From positions 18,983,045 through 19,047,044 of the forward strand of contig NC_069127.1 of assembly GCF_026914265.1 (NCBI RefSeq): a DNA stretch of 64,000 nucleotides. The letters are read 5' to 3'. The position numbers and the translations under genes were made by a program. The DNA comes from Mya arenaria. Its lineage: Eukaryota; Mollusca; Bivalvia; Myida; Myidae. Positions 1 through 64,000 of the stretch are shown here, one piece after another; position 1 is the first letter of the stretch; every line of letters begins with the position of its first letter. The notes beneath the pieces were generated by a model. That model was not told the DNA's origin and did no database searches. It saw only the letters and a list, made by a program, of their open reading frames with translations.

Positions 1-735
1 TTCGGCACAATGTATGGGACATAAAGTTCCATCAATTTGTATGGGACATAAAGTTTCGGCACAATGTATGGGACATAAAGTTTCGGCACAATGTATGGGA
101 CATAAAGTTTCGGCACAATGTATGGGACATAAAGTTCCAGCACAATGTATGGGACATAAAGTTCCAGCACTTTGTATGGGACATAAAGTTCCAGCAATTT
201 GTATGGGACATAAAGTTTTGGCACAATGTATGGGACATAAAGTTCCAGCACAGTGTATGGGACATAAAGTTCCATCAATTTGTATGGGACATAAAGTTTC
301 GGCACAATGTATGGGACATAAAGTTCCAGCACAATGTATAGGACATAAAATTTGAGGCACAGTGTATGGGACATAAAGTTCCAGCACAGTGTATGGGACA
401 TAAAGTTTCGGCACAGTGTATGGGACATGAAGTTCCAGCACAATGTATGGGACATGTAGTTCCAGCACTTTGTATGGGACATAAAGTTCCAGCACTTTGT
501 ATGGGACATAAAGTTTCGGCACAATGTATGGGACATAAAGTTCCAGCACTTTGTATGGGACATAAAGTTTCGGCACAATGTATGGGACATAAAGTTCCAG
601 CACTTTGTATGGGACATAAAGTTCCATCAATTTGTATGGGACATAAAGTTTCGGCACAATGTATGGGACATAAAGTTTCGGCACTTTGTATGGGACATAA
701 AGTTCCAGAACAATGTATGGGGACATTGAGCTCCA
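1..735. repeat. 27-bp minisatellite in a MED14 intron
   Basis: About 27 tandem copies of a 27-bp unit with the core ATGGGACATAAAGTTCC, followed by a variable tail (AGCACAATGT, TCGGCACAATGT, ATCAATTTGT). The array runs off the left window edge and decays after about 720. Because 27 is a multiple of 3 and the unit lacks stops in some frames, long ORFs open on both strands (plus strand MGHKVPAQC repeats). It lies beyond the last visible MED14 exon, so it is most likely intronic and non-coding. Confidence 0.93.
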
Positions 736-1184
736 ACACAATGTTTCAGACATTGAGATCAAGAAAAATGCATTGGGACCTTGAGCTCCGGCACATTATA
801 TAGGGACATTTTCATCGCAACGGCTCAACATATGCCCTTTGGTCACAAAACTGATAAAACTGTGACAGTGACTGTTGATTCAACATTTCTGTTTGCATAA
901 TATACAATCTACGTTGATCATAACCTTTTGAAAATGTACCTTTCTTTTTGAACCAATGAATGTTGAACATAGTTCAGATTTTAAGTGTTGACATCTTTAT
1001 ATATCCATTTCAAATGGTTTCTGAACTAGTGATATATAATGATGTCAAATTATGAGTCAAAGATGCTGAACATATGCATGCCAGGTATGTATCAACAATA
1101 ATTCCCAGTGTCTTCCCAGGATAAAGTGCAATGTAAAGCGTCATCTCTTAATTAAGTTTAATTAAAAAAAACAATCACCATTAC
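736..1184. other. MED14 intron, unique AT-rich sequence
   Basis: The 449 bases between the minisatellite and the leftmost MED14 exon show no further exon, no RNA-gene-like fold and no repeat I recognise. The next MED14 exon must lie off the window, so this intron is more than 1.18 kb long. Confidence 0.6.
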
Positions 1185-4100
1185 CTTTCTTTTTCTGTGG
1201 AAGCTCTCCACCTCATCCTCTTCTGGTTCATCTGAAACAAAGTTTGCATCAAAATTACAACTAAAGTACAGGTGCCATGTGCAATAATTATAGATTGCTT
1301 AACATTATTCTGTATAATACAGAGATAAACTAGGACAAGCACCCAGCCGGGATACACAAAAATCATTTTGGACAGTCCAAGCAACATGACTTTTTCAAGC
1401 TGTGCACAAGCTTAGTAGTAACTATCATCCCAATTAGCACTGAGAGTAAACAAGGAGTGTTATGGATAAAACAAATGCAAATATATAGTATTGGCCCAAG
1501 GAAGCTGAAACAGTGGAACAATTAGTGTATGCTCGCTCCAACAGGTAACAAGTATTTTTGCCCTAACTGGTCCTCAGGTCCAGGGTGGGCCACATGCCTC
1601 ACCCTAGCAGGCTACATGTTTCTGCATAAAGCCATAGGGCTTATATATGTGAGCAAGGATGGGAGTCATCATAGGACCAGGGCAATGGTGAACCAGGTGA
1701 ATATTAGGAGTAATCCTAATTGTATAGTTGTCACAGAATTAAAGATTATTTAGCCAGTCCAGGGCCCGGATTACTCTAATACTTTCTAACATGAGCAGGT
1801 CACTTCCGTGAAAAAAGATATTACTTTAACATAGGGTTGTTAATAACTTGTGAACATTAAATTAAAATAAATAGCACAATATGAGTTATTTCTTATTATA
1901 TAACCTCACGTGACTTGTCCATGTGAAATTTTAATATACACAACATTAGCAAATCTGTATTGTTACTCTTTGACATAATACAACGCTTTTCAAAAATCTA
2001 AAAATAGAAATTTAAATAAACTGGATACAACTATTTATATCATATGACTTCATGATAAGGTAGGAAAAAAATAATCATTTTATAGTTGACATTTATGAGG
2101 CAATTTATCAAGTGATATACAGACACGGTAAAATCAAACATCACAATCACTTATTTAAACAAATATCAGATGACATGAACGGTGATAGCAGATAATGTAA
2201 ATTATATGCCATCACTCTCCATGGCATCTGATACTCACCGTAAATGGTAGTGTAAGGTCCATTAGTGAATGCAAACGTGTTGAGTGGCACCAGCTTGCCA
2301 GCCTTCATGAAGGCGGTGACAGGGTTGGGATCATCCCCTCCCTCCTGGATCCCCTCTCCCTCTGCGGTGCTGGGGGTGGTCTCCAACATATGGTAGTGGA
2401 ACTGTACCGACCGTGGGGGGCTGTCCTCGACACTTACAATCTGTTATTTTTACACAAATATTGAGGTTAAGTTTGAGATTCATAATGTACATACAATAGA
2501 GCCATCACAGAAGTGATTAACACCCACTAGATTATGCCTGAATACAGGAATGGCTAAATACTACACAAGATTTTCTAAATGTTTTTTTTAACTAAGTCAA
2601 GGGAAAAACTTTGTTAAGACAAAGTGAAAAGTCGAAGAAATCACCTGTGAACAATAGACTATGCCAACCAACTCTCCTATGAACTTTAAATAGTGTAGAT
2701 GCTTTACCTTTGGTGCTGCAAGCAACCCAATATTGTTCAGATCATTATCTTATTAATTCAAGGGCCATAACTATTGTAAGACAATGTGAAATGAAGATAT
2801 CGCAGGTGCACAACTGCCTTACAAGAGTAGGTGCAATATTTCTGGCGGTTCATGAGATTTTGTTAATGAACTGTTTGGGACTCTTCTTTAGCTCCCACAT
2901 AATTATCTGGAGTATAACTATGCTGTAAATGATTCTTTTTGAAGAATAACTAGAGACAAAAGTTAATACAAAATTATTCAAGCTCAGGTAAACATGACAA
3001 TAATATGTTGATATTTTACAATAAAAAAAAAAGAGTTTTATAATCAAAAAGGTGTTACTCTTTTAAAAAAAAAGAAGATTGAAGTTTTTTACTTACGACA
3101 TGGTGGTTCGTTTGTTTTGGCACAGTAATGTAAAGACGTTGCGGTGGGAGGTCCTTTATTGGATGATCCTCCTTGTTAACCAGGGGTAACTGTTGCCTAG
3201 CAACTGTGTGCAGGCACTCCACAGATCTCTCACAACGCAGCATTGTCAGGTGCAACCTACACAGAGACAAACTTTATATAACATACAAGATGATAATTGT
3301 TTTAGTGACTGATGTGACAGAGTAAACAAACAATGTTATTTGTGCTCGTATTATTGTAATTCAATGACTTGAGTGAATTACCAAATATCTACCCTAACAC
3401 ATTGCATGATCATAGATGGTCCTGGTTTACACCAAAAACATGAATCTGCTTGTGAGGCAGCAGTTTACCTTGTTATGAAAAGAAAACAATCCCCATACAA
3501 TAGGCAGAGGTGGGACTTTAGAATTGAACTCAGAAATGGGAAAGGTCCATGTATTGCTTTTTTAGCTAAAAAAATAACTGCTGTGTTAGTCCATAGTTTC
3601 AATACAAAGTATGAATTTCAAACCAGGAAGAATAAAGATGTTTTGCCATGTAATACAACCAACCTGAGCTTGACCAGATGTTTTTGGATAACTTTCCTGT
3701 CTCCATTTAGAGAGTCTTCAAGTTCCTTAAGCACTGGCAGATCTGTAAATATCCACATTGAACAATGAAGCATCCCATACAATCTTTGGTTTTGAACACT
3801 GTAATGACCTTTTAATGCTAAAATTTAGTTCAGGAATGAGGCATTCAAACTCTAGTCAAAGTGTCGCCCCTTTCGTTAAAATACAATTATTTGGGAATTA
3901 TCCTACCTTGTGTTTCAAACATTATTTAGTGTGAAAGTGAAAGTTTACTAATATAGAAACTAATTTGATAAGATGAAAATGGCTTGAATTAAACGTGTGG
4001 CAGTTCTACTGCAATTTGCATTTCTGAAAAGGTAGCTTTAAGCTTTTGGAATCAATCATTGAAAGCATTACTAGGGTTTAATTTTACGGATCTTGATAAG

Positions 4101-7100
4101 GCAGCCAAAAGAATCAAGCCTAGGATACTGACTGGACAGTAGAGCTGGGCGATATTATTGATATAATGCTAATATATTACGTTACGCAGAAAAAGAAAAG
4201 ATGTGCTACGCATCGGCAGTATATCTATATTTACTTGTCTTGAAAAATGGACAAAAATAACCATTTCCTACTAGTATAATTAAGTGTATTATAATAGTTC
4301 TTGATGTTTCAGTATGTTGGTTTGTCAAAATGAAACAGACATAAAATGTCAGTCAGTCAGTCAGAAACCAATAATTATCATTTTAATGAATATAATCCTT
4401 GTCAAACATGAAATCAGATGTCGTAGAAAATAAAGATGAAAAAAATATACATTTTATGAATGAAGCACAAATTCTGTTTTACTCAATATATCACTGTTTG
4501 CAACAATACCCATACTGGATAGAGACCAACAACTTTGCCAAAAGCACTACATCATCATAGGGGTGAAAGTGCCAAAGTGGTTAAATAGTATATGTTTATG
4601 TCTTTCACCGCAACGGTAGTGGGTTCAAACCCCACTATTGAAACATTCTCTTGGCCTTTAAAATTGACATCAGTACTGGCTCCTACCCAGAAAGTGGATC
4701 CAAGAGTGATTCCTCTGTTTTTATAATCAAGCAAAGGTAAATTATTATACTATAAACTTAACTAAGCAACTACATCACTTCACTCCCACTCTATAATGTA
4801 GCCCTCACCTATTGATGGCAGTGAAGCCATCATCATGCCACGTTGAGCGTCTATGGTGATACGCAGCTGCTCTGTTGAAGTACACGGGTGGAGTACAGGC
4901 ACATGGAGCGCCAGGGGCAGGTCCCGTATTTCACCTATAAAAAGATTAAAAGAGCATGACAATGATAATACCTTTTACTTAGAAAAACAGAAAAGCTAAA
5001 AACAAATTTTAGTTTTCATTAAAAAGGATAATATAAGCACACTTACACTTCCCTTCAATGAACCTCTGTATGGAGTAAGCCAGGTCCTTAAGCTTAGTCC
5101 TTGTGCGCACTTCGACCGTCGTCATAAGGAGACGTTCCAGTGACAGGTGTTCACTGTGTATGTTTGTGCCGACACGGCGACACTCGTCAGGGAGCATGGC
5201 AGGTGTGTGGGAAACACACAGTTGTTTGTCATCATCCTCTTCATTCACATGGACTGACAGACGGTACCCTGTGGTACAAGCAGACTATTATTGTATTCTT
5301 ACATTATGGATACACATTTGTTTAAGCTCAACTTAGACCAACAAAGTGTGTCTCTGTTAATACTGGTATGAGACCTCTAAACCATTTCTATTCTTTAAAT
5401 ATAGGAATGAGGGTCTGACTTAGTTTTTCACATAATATAGCCTAAACCTTATATTATTAGGTGAGGTATTTTGTGAAAATATCTTGTTAATTTTATTCAT
5501 ATTTTTTAAAATTATTTAAGGTCTACCATGAAAGAATTATTAAACAGGATATTTAGGAATGATAAAACATAAATGTTAATATGTAGCATGAACAAGAAGA
5601 ATAATATGATATACCATATACAGAATCATAATATATAACATAAAAGGAAGCATGATATATGGCACAGGCAAGAATCATAATATATAGCATAATCAAGAAG
5701 CATGATATGATATAGCATACAAAAGAATGATACCATAAATCATAAACAAGTATGACAAGCATAGGCCAGAAGTACGATATGATAAAACGTAAACCAGAAA
5801 TATGATATCATATAGCATAAACCAGAAAATGATATGATAAAGCATAAACCAGAAATATGATATGATATGATATGATGTAGCATAAACCAGAAATGTGATA
5901 TGAAGTAGCATAAACCAGAAATATGATATGATGTAAAATAAACCAGTAATATGGTATGATATGGCATAAACCAGTAATATGGTATGATATGGCATAAACC
6001 AGTAATATGGTATGATATGGCATAAACCAGAAATGTGATATGAAGTAGCATAAACCAGAAATATGATATGATGTAAAATAAACCAGTAAAATGGTATGAT
6101 ATGGCATAAACCAGTAATATGGTATGATATGGCATAAACCAGTAATATGGTATGATATGGCATAAACCAGTAATATGGTATGATATGGCATAAACCAGTA
6201 ATATGGTATGATATGGCATAAACCAGTAATATGGTATGAAGAAAGAAGAACCACGGACTTACTGATGGCATCAGGGACCTTTTCTTTTTCTTTTTTCATA
6301 AAGTCCCTGTGAAAAGAGATACCAGTCATTTACAATACACATATAAAATGGATCTTGTTTTAACTATGTTCTGGAAGATATACAATCTGTGCTAAAACCT
6401 GTAACTCAAGTATTCATTTCTGAACAGATAATAAATACAAAATTTAACATTTGGCATGGCCTTATATTTTGAGATCATAATTGTTTATATGATATTTCAT
6501 TAAACTTCTGCAATGGCCATAGCATGAAGCATGAGATTCACGTAGTAAGTAAAAAGTACTCTGAAATTTTCTTAAGCAGATAAGAGCTTACCTCCAGTAG
6601 GAGACAGTGAGACACTTGCCAACAGAGTATTCGTCAATGTACAGTGAATCTCCAAGTCTCTCCCGTATCAGTTTCTGAGCCTGTAATGTCAAGTATTCAA
6701 CTACCTTTCTAGCACATACAGACAAAATGCATGCTTTTAAATCTATGTATATAGATTATAGATACTCCAATAAAACTCCTTGTTTGGTAAGCGAAATCAG
6801 CTTACAAATCAAATTAGCCCAAAGACTTATACTCTTAAACAGATTTACGGACCAACAATTACGTGAAATACACAGACTTTCCAGTGTTTCTGCAGGTCGC
6901 TATAATCTCAAAGGGCTGCAAGGGTATAGATCAGGATTCATCATCCCTGAGCCCTATCAACTATGCAGGTAGCTAAATGATGCCTTTAACACTAAATAAT
7001 AACATGCATGTATTGCTAATAGTTTTCAAACAAACATATCAAGATTAAAAATATCAAGATTAAAATAGTTTAAAAATGATTCTACCTGTGAGTTGAGAAC

Positions 7101-10100
7101 TTCCAGCTGAAGTGACTGACAAAATGAATCTTGGCCTTCGTCAAGGATATATGAGTATTAACATGAAATGCACTTTTGAAATCATTGTACCTTGAATATT
7201 ATTCTTTTGACAAACAATGAACATGTATACGGTCAATATTTTTAACTTACAATTTTATTTTACAAGAGTGTTATTATTAACATCTGATACTAATTGTTAA
7301 CAGACTATAATAGTAATGGATAGATTAATCACTACATCTATGCCAATAGTCACAAATCCATTGATGCAAAGGATACGTAGCACTCTGTATAAGTCATGTA
7401 ATGGTTTGTCGTTGTCCAAGAGCCGGGACTGCGCAACTCGGTGAATATAACCAACCTACAAAATGTAACATGTGTATAGTTGCTTAATGAAAATTATTTT
7501 AACCTTTAAATACTTGGGAAAGTAATATGAAATAAGGCATCACCCTTAACAGGCTCTTTATGGACAGAACTAACGTTATACTCTCAAATTTGTATCTATT
7601 TCAAACAACTTTCATTTGTTCCATTTTCTTGTTACATACATTTACATTAACAGAATCATAAAATTATCAGTTTTAAAATAATTACAGTGAAAGAAAATTG
7701 TATGTGTAATTTTGTAATAAATGCAGGCAAAATCGGCTGATCGTAAGAGTACATTTACATGTGTTATTACTGATAAACTGTTAAAATGTTGGATAAAACA
7801 GTCATATGAGATATATATAAGAGATATATAAAATACATGTTTTACCTGGAGGCTATGTACAAGGGCTTTACCATCTAAAAAATCAAAGAAAAACAAGATG
7901 CAGCCTACATGAACCATTTCTAATAATAATGCAGGGCACCTGTTCGTAGAACCGGCAACAAAAATTGAAAAACTAAATTCAAGTAAAAAAATATTTTTTT
8001 ATTTATTGTCAGAGAGCATTTTTAACAATAAAGACCACACAATAGATTTTAACAAAATCTAGATTAACTGACCAGACACTATATATATATATAAGAAATT
8101 AGATGCAAGAAAGCCCATACCTCCTGTCTCATGGTTCTCTACAAGTATGTCAATGTGCAGCAGTCGCCAGGGAATGACAGGGCTGTCCTCCATCAATGTC
8201 AAGGTCACCTGAAACTCATGCTCCACAAGGAACTTCACACGGCCATTCTCTGTAACAAAGAATAGTGTGATTAATCAAACCAAAGCTCCAAAGACTTCCA
8301 GCATGTACTTGATTGTACATGTACAATGAAATTATCCACATCATTTTAAAAATAGATTTTGTCTTTCAGATCTATTTCAAATTAAATTAGTCGATTGTCA
8401 AAGTAAGACAACTTTAGCATATTAGAGTCTGCTTGTTAAAGCTGCACTCTCACAGATTTACCGTTTTTACAACTTTTTTATTTTTTGTCTTGGAATGATC
8501 AAATTTTTGCGTAGATATCTGCAAACCAATGATAAAAGACTGCTGACAAAAGATCAGATCGCACATCTTCATATTTTCATTCCAAATTTCATGTTTTATG
8601 GCTTAAACCATTTAAGAAAAGTGCATAAAACATCAATTTTGGGATGGAAATATGCAATGCTGCAATCTGATCTTTTGTCGGCAGTCTTTTATCACTGGTT
8701 GGCAGATATTTACGCCAAAATTTGCTCGTTCCAAGACAAAGATAAAAAAGTTGTCAAAACTTTCAATCTGTGAGAGTGCAGCTTTAACTGAACTTAATTT
8801 ACTTTTTCACCAAGGTCAGGGTTATAGTAAATCATAAATAATTAAATATAATATAGTAAATAAGACAGTCACAACTCCTGACCAACTTCTACAAATGTCA
8901 TTTACAAATGATTTCTATCAAGTAAATAGACTTCAAAAGAGACAGTTTCATCCATACAAATGCATGTTACCAATTTTAAGTTTCCTCATGTGTTTGGGTA
9001 ACTCGGAGGAGACCAGACGATACTGGATGACCTGATTAAGGCGCTGTAGGACCTGCTTTTTCTCGCTGGATGTGATTGGGTCCGGAGGGACTATTTTCTC
9101 TCTGATGCAGGTGGGTAGGCGAGGATATGTACCCAGTGTTAGCACGTCTATGGCACATGGCAGGGAAAAATTTGGCAACCTGAAGAAGTGAAAACAGTTA
9201 TATATGAGTAGAACAAGATATAACACAAGCTTGTTTTTAACAAAATACATGCTAGTAGCATGTACCATCTGATATTTCATTTTATAAACAATTTTCAGTA
9301 TATAAAAATTTAGACTATTTAGAAAGAAAATTCATGTGCATTAGCTTGCAATAAATCATTCACTCCGATGTTCTGGTGTCAGATGAGTAAGCTAGGAATT
9401 GAGCCCTGGACCCCATGGGCAAGAGGCAAACACAAGTATCACCAAAATGTAGTAAATTCACCCTTTTAATCTAATTCACCCTTTTAATCATCTATGTACT
9501 TAAAAGGCATCAAATGCAATACTCCTTACATTGTACATAGAACTTCGTACACCCCAACAGTGAATACTCAACAGAAATAACATTTTTTTGTCAAACTGAT
9601 CCTACCTAGCATTGACTAAAGTTTCCCGAGACATTTTTGCCAAGGTGTCCGCTGTCTCAATAAAATACATAGACTGCTGCTCCAGGAAGTTGCAGATTTT
9701 CTGAAATGTCATTAGAAAAAATGCAAAGTTAATTACGTTCACCCTCATACTACTTAAACATTTCATATGTATACATAGAATGTGCACACCTTTGTAGACA
9801 TTAAATGTGCATAGCTCTGTAGACATTAATTGTGTATTGCTATGTAGACATTAAAGATAAAATTAAACTTTCAGTTTTTTATAAGACTCTTCATCTTTAC
9901 GAAAGCTGTAGAAACTAATTTAAAAGGAGTCTCTCATGTTTTGGCACCAATATTTTCCTGGTAATGCATCTGAAAACAATTAAATCATTTTACTCTTTGC
10001 TACCAAACTGCAGAAAAAATACATTTAAAATTCAAAAAAATATCCTGCTTTTAGTGGAGTGCAAAACCACACCGGTTCAGTCAAGGAAAATAAAAAAAAA

Positions 10101-11801
10101 ATGACAAGAAACCTCACACCAAAAGGGATTCATACACAAACATACGGATAACTTGATCTTTAAGCCTCTTCTTGAATCGTATTTCTAAGGCTATTCAAAA
10201 TCATAGACTTCAAAAACAATATTTGTGCATAGACATGTACCAACATTTGTTGAAGGGTTCCAGCTGTCAGTATCTTAGTTTTAACACTCCTAATGATTTG
10301 CCACACTATATTTTGTCATACAAAAAAGTGCATTTCACAAAAACATAAGAGAGCCCCTTTAAAGTAACTTTGAGATAGATAATAAGACAGACAAATCATA
10401 TTTCCTATATCACAATAATGTTACAACATTGGTGAACATTATAGAAGCAATCTTTAAAATTTTAAATTTTTATCACTCATAAGATGGTTGTTGAAAAAGT
10501 GGGTATTTTTATTTTTTTCTACATGTGACAACTAGGATATACGTACCGCACACTTGTCAACCTTGCTGGCACTGTTCGCCCACTTCACGAGGGCCAATAG
10601 ACGTATAAACAGCTGTCGAGTCCTGCTCGCATACTGCACTATCTCTATCTTTCTGTAATGACCAATTCAACTCATATCTACATTATGAATATATCATTGA
10701 TTTGATATAACTATTTTTTTTTATAAAAGATATATCATATAATGTTTTAAAATTGTCACCCATCTTGCAGAAATAAGATTGATTAACACTTTTTGCACCA
10801 TATGTCAATATGTATTAGAAATGGTCTAAAATTCTTTTAGTTTATAATATCATAATAATATAGTCATTTAACAGTCTTCGTCAAAGGACATTACCTTTCC
10901 ATATCTGTTTTTCGTGGCAGGCTGAAATAAATATTGAACAAATAATTAGAAGTTTTTCACTTTCTCTGTCTTCTAATTTATTTTTAAGAATGTTCATCTG
11001 TATTATAATTTATTCATCACTTTCTATCATAGTAACAAAGATATACAATAATTATACAAGAATTAATGAAAAGATAACTATTTTGCATCAGGAAACAAAA
11101 ATCCCTTTAAGTGGATACCATTTAGAACTTTTTTTTCAATTTAATGTATGTTTTGCATTCATTGTCAATTTATTGCCTAATCAGGATCAAAAGGCTGATT
11201 TTCTCTTGACCAAAAAATAGTAAAATTACCCTGTGCATAAGAATATTTAGTCCTTGGACAAATCTAAACCATGCTTCAGTTCAAGAAAGATAAATCTAAA
11301 ATTCTACCATTCACGTTTTTTATTTCTGTGGTAATAGTAGAATACAAAAACGCTAAGTTTCATTATCGGGAACATGGATAGTAGTGTTTTCACTGCCTGG
11401 TTTGTTTTGTTTCCTGATTGGGAAATAAACCCTTCTAAATCAGTTTTAGATCTGTCTTTTCAGTATTAGACCTAGTTTCAGAGTCTGTAGGCTCAATTTT
11501 CATATAAACAGGACAATTAAATGAAAAATGGTTGTTTTTTTCCCTGAGTTTCCCTTATTTCCAGACTGGGCAATTTCCTACTTAACCACTGTTTTGTAGG
11601 GTAATAGCATTATGCTGCATATTTATTTAACTGCTTTTTATACAAATTTCTCGATATTAAAGCATACATTTCTGATAGGACAACCATCTCATGGTATGTC
11701 CTCTGCACGATGAAGTCTATGAGTGTAGCTAGAGAGATTGTCCCCACCCCCATGCCCATGGGGTTCTGGGCAACAACCATGGCGCCCTCTGTAGGAGGCA
11801 T
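1185..11801 (-). CDS. MED14: Mediator complex subunit 14 (MED14), N-terminal half, 17 exons
   Basis: MED14 is the backbone subunit joining head, middle and tail of the nuclear Mediator complex, which couples activators to RNA polymerase II. Exons read on the minus strand: 11668-11801, 10895-10921, 10547-10652, 9606-9700, 8971-9179, 8121-8249, 7846-7874, 7377-7455, 7086-7129, 6592-6680, 6263-6306, 5047-5268, 4809-4934, 3664-3742, 3097-3256, 2239-2440, 1185-1231. All have GT/AG borders and compatible phases, giving 1821 nt (607 codons). The translation follows animal MED14 throughout: [20 protein letters not shown], then [83 protein letters not shown] and HLSLERLL. The start ATG (11799-11801) has an in-frame TAG 12 nt upstream (11814-11816). 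Exon 17 ends in an acidic stretch plus KRK, like the segment before the basic linker of human MED14. The rest (roughly 850 residues if of human length) is off the left edge. Spacing between exons is 170-1300 nt, partly filled by repeats. Confidence 0.96.
4561..4640 (+). repeat. tRNA-derived SINE or tRNA relic (Ser/Leu-like)
   Basis: A box-A-like stretch, GTGCCAAAGTGGTTAA, is followed about 40 nt later by a box-B-like GTGGGTTCAAACCCCAC, in the order and spacing of a long-variable-arm tRNA. The acceptor stem does not close, so a working tRNA is unlikely. It sits inside the MED14 intron between exons 13 and 14. Confidence 0.6.
5580..6237. repeat. 28-bp minisatellite in MED14 intron 11
   Basis: Tandem copies of CATAAACCAGTAATATGGTA plus TGATATGG (28 bp), sharp from about 5935 to 6237 and degenerate to the left. 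A higher-order pattern is visible: a block with AAATGTGATATGAAGTAG recurs at about 5888 and 6030. Since 28 is not a multiple of 3, all three minus frames read the same peptide string in rotation, which produces overlapping spurious ORFs. The right end is only about 25 bases from exon 11. Confidence 0.93.
8436..8787. mobile_element. TTAA-flanked MITE (AGCTGCACTCTC ends), copy 1
   Basis: TTAA at both borders (8436-8439 and 8784-8787). The ends are inverted: AGCTGCACTCTCACAGATT on the left, AATCTGTGAGAGTGCAGCT on the right. The inverted similarity runs far inward (CTTTTGTCAGCAGTCTTTTAT type arms), so the 344-bp element is almost one long foldback. It has no coding capacity. TTAA target use points to the piggyBac/Kolobok type of cut-and-paste transposon. 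It lies in MED14 intron 5. Further copies or pieces are at 25630, 51430, 61510 and 61788. Confidence 0.88.
9920..10362. mobile_element. Second TTAA-flanked MITE family, copy 1
   Basis: Borders TTAA 9920-9923 and TTAA 10359-10362, with ends AAGGAGTCTCTCATGTTTTG and, in reverse, AGGGGCTCTCTTATGTTTTT. The internal text GTTGAAGGGTT..CAGTATCTTAG..AATGATTTGCCACAC recurs at 29153-29578, so this is an interspersed family. No ORF. It lies in the MED14 intron between exons 3 and 4. Confidence 0.75.
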
Positions 11802-11907
11802 GCTCTTCTGCCTCTAGATGCGGTGTCACATCACTGAAAGTATATGTGAAGAACCATTTTATAATAATAATAGTAGTAGTCTACAAAATTCATGATCAAC
11901 AGTCACA

Positions 11908-13065
11908 TAAAACAAGAGCTGTCGTAAGACAGCGCGCTCGACTTTGCTGCTTTGACTTAGAAGTGAATATAATAACAATGTAATATTACCAAGTGTAATC
12001 TATTTATGTCAAACCTAACTAAAATTATTCAATACATAAGGTAACTTTGATGCTGCCCTCCCACCACCCGAAAAATGACACAAGTCATTCAAATAGCTTG
12101 ATTTCCAATTATGAAAATGTGGTAAAGAATATACAAATATGCCTTTTAAAAGAAATTAAAAACCAAAACAAATCAAGGGCCATATAGTATAGCCCTCCTT
12201 GTTTTCCCTTGGTAAAAAACTGGTTAAGAACGTAAAAATGTGCCTGTCAAAAAAAAAAAAAATATTCAAGGGACATTATTTGTATTTAGGGTTAAAATGG
12301 AGTTATGTTTCTTGTTGTAAGATGGTCGTAAATAATTTTGAATTTTATTAAGTGCATTGCATGAAAGGTATAGAAGTGTTTTTTATTAAAATCCCAACTT
12401 GCCCTTAACTTTTACTTGCCTAAAACTTTAACCTAAGTCAATCAGGGGCCATAACTTGTATTAAGGATATGGAGTTATGTAACCTCATTGGGTGTTGGTC
12501 CTGAACAATTGTGTGAAGTATTAAGTCAATTGAATGAAGGGTATAGAAGTTATTAATAAATATCCCAACCTGCCCTATAACTTTTACCTAAGTTCCATAG
12601 TCAATCAGGGGCCATAATTTGTATAAAAGATAATATGGAGTTATCTAACCTTATTATGTGATAGCTCTGAACAACTGTGTGAATTGTGAAGTCAATTGAA
12701 TGAATGGTATTGGAGTTGTAAGTGAAAATCCCAACTTGCCCTAAAACTTAAACCTGACCTAAAACTTTAACCTAAGTCAATCAGGGGCCATAACTTGTAT
12801 TAAGGATAATATGGAGTTATGAAACATCATTGTGTGATGGTCCTGAACAACTGTGTGAAGTATTAAGTCAATTGAACAAAGGGTATAGAAGTTATTTATA
12901 AATATCCCAACCTGCCCTAAAACTTTAACCTTAGTTTCATAGCCAATCAGGGACCATAATCTGTGTAAAGAATAATATGGAGTTATCTAACCTCATCATG
13001 TGATGGCCCTGAACAACTGTGTGAAGTATTAACTGAATTGAATGAAAGGAACTTGAGACATAATG
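11908..13065. mobile_element. pearl/Helitron-like interspersed element with ~165-bp tandem core
   Basis: The left end, CAAGAGCTGTCGTAAGACAG, can fold (GCTGTC-GTAA-GACAGC) and is followed by CGCGCTCGACT. The middle holds about four to five head-to-tail copies of a 163-177-bp unit: the phrase GGGCCATAA recurs near 12447, 12610, 12787 and 12950 (last one diverged), with GTTATCTAACCTCAT and CTGAACAACTGTGTGAA in each. Bivalve pearl elements are known to have this build, unique ends around a ~160-bp tandem core. I infer the family from layout only. No coding sequence. Confidence 0.6.
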
Positions 13066-13738
13066 ATGAAGCTAATATTGTTCAAGAAAGATATCAATAT
13101 CTGTATTTAATACAACCCTTTTTCACGAAATGATATTATGTTGCAGTAATTTAAGAGAAATAAAAAAATGTCATCCTGTCAGAAAACATTTAAACTGCAC
13201 ATAAATTATTCACATTTATTTTATACTTGAAAAAAATAAAAATCAAGAACATGTTTAAAGTTGATAACTTCCAACATATTAGATGAAAGAGGAGTGTGGG
13301 AGCTTTTATAATTTATTGTATTTAAAATTTTAGCATTTCATTTTGGTAGCATATAATCTGAGAGAGGTGCAAAAAAGTGAAATTTTATCGTGGCCTTTTT
13401 GGATGCCCTCACACCAAGTGTTGGAAATTTAGGCCATCACTTCCGTTTACAGACTTTGCCAAACCTTTTTGATATGTTTCAAAACAAAAACATACAAAAA
13501 TTAATGAACTTCAAGAAGTAAACAGGTTTTGGAAACCATAAGTAGATAATCAGTTACTGCTAGAAACCAAAAGTGCATTTATAGATTAGTGGTAACACAA
13601 ATCTTATCTAATTCACCAGTTATTATGCTACTTATTAAGTGGAATTCGTAAACCACAACAAGATATGGACATAAATCAGTGCATGACTTTCTCCAAGACA
13701 TACAGCTCCAATGAACACTATTTTCGCAAATTAAGATA
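13066..13738. other. Intergenic, no gene seen
   Basis: AT-rich sequence without a convincing exon, repeat border or RNA-like fold. Confidence 0.5.
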
Positions 13739-14527
13739 CAGTAAAACTGCGGTCTTTCAAACAAGCGGTCGTTCGAGAACCCGCGGTCCCTCAAGGTTGG
13801 AGCTTGGTCCCGAACATTTTTCCTTCTATTTTCGTATAAAATATACCTATGCTGCATCGAAACCTAATTATGTTGAGGAGTCAACCAATATAGTCGGTCC
13901 CAAGCACACAAATCATGCACAAAACCTTATGGCTGCCTCGAGGTAATAATTTCACACTTTTTCCCGAACACATGTTCCAAAATAAACAAACAATTGCAAG
14001 GTGTTATAATTTTCGCAAATTGTAAAAATTGCATTGATAGTTGAAAGGCAATTTGATTAGGTGTGAAAACCCGTTTATCACTGTTTACGCATGACCAAGA
14101 GTAGTTGATAAGGGCATTTGAGAAGATGATTATGAGAAGTTAATTGTGAGAAATGCAAATGAGTAAACACTATCATATCGATCAAACATCGAAATCTCTG
14201 AAAAGAATTCCTTCTTGTCACTTGGCTTTGGAATATATATGGCAATTTTGTAAAAATAAACATTTCTAATAAACATTTCTATTTATTCATTTATTGATAT
14301 TTCTTTTACATTTAGTATACGACAGCCTTTGAAAATATGAGCGATTTCCAGAACGCAACACATAATCGGTGTCTTAGTAAAAAGTCGGTTTGACGACTTC
14401 AAACTTAAAATACACTGAAGATGTTTCATAACAGACTGGAAAATTGAAATTAGGATCGTTCGAAACATTGGTACCCTCGAGGTTTTCGCTTGGTCCCTGG
14501 TGTCCTCGAGCGATCGCAGTTTAACTG
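13739..14527. mobile_element. pogo/Tigger-like MITE with TA target duplication
   Basis: Left end CAGTAAAACTGCGGTC, right end in reverse CAGTTAAACTGCGATCG, each flanked by TA (13737-13738 and 14528-14529). The subterminal parts also mirror each other (GGTCCCTCAAGGTT against CCTCGAGGGTACC). CAGT ends and a TA duplication are typical of pogo-type Tc1/mariner elements. The 789-bp interior has no transposase ORF, so this is a non-autonomous copy. Confidence 0.75.
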
Positions 14528-15579
14528 TATATATGTAACAAGTCAACACCTTTATATTACTTCGGGCGCAAAACATACTCCACAGCGCCACCACAACTCG
14601 ACAGCACCATCACTAGAGCAACAGTGCCACCATTTTTATTATTACTACATACATGATTTTTTTTTTTTTTCGTTTTTCGCTTATTCGTTGTTGTTTTTTA
14701 TGTTCCGGTGTAACTACTCAACATACGCCAGAATGCTCTTACAGTGTGTGTAAGCAAAGAAGTGTACTTGAAATGCTAGCCCGTCTGAAAATATGCACAG
14801 ATCTGACTTGAAGGAAAAGCTCCTGGCACAACACTTTGCACAACATTGAGACTAAATCGTAGCCAGCCTGCAGTAAAAATGTTCTTACATGGTACCACAT
14901 TCTCCGATTTTCAAAATATGTCTGTTTAATAAAATTGTCAAATAATATAAAAATCACATTCACGTTTTTAGAATTAAACACAGGGCACAGCTGCACCAAG
15001 GTAGTGTCGACAGCACATTTTCTTTGCACCACCGTAAAGTGGTGTAGTTAGCCTTTAGTGGCCGTGAAACACAAAGGGTTGACTTAAAATGTGAGTGAGT
15101 TTAGGGTTTTGCGAATTGAAAAATTTAAGCACTCGCTTATAATTTCCAAGTTGAAGTATCAAGAAAGTTAAATTCGAACCCTTTCGATTTTAAGATCAAA
15201 GGTGAAGACCACCTGAATGACCACAGTCAAGGTTTTCTTTTAAAAGAATATAAACAATGATTAAAAACAATTAACTAAAATGAGAAATTACAGTTCATGT
15301 TTTACAAATGTCTCTTGTCTTGTCATTTTTCCCTGTGCTGAAATTTGATATAATTGATCTCAGTTAGAAAATGCAAATGCAATACATGAGTATTTTACAG
15401 ATCCTCAAGCAATTTCATAACTATTATTTAAGTAGTGAAACTTACATTTTGTGGATTCATTTTTTCAGCTTTTTGAATGAATGTTAAAGTTCTTTTGAGT
15501 GGGACATTTTTTAAAAAAGGCTTACCGTAATGGCATTAGAAATGAGACTGATATGTGAGGTTTAAGTAAACCTGAAAGG
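14528..15579. other. Intergenic, no gene seen
   Basis: Contains a T-run at 14658-14671 but no exon-like ORF, RNA gene or repeat border I can support. Confidence 0.5.
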
Positions 15580-15656
15580 AAAGTGGACCCTGTGTGGGAC
15601 TCAAACCCTAGACTGCTGGAACACTAGCCTGGCACTCTTAACTAACTGAGCTAACC
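15580..15656 (-). repeat. tRNA-derived SINE head or tRNA relic
   Basis: On the minus strand the text reads GGTTAGCTCAGTTAGTTAAG, an A-box and D-arm, and then GGGTTTGAGTCCC, a B-box, at tRNA spacing. Anticodon-arm pairing is poor and no acceptor stem closes, so I call a SINE head. It ends 13 bases before the left border of the element at 15670. Confidence 0.65.
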
Positions 15657-15669
15657 GAATGACTGATCT

Positions 15670-16155
15670 CAGGGCTTTTTCTGACCATTTTGGGAAAAAG
15701 ACCCTAGACATTTTGGGAAATTTTGTGTCGTGAACATGCTGATATTGGTAAATTTTACAGTTAAAAGAAAAAGCTGTCAAGTCTCCTGTGAATTAGGAAA
15801 TGATTTAATCTTAGTTTACTTTCCTTTAAAAGACCCAAAATGGCTTAAATATCAATCCTTGGGTGTAAATATCTAATTGCAATAAATCATGACAGATAAT
15901 ATTTCATACTGATCTCTGAATGTGATGAAAATCAATAATTTCCGAGTTCAATTATCAAAAAACTTTACATCACATAATTTATTAGGATGTTGAAAATGAA
16001 CCAGTACAGGTAAAAAGACTTTCTAAAAAAAAAAAGTTTTTTTTTTTTTTTTTTTTTATTGGGATTTTTTTCTGAAGATTGGGAAAAATATCTTATATTC
16101 TGCTTTGGGAAAGGGTCCGATAGTCGGACCCGTGGGTACTATAGAAAAAGCCCTG
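15670..16155. mobile_element. Non-autonomous DNA transposon, CAGGGCTTTTTCT ends
   Basis: Left end CAGGGCTTTTTCT, right end AGAAAAAGCCCTG (perfect 13-bp inverted repeat), flanked by the direct repeat GATCT (15665-15669 and 16156-16160). It is 486 bp with no ORF and contains an A-run/T-run stretch near 16026-16058. The interior from about 15868 to 16020 recurs in reverse at 17815-17990, confirming a dispersed family. CAGGG ends recall hAT-like elements, but those make 8-bp duplications, so I leave the superfamily open. Confidence 0.78.
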
Positions 16156-17625
16156 GATCTTACCCACACATACTACAGTGTTTAATATCAGTCCTGGGGT
16201 ACAGTGGGTATCATATATTTCTTTTAGGTATTGACACTTCTTGAATGTTGATTTCAAATCAGACATTGAAGGTAAAGTGGAAATAAATTCAAGAATTATT
16301 GTCGAACTATAATTATTTGGTAAAAACAATAAAAGTGTGATCTTTTTTGCTTTCGAGATGAATTCATTCAAGATAAAGCTTATGTTTTAAATCAATTAAA
16401 CAGTATCCTCCACGCAGAACTACCACTTTTCACTTTCCTCAGCGTTTTCACTCGTTCACCCTCCAAGGCTGATCAGTGGACCTTATAATTACAATCCCCG
16501 CGTTACACAGAGTGAAAACACCACGAAACTCCGAGAAAACCAATAAGAATATCCTACTGTACATGTATCTGATTTTGTGTTATTTGTCTGAATACTTTTA
16601 TTTGATTGTGTTGTTTCAATATTTTTCAGACTTACTTGCATGATTGTAATACAACTGGTAATCCTTTGACGGCGCAAAAATGCAATATTATTTTGTCGAT
16701 GACCATTTTTGACCCAGTTCTAATTATATCTTGCTAATACTCATTTGACTTTAGTCCCAGTTACTTAAAATAATGTAAACATTATGTTTGCTACGTATAT
16801 AGAGATTGCATTTCATACTAATAATTTCTAATTATTAACTAAGAAGTAATGGTTTTAATATTTTTTAAACACAATATTCATACTAACACCATAACTTTCA
16901 TAAAATAGTTCAATTTAAAGCTGAATTATATTCACTTAGAGAAGAAAATAGATTAAATCGGCGATTTTTAAACCACAGAAAATGAATAACCTTCACACTT
17001 TTATAACGTCATAATTAACAATGCAATTAAAATATTATCTGGAATGCGGAAAAACAACTGATATGTATCACAAAAGAAATAGTGACAGGAAATATATTCA
17101 CACTTACATTGTACTCAACACCAGCATTACTCCAATCCAATTTAGTTCTCAACAACACAAAAAGAGTATAACATAATCATAGTAAACAAACAAACAAATA
17201 GTTCAAAGGTCATTTAATAACCGAATGAGATATAGATGTTTTGTTTTATTGAATATGTCTGCTTTCTTTCTTTACGAGGAAAAGCTAACGAATGTGAAAA
17301 TGATTGAGTTTTATAAACGAAATAACTTCAAACGTAATTATTTATTTTCAATAATAGCAAAGTAGTAGCAAAGGATACAACTCGGAGTTCCGCTTTGAGG
17401 CCAATAAAACAACACAATCACTGGTGATACAGGCTATAAAACCTTCGGTGGCAACTCGGCTGATTTTAGTGAGGAAAGCATTGATGTACTTGGATTTAGT
17501 TAAAAACCCTCGGAGTGACTGAGGAAAGTGGAGTGTACTGTACGTGGACAGATTTTAAACATTTTTTATATGGTTAATCCTTCATGTACAAGTTGTTCCA
17601 ATTGGGTTAAAAATATAGATTTATT

Positions 17626-17630
<5 letters not shown>
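16156..17630. other. Intergenic, no gene seen
   Basis: No convincing exon, repeat border or RNA gene in about 1.5 kb of AT-rich sequence. Confidence 0.5.

Positions 17631-17706
<76 letters not shown>
17631..17706. repeat. (AT)n microsatellite
   Basis: Thirty-eight uninterrupted AT dinucleotides. The YIYIYI reading frame across it is an artefact. Confidence 0.97.
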
Positions 17707-17709
<3 letters not shown>

Positions 17710-17814
17710 ATAGTTAAATACAAAATATCACATGAAGTTATATCACAGATTGTTTAACAAAGAATTAAGGATGATCATCAATTCTTAATCACAACAAAAA
17801 TATGTTGTTGTTTT

Positions 17815-18000
17815 ATGAATGACTTTTTACCTGTACTGGTTTAATCAACATCATAATAAATTATGTGATGTTAACTTTTGGGGTTAATTGATTTCAGAAA
17901 TCAATGATTCTCATCACATTCAGAGGTAACAAATATTATTTGTCATGATTTATTGCAATTGATATTTCAGCCATTTCAGGTCTTTTGAAAGGGAAAAGAA
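17815..18000 (-). mobile_element. Inverted fragment of the CAGGGCTTTTTCT family
   Basis: In reverse complement this segment aligns with 15868-16020: AATGTGATGA, ACATCACATAATTTATTA and CCAGTACAGGTAAAAAG are shared in order. The ends are not recognisable, so it is a truncated copy. Confidence 0.7.
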
Positions 18001-19320
18001 ACTAATATTTAATAATTTCCTTACTTGCAGAAGACTCGCCAAATAATGCCCTTTTAGGGAACTTTTTTAAAGGGGTTGTACTTCATATGATAAAATAGCG
18101 GAAAAAAAGAAAATTGTCAAAAACTGACATAAACTTGGCATCGATGTGTACAATGCATTGAAACTTACTAACTGAAGTACCACATAGTTTACAATTTATT
18201 TAAGTTTAGCAGTTATTTTGTATTTTTCCATTAAAAAAGATTACTGAGTATGTCTACCAGCTAGAATTCATTTTTTATGCGTGATTGCATACATGCCATA
18301 TCCCCCGGAGGGGGAAAAAATCCCCCAGAATTTCGACCCATCCCCCGGTCTCCCGGAGGGCGATGAAAATCCCCCGGAATTAAAAAAAAGTGTGTTTAAA
18401 ATTACGCAAAATTATCACAGGGTTTAATTGTATATGCCTGTTTACAGTTATAATGCCCTTCCTGTCCCGAAGCTTAATTGGATTATCAACTGATGGTGTG
18501 TTTTAACATTGGGTGACACTTAATAAATCAGCAGGGCACATTTCATGCATTGTTTTGATTGAAACTGACAGAATTTGCGTAAGAAATGTCAATTAGACTG
18601 GTCAGATAAAAGGTTGATTTTCATTGGTTAAAACTATAATTTTTTTCCAATCAGAGAGGATGTAACAAATTCAAGTGTTCTTCATAACATTGTGAATGTC
18701 ATTGTCATCAAAAGGATTTACAATTTAAAGGTGACAGTAAATTATTTAGTAAAGAAAAGGATTAAAATGACTAATAGACAATGCTGTTCTTTGTTATGCC
18801 CCACTAATATGTTTACATACATGACCTTCATTGCAAATATCGGAAAATAACAGAACTTCCACTTCCAGAAGAGAAACTGAAAGTAGACAATTCGGATGAA
18901 ATGACTTTTATTTATTTTAATTTTATGGTGGTGATGTTTTTATTTTTTGATGAATGCCAAAGAAGATATGTTTATGAACTTAAACAATAAATTATGCATT
19001 TGCTTTTTATCAGAAGCAAACAAATCTGACTATTTGGGAATTGAAATGAAAAATATTGATAATTCATTCCATTCATCATTTATGATCATAGGCAGCAGAT
19101 TTTGTATCCAACTTTAGAGGAAGGTAAGCCCATTAAATTGTCTCTGAAACATATTTTTCTGTCAAGTATTCTATTTTGCAAGTGAGTGCTTTTATTATGC
19201 AATATGGCTGTGTCTCATAAAAATATAGATTAAGTGCTGGAAAAAGGGGTAGACAAGGTGAATTGGCACGTGTGTCATGCCCGTAATGCTACATGGCGAT
19301 GATGAAAATACCCTGGTATG

Positions 19321-20567
19321 CAGGGATAATTCTATGTAAGATTTTCAATGAGAGAATTGCTCCCATTTGTCCAAAATTGGTGAGAGAATTTTAATTTCAG
19401 TGAGATTTTTATAAAACATGGATAACGCAGTGAAAAATTAATGCATAACAGTAACTTATTGATAAATATCAATACGGTATATTTACAAATTTACAATATA
19501 TAGATATATAGATATGATATATACATTTGTTTGACTAGAAGAAAACACTTGTAACTTGTTAACAGTTCCGGCATCATGAACGTTCATACTCATCATACTT
19601 GAGCAAAAAATAGGATTTAGCCATCTTAGCTGACTTTTTTGGGGGGAGATGAAGGCTTTCCATTTTTGTTTTCATCTGAAGCTGGTATTTTATTTTCGTC
19701 CAGAGACTTTTTTCAAGGAATGCAAACAACGTTTTCTGATTTGACATTTTGACGCTTCCGATATTGTAGATGCCTTTAAAATGCAGTGGCATGGACCTAT
19801 AAACCATGGACTGGCAATTCTCGTCTGTGTTAATGCGATTAGCTCAAACTCGCGCGTGCAGCGAGATTTCATTCCGAGAACTTACCGTGTGGTCATTTTT
19901 GAGACTTCTGACATCGGCCGAATATACATGTAGGAAAACATTAATTAAAACTAAATATAAACTTAATCAGGAGCATATTAGGTCCTGATTAATTCTTTGA
20001 TAATTAAAGAAAATACAATAATGACAAACTACAAATATATTACATGGGACATGTCGATCGGTGTTAAAAAATAATTATCAGCAGAGCTGGCGGAAATAAC
20101 TGAAGATCTCCGTTAATCACCGATCGGATATTCGACAGAATTTTTCGATATTTTCCGAGTGCACGCTAAGGATTGTGGGTAAATTATTATTTCTTATCAT
20201 TTCACCAATATCAGGCAGTTGCCAGTCCATGGTTTATAGGTCCGTGGCAGTGGTAACCCGTGTAAACAAAATTATTCCGGGTCGCAAAAAGCTTGAAAAC
20301 AAGTGCGTGGATGATATCGATTAAAACATTTGATAACACAAATGCGTTCAATGTAGGGGAGGCAATTTGTAAGTAATTCAATTAATATAAACAAAAAGCC
20401 ATCAGCGATTATGATGCTTTATTTTGTAAAACAACAAAAGGGAAATAGACACAAAATACATAAACTGCGATCAAGCGCGAGAATATCTCGCATTTATATG
20501 ATTTGGATGCGATTTGAGTGATTTTTATGCGAGAAATCGTGGAAATCGCTTACTAGAATTATCCCTG
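19321..20567. mobile_element. Middle DNA transposon of the nest
   Basis: Left end CAGGGATAATTCTA, right end TAGAATTATCCCTG (perfect 14-bp inverted repeat), with the direct repeat GGTATG at 19315-19320 and 20568-20573. It lies inside the 18288-20791 element and itself carries the 19790-20246 element. The terminal region carries GAGAATT/GAGAAAT motifs. No coding capacity. Confidence 0.82.
19790..20246. mobile_element. Innermost MITE of the nest
   Basis: Left end CATGGACCTATAAACCATGG plus ACTGGCAA, right end its inverse with one change (CACGG), giving a 28-bp inverted repeat. The direct repeat GCAGTGG flanks it at 19783-19789 and 20247-20253. It is 457 bp with no ORF beyond chance. Confidence 0.85.
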
Positions 20568-20845
20568 GGTATGTGACCCAAATCCCCTTAAATTCTGGAC
20601 ATAATCCCCTCGGGAGCCTTTCAAAATTATGGCAATTTGTTGTTTTTTTGTACTTGCGTCTTAAAATACTTTGAAATTTTGCCGAATTAGACCTGCTTAA
20701 AAATCCCTCTGAATACTACCAAAATCCCCCTGAATTTTCAGACTTTTGGACAAATCCCCCTGAATGGTCTCCAGAATATATGGCATGTATGGTGATTGGC
20801 TAGTCGTACCGAGGGAGGTGTATAGCTTAATTATGTCACCCAATT

Positions 20846-22150
20846 AGAGTTAGCCGTAGTACCTCAGTGGATACGGCGCTGGACTGCAATTTTGGCGACA
20901 CCAGGGCTCTCGCGAGGGGGCGACTTGGGCGAAGTGGTCGCCTAAAATTCCCAGACTTCGCCCATTTGTATCATCAAAGCGACATTGACTTCGCCGAAAA
21001 TTTTAGCACATTGTAAATCTGTCAATCAGCGAGTATTTGGCCAATGTCCCATTAGTCAAAACATCACAATAAGCCATTCATACAAATTGATAATCTCCTA
21101 ATCCGATAATTGGGCCATGTCATCCAATTACCAAAACATCGCCAGTAGGCGGAGCTATTGAAAGTTAACCAATCAGAATGTACATTCAGAAGACCCTGAT
21201 CAAATGATATAAGTTCGTTAAAATGAGATAGAATTGGAGACATAATTATGAAATATCGTGTCAAGCATTAATTTAAGTTAAAAAGTAATTAATATATGTA
21301 TTGAACAAACAATGCAAGACATTTAAACATTGTTGCTTTTGAAGCAGACGGCCATAGCCATCTCGGGCCATCGGCAAGTAGGCGCTAAGAAAATCAATAT
21401 CATGATGTATCACCAAATATTTGATTGGTTTTAGTGAAATGTTCATGATGAAAAATGATTTGTAAACACAAAAAAATATTATTTTTTTGCTTTATGTAGA
21501 GTTTACTTACAGTAATTTTCTCCTGTCAAAGTTACGATGTCAGAAAAAATCGGCGAGATCGCCATTTTGTCAGAACAATTTTCCGAGTTAATTTTTCAAC
21601 TTCCCATTATGTATTGGTAAATTTTTCATCAAGGACACTGATTTAAATGTCATTTGGTTCTTAAATGTCAGCATATTTAAAATTATTTAGCCAGAGACAA
21701 GTAAATAACAGCACAGCTGAATGTGATATTCGTACCCTATCCCGTACCAAAACAAGATTCGTCTCCCTACTTTATTGACAGTTCATTTATGAGGTCATTA
21801 TGATTATTTCAAATCCTTAGATGTATTTTTTTGCTTCATTTTAGATGCTATTTGGAGATTAACTATGTGACATTGACAAATACACTTTTGCTGAGCCAAA
21901 AATGATACATTATTTTATGAACATTTTATATAGTTATAGCAATCAATTTGAATGTGAATATAAACTGAGGTGTGTGGTATGGCATAGTTTTTGTATCAGG
22001 TGTTATAAAAAGTATCACTTCTCCCTAAAGTCTCCCCACTTCTCCCTAGATTGACTGAAGGGAGAAGTCACTTCTCCCAAAATTTTCAGCCTAGTGAGAG
22101 CCCTGGACACGGGTTTGAAACCGGTCTCCGACACAATTTTTTTTTACATT
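20846..22150 (+). repeat. tRNA-derived SINE split by a DNA transposon
   Basis: The left piece (20846-20901) reads TTAGCCGTAGTACCTCAGTG GATACGGCGCTGGACT, an A-box and anticodon arm. The right piece (22106-22150) reads GGGTTTGAAACCGGTCTCCG followed by a T-run, a B-box and tail. Joined across the 20902-22105 insert, the A-to-B spacing is that of a tRNA. Confidence 0.72.
20902..22105. mobile_element. DNA transposon with CAGGGCTCTC ends, inserted in a SINE
   Basis: Left end CAGGGCTCTCGC, right end GTGAGAGCCCTG. The direct repeat GACAC lies at 20897-20901 and 22106-22110. It is 1204 bp. The right arm repeats the phrase TTCTCCC (near 22020, 22040 and 22070). No transposase recognised. The ends and 5-bp duplication match the style of the element at 15670. 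Confidence 0.78.
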
Positions 22151-22411
22151 TTGGTACTTTTTTACAATTATGATATCAAAGCGTAACACATTCTATCAGA
22201 TAATTGTCCCGAGATTCGTTACAGAAAAAACTTTTTTTTGTGCCAATCTGGTGTACAGTCCCTTTAACATTTGGATATTCATTTTGTTCCCTAAATGCCA
22301 CAAGTTGACTTTTTCATATCAATGTAAAATATATTCTTCAACTGTTACTCCAGAATACTAAACACTTTACTGTTAAATAAAAACACGAAAGTTACATTTT
22401 AATTATTTTAG

Positions 22412-22505
22412 TCTCATTGTTATTGCTATTTGATATTTTATGTATGTTTGTTATTCATGTCGGAAAATAGCTCCTGACTTTAAATAAAGATTCTTGTATC
22501 TTGTA
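22412..22505 (+). mobile_element. 3' tail of a LINE, same family as 36346-38705
   Basis: The phrases TCTCATTGTTAT, ATGTATGTTTGTTATTCATG, TCGGAAAATAGCT and GACTTTAAATAAAGATTCTT occur in the same order at the 3' end of the minus-strand LINE at 36346. This is a severely 5'-truncated copy ending in TTGTATCTTGTA. Confidence 0.8.
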
Positions 22506-23760
22506 ATACCTTTTACTTATTACACATAATTTTTTAATAGAACACAAATAATTAGTTTAATTTAGATCGACTTCTGTCAATAAATCATCGCCATTTTGAA
22601 ACCATCTAGCAGGTGCCGGTTATCTTTCCGCTCAATACACTTAGCGCTGGGATCTGTCATTTTTGCTAGGAAATCAACAAGTGGGATATGTACACTTAGA
22701 GTCGCCAAATAAAAAATCGTCAAAGACTCTGAAGGGGCTGTATATATGGACTAGCAGGCGACTGGAAAACTTATTCTTTTAACTGTAAATTTTCCCAATT
22801 TCATTGGGGAAATGGGCATAATAGACTGCTTAGCCTCCTGTGACTGTCATTTTTCATTTTACATCTATTGAAAAAATATAGGGTAAAACTTTTAATTGTA
22901 AATCGTCAATGATCGCGAAAATGTGTGACAATAACGAAAAACTGGTGCAAACGAGTTTTAAGACTGAAATGAAACTGATTTTTCGTAAAAACTATTTTAT
23001 AAAATACGTTTTACTCTAAAACTGTCCGTAATTTAAACTAGTTGTCAGCATACTAACCAAAATAGATCTTGTTTTTCTTTTTCACAATTTTTAATCCACT
23101 GCCGTATTGTCAAACTAATACTGTAACAGACATATTGGCCGCCGATAAATCGTTAAAGTTATTGAAACAAAAAATATAATGGTACCATTGTTCTCTTTTT
23201 ACAAAAAAGGAGCGCAGGGTACCTGTCTAATATTAAAATACCCATTAGTATACAAAATAAGATAAACGCAGGCCTTTGATATTTAGAACAGTGATCATTT
23301 TTTTTTTATAAATGTTACCCATTTTCATTAATATGTATTATATATAATCGTTGCCTGGATGGTTCATGTCATATGTATATTCCAACACCATGACGGTCTT
23401 TGATCGTTAAGTCATATCTTTTGAAAATCAATTAAAGTGACTTATTGAACGTGAAAATACACACAGAAAAGACATGAAAGGTTGGAGAAATGGTGTCGAC
23501 TCGTGCTACCGATAGAAAGTTTCCATCTACGCATTGTAATTGTTTATATGTGTATTTTATTCGCGTCTTCCATTTCACGTCAAGTGATATATTCCTAAAA
23601 CTCTACAAGTCACTGTATACTATATAGTACCTCATATCGAATACGCATTTACCATTTGCTCACAAGACCAGAGAACGTATGGAATCTGTTCAAAACACCT
23701 CATTAATCGCACAAGGACTAGAACACATGGCATATCCTGACCTATCTATAGCGACTAGGT
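22506..23760. other. Intergenic, no gene seen
   Basis: No exon-like ORF or repeat border supported in this 1.25 kb. Confidence 0.5.
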
Positions 23761-23770
23761 AAGCCTTGAC

Positions 23771-23829
23771 TATAAAAGGAAATGCCGGGTCACAACAGTA
23801 CTTCAATAACAACAGAACTGAAGTACTGT
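23771..23829 (+). promoter_or_regulatory. TATA box followed by a perfect hairpin
   Basis: TATAAAA at 23771-23777 lies in the sequence CTATAAAAGG. An initiation site would be expected near 23800. Exactly there is a perfect 11-bp inverted repeat, ACAGTACTTCA (23795-23805) and TGAAGTACTGT (23819-23829), with a 13-nt loop. It would form a hairpin at the 5' end of any transcript. What it drives is unknown; candidates are the small ORF at 23855 or a 5' leader exon of the sorbitol dehydrogenase gene 1.4 kb downstream. Confidence 0.4.
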
Positions 23830-23854
23830 CGGACTGTGTGGGAAAATATGTACC

Positions 23855-24133
23855 GTGAATAGGAAGAACATGGATCTTATATCGTTTTATACTAAATTTG
23901 AAACACGAGTTCTAGATTTGACAATCCATTACCGAACATACTCAAAACAATGTATACACTTATGTTATGAAAAGCCATCACCGAACATGCTCCCCTCACA
24001 ATGTGATGACTTATGTTGTGAAAAGCCATTCTGTTTCCGCACATTCACAAGTCAAAGTGTGTTAAATGATGTATGTGAAAAACAATCATCGAACAGTCTC
24101 ATATATCGCATTATGATGACTATGATATGGTAA
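23855..24133 (+). CDS. Uncertain small ORF with three 18-residue repeats
   Basis: Ninety-two codons starting 26 nt after the hairpin. The middle can be written as three 18-residue units built on HLCYEKPS, DLCCEKPF and NDVCEKQS, which corresponds to 54-nt repeats in the DNA. The units are cysteine-bearing, but no signal peptide or membrane segment is evident and I recognise no family. The TATA box 84 nt upstream is the only support for expression. It may equally be a non-coding tandem repeat in the leader of another transcript. Confidence 0.22.
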   Translation: MNRKNMDLISFYTKFETRVLDLTIHYRTYSKQCIHLCYEKPSPNMLPSQCDDLCCEKPFCFRTFTSQSVLNDVCEKQSSNSLIYRIMMTMIW

Positions 24134-25266
24134 AGTATGTGAACATTAAATTGCGAACAATATCAACATTGATGAACAATAAAGCTCATATACCCAAGTG
24201 AATTTTGAAGCTGTCAGACCGAGCATGGAACAGGCATGAATCCCATACGGCTGAACATATTATGGATCTTGAATGGCTAAACGGGGAGAGATTTTTGGAC
24301 GAACCCCCATATGATATTTAACTTTCTTTTCCATTTCAACCGTTTCACCTTATACTATGATAATCACAAATGTGTTACTAACCAAAAATGTCGAAAAATA
24401 AGTATAAACCACTTAAATGTGTATACTAACAAATGTTTGACATGATTTCATACCAGAATAAAACATGAACATTAAAATGTATGCAATACTAGTATATAAA
24501 CATTACGTGTTCCATCAACATTTCTATTATAACGTTTTCCCCTGGAAATGGGTATACAAATATATTTTTATACCCAAAATATTTGTAACAAAGGTACAAT
24601 CAATGAATAAATGGATAAAGTGAATGGAGTGAATAATGAATGATTTAATAGTTATGAACAAGGGGATAAAATGAAATGAGCAAAAATAAAATATTATAAT
24701 ATACTAGCCAATACTTTAATATATGTTAACTAGATGGTCGTGCATGGTACAAGGTCTGCCCAGTATTGTTCTACTTCTATTTATCTAACTGAAGTTCAAA
24801 CATTTCGCTGACCTTTTCTCTTTTATGATCAACGTTCTTGTCTCTTATCATTTATGCCTCCTCACACTCACTTACTCTAACCGTTTTCATCCCCTATTTC
24901 CATGACTTTAATTTTGCCACCGACCCATGCAATACAAGGATGCAGAATGACTTTAGAATATGACTGTGATAAAAAAAATCTCCCCAAAAATGCACTGCAA
25001 AATTTGTTCAAATCCACTGTGTATATCTGTACTTTAGATATGCAAGAGAATTTCGGTATCTTTCATTACACTTGTATGGCAAAATTGGATTAACTTTTAA
25101 GATGTGACATCGCGACCACTGTCTCTGCTACCATGGTATGGTTAATACCCAAATAGTTATGAGAGAGTAAGATAACCAGTGATTTGAAGGACGTACATTG
25201 TTTAAACAAATATCCTATCTTCTTTGATATGAGAACATATCACTATTGACTGCAGGCCTTGAAAAT
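24134..25266. other. Intergenic, no gene seen
   Basis: AT-rich; no exon or repeat border supported. Part of it may be leader or promoter of the sorbitol dehydrogenase gene. Confidence 0.45.
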
Positions 25267-28200
25267 ATGTCGGACACGAATCTGTCAGCAGTTTTGTTTA
25301 AAGCCAAGGATTTACAGCTGGTATGTTTTAATTGTTAATTGCGCGTTATTAAAATCCCCATAGTCTCGGATATGTCTTCCATTTTGCTAGTACACTATTG
25401 AACTTGAGCTGACCTCTTATAAATATGTAGAGGTATTAAGGTAAATTGGCTTTCACCTAAATTCTCATTTGCAGGTCGAAAGACCCATCTGTGAGCCCGG
25501 AAAGGGAGGTGGGTGCATTTAGGTCATTCAATATACTTAAAAGTACACCAACCAAAGACATTCTGTAAATAAGCAAACGATAACTTGCACGACTACTGAA
25601 ATCGTCCACTTTCATAACAACTAGTGTCATTAAAGCTGCACTCTCACAGATTGAACGTTTTGACAACTTTATTTTATTTATTCTCTTGGAACAAGCCAAT
25701 TTTTGCGAAAATGCATGGAAACCAGTTATATAAGACTGCTGACAAAAAATTGATTTTTATGCAATGCATTTTTCTTAAACCGTTAGTAACGCTTAAAAAC
25801 ATTAATTTTTGAACGGAAAACTGTAAAAACAGTCAAACTGTGAGAGTGCAGCTTTAATGTTTATTCCCTTTATGCATTATTTGCAAGATTGATATGAATC
25901 TAATGAGCTATTCTGCATCTATATTACACACTGATATGGTTTATTGGTAGAGGTGCAGTTATGCATGCAGAAGGTCGGTATATGCGGGTCGGACGTGCAC
26001 TATTGGCAGGAGGGTCGGATCGGTGATCGGTTTGTGGTGCAGGCGCCCATGCTGCTCGGGCACGAGTGTAGCGCCACCGTCACCAAGGTGGGAGACGGAG
26101 TGACACACCCAAAGTCGGTATGATGGTGTTGTACATTTATTGTATCAATTCTTTTGTTTTGGTGATTGAAACCATAAGCCTTCTTTTAGGAATTACCTGA
26201 TTCCACGTTCATGGAAAGCGATGTGATGGCGCCTGGGGCCGAGGAACCATGAACCGTCCCGGGGGAGACGCAATGTCTGCAAAGCTCGAGCAACACCCCC
26301 CCCCCCCCCCAAGACACACACACCGCATAATTGCTTTTTGTTTTATAGTAAGCGTTAATCTTTAAAATGAGCGTGATGCAAATGATACAAGTCCCAGGTG
26401 AAGCTGTCAATACTCATTATAATGTGGCTTGATTCGTGCTACCGCAAATAAACAATTACAATTAGGCGAGCGCATCTATATATCATCTCAGTATATTGCT
26501 GTTGCAACTGCATATTCAGACATGTATTATGTACATCTGCATGAACGTTTTTGTATACAGGTGACCGTGTGGCTATCGAGCCCCATGGCGTGTGCCGGAA
26601 ATGCGATGCATGCAAGACTGGCCGCTACAACTTGTGCCCGGATGTTTTCTTCTTGGCCACGCCCCCTGACAGTGGTGCCCTCGCCAGATACCACGTGCAT
26701 GGAGCGGACTTCGTCTTCAAGTATTTATTGTTCTAATTGTTACATTAAATGAATTGTTCTGTTTTTTAATGTTTGTTAAGGAACGGAAAAAAAGTCTACG
26801 GTCACTGGAAAACAAAGTTACACAGCTCCATATGAGTAAACGACTCGACCTCGTTGGACTCTGCACATTTGTTCTAACCGTCATACATTTCCTACATACT
26901 CATATTAAGGTGATAATGTGTGCAGACTGTTTCTCTTACAGACTACCAGACAATGTGAGTTTTGAAGAGGGTGCCCTGATCGAGCCTCTGTCTGTTGGAC
27001 TGCACGCATGCCGTCGCGCCCGCTTGTCCATGGGTCACCGCGTGCTCGTGTGCGGGGCGGGACCTATAGGACTATGCGCCATGTTGTCAGCAAAGGCTTT
27101 CGGGGCTGCTGCCGTTTGTGTCACAGGTACTTTTACGGTATATCGAATGCATTAGCACTAGTATATCACATGACTTCTTGTAACAATCACTAATGCGGGA
27201 CTATAATACATTCACTGCAAGAAAATTGCAGATTTCAGACTTTATTCAATGCATTTCTTTTGTGTTTTCTTTACGAACAGTTAATACATGCAGTCGTTTT
27301 GCAGTATTATATACAGGCTTCTCGTATTGACCGTTGAAATTCTGTCTGGCATATTTATCATTAACTCCTTTCCAGATATTGATTCCGGGCGGCTTGAGTT
27401 CGCCAAGAAATTGGGAGCAAGCCACACCCTGTTGATTGAGAAAGGGCAGACGGAGGAGCAAGTGGCGGCCAAGGTCGCAGAGACGCTTGGAGCCGCCCCG
27501 GACAGAACCATCGAGTGCAGCGGCGCGCAATTCTCTGTCAACCTTGGCGTCTATGTATATTTTTGGTTGAAATATATTAATTTAACATATATGCTATATA
27601 ACCAATAAGACACCGTAATATCCATATACATACATTTTTACAGTCATTCTCTTGTAAACGATAAATTACAGGCAGTGGTAAATTAAATAAGGCTGGCCTA
27701 ATGGCAATCTCATTAAAACCATATCGTGACGTTCGCTACATTCTACGCTGTGTACGTCGAGACGTAACGCACTATTTACAACTCTAAATAACCACCTAAT
27801 GAACCCAACTCAAAAACCTACACATGTACGCACACTTCTTCATGTATGATTGCGTGTTTCTTACAGGCGACGAAGCCAGGTGGAGTATTCGTTATTGTGG
27901 GTCACGGGCCCAGCAAGGTTGAGTTTCCGGTCGTCAGCCTAGTTGCTAAGGAGATCGCGATACTTGGATCATTCAGATATATAAACACGTTAATATCAAT
28001 TTCTATTTAATTTCTGAGCCATTTTGGCTGTCTTATTATGATCATGAATATTCCATTTAGACGAGTCGCTTTTGAAACATTTTAGGAAAAACCTATACGT
28101 ATAAGATTAGCTATACAAATGTATGTTTTGGCTCTCTGATTGTTTATCCGTGTTCCTATTTCCTTTTTAAATATTGTTTTGATTCTAGCTTAAAGTGACA

Positions 28201-28495
28201 CCCCAAAAGCTAGTGCATTGTATCATATTCCCAATGTGATTGTCATGAAAGTGTTGTTAAGCATTTTAGGATTATGATAAATACATGTTCGACGAAAATT
28301 GAAAAGTAAAGTTATTTGTGTGTCCATTTCAGCTGGCAGACGGCTATTGACATGATCTCGTGTGGTAAAATCAACGTAGCTCCCCTCGTTACGCATCGTT
28401 TCACACTCGAGGATACGCTTGCGGCATTCGAGACGGCAAGGTCGGGTGTCGGGGTCAAGGTCATGATCGACTGCGCCAAACATGAAAAAAAATGA
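25267..28495 (+). CDS. SORD: Sorbitol dehydrogenase, 8 exons
   Basis: A zinc-dependent medium-chain NAD dehydrogenase that oxidises sorbitol to fructose in the cytosolic polyol pathway. Exons: 25267-25320, 25475-25508, 25951-26117, 26561-26720, 26942-27126, 27376-27554, 27867-27988, 28333-28495, about 354 residues (human SORD has 357). Catalytic zinc ligands are visible in [11 protein letters not shown] (Cys) and LLGHEC (His, Glu), with the conserved Glu in LIEPLSVG. The cofactor loop is VCGAGPIG, followed by an acidic residue at the end of the second strand (VCVTDI), as in NAD-users. The C-terminus reads [10 protein letters not shown] and PLVTHRF, as in SORD. The lobe [15 protein letters not shown] keeps four cysteines for a structural zinc that human SORD has mostly lost. 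One oddity: exon 3 ends AAG TCG before gtatga while exon 4 needs one more base to read GDRVAIEP, so the standard splice gives a one-base shift. All other junctions are in phase. Confidence 0.95.
25630..25857. mobile_element. TTAA-flanked MITE (AGCTGCACTCTC ends), copy 2
   Basis: TTAA at 25630-25633 and 25854-25857, with the same inverted ends as the 8436 copy and a shorter interior (224 bp). It sits wholly inside the second sorbitol dehydrogenase intron (25509-25950), filling about half of it. Confidence 0.9.
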
Positions 28496-28555
28496 AATGG
28501 CGGGCAACACAACACTCTCGACGAACGATCGTTTTCTCTAGTGTTAGCAATGTAT

Positions 28556-28561
28556 AATAAA
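28556..28561 (+). terminator. Poly(A) signal of sorbitol dehydrogenase
   Basis: AATAAA 61 nt after the TGA stop, the first such signal downstream of the gene. Confidence 0.65.
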
Positions 28562-29120
28562 ATCGTTTTCAGGCAAGTTCACAATCTACAGGGTTTTGAT
28601 TTATTTTACAGTCCCCCGGTTCATGTTTTGTAATAACGAGTTTTGAGAAAAGAATACAGCCGATGCATGCCGGTTGTAGACAGCTAAAGATTGCTGTATA
28701 AATACTAAATAGTTACAATTAAACCGTTCTTTATTTCTAAACTGTGCATGTAGTTTATGCTTTGAAATAATATTTCTCCCAGAAGACATCCATGGAGGAA
28801 ATTATCCGACAAACTCTTTATATAAACAGAAATGGTGATTTTAGCCGATTCGACTACAACTCAAAACTCATTTTTCAATGAATGATCTGAACTTGAGAGA
28901 AAACAAATCCAAATCTGAACAGTACACTAAACACGAAAATAACGCACAACCTTTGGGTGTGATAACAATTTATTTGTTAGGATATTTCAGAAAAATAACA
29001 TGAAATGAATTCATGAGCAGAAATAAAGAGTTGAGCATTTTAGACAATACACCAAGAAAAGCAGTGCCACTGGAAAACATGAGACGGTAAAACAGGTCAG
29101 CTATTTTAGACTGAAGTTCA
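28562..29120. other. Intergenic, no gene seen
   Basis: AT-rich spacer between the 3' end of sorbitol dehydrogenase and the repeats at 29121. Confidence 0.5.
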
Positions 29121-29148
29121 TGTTGTTGTTGTTGTTGTTGTTGTTGTT
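29121..29148. repeat. (TGT)n microsatellite
   Basis: Nine uninterrupted TGT triplets. Confidence 0.9.
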
Positions 29149-29152
29149 TTTA

Positions 29153-29578
29153 ATTTGTAGAAGTGACTCGGTCATGTTTTGGCACCATTTTTCCACGTGA
29201 TGCATTTGGTGATAAAATACAATTTAAATATCTTAATCAACCTGGTTGTAAGGGAGCCGGTACAGTCAAGATAATTTTTTTAGCAAACCGTAACTTTATC
29301 CACTCTCCCACAATGACTCTTACTAAACCGATGGATTTTTAAACCTTTGTTAAAAACATTAGTAGCACTACGTGATAATGCCAATCAACCAATCACGCTA
29401 TACCATTTTAATAAATCGCGTGAGTGTGGACTTCAAACACAATATTTGAGCATATACCAGCATTTGTTGAAGGGTTATAGCCGCCAGTATCTTAGTTTTC
29501 AACAAGCCTAATCATTTGCCACACTTAATTTCGTGATAAAAATGTATTTTACAAACCATGAACGAATCCCTTTATTAA
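29153..29578. mobile_element. Second TTAA MITE family, copy 2 (diverged)
   Basis: Aligns along its length with 9920-10362: TCATGTTTTGGCACCA, GGTACAGTCAAG against GGTTCAGTCAAGG, ATTTGTTGAAGGGTT, CCAGTATCTTAGTTTT and CATTTGCCACAC occur in the same order. The ends are degraded. Its right edge supplies the only nearby reverse AATAAA (29571-29576) downstream of the 474-codon ORF. Confidence 0.7.
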
Positions 29579-29745
29579 GACAATGTATGTTTTGCAAGTA
29601 CAACTTTCAATTTAGTTTATGACAGTCGCATCAAAATTGATTGAAATTGAATTGATTGATATTCTGCCGTATGCTCGTTGATTTTAAAGTTAACAATAAG
29701 ACCGTAACCGATTTGTGCTGCATAATCAGCATCATCGTCATACTT

Positions 29746-31170
29746 TTATCCATCACTTCTATCAAAGTTTTCACTGTCATCAATGTCATCATCCAGGGTT
29801 ATTTCCTCGGTGATTGTTTCTGTTAAACTTTTTGCACTTTTCATACTTTTCGCACTTTTCACACTTTTCTCTGACCTAGCTACATTTGTATCTTTCTGTT
29901 GCTTACCCATGAACTTATCTATGTTGGTCTGCGCTTTGCTGAGCGAGCTAGAAGTCCTAGTGTGCACAAACTCTTCGAAAACCCTGTCTCTATACACGTC
30001 GGACTGTTTTACAGACCCCGCTGACTTTCTGGACTTCGGTCTATTTAAATCATACATCATCTGAAGCAAGAACGTGTCTGAGCACGGCTTAGGTATTCTT
30101 AAAATAGCTCTTGGAGTCATGAAGAATTTACCATTCAAGGACTGTTGTTTTTGAAACTTCATGTATTTGTCTATGCTATTAAATTCCATTCGTTTATTGC
30201 CGTTTAGGACGAGTCTCTCCTTGTACTTGGTATTTCTGTATGGATTGTTATAGTTGACCTTAGGTGGTGCCTTGCCACTTCCCATCAGGCGCACGCCCTT
30301 CCCCGTGGTCACTGTGAGACTGTTGGTGACCACGGACTCCGAGACCGTCTCCACTGACCGGATGGACGGGGCGGAGATGCTCGAATGGTCGCGATGTAAG
30401 TCAATAACGTCACTTGACCGCTCACGACTTAACAACGTCATTTTCTTTTGTTTTATGGGTCCGTCAGATGGGATGTATGGGTGTTCACTATCCGGTATTG
30501 AACCGTGGAATTTTGCACAATCAGATGACCTGTTAGCGGCGGATTTCGCCTTCATTGCAGCGAAGTGGGCATAGTTCACGGGCGTGGTGGGAGGGATGGG
30601 GGGAACAGCCCGGTACGTCATCCCGCCCTCCATTTCTGGTAGTCCAGGGCTCGGGTTAATCACACCTTTGTCAGGAGATGATGAAAACAGTATCTCAGAA
30701 ACAGCCTTGCCGGAGCGAGGTTCCCGCCTGGCCCGATACAGGGCCTGTGCAGAAGTCTTGTAACTCCCAACACGTGTCTCATTCACGTACAAATGATGGT
30801 CAATTTCTTTTGAACCCACTGGTAGTCCACACAGAACAAAATGAGGCTTCTCTACCACAAATGCTGGTTCACTTTCCTCCGGCGGTATCTCTGGAGAATC
30901 CATGGTTGATATACCATAGTTCGCTGTCCTCACGCGCGAAAGGTGCTCCATCTTACGCACAGGGACGGTGGGGCCGGTCAGCCCTGTAACGGCGAGGTCC
31001 TCATGAAGTCCCTGGCTGTTCAGCACAAACTGAAACGATTTATCGAAGGTTACCATACCGGGACCCGGCTTATTTGCTTTGAACGTAGCCGAGAGCGGGG
31101 CCACATTGTTCGAGTTTCTCGGAGCGGCCTCGCCTCGGACCTGCAGGTTACCGACCACGGTAGACGCCAT
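29746..31170 (-). CDS. Intronless 474-residue protein of unknown function
   Basis: An open frame of 474 codons with uniform, higher GC than its surroundings, starting MASTVVGNLQV and ending in an acidic tail (TLDDDIDDSENFDRSDG). I recognise no domain. There is no signal peptide or membrane segment. The middle is rich in Ser, Pro and charged residues and looks largely disordered. Residues about 430-450 form a basic Lys/Ser run with the repeat KSAKS. Short ordered-looking patches are AFVVEKPHFVLCGLPVG and TPRAILRIPKPCSDTFLLQM. The codon use and length argue for a real gene. The lack of introns next to two many-exon genes suggests a retrocopy or a lineage-specific single-exon gene. No antisense frame across it is credible. 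Confidence 0.8.
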   Translation of the reverse strand: MASTVVGNLQVRGEAAPRNSNNVAPLSATFKANKPGPGMVTFDKSFQFVLNSQGLHEDLAVTGLTGPTVPVRKMEHLSRVRTANYGISTMDSPEIPPEESEPAFVVEKPHFVLCGLPVGSKEIDHHLYVNETRVGSYKTSAQALYRARREPRSGKAVSEILFSSSPDKGVINPSPGLPEMEGGMTYRAVPPIPPTTPVNYAHFAAMKAKSAANRSSDCAKFHGSIPDSEHPYIPSDGPIKQKKMTLLSRERSSDVIDLHRDHSSISAPSIRSVETVSESVVTNSLTVTTGKGVRLMGSGKAPPKVNYNNPYRNTKYKERLVLNGNKRMEFNSIDKYMKFQKQQSLNGKFFMTPRAILRIPKPCSDTFLLQMMYDLNRPKSRKSAGSVKQSDVYRDRVFEEFVHTRTSSSLSKAQTNIDKFMGKQQKDTNVARSEKSVKSAKSMKSAKSLTETITEEITLDDDIDDSENFDRSDG

Positions 31171-33560
31171 GATTAGACACGACTAAGAGTGCAGTTATAG
31201 CTCCATATGTATCCATTCATGTCTTAAGGTTTACTTCTCCCTCTAACTTTTCATTGGATAATCTGAAATACAAAAGCAACTTCGTTGGCAACTTGGCATA
31301 ATATATAATCCAGTGCAACTTATGCAGTGTTCAAAGTTCATGTCAGTCATGAATAGTAAACAAAATGTCAGTGTCTGAACTTTATCCACATCACACTTGC
31401 CGAACGATATATTTTAATGGTGAATTTATTTTTTAACAGTCGGCAAAGGTGTTGAATGGTGACCTTTGTGAATGAACGATGGATTGCTGCACATATTATC
31501 AGTTTCAACACTGATTTCAACGAGTCGATCTTCAAGGAGATTGAATTTTATTCCTTTAAAATTCATAATTTGCCTCAATTAAGCTTCCAGATTTCTTACA
31601 AGTCCGCTTATCCGTTAATCTGTTAATCCATTTATTCACTGTGAAGTATATTGTATATTTGGTATTGTATTAGTACGGCACTTCATTGGAAACAATAGCT
31701 AGATTAATCTCAATTAAATAACAGTGATTTAATCGAAGCATGGTTGAGGGACGGCATTGTTCGATCTTTGATTATATCCTATATTGATAAAGTAGTTAAC
31801 GTTAACACATATTCATTATGTTGTACATGTCAGATATAAAATGAAAATATTTAAAAACATTATGTGTGGGCATAAATACTGAGCTATATAACACTATTGA
31901 TATGTATTTCAATAAGAATATGTACAAGTGCGTAACATGGCTTAAACATAAGGCTAACAAAACTGATACATGTAACTGATGGCATGACTCAATATAATTT
32001 TTTCTCGGTCTTAAATGAAAAAGGTTTCTTGTATTGTCCCCAGAAACCATTATCATTAACAATTCTTAACAATTTAGTATATATAATTATAAACATATTA
32101 TAACTGATAAAAACATGTATTTACTTAAATAAATATCTTAGAAATCAATCGAAAGAAAATATACCTTCCAACTTTCTGTGTTCACCAGAGTAGTGTCTGT
32201 CAGTTTTAAAGTCCGGTATTTGAATGTTTAAATATTAAGTTTTAGAATCAGATGTACATTTCCAAACAAATGAATTATTTACTGGTTATCATTTAAATTC
32301 GAAAATAGGCTTTTTCTAGTTTATTTTCATTCAATTTTACTAATCTTTTATTCTCCATGTATCAGCGCTATGTATTGTCGTATAAAGCATGAGTTATTAA
32401 ATCATAAACCTAAAATAATAGCTTATTTAAGGCTGTTTGTCAAACGAAGCATATTTCATTGTATTGAGATTTGATTTACAATCGATTTATGTGGAATAGA
32501 CAATTACGACCATTAAAAGCAGTCGCCTCCGCTTGACTCACTAAAATGTTAAGGAATACGAACTAAGGTTTATACCAATACTAAGTCTGGTCGGAATTAA
32601 GCACGCAATTAATCGTGGTTGTGTTGCTTCCGTCCAGTAAGTACATTTAGGGTTTGCATGTTTGTGTTGGCCAGTGATAATCGAGGATTTTTTAATTTAT
32701 CTTTTTGGCCCCCTCTATTTTCTGTAGATGGCCAAAACTGAACTCAAAAAAAATATACTTTTACATTCATCTATTTAGGTCATTTGCTTTTCAACGTCTC
32801 AAAAGTTAGGCCAAACCGGTGTTTGCGGATAATGTTATCATATAGGGTATATTATACCTTCCGACAAGCGAGAGTTTGGCCCGCAGGAGTTTGCGGGAAG
32901 TGTTCGTGACCGCTACACGTAGATCGATATTTTTGAGGTACCGAAATTGCCTGAACCTCACCTCCTCCCGTAGGGTAGCGCTTATCTATGTTGAACATTA
33001 TTTAAAGACGTCAGCCTATCTCAACTTGCGTCGGCTGTTGGTTCATGAAATACCGACAACTGCCTTTAAAGTGCACGGCCAAATGCCATTCTGTAAGCTG
33101 TCATTGGTACACTGTACAGCAGATTAGCAGCCCATTGTAATCTGCTATTGTTTTATTTGAAACCGGCCTGTTCCCAATACAAGAAGTAACCTTGTAAAAC
33201 ACTGTCATCTTTAATCTCACAGAGGCGTCCTAGTTATCACAAGATATAAATAAAGTACACGGACTTAGCTTCCTACAAGTATACAATGTTGCTTATTTGT
33301 CCATGTATTTAATTGACTAGGGCTCGAACAAAGGGCCTCACTCATTGTTATTTTTCCCGAAAATACTGTTTATGAACGCATTACAAAATATGAGATAATT
33401 GAGTGATAATGCTCATATGGAACGATACGTGAATACCAGCGTGAATTTTCGAATTATATTGTTATTGATAATAAATATGTTAAAACATGATCAAAGTCAT
33501 TGTTCGTAATTACATCCACAATTTATTAATTAATTATTTAATTCAAAATTTTGTACCTAG
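31171..33560. other. Intergenic, no gene seen
   Basis: Mostly AT-rich. A more GC-rich patch at 32860-33130 opens an 83-codon plus-strand frame but has no recognisable family or exon borders. No repeat borders supported. Confidence 0.5.
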
Positions 33561-33564
33561 TATC

Positions 33565-36345
33565 AACATGCCGATAGATGTATAAGTATACTGTATCAAC
33601 CATTCTGATGGTTGTATAACTCCAGTGTATCAAGCACGCTTATAGTTGTATAACTGAAGTTTATCAAGCACGCTTATAGTTGTATAACTGAAGTGTATCA
33701 AGCACGCTGATAGTTGTATAACTGAAGTGTATCAAGCACGCTTCTGGTTGTATAACTGACGTGTATCAAGCACGCTGATAGTTGTATATCTGACGTGTAT
33801 CAAGCACGCTGAAAGTTGTATAACTGAAGTTTATCAAGCACGCTTATAGTTGTATAACTGAAGTGTATCAAGCACGCTGATAGTTGTATAACTGAAGTGT
33901 ATCAACTATAGTGTATCAACCATTCTGATGGTTGCATAACTCCAGTTTATCGAGCACGCTTATAGTTGTATAACTGAAGTGTATCAAGCACGCTGATAGT
34001 TGTATAACTGAAGTGTATCAAGCACGCTGATAGTTGTATAACTGAAGTGTATCAAGCACGCTGATAGTTGTATAACTGAAGTGTATCAAGCACGCTGATA
34101 GTTGTATAACTAAAATGTATCAAGCACGCTGATAGTTGTATAACTAAAATGTATCAAGCACGCTGATAATTGTATAACTACAGTGTATCAAGCACGTTTA
34201 TAGTTGTATAACTGCCGTGTATCAAGCACGCTGATAGTTGTTTAACTGACGTGTATCAAGCACGCTGATAGTTGTATAATTGACGTGTATCAAGCACGCT
34301 AATAGTTGTATAACTGAATTGTTTCAAGCACCGGATAGTCGTATAACTACAGTGTATCAAGCACTCTGATAATTGTATAACTACAATGTATCAAGCACGC
34401 TATGTCAAGCGCACTGATAGTTCTATAACTACAATGTATCAAGCACGCTGATAGTTGTATAACTACAGTTTATCAAGCATGCTATACCAAGCATTCTGAT
34501 AGTTGTATAACTACAATTTATCAAGCACGCTATATCAAGCACGCTGATAGTTGTATAACTACAATGTATCAAGCACGCTGATAGTTGTATAACTACAGTA
34601 TATCAAGCACGCTGATAGTTGTATAACTGAATTGTATCAAGCACCGGATAGTCGTATAACTACAGTGTATCAAGCACTCTGATAGTTGTATAACAACAAT
34701 GTATCAAGCACGCTATATCAAGCGCACTGATAGTTGTATTCCTACAATTATCAAGCACGCTGATAGTTATACAACTACAGTGTATCAAGCATACTGATAA
34801 TGCTGATAGTTGTATAACTACAGTATTTCAAGCACGTTGTTAGTTGTTTAACAATAGTGTATATAGCATGCTGATAATTGTATTACTATAGTGAATCAAG
34901 CATGCTGATAGTTGTATTACTATAGTGTATCAAGCATGCTGTTAGTTGTATAACTACAGTATTTCAAGCACGCTGTTAGTTGTTTAACAATAGTGTATAT
35001 AGCATGCTGATAATTGTATTACTATAGTGAATCAAGCATGCTGATAGTTGTATTACTATAGTGAACCAAGCATGCTGATAATTCGATTACTATAGTGTAT
35101 CTAGCATGCGGATAGTTGTTTTACTATAGTGTATCTAGCATGCGGATAATTATATAACTATAGTGTATCAGTCATGCGGATAGTTGTATTACTATAGTGT
35201 ATCTAGCATGCCGATAGTTTTATTACTATAGTGAACCAAGCATGCTGATAATTCTTTTACTATAGTGTATCAAGCATGCTGATAGTTGTATTACTATAGT
35301 GTATCAAGCACGCTGATAGTTGTATTACTATAGTGTACCAAGCACGCTGATAGTTGTATTACTATAGTGAACCAAGCATGCTGATAATTCTATTACTATA
35401 GTGTATCAATCATGCTGATAGTTGTATTACTATAGTGTATCTAGCATTCTGATAGTTGTATTACTATAGTGTATCTAGCATGCTGATAGTTGTATTACTA
35501 TAGTGTACCAAGCATGCTGATAGTTGTATTACTATAGTGTATCTAGCATGCTGATAGTTGTATTACTATAGTGTATCAAGCATGCTGATAGTTGTATTAC
35601 TATAGTGTACCAAGCATGCTGATAGTTGTATTACTATAGTGTATCTAGCATTCTGATAGTTGTATTACTATAGTGTATCTAGCATGCCGATGGTTGTATT
35701 ACAATAGTGAACCAAGCATGCTGATAATTCTATTACTATAGTGTATCAAGCATGCTGATAGTTGTATTACTATAGTGTATCAAGCATGCCGATAGTTGTA
35801 TAACTACAGTGTATCTAGCATGCTGATAGTTGTATTACTATAGTGTGCCAAGCATGCCGATAGTTGTATAACTAAAGTGTATCTAGCATGCGGATAGTTG
35901 TTTTACTATAGTGTACCAAGCATGCTGATAATTGTATTACTATAGTGAATCAAGCATGCTGATAATTGTATTACTATAGTGCATCAAGCATGCTGATAAT
36001 TGTATTACTATAGTGCATCAAGCATGCTGATAATTGTATTACTATAGTGCATCAAGCATGCTGATAATTGTATTACTATAGTGAATCAAGCATGCTGATA
36101 GTTGTATTACTATACTGAACCAAACATGCAGATAATTGTATAACTATAGTGTATCAGACAAGCTGATAATTGTGTTATTTTAGTGTATCAAGCATGCCGA
36201 AAGTTGCATTTCTATAGTTTCAAAAATGTAGATAGTTGTATTGCAATAGTGTATCAAGCATGCTGATAGTTGTATAACAAAAGTGTATCAAGCATGCTGA
36301 TAGTTGTATAACAAAAGTGTATCAAACACGCTGATACAAGATACA
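33565..36345. repeat. 34-bp minisatellite, main array (~80 units)
   Basis: Unit: ATCAAGCACGCTGATAGTTG followed by TATAACTGAAGTGT. About 2.8 kb of head-to-tail copies. Two variant blocks are visible: up to about 34.8 kb most units read AGCACGC..TATAACT(GA/AC)A; beyond that most read AGCATGC..TATTACTATAGTGT. A repeated super-block (TTTCAAGCACG.TGTTAGTTG TTTAACAATAGTGTATATAG) occurs at about 34824 and 34962. The array is cut on its right by a LINE and continues for 63 bp beyond it (38728-38790). Not a CRISPR array: no unique spacers. Confidence 0.95.
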
Positions 36346-38705
36346 CGATACAAGAATCTTTATTTAAAGTCGGGTATGTGTTAACAAGAAACACATTAGC
36401 TCAATTAGCTATTTTCCGACATGAATAACAAACATACATAACAAATCAAAACATAACAACAAATCAAAACATAACAATGAGGTTGTGACCTGGAACTAAA
36501 AGTATATATGTTAAAATGAACACATATTGGAGCATGCATACAAATAGGAAAATAGGATTAGAGCATCGTGAACAGTGATAACACCAACAAGTTTTCCCGG
36601 CTGTACGGCCAGTCCACACGTGCACGGTTCCACTAGTTGATATACCACTGTTAAATGGTTAGTTGTTTCAACAATATAACTTAAAGGGTAATCATATACA
36701 TTGAAGTAGCAAAATTGTAAGTAGCAAAATATACGAGGGAATAGCAGCTATGTACATCGATGTGTAGTTTGTAAAAAAAACAAAACAATCTTATAATTAA
36801 TCTAGCATGATAGGAAAAATACTTTGCAAGTATTGCTTAGAGGAAGTATGATATCTATCATGTTATTTTGATGTTACACCTATCACTGTAAAAGAATGTT
36901 AATTGGAAAAATTGAACAAGTAAAGTCGTAACACCTAAACAAAACACTTGCCGAAAGAAAAACACAAGTAGTTGTTTGTGTTCGACAGATGTTATATAAA
37001 TTTGAACAATCATAATTAGATGTTAGCCCATGTAGTTTAATTTAATAAGTTGTTATTTTAGTCAAAGAAGTCCGCTGATTTTTGTTTCTGGTATTTGAAT
37101 CCCATATCTTGTCCAGTGGGTGTAAGCCATCCCACTGAAAACAAAACTCATTTTCCGTTAGGACAAAGGATAAAAGATATTCAGTGCAACATCTTATAGT
37201 TCTCAATTTCTTCTATTTTTTAAAGCAAAAAGGTATTATTTACACATTGAACATTTACAAGAGGGACCTGTCCAGGTGCGGATCAGCCTTCTAAATTCCA
37301 GGTAGTTTCGGGAGACCCTTATTTCCTTTGGGAGGCTGTTCCAAACCTGACTGGCCTCAAAGCGGAAAGAGTTTTTTTCCATATTTAGTTGTTTTTACTG
37401 ATGGAACGTCTACACAGTCGTCTACACAGTTTTCGTATCTCAAATTAAAATGACATGTCGTAAAAGTTACAAGGTTTTTAACATATTCTGGTGAGATACC
37501 ATACAGACATTTGTAGGTTTCAATAGCAATGTATCTTACTCTACTTAAATGTAATGTTGGCAATTGAACTCTATGAAGTAGATTTTCGTAAATTGAGGTG
37601 TAATCATTAAAAACAATTTTTAAAGTTCTGTATTGAATATTTTCCAATTTTTCTGTGTTGGTCTTGCTAAAAAAATGCCAAACGACAGGACAGTAGTTGA
37701 AATTCGATCTGTTAAAAGATTTAAAGATGATAACCTTAGTATTGGTTGTCAAAAATTTGCTTAGTCTTTGAAGAATATTCAATTGCTTAGCAGCTTTTTT
37801 GCATATTTTAGAAATCTTGGCATCAAAATTTAATAAACTATCTACCTCAACTCCTAAAAGTTTCACTTTCTCTTCACAAACAATGGTGTGATTAAGTATA
37901 TTGAACTGTTTTATTACTTTAACAGACCTTGAGCCAACTGAACTTGCCTGAAATTTGTCAGAGTTAGCCTGCATTTGATTGGAAGTAAACCATATATCAA
38001 AATGTTACTTTCTTCTTCAAGAGTGGTCTTAACAACTTCAGGATTTTTATCACACACAGAAAAAGTATTGTCATTTGAATAATTATACAAATCTGCATTA
38101 TTGATAAAGTAGAAGATGTCATTTAGGAAGATGTTAAAAACTAAAGGCCCTAGTATTGATCCTTGTGATACACCTTTCAGGATGGAGTCCCACTCACTGG
38201 TAATTTGACCAAGTTTGACACGTTGCTTTCTGTTATTAAGATAGTTGTGCATAAGTTTACATGCTGGGGCTGAGAGACCGTATGCATTAAGCTTATCTAA
38301 GATTAGATAATGGGGCAGGCAGTCGAATGCTTTTGAGAGGTCCATTAGAACTGCGCCTACATATTTGTTCTCATCAAAGGCTTTTTTCAAGTCTTTCACC
38401 AGCCTTAACAGGGTAGTTTGACATCCAAACGTTGTTCTGAATGTTGCCAGGAAAGGATGAAAAATGTTCTCAAAATGACTAATCAGTTGCTCACTTATGA
38501 CCCGTTCATGTAATTTGGACATTGATGGTAAAATACTGACTGGTCTATAGTACTTTTCAATAAAGGGGACATCTTTCTTGAATATAGGGGTAACTTGTGC
38601 TAGCTTAAGACAATTTGGGAATGATCCTTGGTGAATTATTTCATTGGCCATGTTTCGGATGGGAACATGTAAAGTATCTTTCCAGCAATGATGATTTTGG
38701 GGGGA
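36346..38705 (-). mobile_element. 5'-truncated LINE inserted in the minisatellite
   Basis: A minus-strand reverse transcriptase: YYRPVSILPSMSKLHERVI, VLMDLSKAFDCLPH, GVSQGSILGPLVFNIFLNDI, then the catalytic box reads YNYSNDNT instead of the usual YADDT. This looks like the CR1/L2/Jockey group by text. A second frame (37357-37974) carries the thumb region (KVKLLGVEVDS, LNILQRLSKFL, SNFNYCPVVWHF). The two frames are joined by a frameshift near 37975, so the copy is dead. The endonuclease and ORF1 are absent. The 3' end, TTAAATAAAGATTCTTGTAT, matches the tail at 22412-22505. The minisatellite continues on both sides. Confidence 0.88.
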
Positions 38706-38727
38706 ATAATAGTTAGTTACTAACAAA

Positions 38728-38790
38728 TGCTAGTTGTATATCGATAGTGTATCAAGCATGCTGATAGTTGTATTACAATAGAAACTATTA
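38728..38790. repeat. 34-bp minisatellite remnant right of the LINE
   Basis: About two units (TATCAAGCATGCTGATAGTT, GTATTACAATAG) of the array at 33565, showing that the LINE landed inside the array. Confidence 0.85.
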
Positions 38791-38924
38791 TCGTGTTAAT
38801 TTCATTCAAACACTGCCGTTAGCATTGTAATTGTGTAAACGCAAAAAACAAATCTTTACTGGAAAGCACTTTAATTAGAATACAATTGCTTATAGACGAA
38901 TGAAGAAGTCAATAGATAGGCACA

Positions 38925-39195
38925 GAAATGTGAAACACCACAACTGTCAAACTCGACAGTTAACGCTGGAGAGACACAGCCATGCCAAATACTAGGTCAA
39001 TATCAAATACGACAACTATGTCAAACACACCAATTGACACTGGAGAGGCGCGGCAATGCCAAACACATCAGCAATGTCAAACACGGCAGTTATGTCGAAC
39101 ACTGCATATAAAGCTGGCACAACAATGTCAATAACCATATTGAATGTTGGTGATGTACATAGATGTCAAACACCATAGCAATGTCACCACCATAG
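38925..39195. repeat. Degenerate 18-bp minisatellite beside the P450 pseudogene
   Basis: Imperfect repeats of CAATGTCAAACACCACAG directly after the P450 stop codon, matching the larger array at 52290-52874. Confidence 0.75.
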
Positions 39196-40434
39196 TTAAC
39201 GCTCGTGTACGCGCATTTTGCACGTGGTGGGTCCATATACGAGTGAGGGCACCGGGCTCAAATCGACGTCACCTGGGTATGGTATGCTAAGCCTGTGCCT
39301 CTGCATTAGTGTCGCAAACAATAGGAAAATCTCCTGTCTCACCAGCGGCTCACCGATGCACCTGCGCCGTCCTAACCCAAACGATAAAACGTGCTGGCAT
39401 TTGGAGCTATCGAGGGTGTTCTGTTTAGTCAAAAATCGTTCAGGGCGAAATACGTCCGGGTCTCCCCAGAAGTCCTTTTCATAAGATACCGAATGTAAAT
39501 TTAAAAACACAACAGTGCCTTTATCAATGTCGAAACCGCACAGTTTTGTATCTGCAATAGTAAAATGAGGGAGCGCAAACGGAACTATAGAACTTTTTCT
39601 AAGAACTTCATGAATCGTGGCCTCTGTGTAGGGCAGGTATGCTCGGTCTTTCCGACAGCTTGGTCTATTTCGTCGTGTACTTTCCGCTGGACACCAGTAG
39701 CGCAGTTTTAGTTAACAACGTTAGAATTTTAACTTTTCTCTGGGAGGTTTTCGCCGTAAAATGCCAGCGCGCCTATTAGATCATTTACACTGTTTCCTTG
39801 AGCGTATTCCTGTACGTGCATTTTAATGTTTCTTTTGGTAATCCATTCCAACTCTAGCGCAAATTTTATAAATTGTTTTACTTTATTCGGAAGTATATAT
39901 CGCAGCCACAGTATTACATCGACCGGACTCCCTGCACCGACAAATGTGTTAAAATTGAAAGCCGAATCTATAATTTCATTCAATATTTTTTCTACCCCAT
40001 ATAACACCTGATACAGAATTCGAGCTATAGCTCTATACGCATAAAGCCCAATGTCGAGATCACAAAGTTTGCTGTCTTTCATTGAAAGCCTCACGCAGTG
40101 CCTTATTTGTGACAAAGTCAGGTTGGTCCAAAAACACATCCCCGGGCTTATCAGCTGCTTTCTTCACAGCTCTGTATCCGTTCACCACCACGGCCGGCCA
40201 GGCGCCCATCCAGATACGGAAAATGTCTCCGTATGAGTGTCTCCATTGCAGGAAGGTCTCCGTGGGGAGACGGCCAAACAGAGGCAGGTGACCAATGACT
40301 GGAAATCCCCATGGACCAGGAGGGTAGCGCTTTCGTGCTCCTAGAGAGATTCCTCCTAATAAATAGAGAATTAATCCACATAGAAATGCAGTGAAAATAA
40401 TCTGAAACATTTGTAATACAGGTTTCTTATTCAA
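39196..40434 (-). pseudogene. Cytochrome P450 pseudogene (copy A)
   Basis: Collinear with the open P450 at 52875-54365 but with four deletions: about 50 codons after AFN (intact residues ~111-160), six codons around SAEFEK (~192-197), roughly 29 codons covering the I-helix oxygen-binding region (~297-325), and seven codons near residue 340. Frames are no longer continuous. The N-terminal anchor with PPGPWGFPVIGHLP and the haem loop FGLGRRRCIGE survive. About 10 of the first 110 residues differ from the open copy. This is a host-gene duplicate that has lost function; the missing I-helix alone would prevent catalysis. Confidence 0.92.
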
Positions 40435-40567
40435 GAGATACCACCATATATATATCCCTCATGCCCATCTGTACACTACGTTTGTATAAAGGAGGTGTTT
40501 TACCATGACTGATTTAAAGCACACTCAAAATGCACATGGTAATACATTCTAAATCATACAGTGAACA

Positions 40568-43500
40568 TTGCCAACTTTGGAGAAATCCGCTGTAGAGAAA
40601 GTGCCCATAGAGTTATATAGGGAAAATATGGTTAAACAGTTCTCACGACTTAGTCTTTCAACAGATCAACTTACTTCCTACATATATGTTAGGATAATTC
40701 TTGCCCTTTAAGATGATGGTTTTATAATAATTGTATGATTTTTACATGTTGGTCCTTTTTAAGGGTTTTGTTGGTCATTAAAAGTTATATTGAAATAAGA
40801 AGGAGCTAAAATATGTTTTGCTATTTAAAGTTATTATAGACATCCGACCGCTTAGCTTCCAACGGATTACGATGCAGATTTTTTTCTCTTTCAAATGCAC
40901 TTTTCGAAATAATGGATTTTTAAATATCTTTTGGTCCTTTTTGAACATTTATGTAAAATTTGTAGAAAATCGATGCCCAAAAATTGTGTATTCAACTGTA
41001 CGGTAATGGTTTTATGGCCCACCCCGCGGCGTATTCACAGCAGGATAGAAATAATCCATCGACAAGGTTATGACACTGGGTATGACATGTGCAACGAAGT
41101 TTGTCATTTATAGCAATAAAATTATTCCCTAACTATTTCAAATTCTTTTATCATTATCATATTATTTAAATAATATATGATACTCGATTATTCATTTAAA
41201 TGTAGTTAAGAAATGTCATATTTTTGTGTAAAAAAAAGTAATATATTTAGCAAAAAATATTCCCATTTTTTAACCGCAGTCACTATTACAGACAGTCTAA
41301 ACGTAACTCTTTTCTTATAAAATATTAATGTTTCAAGTTTCATTGGCAATTTTGGAAATACATATGGGTCATGAAACATAATAAATAAGGGTATTCAAAG
41401 ATAATAATTTTTTTATATATATACATCGGGTCAACATGTTCGTTATAATTGCTTAAGTTCTAATTCTTAATGGTTAACATTTTGGTCTACCATTTTGCAC
41501 TCAACCAAACATGTTTATAAATTTAGGATAAATATAATTATTTTGATTAGGCCAAAAATGTGTAACATGGATTTTTGTCAGCATATTTTTAGTAACGAGT
41601 GCACTAGGTTTTCATAACGTGTCAAAATGCCATTAATTCAACATGTTGTTATGGAATAAAAGGGTATGACTGCCTTATTGTCAATACAACATTAATGACA
41701 TTTTAACTTGTATCGTTAAACAGAACAGAACAGAATGTTTATTTAACTTAAGCATATACAGCTCATCGTTATAAACACAGAATGCAAAAATGAAAAAAAC
41801 CATGCATGTGATAAATAAGTAATGAATGTAACAAATAAGTAATGCATATGGATATTTTGGTAACTTTACCAACAATACATATGATATACACAAAACTAAC
41901 ACATTTAACAGCAATATAATGTGAGAATGTCTTATAAAATATAATATATCATATATTTATGTCTCTTATCTTAAAAGCCTTAATACAGAAAATAGCTAAT
42001 TATATTAACAGAGTTTTTTATTAGAATTTAGTAAAGATATAAACTTAATCATACTGGGATTTCTAACATAGTATCTAGGAATATAAGTCTGTCGGATATT
42101 ACTATACATTGGGCAGACAAGAACAACATGAAACTCGTCTTCTATATCGTTTAAATGCCACAGTGTGCATTTTCGATATTGTCTAGGGATGTTGTTATGT
42201 CTACCTAGTTCAATATACAAATTATGCGAGGACAATATGAGTTTAGCTAAAACATTTCTATATCTTATATTATCCAGTAACACCATGTAGTTAGTCAATT
42301 GGAACGTATGTTTAACTTCCTTATATAAATACAATGATGAATGTGTCTCCATGGTAGCTCGCCCACTAGTTATGTATACATCTCTTAATCTATTTCTAAA
42401 CATGGGGACAAATGAATTTATATTAACCGACTCAGGGAATAACCACACATCCGCATAACCCGCTGACTGAAGTATACTTCTTACTTTAGAGACCCAGTTT
42501 ATAGTATGTGATTATCATCAAGATCCCTGTATTGATCCTTTAATATTGCCCTGAGGATACAATTATCTTTTTTCTCTTTGTATAATTTAAGGAAATACTT
42601 AATAACGCGAATATGTATCTCAATATATAGCGGAAATCTGCCTAGCTCTCCATAAAGTGACAATGAATTTGTGGAGCGCTTGACATTAAGTACCCACTTG
42701 CAAAATTTCCTATGTACTCTATCTATCACCTCTGGCTGAATATAGCCTCACACTTCTGAATTATAGTTAAGAATTGACAAAACAAATGCATCAAACAAGT
42801 TGAAAATTATACCAATAGGGACCTGGTTACGTTTGATTAAAGCCTTAAGCGACTTCATAGACCGTAATGCCTTGCCAGCCAGTGTATTAGCCGCCTGCAT
42901 GAAAGATCCACCATAGGAAAATACCACACCGAGATAGTTGAAGGAATTGACAGTTTCAACAGCTTGATCGTTGTACGTCCATATATCATTTCTAGCTAAC
43001 CGACCACCTTTTCTAAACACCACAATTTTAGTCTTTTCCACATTGTCCGTCAGATTCCATTTACAACAATAGGTACATAAAATATTCAATGATTCCTGCA
43101 GGCCTTCCTTAGTTTCCGACAAAATAGCTGCATCGTCTGTGAATAACAATAAATAAACCGAAATCTCATCAACTGTCAGACCTGCATTTAAGCCTTGTTG
43201 TAAATGTAGCTCAATATCATTGAGAAAGAGAGAAAAGTAAATCGGGGAGGTTATCTCCCCTTGAAACAAGCCAATATTACTGTCAAAGAAATCTGACAAA
43301 GAACCAAGATGTTTAATACACATTTTCACCTCACTATACATCGACCTAAGCAAAGACAAAAACTTTCCATCTATACCAAGTTTGATAAGTTTACACCAAA
43401 GGCGCCCTCTATCAATGCAGTCGTATGCCTTCCGGAAGTCCACGAAACAACTATACAATTTCTTCTTCTTACTTAATTGCCTTTGTATAAGAGAGTTAAG

Positions 43501-44336
43501 TAAAAACACCGGGTCAACTGTACTATAATTACTTTTAAAACCAAACTGAGCATCTGTCAAAATATCGTGCTCTTTTGCCCACTTTTTAAGCCGGTCATTT
43601 AATATAACTGTAAATAATTTAGCAAAACAGCTTATTAGTGTAATACCTCTATAGTTATTTGGGTCCGTTTGCTCTCTCCTTTTATATATATTGGAATTAT
43701 GGCTCCTTTAGCCCAACTACTGGGAAAAGATCGCATATCTACTATATGATTGAAGAATATCCCTAGGGGATTAATTATAACAGGTATACTTGACTTAAAA
43801 TACTCATACAGAATATTATCGAGACTGGTACTACATGATAGCAACTGCAGTTAAAATATCATTTTAGCTGTTCCTTTCCGATATTTCACTGCCAATTTTG
43901 TGTTACACTGTTAGAAAAATTACCAAACTGTTAAAATAAAGGTGTGGAAATGGCCCCAATTAAATGTCTTGATAAACGATCAATTACAGACTTCAACAAA
44001 AAGACACGGAATATAATATGTAAATGAAGTAAGTTTATCAGAGATGATTTGATATTTTAGTACTTTATCAACTAACGTTTCCCCTATATAGCAACTCCAC
44101 CTAATTATGGCTAAATATATAATCATCCAAAACTGAAATTTTCCATCGCAACTTATAATAAAAGGACGGGTCAACTTTACGACCCTCATAAATACTGTAT
44201 TTCTTATCTTCCTTAATCTTACACTGCGTCCAGTTGATAAATAAGTGCTAAACTAGCGTATCTTAACGCTACTATTGCACTGAGAGGAGAAATCGATAGA
44301 GACCGTCGTTACTCTGATAAGCTCCACAGTTGGCAA
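40568..44336. mobile_element. TIR-flanked insertion in copy A carrying a LINE
   Basis: Left end TTGCCAACTTTGGAG, right end in reverse TTGCCAACTGTGGAG. The paralogous site in copy B (54512-54533, CATACAGTCCATAGATTAAATG) is empty, which defines the insertion. Target duplications are not clear. Its own sequence flanks the LINE on both sides (40583-41720 and 43860-44320), AT-rich and without a transposase ORF. Confidence 0.6.
41722..43855 (-). mobile_element. LINE with C-terminal zinc-finger domain, decayed
   Basis: Minus-strand reverse transcriptase: FPSSWAKGAIIPIY (43635-43844 frame), then TDAQFGFKSNYSTVDPVFLL, CFVDFRKAYDCIDR, GLFQGEITSPIYFSLFLNDI and FTDDAAIL (catalytic F.DD present), SFNYLGVVFS. 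After 42748 come the thumb and a domain with EDEFHVVLVCPMY, part of a CCHC finger seen at the C-terminus of several LINE clades. Frames change at about 43600, 42740 and 42480, so it is inactive. The 3' end has AATAAACATTCTG and short GTTCT repeats (41722-41745 in reverse). The clade is not certain from text alone. Endonuclease missing: 5'-truncated. Confidence 0.85.
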
Positions 44337-44899
44337 CGATAGATTAAATGTAAACATTAAATTATGTAAAAGATACAGTACGAGCTTTTCGTTGAAGCCG
44401 AGGATAACATTCGTGTTCATCCTAGCGAAAAGGTTTCTTAAGTCTGCATGAGGACACTTTTTAAAACGAAAACGAGTAACTGTATCTGACTTATACGACG
44501 ATAAGTGCATTGCATATATAAGTGAGCAAATAAATGCATTGATAAATAAATAAATAAATAAATGCAGATTTATAAATAGATAGTTAGTTTATTCAGAAAT
44601 ACATGTAGACATACTGTCCATGTGTATACGTATGCGAAAATAATCTGGTCAAAATGATACATGACATACTACAAGGTTTAGACAAAAAAGAGATGAAAAA
44701 TGTTTTAAAAACACAAGTGATATTCATCAAAATCAACACTTAAATGGTACATATCTGAAATAAGAGGATATTAGGGATTTGGGAGGCTAATATTATATAT
44801 ATAACTTTTAGAGGATTGCTAGATATATAATTAAGTGTTTGCCTATTTTCAGATCTTGATCATTGTCAATAGAAGTTATTAAAGTGCTCAAGACAAATA

Positions 44900-47800
44900 G
44901 AGGCAATCTTATTTATGATCAAGATCGAGCCACTGCTGCGTCACAATGCCGGAAATACAGTGCCCGTTCCCTGGTTGTGAATATAAGACTGCTGATCTGG
45001 ATGTACCAATCGTAGCAGCACTCATCACAGCTCACAGCGTCGTTCATACAGCCGCACCTGTCACACCTGCAGCAGCTCCTCCAGCAGCCCTTGCTAAAGT
45101 AGAGCGAGTTCGAAGACCTACCATTACCGCCGCGGGAACAAGCGAGGATTGGGCTTACTTTCAGTCACGATGGTCCGACTACGTCGACGCCACCAAAGTA
45201 GATGGTCGTGATAAGGTGATTCAATTACTTGAATGTTGCGATGAACCACTCCGTAAAGACCTCACACGGTCAGCAGGTGGCAGCCTCAAGGACAAAACTG
45301 AAGCAGAAGTACCGGCTGCCATCCGTAAACTGGCTGTTTGAAAATACAATGGTTGCCAGAGTGACTTTACATAATATGCGACAAGATCGTGATGAGACAG
45401 TGAGAAGTTATGGTGCCCGTCTTCGCGGACAAGCTGACATATGTTAATTTGTAATTCCGTGTCCTGGTTGTGATGCAAATGTGAACTATACCGACGCAAT
45501 CATGCGTGACGTGCTATCTAGAGGCATCGCAGATCCAGAAATTCAACTTGACCTTCTAGGTGACAAAAATCAGGACATGACTCTAGAAGAAGTGTTTCAG
45601 TTTGTTGAAACGAAAGAGGCGGGAAAGAGATCTGCGTCGAGACTCCTGAATATCCATTCTGTGGAAGCAGCTAGCAGTTCTAAGAGAACAAAACAGACAT
45701 CCAGCAAAGCGGATCCAGATATTTGTTCATACTGTGGCAAACGCGGACATGGTAAGAAGAGCATAGCACGTATCCGCAAAACTCAGTGCTCAGCATATGA
45801 TCATAAGTGTGAACTTTGTAATCGTGAACACCATTTTGAAAACGTTTGCCGAAGCAAAGACAATATTAAACGTACATCGCGCCCTCAAGCCACAAGACCA
45901 CATGATCATGAAAGTGCTGTATTTGATGCCTTGTGTACGCTATCTGACCATTCTATGAACAAACAGAAGTTGAATACAGGTGATGAAGTGTACACACCTA
46001 TTAACAGAGACAAATCAAATGCAAGTGATAAAGTGTGCTCAGTTAGAAAGAGTGACCACAATGTACCTTGATAACCATGTGTATAACAGTCTGACTGATT
46101 CTTGGATCCGCCAAAATTCAAAGCCGCAACCATTTGTAAATGTGACTGTTCGAACTCTGCCTGCTGACTACACTGCATTTGGTTTAGATTCAAAGGTACG
46201 CTCTTGCACAGCTGTCATACCCGCAATGGCAGACACTGGATGCCAAAGCTGTTTAGCTGGACTTAAGGTTATTCACCGGCTAGGTTTACGTGAATCTGAT
46301 TTAATACCAGTGACTATGCGTATACATACTGCTAACAACAACGGGATCAAAATCCTTGGTGCAACGTTACTACGCATATCTAGCAATGACTCCGAAGGGA
46401 ATGTAGTTGAAACAAGACAGATGAACTACGTGACTGATTCTTCTGACAAGCTGTTTTTGAGCAAAGAGGCATGTGTTGCACTTGGAATCATCTCTGATGA
46501 CTTCCCCGAAGTGCGTGTTCTGTCACAACATAGTGCTGCTGTCACCGATGGAAATACGACTGCCCCCTGTGGATGTCCTGAACGACGACAGCCTCCACCG
46601 CTTCCAAGAGCCTTACCATTTCCAGCCACGAATGAAAATCGTGAAAAGCTACAGGATTACCTTCTCAGGCACTATAAATCCAGCACGTTCAACACCTGTG
46701 AGCATCAGCCGCTGCCTCTCATGGACTGTCCACCAATGAAACTAATGGTTGATCCTGATGCCAAACCTGTCGTTCATCACACACCTGTACCGGTCCCCCT
46801 ACATTGGCGAGATGCTGTCAAGGAAGGACTTGATCAAGATGTCCGCTTAGGTGTCATTGAGCCAGTTCCAGTAGGAGATCCAGTCACATGGTGTCGCAGA
46901 ATGGTCATTTGTGCCAAAAAGAATGGGAAACCGAGGCGTACTGTTGACTTCCAAGCCCTCAACACTTATGCTACACGTGAAACTCACCACACATCTTCCC
47001 CGTTTCTACAAGCACGATCAGTTCCACGTGGAAAAAAGAAAACGGTCTTTGATGCGTGGAATGGTTACCAGTGTCCCAATCCGTGAGGAAGATCGCCACT
47101 TAACCACCTTCATAACACCCTGGGGAAGATATCGTTACAAAACTGCACCTCAGGGTTATATCGCGTCGGGTGATGGTTACACTAGAAGATACGACGAGAT
47201 TGTTGCTGATATTCCAAACAAGACCAAATGTGTTGATGATGCCTTGTTGTGGACTGACACCATTGAGGACAGTTTCTACCAAGCAGCCCATTGGCTTGAT
47301 GTTTGCGTTCAGAACGGTATTATCCTGAACCCTGAAAAGTTTGTGCTCGGAGCAGACACGGTAGAGTTCGCGGGCTTTGAGATTTCTCCAGGTAACGTCA
47401 GACCCTGTACAAGATACATGCGTGCTATTCAGGATTTTCCTACACCGAAGAACATAACTAATGTTCGCTCTTGGTTTGGCCTTGTGAATCAGGTCTCATA
47501 TGCGTTTAGCATGGCTGACAGGATGCTTCCATTCCGAAATCTTCTGAAACCAGGTACACCTTTTACATGGGATGACAACCTTCAGACACTTTTTGAAGAA
47601 TTAAAAACTGTGATTGCTAGCGAGATTGTAGAAGGAGTTAAGATCTTCGACCCAACCAAACCTACTTGCCTGGCTACGGACTGGTCCAAAACTGGAGTTG
47701 GATTCTGGTTATTACAGAAACACTGTTCCTGTTCCAAAGTTGAGCCATTCTGCTGTCCCTCTGGATGGAAGATCACACTCGTTGGCAGCAGATTCACTCA

Positions 47801-49026
47801 TCCAGCAGTCCCGTTACGCACCGATTGAAGGGGAGGCTCTGGCGGTTGTAGATGCCCTTGACAAGTCCAGGTACTTTGTCCTCGGTTGCTCTAATCTCAT
47901 AATTGACGTTGATCACAAACCACTTCTTAAGATCTTCAACGACAGAGCACTGGAAGACATGTCAAATACACGTCTGCGAAACCTCAAGGAAAAGACTCTA
48001 CGCTACAAGTTCCAAATGATACACATCCCAGGGGTAAAGAATCGTGCTACAGACTGCTTATCGAGGCATCCCATCAACGAGCCTGTTAAACTTGTCTTAC
48101 CTGATGATGATGCGACGGTAGATGCTGACTACTCTCATGAAGTTTACAGTTCCTCAGTCCTATCTGGTTTAAGAGCACATGACTACGAGCCGCAGGATAC
48201 AGAAGAGTGTGTAGTGTCAGCTGCCACCACGTCCTTAAACACCCTTAATGTAAAGTCAGTCACATGGGATAGAGCACGCGTTGCTACTGCTAGTGATACG
48301 GATTTACTTACTCTGGCTGAACTCATTGAGTCTGGAATGCCAGAATTTCGCCACGAGATGCCAGAAGCACTGACGGATTTCTTCCAGTTTCGTAATGAAC
48401 TATCCACGTTTGATGGAGTCATCATGTACAAAGACCGTGTCGTTATTCCATACTCTCTCAGAGACGAGGTTCTGGATGCCCTCCATGCAGCCCATCAAGG
48501 AGTTTCGTCCATGATTGCGAGAGCTGAATCCTCAGTTTTTTGGCCAGGTATCACACCTGCAATTATTGCTCTTCGTGCCAGTTGTAATCAATGCAACCGT
48601 AGTGCTCCATCGAACCCTTGTACTCTTCCGATCCCGCCTACAACCCCGGAATATCCATTTCAGTGTTTGTGTGCCGACTACTTCACTTAGAGAGGACACA
48701 ATTATTTAGTAATTGTGGATCGGTATTCCAACTGGCCCATTGTTGAGAGGTCATTCGTTGGTGCCGAGGGACTCGTCTCTTGTTTGAGGCGAGTATTTGT
48801 TACGTATGGTATTCCTGACGAGCTTGCTTCAGACGGAGGTCCTCAATTCACTGCTACTATCACACGTCAGTTTTTACAAGACTGGGGCGTCCATCATCGC
48901 CTATCTTCAGTGGCATTCCCTCACAGCAACTGCAGAGCGGAGATTGGTGTCAAGACAGTCAAGCGTCTTCTCATGAATAATACCACAGAATCTGGCAACA
49001 TCGACACAGAAGCAATTACTCGAAAT
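44900..49026 (+). mobile_element. Ty3-type LTR retrotransposon fossil, broken
   Basis: Plus-strand remnant of a Ty3/Gypsy (Metaviridae) element. Parts in order: gag with a Cys-rich knuckle region (about 44.95-46.07 kb), an aspartic protease region (near 46.2 kb), reverse transcriptase (about 46.7-47.4 kb), RNase H (about 47.6-48.1 kb), and integrase with its zinc-binding and catalytic regions (about 48.4-49.0 kb). It has several breaks and cannot make its proteins. I found no LTR pair. The right part is interrupted by the hAT-like element at 49027. Age: old enough to be multiply broken, but the reading frames are still largely recognisable. Confidence 0.88.
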
Positions 49027-49952
49027 TAGGGATGTAAACCGGATACCAAATCGGTATCCGGATATTCGTATCAAGTATTCGAATACTATCCGGATACTCG
49101 TATCAAATTGTTTTCATAATAAGTAAATATCCTATTATATGTCACCAGCCTGTTATTTGGCATAATTGTCCACTTAATTTATAAATCGTCATATGGCAAT
49201 TTCATTTTTTCATTCATTCTTTCTCCGTCTTAATAATTTATAATGTTATAATCAAAGCTAAACAACTCATTTTACGTCATAAAACTCATGATGAATACCA
49301 CATAAACATCTCGCGAATTTGATAGTCACTTCGGCCGAGGTGGTTGCTTGGTTACTGCCACGTGCTTTCGAGTTTGTTATTTATCAGCAGGTTTCATGTT
49401 AAATGATGCTTTGATTATTTGATAGTCGATTGTAATTTTATTTCATTACATTGTTTGATTTAATGCAATACCTACAATTTCTACGGTGTTTTGTAATGAA
49501 GGATATAATTGCAGAAAAGATTAGAAGACAAAAAGACAATCTGATTTTTCTTTATTTACATGAGTGGACTTTTTTATTTATCAATAAACTAAACATGGAT
49601 TAATGATCAATCCGTTTAATATCAACTGGTGCCAATTAAGCACATCTGAGATCATAAAACAACACTTGTCATTGTAAACAAGGTCATAGAACTTCACAGG
49701 GTGCTGCACAAGGACACAATATCACGCCTTGTGCAAACACCCAATTAGTCCCTTTTTGTGACACATACCCGCTTCGCGACAGACACTGTTGATCACCTGA
49801 AATATTTCATCTGAAAAGTTTTATAACAATTGCTATGTCTCTGCTAAGCTATTTCATTGAAATTTTAATTCTTAACGAATATTCGAATACCCATTTTGAT
49901 ATCCGAATACTTGCGTGATATCCGGATACTCGGATATTCGCTTCCATCCCTA
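49027..49952. mobile_element. hAT-like MITE with 8-bp target duplication
   Basis: Ends TAGGGATGTAAACCGG and, in reverse, TAGGGATGGAAGCG, flanked by the perfect direct repeat CTCGAAAT (49019-49026 and 49953-49960). Both subterminal regions are rich in GGATATTCG/CGAATA.CC motifs. It is 926 bp with no transposase. An 8-bp duplication fits the hAT superfamily. The host sequence on both sides was the integrase end of the Ty3-type fossil. Confidence 0.88.
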
Positions 49953-49960
49953 CTCGAAAT

Positions 49961-50795
49961 ATGTTTCTTCAAATCTGAGATGATCACCTCATCAACCAAT
50001 GAAAGGAGAAATAATTATTATGGTTCAAGAATCAATGTTTAATGATCCCAAAACCAAGAACGCACAAACAGAAACACTACAACACCTATGCTAAAACTTA
50101 CAAACAGGACCAACACACAAAACGTTTTATAAACCAATCTCACAATATATCAGTGAAACCCGCAGTCCTAATTCTATAGCTTTTTCGGGGAATCAAACCA
50201 TTGACCCTGTTCCGTCTGTATCGCAATGATCCAGGCTTACTAAGAGGCCAAAAAGAAACCCCACGGATGTCCGAACCTGAAAACTAAAAGCTGTAGCGCA
50301 ATGCTTCACTTTAATTCTCCTAGCCTCCAATAGTTCAGAACCCGCCCTAAACAGTGCAAAAAAATACTTCAAAGCTTCCCTATATATTAACGTGATGTTC
50401 TCCCATCGGCGTCGAGACAAGAACTAACTATTGCTATGCCTTTCGCGTCTTATATACCCTAACATCACGTGACCAAAACGGAATGGTCCATTTTAACAAA
50501 CCGTATGGGTGAAACACTTATTTATAACTTACATTACAGAGCAGGGGTGTCAAGTTCATTAATCTTACGAAAAGAAGTAAACTATTAAGAATACAACCGC
50601 TTTTGTATTTATTTGTGATTTACTAGCTAAGTTTAGACATTTAGAACTTAAACCATAACAAAAGTATTAAATACACGAAATCATCATAAAGTAAAAGAAG
50701 CGATAAAATGAAAATCAAATACTCTATAAATTTACTAAAACAGAAATGTTTATTTTCCGGGCTCCGGACTACATGATTCCATGAACATTACATAA
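49961..50795. other. Possible tail of the Ty3-type fossil or spacer
   Basis: Follows the hAT-like element. The left edge must belong to the interrupted retroelement because of the target duplication, but I could not recognise retroelement proteins or an LTR here. It ends where the 34-bp minisatellite resumes. No host gene seen. Confidence 0.4.
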
Positions 50796-50799
50796 CTAT

Positions 50800-51400
50800 A
50801 GAGTATCTAGCATGCTGATCAATGTATAACTATAGTGTATCAATCATGGCGATAGTTTTATAACAATAGTGTATCTACAAATCGATAGTTGTATAACTAC
50901 AGTGTATCTAGCATGCCGATAGTTGTTTAACTACAGTGTATCTAGCATGCCGACAGTTGTATAACTACAGTGTATCTAGCATGCCGATAGTTGTATAACT
51001 ACAGTGTATCTAGCATGCCGATAGTTGTATTACTTTAGTGTATCAAGCATGCCGATAGTTGTATTACTTTAGTGTATCTAGCATGCCGATAGTTGTATTG
51101 CTATATAGTGAATCAAGCATAACGATAGTCGTATGACAATGGTGTTTCTAGCATGCTAATAGTCGAATGCCAATGGTGTTTCTAGCATGCTGATAGTCGT
51201 ATGACAATGGTGTATCTAGTTGTATCACTATAGCGTATCAAGCATGTCGACTGATGTTTTACTATCGTGAATCGAGCATGCCGATAGTTGTATAACTTGA
51301 GTGTATCAGGCATGCCGATAGATGTATTATTATCGTGTATCGAGCATGTTGATATTTGTATAACTATAGTTATCAAGCATAACGATAGTTGTAAAACAAT
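50800..51400. repeat. 34-bp minisatellite, second array
   Basis: About 17 units of the same repeat as 33565-36345, in the variants TCTAGCATGCCGATAGTTG and GTATAACTACAGTG. The first ~100 bases (ATGGCGATAG..AACAATAGTG TATCTACAAATCGATAG) match 58861-58965 almost base for base. Confidence 0.92.
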
Positions 51401-51429
51401 TCTTAATTTTCTCGAGTCAATGTTTTTCG

Positions 51430-52209
51430 TTAAAGCTGCACTCTAACAGATTGAACGTTTTGACAACTTTTTATTTTTTGACATTCCTACACTTTTACAA
51501 AGTCAGAAAATCTCGATTTGTTTTTCTATTTAGACAAATCGAGATTTTCTGACTTTGTAAAAGTGCCGTAATTCATAGTTATTTATGCTAGATAGTTGGT
51601 ATGAGTGACCCCTTTGATGAATCTGAAGAAAAAAATAAAATATTTTAGGTTATTTTAGGTATAATGTCACTAAATTTTGTAAAGGTCAAAATTCAGCACA
51701 TTCCCTTCAAATCACTGTGATATATTTGGGTCAAATGACCCAAAAATATTGGCTGACAGCCAATCCAAGATTGCGTCGTCATAGATCATGAACTTTGAAA
51801 AAGTAAATAAACAATCTTCTCTATATGAACACGAGGATATTCACGTCTGATTTTCTGTGTTTTTACCCAAGTTTATCAGGTGTGTGAGCAATGAAATCTG
51901 AATAAAATAAATGTAGATAGCTTTGTGTAGCATTTGTAATAACTTTCATCCCTGTGGAATGATTGCTCACTCGGCGGTGGCAAAATTCAAACAAGGCTGG
52001 CGCGCCTGGAATGGCGGGCGTTTCTTGTGTGATTTGCCATTGACCGATAACAACAACAATACATATTATACAAAGAATTAAGGTAAGTGCATATTTTTCT
52101 AACACAACCGTTCATATGCTGGTGCATATCAATATTTACCCTTTCCAAGACAAAAAATAAAATAAAAAGTTGAAAAATGGTAAATCTGTGAAGAGTGCAG
52201 CTTTTATAT
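51430..52209. mobile_element. TTAA MITE family, long copy 3
   Basis: TTAA at 51430-51433 with AGCTGCACTCTAACAGATT; the right end reads AAATCTGTGAAGAGTGCAGC followed by a degraded TTTA. The interior is 780 bp, much longer than the other copies, and carries a perfect hairpin at 51490-51565, so it is probably a composite. No coding sequence. Confidence 0.72.
51490..51565. repeat. Perfect 32-bp stem hairpin
   Basis: Arm 51490-51521 (CACTTTTACAAAGTCAGAAA..) is exactly the reverse complement of 51534-51565, with a 12-nt loop. It lies inside a MITE. No pairing mismatch, unlike a typical animal microRNA precursor. Confidence 0.95.
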
Positions 52210-52289
52210 AAAAGCAAAATACAAATCTTTACTAATATTCACTTTAATACGAATACAATGGCTTATAGAGTAGGGGAGAAGTCAATGGA

Positions 52290-52874
52290 GAGACACAGCA
52301 ATGTCGAGCACAGCAGTTAACGCTCGCGTGGCGCAGCAATGTTAAAGACCACAGTTATGTCAAACAACAAGGCAATGTAAAACACCACAGGAATGTCAAA
52401 CACCAGAGGAATTTAAAACGCAAGAGCATTATCATACATCCCAGCAATGTCAAACATAACAGTAATGTCAAACACCACATCAATGGCAAACACCACATCA
52501 CTGGCAAATACCACATCAATATCAAACATCACATCAAGCTGAAAAACTCAAGTAATGTCACACACCAAGGCTATGTCAAACACCACAGCAATGTTAAACA
52601 TTACAGTATTGTCAAACACTACAATAATGTCAAACACTAAGGAATAGTCAAACATCACATCATGTCAAACACCACATCATGTTAAACACTGCAGTAATGT
52701 CAAAAACCAAGTCAAATGTTAAACGCCACAGCAATGTTAAACACCGCAGGTATGTCAAACACAACACAACATGGATAGGCACAACATTGCCAAACACCAC
52801 ATCATTGCCAAACACCACATCATTGCCAAACACCACATCATTGCCAAACACCACAACAATGCCAAACACCACAT
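52290..52874. repeat. 18-bp minisatellite (AATGTCAAACACCACA..)
   Basis: About 32 imperfect units of CAATGTCAAACACCACAT, the last five being near-identical ATTGCCAAACACCACATC. It begins right at the stop codon of the P450 gene, so it would form the 3' UTR of the transcript. Confidence 0.9.
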
Positions 52875-54365
52875 TTAACGCTCGAGTACGCGCATTTTGC
52901 ACGTGGTAGGTCCATATACGAGTGAGGGGACCGAGCTCAAATCGACGTCACCTGGATCAGTAACGCTAAGCCTGCACCTCTGCATTAGTGTCGCAAACAC
53001 TAGGAAAATCTCCTGTCTCACCAGCGATTCACCGATGCACCTGCGCCGTCCTGACCCGAACGATAAAACGTGATGGCATTTGGAGCTATCGAGGGTGTTC
53101 TGTTTAGTCAGAAATCGCTCAGGGCGAAATACGTCCGGGTCTCCCCAGAAGTCCTTTTCAAAAGATACCGAATGTAAATTTAAAAACACAACAGTGCCTT
53201 TATCAATGTCGAAACCGCACAGTTTTGTATCTGCAATAGTAAAATGAGGGAGCGCAAACGGAACTATAGAATTTTTTCTAAGAACTTCATGAATCGTGGC
53301 CTCTGTGTAGGGCAGGTATGCTCGGTCTTTCAGCGAAACACGACGACCGCTTCCGACAACTTGGTCTATTTCGTCCTGTACTTTCCGCTGGACATTAGGA
53401 AATGCTACCATGTAAATCATGAGCCACTGAACAGTCTTAGCCGTCGTGTCCAACCCCGCACCTTGGAGGTTAAACAAGGTATCCAGTAGCGCAGTCTTAG
53501 TTAACAACGTAGAATTTTCACTTTTCTCTGGGAGGTTTTCGCCGTAAAATACCAGCGCGTCTGTTAGATCATTTACACTGTTTCTTTGAGCGTATTCCTG
53601 AACGTGCATTTTAATGTTTCTCTTTGTAATCCATTTCAACTCTAGCGCAACGTTCATAAATTCTTTTACTTTATATGGAAGTATATATCGCAGCCACGGT
53701 ATTACATCGACCGGATTCCCTGCACCGACAAATTTGTTGAAATTCAATGTAGACTCTACAATTTCATTCAATATTTTTTCAAACTCAGCACTTTTTTCTA
53801 CCCCATATAACACCTGATACAGAACTCGAGCTATAGCTCTGTACGCATAAAGCCCGATGTCGAGCTCACAAAGTTTGCTGTCTTTGACCAATATCCTCAC
53901 AAATCTGTCAGACTCCTCAATAAAAAGGCTTTCGAAATCACATCTCTTCATGTACATAGCAAGAGCAGCTACGGTAAATTTTCGGTGTTGAAGATACCTC
54001 GGAGAAAAGTTCGCAAATGCTAAAGGATCGTCTCCATTGAATGCCTCACGCAGTGCCTTATTTGTGACAAAGTCAGGTCGGCCCGAAAACACATCCCCGG
54101 GCTTATCAGCTGCGTCCTTCACAGCGCTGTATCCGTTCACCACCACGGCCGGCCAGGCGCCCATCCGGATACGGAAAATGTCTCCATATGAGTGTCTCCA
54201 TTGCAGAAAGGTCTCTGTGGGGAGACGGCCAAACAGAGGCAGGTGACCAATGACTGGAAATCCCCATGGACCAGGAGGGTAGCGCTTCCGTGCTGCTAGA
54301 GAGATTCCTCTTAATAAATAGAGAGTTAATCCACATAGAAATGCAGTGAAAATAATCTCAAACAT
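52875..54365 (-). CDS. Cytochrome P450, clan 2 (CYP1/CYP2-like), intronless
   Basis: A membrane-bound haem monooxygenase of the microsomal type, 496 residues (normal length). An N-terminal hydrophobic anchor (residues 1-20) is followed by basic residues and the proline hinge PPGPWGFPVIGHLP (30-43). The I-helix oxygen-binding motif is AGLDTT (303-308), the K-helix ExxR is EVLR (360-363), PERF is at 415-418, and the haem loop FGSGRRRCIGE has its Cys at 443. NSIVPFALPH and WGDPDVFRPERF resemble clan-2 enzymes such as CYP1 and CYP17. The substrate cannot be told. The start is the first Met of the anchor; the decayed copy has an in-frame extension of eight residues that is not kept here. A single exon is unusual for this clan and may mean a retrocopied ancestor. 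Upstream text (54366-54530) is conserved with copy A. The only related gene in the window is the pseudogene 13 kb away. Confidence 0.94.
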   Translation of the reverse strand: MFEIIFTAFLCGLTLYLLRGISLAARKRYPPGPWGFPVIGHLPLFGRLPTETFLQWRHSYGDIFRIRMGAWPAVVVNGYSAVKDAADKPGDVFSGRPDFVTNKALREAFNGDDPLAFANFSPRYLQHRKFTVAALAMYMKRCDFESLFIEESDRFVRILVKDSKLCELDIGLYAYRAIARVLYQVLYGVEKSAEFEKILNEIVESTLNFNKFVGAGNPVDVIPWLRYILPYKVKEFMNVALELKWITKRNIKMHVQEYAQRNSVNDLTDALVFYGENLPEKSENSTLLTKTALLDTLFNLQGAGLDTTAKTVQWLMIYMVAFPNVQRKVQDEIDQVVGSGRRVSLKDRAYLPYTEATIHEVLRKNSIVPFALPHFTIADTKLCGFDIDKGTVVFLNLHSVSFEKDFWGDPDVFRPERFLTKQNTLDSSKCHHVLSFGSGRRRCIGESLVRQEIFLVFATLMQRCRLSVTDPGDVDLSSVPSLVYGPTTCKMRVLER

Positions 54366-54761
54366 TTTATACAGGTTTCTTATTCAAGAGATACCAGCAT
54401 ATATATATCCCTCCTGCCCGTCTTTAAACTACGTTTGTATATAACAGGTATTTTAACATAACTGATTTAAAGCACACGCAAAATCACATGGTAATTTAAT
54501 ACATTTTACATCATACAGTCCATAGATTAAATGTAAACATTAAATTATGTAATAGATACGGTACGAGTTTTTCTAAAAAGTGTTTTACGTTTGTAATTGA
54601 GAACACTTTTGAAAGCGAGTTACATTGTCTGACTTATACGAGGATAAGTGTATTGTATTGCAGATATAAATGAGCAAATAAATGCATTTATAAATAAATG
54701 CATGCATAAATGCATAAATAAATGTATAAATGCATAAATAAATGCCTAAATGCATTTATGC

Positions 54762-54771
54762 ATAAATAAAA

Positions 54772-54834
<63 letters not shown>

Positions 54835-54836
54835 AA

Positions 54837-54919
<83 letters not shown>

Positions 54920-54920
54920 A
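54762..54920. repeat. (AAAT)n microsatellite
   Basis: About 39 tetranucleotide units with one trinucleotide slip near 54833. Copy A has only a short run at the matching place (44543-44562), so the tract expanded after duplication or shrank in A. The Leu-Phe-Ile-Tyr ORFs in it are artefacts. Confidence 0.97.
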
Positions 54921-55030
54921 TGCAGATTCATAAAAACACAAGTGATATTTATCGAAATCAACACTAAAATGGTACATATCAGAAATAACAGGATATTAGG
55001 GATTTGGGAGGCTTATATCATATAACTTTA

Positions 55031-55602
55031 TAGTCTAAATCATATTATTTATCATACAATTTCTCAGAAGAAATACTTGGTATATATTTGTACCTTTATT
55101 TCTTGTTATGACGACGAACTGCGTTTTCATTAGTTCAATTAATTTGTACATTCTTGTGATTCTAATATAAAATGGTTTGATCAACTACTTTCTGATAAAG
55201 AGATGAAAAGTTGTTTTTTTCTTATTATAAAAAAACGTAGAAAATAACAATGGTAACATTGAAAACTATTTAGATAACTCGGTGAAATTTGCAAATCATG
55301 TGGCCCAGTAAAGTGCATTACATATCTGCATTGTTGCGTGTTAACCTCTTCATTTTTTTCAATAATTATCTCGCAATTTAGTTAATAATTCTAGCTGTAA
55401 ATTGTAATTGAGGTTGCTTACGTTAAAAGTAAAACTGAAAGTTAAACAAATGATGTGATTACAATAGTCTTGTTTTGGAGGTTTACACTTTTCTATATGT
55501 GGACAATTCTAAAACCTTAACATTAAAACCTGGTTACATAGCATTTCGGCGTTTCTATGTTCTACATCTGTATTCATGTCTTTTCATCAACAGTTATATA
55601 TA
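55031..55602. other. Spacer containing a segment duplicated at 61315-61445
   Basis: No gene. The part 55464-55602 (CTTGTTTTGGAGG, GTGGACAATTCTAAAA, CATTAAAACCTGGTT, GCATTTCGGCGTTTCTATGT) recurs at 61315-61445. Confidence 0.7.
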
Positions 55603-55771
55603 AATGTGGTGTTTGTGTATAGCCTTTGACCTCAGGGTTAACATAAATGTGGAGTTTGTGTATAGCCTCTGACCTCAAGGTAGATATAAATGTGGTGTTT
55701 GTGTATAGCCTCTGACCTCAGGGTAATTCAAATTTGGTGTTTGTGTCTTGCCTCTGACATCAGGGTTAATT
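55603..55771. repeat. 43-bp minisatellite, left part
   Basis: Four diverged units of ATAAATGTGGAGTTTGTGTA plus TAGCCTCTGACCTCAGGGTTAAT. The array is interrupted by the insertions at 55772-57954 and resumes at 57955. Confidence 0.9.
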
Positions 55772-56515
55772 TAAGGAATGAATTGCGGGGTTGATGTCAT
55801 TATCGGGGTATGAACGCAATTGGGTTGGTCAATGTGTGTGGAGTCCGAATGCTTGGTCAAAACGCTATGAAATGGAATGAAAAAACAACAACAAAAATCT
55901 ACTTGCTTAATGAAAAATTTACCTTAAACTGATATAAAACAGATAAATGTCACTGAAGATGTTAAACAGCTGTTAAATGACCTAGATTAAAACGAAACTG
56001 AAAGTAGTTGACAAAAATATAGCAAAAATTACCCAAAATGAAACAAATATTGTAGTACTTACGTGGTTCACTCCAAAAATCCAATATTTATTTAAATTAC
56101 TTGTAAATAAAAATTAACACAGAAAAATACACTTAATTATTAACACTAATCCATCCGCGGAGTGCCGCGCGGCGTTGGACGACGTCTGGCTGCTCTTCTG
56201 GCGGACAGAGCCTTACAACTTTCCCACTTCACCGCTCTTGGATTAGCGACAGTCTGGACCACTGGTTTCCTCGTCGGGGAGCCAATTTGTAGACGTGGGG
56301 ATACAGTACTTCGACCCAACACTTCTCAGGATTCGATATATTTATTTCTCAATGGTCGTATAGAAATAAATATATCGAATCCTGAGAAGTGCTGGGTCGA
56401 AGTACTGTATCCCCACGTCTACTGTGTGGAGTCCGAAGGACTCCACGCGTACTTTGACCAATCCAATTGCGTTCATATCCCCGATAATGACATCAACCCA
56501 GCAATTCATTCCTTA
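55772..56515. mobile_element. Foldback DNA element with double inverted repeats
   Basis: Outer inverted ends of about 60 bp: TAAGGAATGAATTGCGGGGT..GTCATTATCGGGGTATGAACG on the left, mirrored at 56450-56515. Inside it, 56289-56349 and 56362-56422 form a second, 61-bp stem with one mismatch and a 12-nt loop. GGAGTCC motifs link both halves. No transposase. The target duplication is not clear. It lies within the 43-bp minisatellite. Confidence 0.75.
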
Positions 56516-56579
56516 TATTTACACCAATAGTTCATTATTTCATTTAAGAATTGTTAAAAACTACTTCAATTCATTTAAG

Positions 56580-57924
56580 AAAACCTTTTAGTAATCCGTT
56601 CTTACCCATTCTGTAAAAAGAACGACCCGACTATAACCGGAAACATTTTTTTTCAAATGACGTCACAATAACGCGGGAAAAGATCAACCACTTGAAATCA
56701 CTTTAAAACGTAAAAATTGAAACACTTCTGGCACCAATATATTTAAAATATAATAAACTAACACTTTCTAAAATGTTGATCTATATTTTACGGGACCTGC
56801 TGACACAATACAACCAATAACAAGATCAATAGCTTTCATGTATATTGTTGTGCAATGAATTACGATCCGAACATATCCGAAGATGTTGCGTTCATCGATT
56901 GATGAAAGCAGTTGTCGCAAGGCAGTTCAGAAAGTGTTATAGAGAAATTGCACATTCCAAAGCTGTGTCAGGTGAACAAGCCTACAATATTGGATACAGA
57001 GAGGCACACAGACAAGTTCGTTATAGTTGATGGAAGAACAGCACCATCAGATTTCCAAGACAGCAGAGAAATTAAAAAGGAAATAATAAAACACAAAAAG
57101 GTGAAAGCAAAATATGCTTATCCCTTATCAAGAGGTGGAATTGGAGTTCACACAGAGAACCAAGCTGACGAGGAAAAACTGCTTCAAAGGTGGCCAGAGG
57201 GCTCATTCAAAACAAATACAGATACATTGAATGTTCATGAAAACACACCTAAACCATTGTGTGTCTTTAAAAATGTTCCAACAAACATACAAGTAGACTC
57301 AGTTGGTGAAGAGGTTAAAACACAAACAGGTGTAGCAGCAAACTTGAGGCGCCTGAGATACAGAGATACACATAAACCCTTGCCAGTTGTAATTGTAGAG
57401 TGTGAGTCTTTTCAAGACCAACAAAAACTTTTTCAAAGTAATTTCACAGTCGGAAAGAAGACAATTTTGGTACAGGCATACAGAAGCAAGAGGAATATTC
57501 CTACAAGGTGTTTCCATTGCCAAGGATTTGGACACATAGCTGCAATCTGTAAAAAAGTCAACTTCTGTGAAAACTGTGCAGAATCCCATGTAGGGAAATG
57601 CAAAAACAAACAAAAGTGTAAAAACTGTTCTGGGGGTCACAAATCTAGCTATAGTCAGTGCCCAGCATTTTTGAACCTGCTTGAAAGATTAAAAAGAAGA
57701 GATTAGAAATAATAAATACTGTAACAAATAAATTATAACGTATTATGTAAACATCAGCGATCCGTTTAAGTGCCTGTCATTAAATTAGCAAGTAGCAAGT
57801 GTATAAGTACATAGAGAATTAGTACCATGCGATGACAACGGTGAATTAATTCATCAAAAGTACAAGGAGACCATAGGCGACAACCAAGCCATTCGGCATA
57901 GCCGAAAAACTAGACGAACAACAA
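56580..57924 (+). mobile_element. ORF1-only non-LTR retroelement with 13-bp target duplication
   Basis: The 1345-bp insert is flanked by the perfect direct repeat CAATTCATTTAAG (56567-56579 and 57925-57937) and ends in ACGAACAACAA, a short A-rich 3' tail. This layout is that of target-primed reverse transcription. It carries a LINE-type ORF1 but no reverse transcriptase, so it must have been moved by another element's enzyme, comparable with half-LINE elements of mammals. Confidence 0.75.
56912..57706 (+). CDS. LINE ORF1 (gag-like, three CCHC knuckles)
   Basis: An open frame of 264 codons. Residues about 112-190 (CVFKNVPTNI, LRRLRYRDTHKPLPVVIVEC, ILVQAYRSKRN) look like the RRM-type nucleic-acid-binding fold of LINE ORF1 proteins of the Jockey/I group. 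Then come three zinc knuckles: C200-x2-C203-x4-H208-x4-C213, C219-x2-C222-x3-H226-x3-C230 and C236-x2-C239-x3-H243-x6-C250. It ends with a basic KRRD tail. The first ~11 residues may be extra; other starts exist. The frame is fully open, implying a recent insertion or selection. It is expected to bind RNA in a retrotransposition particle. Confidence 0.85.
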   Translation: MSQGSSESVIEKLHIPKLCQVNKPTILDTERHTDKFVIVDGRTAPSDFQDSREIKKEIIKHKKVKAKYAYPLSRGGIGVHTENQADEEKLLQRWPEGSFKTNTDTLNVHENTPKPLCVFKNVPTNIQVDSVGEEVKTQTGVAANLRRLRYRDTHKPLPVVIVECESFQDQQKLFQSNFTVGKKTILVQAYRSKRNIPTRCFHCQGFGHIAAICKKVNFCENCAESHVGKCKNKQKCKNCSGGHKSSYSQCPAFLNLLERLKRRD

Positions 57925-57954
57925 CAATTCATTTAAGGAATGGAAGTTGAGGTG

Positions 57955-58808
57955 TAAATATATAAATGTGGGGTTTGTGTAATATATAAATATGGAGTTT
58001 GTGTATAACCTCTAACGTCAGGGTTAATATAAATGTGGAGATGGCGTAAAGCCTCTGTCCTCAGGGTTAATATAAATGTGGAGTTTGTGTATAGCTTCTG
58101 ACCTCAGGGTTAATATAAATGTGGAGTTTGTGTATATCCTCTGACCTAAGGGTTAATATAAATGTGGAAATGGCGTAAAGCCTCTGTCCTCATGGTTAAT
58201 ATAAATGTGGAGTTTGTGTATATCCTCTGACCTCAGGGTTAATATAAATGTGGAGTTTGTGTATAGCTTCTGACCTAAGGGTTAATATAAATGTGGAGAT
58301 GGCGTAAAGCCTCTGTCCTCATGGTTAATATAAATGTGGAGATGGCGTATATCCTCTGACCTCAGGGTTAACATAAATGTGGAGTTTGTGTATATCCTCT
58401 GACCTCAGGGTTAATATAAATGTGGAGATGGCGTAAAGCCTCTGTCCTCAGGGTTAATATAAATGTGGAGTTTGTGTATATCCTCTGACCTCAGGGTTAA
58501 TATAAATGTGGAGATGGCGTAAAGCCTCTGACCTCAGGGTTAACATAAATGTGGAGTTTGTGTATATCCTCTGACCTCAGGGTTAATATAAATGTGGAGT
58601 TTGTGTATATCCTCTGACCTCAGGGTTAATATAAATGTGGAGTTTGTGTATACCCTCTGACCTCAGGGTTAATATAAATGTGGAGTTTGTGTATAGCCTC
58701 TGACCTCAGGGTTAATATAAATGTGGAGTTTGTGTATAGCCTCTGACCTCAGGGTTAATATAAATGTGGAGTTTGTGTATAGCCTCTGACCTCAGGGTTA
58801 ATATCAAT
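57955..58808. repeat. 43-bp minisatellite, right part (~20 units)
   Basis: Units of 43 bp in two types: GGAGTTTGTGTATAGCCTCT GACCTC and GGAGATGGCGTAAAGCCTCT GTCCTC. In the left half the two alternate in a mixed pattern; the last five units are all of the first type. Each first-type unit contains TGACCT, the nuclear-receptor half-site in reverse, which may be chance. Confidence 0.93.
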
Positions 58809-58809
58809 G

Positions 58810-58848
58810 TGCGTGCGTGCGTGCGTGCGTGCGTGCGTGTGTGTGTCC
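58810..58848. repeat. (GCGT)n microsatellite
   Basis: Eight GCGT units passing into GT dinucleotides. Confidence 0.92.
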
Positions 58849-58860
58849 ACTAACGTTGTA

Positions 58861-58965
58861 AAACAATAGTGTATTAAGCATGCTGATAAATGTATTACTA
58901 TAGTGTATCAAGCATGGCGAAAGTTATATAACAATAGTGTATCTACAAATCGATAGTTGTACACT
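58861..58965. repeat. 34-bp minisatellite, short third array
   Basis: Three units matching the start of the 50800 array including its rare variants (CATGGCGA, CTACAAATCGATAG). It is therefore a copied segment, not an independent expansion. Confidence 0.88.
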
Positions 58966-59795
58966 AGTTAACTCTCTAAACCGGACAAGGTCCGGCCTGG
59001 ACAAAATTTCCGGTTTAGTGAGGATTCCGGTTTAGTGGGGATTTGATGTACGGAGTAAGTTTACTCAAAATATTAACTGAGTTTACCTTTAAAGGGAAGT
59101 TGAAAACTGGAATAAAATGAAAACACATAAAGATAACATTTATTTTACATCAACAATGGTTCAAGTAACTTGAACTAATGCATAGAATATATTCATTAAT
59201 ACATCATGTCATTCACATCTGGTTGCCTGTAAGAGTCCACGAGATTCTTCTCCCACTCGTCACTCATATCCTCAATGGGAATGTCTAATCAATTTTTCGA
59301 CGTTTAGACGGAGGTTGAGACATGATTAAAGCACATGCAAAAGGGATAAACATAATTAAACATTTCTGCGTTTTATAATCATCTTTTTTTCCAAGTCTTA
59401 AAATAAAACAACTTGCGAAAATGACCACTTCATCACCAATCAAAGTTCTTGATTTGAGTAAGAAACACACAAATTATCCGATTATCTGTAATTTAATGCT
59501 TGTTAAGTATGTTTGATAGTTAAATAATCGCACCACTCTAATTTGATTCAATCATAGAAGTCTTTGATTATCGTGCGGCAGTCAGTCCATAGCGCAATCA
59601 TCATTATCGATTATCGAGTTAACACAACATCACAGGTGCAACATTTAACGACGCTCCGGCTGTCAAAACAAAGTGACACGCGATTCGCGAATTCCTAATA
59701 CACAAAATCTTTTAAGGTAAAATTACGTTGACAATAGTTTAAGCCCGGATTATAGTTATTCGGGTTTTCCCAGCCTAATCCTCCGGTACAAACAA
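58966..59795. mobile_element. Possible pogo/Tigger-derived element
   Basis: The left border GTTAACTCTCTAAACCGGAC resembles Tigger-type ends and is followed by an internal repeat of TTCCGGTTTAGTG. A minus-strand frame starting MSQPPSKRRKID near 59320 is followed in another frame by DEWEKNLVDSYRQPDV and a stop, reminiscent of transposase termini. The right border is not clear. It separates two oppositely oriented minisatellite arrays. Confidence 0.35.
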
Positions 59796-59802
59796 AACTA
59801 TC

Positions 59803-60445
59803 GGCATGATACACTAAAGTAATAAAACTATAGACATGCTAGATACACTGTAGTAATACAACTATCGGCATGCTAGATACACTGTAGTTATACAACTATC
59901 GGCATGCTAGATACACTAAAGTTATACAACTATCGGCATTCTAGATACACTGTAGTTATACAACTATCGGCATGCTAGATACACTGTAGTTATACAACTA
60001 TCGGCATGCTAGATACACTAAAGTAATACAACTATCGGCATGCTAGATACACTGTAGTTATACAACTATCGGCATGCTAGATACACTAAATTAATACAAC
60101 TATCGGCATGCTAGATACACTAAAGTAATACAACTATCGGCATGCTAGATACACTGTAGTTATACAACTATCGGCATGCTAGATACACTGTAGTTATACA
60201 ACTATCGGCATGCTAGATACACTAAAGTTATACAACTATCGGCATTCTAGATACACTGTAGTTATACAACTATCGGCATGCTAGATACACTGTAGTTATA
60301 CAACTATCGGCATGCTAGATACACTAAAGTAATAAAACTATCGGCATGCTAGATACACTGTAGCTATACAACTATCGGCATGCTAGATACACTAAATTAA
60401 TACAACTATCGGCATGCTAGATACACTGTAGTTATACAACTATCG
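59803..60445. repeat. 34-bp minisatellite, inverted array with 306-bp higher-order repeat
   Basis: About 19 units, reverse complement to the other arrays (GATACACTGTAGTTATACAA CTATCGGCATGCTA). The rare variant GGCATTCTAG occurs at 59937 and again 306 bp (9 units) later with the same order of CTGTAG/CTAAAG units around it, a two-copy higher-order repeat. Confidence 0.93.
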
Positions 60446-61308
60446 TAGTGTTTGAAAATCGGACTCCATTTGCTATCGATAATCGAATAGAATCGGAGCA
60501 AGCTTTTCGATTTACTATCGGACATAAAACGAAAGTTCATAATATCAGTAAGGAATACATTCTTTATACATAGTATCAATATGATCATTTTGATGCTTAA
60601 ACATGGAATCAGTACGTATGATGCTATAGTCATGCTTTTTTGCAACAATAAGTTAATATCCATAACCATTTCCTGTCTTTAATATCTTAACAAAAACAAC
60701 AACATAACAACAAAACACATAACTTAATAATTGCACATCAATGTGCAAAATGTTGCACAGCGCATCAAGTAAGTTAGCTTAGCATTTTATCAATGTAAAA
60801 GCATATTAAATATTTGTGAACCAGCTTAACATTCAATAACCTGTTATATTAAAGATATCATTAGAATATCTAAATTTCATAAAACTTTCACAAAAAAAGT
60901 AAATTCGTTAATTACAAAAATACCAAAAAAGGTTTCAAAAACAGAATGCATCGCAGGTAAGACCGGACCCACTACACCATAGAGACATATTATTGAAGAA
61001 GGTTTTATGAAATATATAAACAATTAAAAACAATTTTGTAATTTTGAGAGAGTTTTTAAGCAAACGTGTTTACATTGACCGCATTTGTGTATGAGCATGA
61101 CCTCCCTTAAAATGAACTCAACGATAATTTACCTGAAAGAAAAATTGACATTTACTCGACTTTTAACACACACACACACACACAAAGAGAAGTAGTTACC
61201 GGAAATAACATTAGCGACATCGATTTTGGACAACCACTATCGATTGTCGCCGACAAAGCATCGTCAGCGACGATTAATCGATTGAACTCGATAATCGTTT
61301 CATCACTA
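60446..61308. mobile_element. Possible hAT-like MITE
   Basis: Ends TAGTGTTTGAAAATCGG and, in reverse, TAGTGATGAAACGATTATCG, with TCGAT/ATCGATTA-rich subterminal text on both sides. No matching target duplication because the flanks differ in origin. No ORF. Confidence 0.5.
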
Positions 61309-61314
61309 CTTTTA

Positions 61315-61445
61315 ATATAATAGTTTTGTTTTGGAGGATGTGGATAATTCTAAAAGCTTATCATTAAAACCTGGTTTCATGGCATTTCGGCGTTTCTATG
61401 TTCTATATCTGCATTTCTGTGTTGTCAGCAACAGTTGATATATAG
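61315..61445. repeat. Duplicate of 55464-55602
   Basis: Collinear copy of the spacer upstream of the 43-bp minisatellite (TTTTGTTTTGGAGGATGTGG, AATTCTAAAA, TTTCGGCGTTTCTATGTTCT). Same orientation. Confidence 0.85.
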
Positions 61446-61509
61446 CATGTGCGTTGATGTCGAAAGAAACCTGCGAAAGAAGAAAAATTATGTTTAATTT
61501 AAGTTTATT

Positions 61510-61570
61510 TTAAAGGTGCACTCTTTACCATTTTTACAACTTTTTTATGTTTTTGTCTTGGAAAGAGCAA

Positions 61571-61648
<78 letters not shown>

Positions 61649-61787
61649 TGTGATATAATAAAAGAATATTGAGTTGAGTTGAGTTGAGTTAAGTTGAGTA
61701 TAAGATTGCTGACAAAAAATCCGATCGTAGATTTTCATATTTCCGTTCAAAAATTAATGTTTTATGGCCTAAACCGTTACTAACGGG
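61510..61787. mobile_element. TTAA MITE family, copy 4, split by a (TA)n tract
   Basis: TTAA at 61510-61513, then AGGTGCACTCTTTACC and TCTTGGAAAGAGCAAG as in copy 1. A 71-bp (TA)n run (61572-61642) and GAGTT repeats replace the middle. The interior text GACTGCTGACAAAA type follows. The right end is missing because copy 5 starts directly after it. Confidence 0.75.
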
Positions 61788-61915
61788 TTAAAGCTGCACT
61801 CTCATAGATTGAACTTTTTGACAACTTTTTATTTTTTACCTTGCCACAGATTGAACTTTTTGACAACTTTTTTTATTTTTTATCTTGAAACGAGCCAATT
61901 CTCATGGCAAAATGT
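61788..61915. mobile_element. TTAA MITE family, copy 5, left end only
   Basis: TTAA 61788-61791 then AGCTGCACTCTCATAGATTG. The segment AGATTGAACTTTTTGACAAC is duplicated in tandem (61808 and 61847). Confidence 0.75.
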
Positions 61916-62460
61916 AGTTTTTATTTGTATTATAAATTGATAATAACTTGTTTATATTTGTATGTATTAAAACAAATGTCTTAATTATTGTTATAAATAG
62001 TTACTTAAGAAGAAACACATTTTATATTTAAGATATGTTTATTATATTTCATAGCGATTACAATATTTATCATTGTACAAAAGTAATTTAAAGATCTAAA
62101 TGCTCAGTCATGTATATTGACCACTTGGCCAAACAATTGTATTGCAACTTCAAATGCTATAATTGGCCCAACGTTACGTTTGCTAAACATCCTAACGCCA
62201 ACTACGATATTGGCACGGTTGGCCAAGCGTTTGCCCATTGATACCGAGCCCACGTCAAAACACACCTCAGCAAGCTTTCCTGGTAATTACCTTAGATGGC
62301 CCATCGTAGTTCGTACTACGGAGTGTTTGTTTGTTTATTTTAGTTAATCAAGGTCTGCCCGCGCCCATTGGCTGCAGTATGGCTGGACCCCCGCCGTGAC
62401 GTCATCACGACTTAAATTGTGTTTAAATGCCATAAGTGTCATAAGACAGATGTGACAGCA
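61916..62460. other. Spacer, no gene seen
   Basis: A more GC-rich patch at 62160-62400 opens a 76-codon plus-strand frame without recognisable family. Nothing else supported. Confidence 0.45.
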
Positions 62461-62469
62461 ATTCGCAGT

Positions 62470-62776
62470 CAAATCCAGACATTGGAAGACTTGAAGAAAC
62501 AGAGTGAGATACAAGAGATCCTCTTTGCGGAGAGACCTCTTGGTTCTTTAACGTGCTCGGTGTAAAGCACCGATACACGGGATACAACTTTTCTTGGTTG
62601 AACCAGTACTGAGTACCCCATCTTTCCAAGGACTACCCTTTAAATACCGAGCGCCAGGCAAGGGAGCTACTTGTACTACCTTTTAACGTTTTTTGGTATA
62701 ACGAGGCCAGGGATCGACCCCACAACCTCCCGCTCCGTAAGCGGACGCCTTAACAACTAGGCCACGGAGACGGAGT
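62470..62776 (-). repeat. SINE 1 of 3, tRNA-Arg-like head
   Basis: The head (62699-62776, minus strand) reads GGCCTAGTTGTTAAGGCGTC (A-box), CGCTTACGGAGCG (arm with anticodon ACG, as in tRNA-Arg) and GGGGTCGATCCCTGG (B-box). The body to its left has TTTAACGTGCTCGGTG..GCACCGATACACGGGA, shared with SINE 3, and ACCAGTACTGAGTACC, shared with SINE 2. Confidence 0.78.
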
Positions 62777-63072
62777 GGTGGTGGTGTTAGTAGTTTATAC
62801 TCCGGGTCCCGACGTGAGCACATTGAAGGGTCCCTGAGTGACAGTTCAACCACCGCACACCTATCCTGGGCAGAACCAGTACTAGGTGCCTTCACCTTTG
62901 CATGGAACTGACATCTTCTGTACATGCCAGGGGCAGTGGTACAGTGCGAATGGTCGTAGAAAGGATTTCATAACCAATCACAACAGAAGTGACCTGGTCC
63001 GCCCGGGAATCGACCCCGGAAATTGTCCGATTCAGAGTCCAAAGCTCTGCCGATTGAGCTAACCTGGTGGAC
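62777..63072 (-). repeat. SINE 2 of 3, tRNA-Gln-like anticodon arm
   Basis: The head (62997-63072, minus strand) reads CACCAGGTTAGCTCAATCGG CAGAGC (A-box), GGACTCTGAATC (anticodon CTG, as in tRNA-Gln) and CGGGGTCGATTCCCGG (B-box), and its acceptor arms pair at 6 of 7 positions. The body carries AGAACCAGTACTAGGTGCCT and TACATGCCAGGGGCAGTGG. It shares the 5' leader CACTC(C/T)GTCTCCGT with SINE 1. Intact folding means a tRNA pseudogene cannot be excluded. Confidence 0.75.
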
Positions 63073-63179
63073 GGAGACAGAGTGACGGTGTGTAAGCTTA
63101 TTTATACTCGCACTCGGGCCTTGCCCTACTGCCCCGTTAAGATTGTTAGTCATGTAAGGTTTTTGGAGCAAAGTGCACA

Positions 63180-63357
63180 GGTTAAATTAACCATAGTGAG
63201 AGGTAACCTGGCCCTTTAACGTGCACAAGTGTTTAACACTGTCACTCGGGATCACCAGTTAACGTCCTTCCTGAAAAACGAGTGGTGCGGCGGGTAATCG
63301 AAATTTCGACCCCTGGATCGACAGTAAAGTGTGTAACCAGTAGACCACGGATCCACC
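63180..63357 (-). repeat. SINE 3 of 3, third tRNA-like head
   Basis: The head (63288-63357, minus strand) reads ATCCGTGGTCTACTGGTTAC (A-box region) and CAGGGGTCGAAATTTCG (weak B-box). The body holds TTTAACGTGCACAAGTGTTT..CACTGTCACTCGGGA, matching the SINE 1 body. Confidence 0.65.
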
Positions 63358-64000
63358 ACAATGTCGTAAATGTTACCCACGAGAAACGATGTATAAATAA
63401 GTACAACATATTCTCGAGTACATTGGTGGTGGGTCCGTGACCTAAGGCTCGCATCTTTTAGCTCCCGTCTCACCGCTACATCTTTCTCATACCATCTTCC
63501 GGCATAGAAGATGGGAAGAAATAATACCGATTGTGATGACACTAAGTTGATAGGATGCTTAAATCGGATAACGACCGCCTGCGTTAATTATCAAATTTCT
63601 TTAACAAAACAAAATATGAGTAAACAAAAGTGCACGTGCATTTGTTTTTGAAATTGCAGTACCGTGACCATTTCATTTCGAGCCGTTATGTCGAACTAAT
63701 TACACTACGGCAGTGTGAATTTTAGAAGGTCACGTGACAGGTCGCCATTTCTGTCTGCTCGGACAAAAAAATTGAATGAAATTTACTTTCTACACACGTT
63801 AAATATGGGTATAATATTTATATGAAAATTGCAGAAATTATGGATTTTTTTCAATTGTCAGTAAATCATTATTTTATATTCATAACGGTCAAATTTGAAA
63901 TGTTTTGCTCTCACTGACTCATGATTTCCAAATTCATGATGTTTGTCACTCAAGAAATGTCATACAGACGTTGACTAATTATTAGCTCATCGACAGTGTA
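63358..64000. other. Right edge, no gene seen
   Basis: AT-rich sequence; no exon, RNA gene or repeat border supported. Confidence 0.5.

What the first reader, a model, noticed from the sequence alone, without database searches (positions are those of the whole stretch)
56567..57937. Half-LINE: a mobile unit with only ORF1
An open 264-codon zinc-knuckle ORF1 is enclosed by a perfect 13-bp target duplication and a short A-rich tail, with no reverse transcriptase. Because both borders are defined, this is not a random fragment. Mammalian HAL1 elements have this design; I do not know of one described in molluscs. The open frame suggests recent activity.
Basis: partly seen in the sequence, partly recalled or inferred. 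Interest (0 to 1): 0.7.

Follow-up and report, generated by a model that had tools for sequence, protein, structure and literature searches.

The report
Truncated copy of an ORF1-only LINE
The stretch holds a shortened copy of a small jumping element that carries only the RNA-binding half of a LINE and no copying enzyme; the borders first proposed were wrong, but such a family does exist in this animal's genome.

Summary
The reported unit (56567-57937) is not one mobile element. Its first ~360 bp and last bases belong to an interspersed repeat, X; 12 of 12 fetched X loci are uninterrupted where the window carries the ORF. The 13-bp "target duplication" is an X-internal repeat plus tail bases; the 13-mer is absent from all 12 X loci. 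The real insertion is 56930-57927, flanked by TTCA. It is 5'-truncated: L003 carries 350 bp of 5'UTR and a 413-codon ORF1 with a PHD-like N-terminus.

The half-LINE idea survives. 18 of 18 rows spanning the end of ORF1 (12 independent insertions) run into one 3'UTR with no reverse transcriptase between. Sixteen such rows split from the other ORF1 rows with support 98. Relatives with ORF2 (endonuclease-RT-RNase H) share the 5' end and, at 75-80%, the 3'UTR. The nearest of these are broken; a more distant one has intact copies. Best reading: an ORF2-deleted, HAL1-like family, probably moved in trans. Selection on its ORF1 is not shown.

The parts
56930..57927 (+). the actual insertion: 5'-truncated copy of the ORF1-only element
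   Evidence: empty site GGCAGTTCATTTAAGG in X copies; homology with L002/L003 from 56928 to 57927
56930..57706 (+). ORF1 remainder (codons 156-413 and stop, numbered as in L003), open, three CCHC knuckles
57707..57916 (+). 3' untranslated region, alignable with the 3'UTR of ORF2-bearing relatives
57917..57927 (+). 3' tail AACAACAACAA, (CAA)n
56926..56929 (+). left TTCA, short target duplication (CA is also shared with the element, so 2-4 bp)
57928..57931 (+). right TTCA, short target duplication
55765..55849 (+). repeat X, left piece
56423..56929 (+). repeat X, middle piece (left flank of the insertion; contains the left 13-mer)
57928..57961 (+). repeat X, right end (right flank of the insertion; contains most of the right 13-mer)

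Best explanation
Window 56930-57927 is a 5'-truncated copy of a small non-autonomous LINE family that kept the 5'UTR, ORF1 and 3'UTR of its parent and lost ORF2. Shown here: many insertions with common 5' and 3' ends, one ORF1-3'UTR junction, one cluster in the ORF1 tree, no RT, and insertion of the window copy into an X element. Inferred: the family arose once, by a deletion from the end of ORF1 to the end of ORF2 in a LINE with APE endonuclease, RT and RNase H; its RNA, ending in a 3'UTR and (CAA)n tail like those of ORF2-bearing LINEs of the genome, is copied by target-primed reverse transcription with the RT of such a LINE; the 5' truncation and short duplication in the window are the usual outcome of that process.
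For: No ORF at this site in 12 of 12 X loci (11 independent). Complete relatives L002 and L003; in L003 1803 bp with 350 bp 5'UTR, 1242 bp ORF1 with stop, 211 bp 3'UTR with tail. Same 5' start GTGACGTCAC in ORF1-only copies (L003, L012) and in ORF2-bearing ones (L035, L045). Same junction in 18 of 18 spanning rows, 12 independent insertions. 16 ORF1-only rows against 12 other ORF1 rows: the branch between them has support 98. ORF2-bearing relatives: 10 loci with ORF2 after ORF1; L059 ORF2 1284 aa with Exo_endo_phos_2, RVT_1 and RNase_H; two places with complete open ORF2 and a third open from residue 16 on. 3'UTRs alignable at 75-80%. 17 independent insertions with varied 5' truncation, 15 of them with a (CAA)n-type tail.
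Against: No direct evidence of movement in trans. The closest ORF2-bearing lineage found is only 72-76% identical in ORF1, so the deletion event is not seen. Two of the 17 insertions (L008/9, L014/15) lack the tail. Target duplications are short in the window and not recognisable in several copies. Singletons in ORF1 look neutral (59 synonymous of 208). One row counted as ORF1-only in the tree, L047, breaks off before the junction and cannot be scored. Twelve further places with this 5'UTR at 86% or more exist; only two were fetched, and both are joined to another LINE, so the state of ten is unknown. Genome counts are lower bounds: only part of the first-look candidates were scored.
Confidence: 0.82

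Rival explanations
1. One-off internal deletion: the window copy alone lost ORF2 from a full LINE.
For: ORF2-bearing relatives exist.
Against: The same ORF1-3'UTR junction is in 18 of 18 spanning rows at 12 independent insertions.
Confidence: 0.03
2. The unit bordered by the 13-bp repeat at 56567 and 57925 is the element.
For: The repeat is exact, and only 24 of 54,439 13-mers outside tandem arrays have an exact copy 0.5-2 kb upstream.
Against: Both stretches are in X loci that lack the ORF; the first 363 bp of the unit occur without it in 23 other places.
Confidence: 0.01
3. The copies are retrocopies of the transcript of one ORF1-only locus, or of a domesticated ORF1 gene, and not of a family with several source copies.
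For: Low copy number; among the copies fetched only L003 is open for all 413 codons; singletons look neutral.
Against: 18 fixed differences separate two groups of copies that I defined from the tree, so there were at least two sources over time.
Confidence: 0.15
4. Copies spread by segmental duplication rather than retrotransposition.
For: Five pairs of rows on one chromosome share flanks (L004/5, L006/7, L008/9, L010/11, L014/15), and L062 shares flanks with L006/7 at about 82%.
Against: After merging those, 17 insertions show no shared flanks, have varied 5' truncation, and 15 have the tail.
Confidence: 0.03

Closest known systems
HAL1 (half-L1) of mammals
   Same: Non-autonomous LINE derivative that encodes only ORF1p (PMC5753468, passages seen); here too ORF1 is kept, ORF2 is lost, and the ends are like those of ORF2-bearing LINEs.
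   Different: HAL1 derives from L1. Here the ORF2-bearing relatives have RNase H, and ORF1 has CCHC knuckles and a PHD-like N-terminus.
HeT-A of Drosophila telomeres
   Same: Has a Gag but no RT, and is thought to use the RT of TART or TAHRE in head-to-tail arrays (PMC5537684, abstract and passages seen); here 5 of 17 insertions abut ORF2-bearing-family DNA head to tail, against 0 of 24 flanks of 12 X loci.
   Different: Copies here lie at least 1.5 Mb from contig ends; no sign of a telomere role.
Type IC ORF1 (PHD, RRM, three CCHC) of L2- and CR1-lineage LINEs (PMC4120745, passages seen)
   Same: PHD-like N-terminus (weak PDB profile hits, most of the 18 listed are PHD fingers, best E=0.03) and three CCHC knuckles.
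   Different: RRM not shown; ORF2-bearing relatives carry RNase H, which points to the I superfamily (recalled), not tested with an RT tree.

Membership tests
ORF1-only (half-LINE) non-autonomous element | ORF1 followed by 3'UTR, no RT between, in many insertions | tested here: met
   18 of 18 spanning rows, 12 independent insertions; L063 spans by only 12 bases of ORF1
ORF1-only (half-LINE) non-autonomous element | defined 5' and 3' ends common to copies | tested here: met
   5' end in L002, L003, L012; (CAA)n-type tail in 15 of 17 insertions
ORF1-only (half-LINE) non-autonomous element | ends shared with an autonomous LINE | tested here: met
   5' start with L035 and L045; 3'UTR 75-80% with L059, L061 and the piece in L035
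ORF1-only (half-LINE) non-autonomous element | ORF1 under purifying selection as a working gene | tested here: inconclusive
   fixed differences 9 S / 9 N of 18 (p=0.07 against 0.30; p=0.06 against singletons); singletons 59 S of 208
ORF1-only (half-LINE) non-autonomous element | mobilised in trans | not testable with these tools
   needs a retrotransposition assay
HAL1 | derived from L1 | tested here: not met
   relatives' ORF2 has RNase H and ORF1 has CCHC knuckles; that this is not L1-like is recalled knowledge
HeT-A | telomeric location | tested here: not met
   nearest copy (L015) about 1.5 Mb from a contig end
I superfamily LINE (ORF2-bearing relative) | APE endonuclease, RT and RNase H in one ORF2 | tested here: met
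   Pfam hits on L059 ORF2
I superfamily LINE (ORF2-bearing relative) | RT phylogeny | not tested
   no reference RTs at hand
Type IC ORF1 | PHD, RRM and three CCHC | tested here: inconclusive

The most novel reading that the evidence does not exclude
An ORF1-only LINE lineage in a bivalve that has outlived its own ORF2-bearing parent lineage and now spreads through the RT of a more distant, still intact LINE, each landing in or beside the other's (CAA)n tail, so that mixed head-to-tail arrays of an ORF1-only and an RT-bearing element arise away from telomeres: a HeT-A/TART-like division of labour without a telomere role.
Probability: 0.3. Interest if true: 0.65.

Novelty: new member of a known kind. 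Interest (0 to 1): 0.48.

Why it matters
The ORF1-only LINEs known to me are the L1-derived HAL1 of mammals and the telomeric HeT-A of flies. An independent case from an RNase H-bearing LINE in (by inference) a bivalve, with a PHD-like plus zinc-knuckle ORF1, would say that keeping ORF1 while losing RT is a repeatable route for LINE parasites, and would give a natural test of whether ORF1p helps an RNA compete for another element's RT. In eight literature searches I saw no molluscan half-LINE among the listed titles and abstract starts; each listed 15 or 20 of the papers found, and only open-licence papers are held.

Tried and rejected
The 13-bp repeat as target duplication: rejected by X loci. 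An early idea that two compensating frameshifts broke the start of ORF1 inside the unit: dropped, because that stretch is X, not ORF1. RT frames elsewhere in the window (37914-38729, 42748-43707) as partners: the element has no other copy in the window beyond 14-17-base matches, and these RTs gave only distant hits in the loci then held. Pfam named no domain in ORF1 but weak zinc knuckles. The key HAL1 paper is not held; HAL1 is cited through passages of PMC5753468. A target duplication for every copy: several copies show none that I trust.

Rows dropped before counts: eighteen loci left out (L029-L032, L036-L038, L040, L042, L044, L046, L048, L049, L052, L055-L058), all repeats of places already held; in the tree, rows with under 300 aligned ORF1 bases; in the tree, L034 and L059 are the same place counted twice, and L053, placed on the ORF2 side, shows no ORF2 in its flank; in the singleton count one row per insertion, 11 rows, with L016, L062 and L063 left out. 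Not fetched: places C2:27921379 and C9:23428374 and the weaker places of the 3'UTR search; 10 of the 12 other 5'UTR places at 86% or more. In one search the ORF1 matches near these unfetched places end by codon 77, as in the two fetched chimeras.

Full report
What was checked. The window lies at G000:C6:18983045-19047044 of a 1.216 Gb assembly in 18 contigs. [quoted passage not shown] PMC10663159, passages seen); this naming is inference.

Anatomy. The ORF (56906-57706), the tail and the exact 13-bp repeat are there. But the reported unit is composite. A genome search with 56567-57937 gave 41 matches: the window itself, 23 places that match only within bases 1-363 of the query, and 17 that match within bases 362-1361 (40 of 2001 candidates were scored, so counts are lower bounds). 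The first set is a repeat, X. In L017-L028 (12 of 12 loci; L024 and L027 share flanks and are one insertion) X runs from window 56929 straight into 57928-57961, reading GGCAGTTCATTTAAGG in 10 and one base different in 2 (L024, L027), with no ORF. L019 and L026 each hold a second X copy; that of L019 is uninterrupted too, and in L026 the right end of the second copy is not matched. So the ORF-bearing DNA is an insertion into X at 56929/56930 that ends with AACAACAACAA at 57927, with TTCA on both sides. Two bases (CA) are also in the element, so the duplication is 2-4 bp.

The 13-bp repeat. Its right copy is CAA of the tail plus TTCATTTAAG of X. Its left copy is X DNA that in the 12 other loci reads CATTTCATTTAAG, AATTTCATTTAAG or near forms; the exact 13-mer is in 0 of the 12 loci. 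It is a coincidence of an X-internal repeat, the tail and about one substitution.

The family. L002 and L003 match the window copy at 97% and continue upstream: a 413-codon open ORF1 in L003, and in L002 a 418-codon frame, stop to stop, with a shifted end. Taking L003 688-2490 as the element gives 1803 bp: 350 bp 5'UTR, 1242 bp ORF1 with stop, 211 bp 3'UTR with tail. The 5' start GTGACGTCAC is shared by L003, L012, L047, L035 and L045; L002 and L003 share a few more bases before it. All 18 rows that span the end of ORF1 (L001-L016, L062, L063; L063 by 12 bases only) run into the same 3'UTR. By flanks, L004/5, L006/7 (with L062 at about 82%), L008/9, L010/11 and L014/15 are one insertion each. 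That leaves 12 independent insertions with the junction, and 17 with 3'UTR of the family (L064-L068 hold 3'UTR only). 15 of the 17 have a (CAA)n-type tail; L008/9 and L014/15 do not. Nearest divergences of the window copy are 0.017 (L003) and 0.020 (L002) (K2P).

The ORF2-bearing relatives. A protein search with L003 ORF1 gave 102 matches (101 of 149 candidates scored). Ten fetched loci have ORF2 after ORF1: L033, L034/L059, L035/L061, L039, L041, L043, L045, L050, L051, L054. L059 has both frames open: ORF1 410 codons, ORF2 1284 codons with endonuclease, RT and RNase H domains. L033/L060 is 99.6-99.8% identical to it in protein. A genome search with that ORF2 gave 45 matches; two are complete and open (C2, C9), a third is open from residue 16 (C8), the others are partial or broken (36 of 9455 candidates scored). 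The ORF2-bearing lineage nearest to the ORF1-only cluster (L035, L045, L050, L051, L054; 72-76% identity in ORF1) carries stops in every one of these five (1, 8, 1, 1 and 2 in the ORF1 matches that brought in these loci). That this parent lineage is dead, and that a more distant LINE now supplies RT, is inference.

Tree and selection. In a maximum-likelihood tree of 28 ORF1 rows the branch between the 16 ORF1-only rows and the 12 others has support 98; monophyly rests on rooting with the L059 group. L047 was labelled ORF1-only although its junction cannot be seen. Between L003 and L035, changes fall mostly at third positions (65/61/156 for positions 1/2/3), as in a coding gene. Within the cluster, singletons are 71/55/82 by position, 59 synonymous of 208 (28%; 20-33% expected under no selection), and 18 fixed differences between two groups are 9 S / 9 N (p=0.07 against 0.30; p=0.06 against singletons). 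In the frame of L003, 5 of the 11 copies used have no in-frame stop in what they cover (window, L002, L003, L004, L010), the other 6 have 1 to 4; L002 and L004 are frameshifted all the same. So selection on ORF1 after the loss of ORF2 is not shown.

Origin of the junction. The end of the ORF1-only ORF1 (AAAAAGAAGAGATTAGAAATAATAAATA) resembles both the ORF1 end of L035 and the ORF2 end of a related element (AAAACGAAGAGGATGTAATGATAAAATAAATA). A deletion between these two like ends would give the observed unit. This is inference from a short, imperfect match.

Mixed arrays. 5 of 17 insertions abut DNA of the ORF2-bearing family in the same orientation: L004/5, L006, L012 and L066 downstream within about 45 bp, L014/15 upstream within 2 bp. 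Weaker or more distant matches in the flanks of L008/9, L012 and L013 were not counted. As a control, 0 of 24 flanks of the 12 X loci match the same references. L007, the duplicate of L006, lacks the downstream piece and so serves as its empty site: a short 3' end of the ORF2-bearing LINE landed just behind the (CAA)n tail. L059 itself is preceded by several truncated copies in line.

The observation of an ORF1-only unit without RT is right in kind; borders, duplication and completeness are wrong. The family is HAL1-like in design, not a HAL1 by descent.

Noticed in passing
L069 (C8:36998600-37000100), L070 (C3:1143000-1144500): Chimeric LINE: the 5'UTR and the PHD-like start of this ORF1 (to about codon 70) are joined to a different LINE, CR1-like by recall, with an endonuclease region; the two copies are 94.7% alike, and ten further 5'UTR places at 86% or more were not read.
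   Followed up: partly
55765-55849, 56423-56929, 57928-57961: Repeat X, at least 23 other places at 96-97%, with an inverted arm pair; in the window it sits between two stretches of one 43-bp minisatellite (55593-55774 and 57984-58811).
   Followed up: partly
55850-56422: 573 bp inside X that find no match in the 12 fetched X loci, with a 61-nt inverted repeat of 98% (56289-56349 / 56362-56422).
   Followed up: no
L059 (C2:68476500-68486000): Head-to-tail array of truncated copies ahead of a LINE with open ORF1 and ORF2; pieces start right behind CAA-rich tails.
   Followed up: partly
L004/L005, L006/L007, L008/L009, L010/L011, L014/L015: Pairs of the same insertion on one chromosome 1.4-2.9 Mb apart with 5' flanks 93-100% alike (the 3' flanks of L008/L009 mostly differ): segmental duplication or leftover haplotype in the assembly.
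   Followed up: no
33560-36336, 50792-51397, 58855-58943, 59808-60445: A similar 34-bp tandem repeat in several arrays and in both orientations.
   Followed up: no
39196-40458 and 52875-54383, minus strand: Two similar P450-like genes (motif named from recall), one in three broken frames, one open for 502 codons.
   Followed up: no
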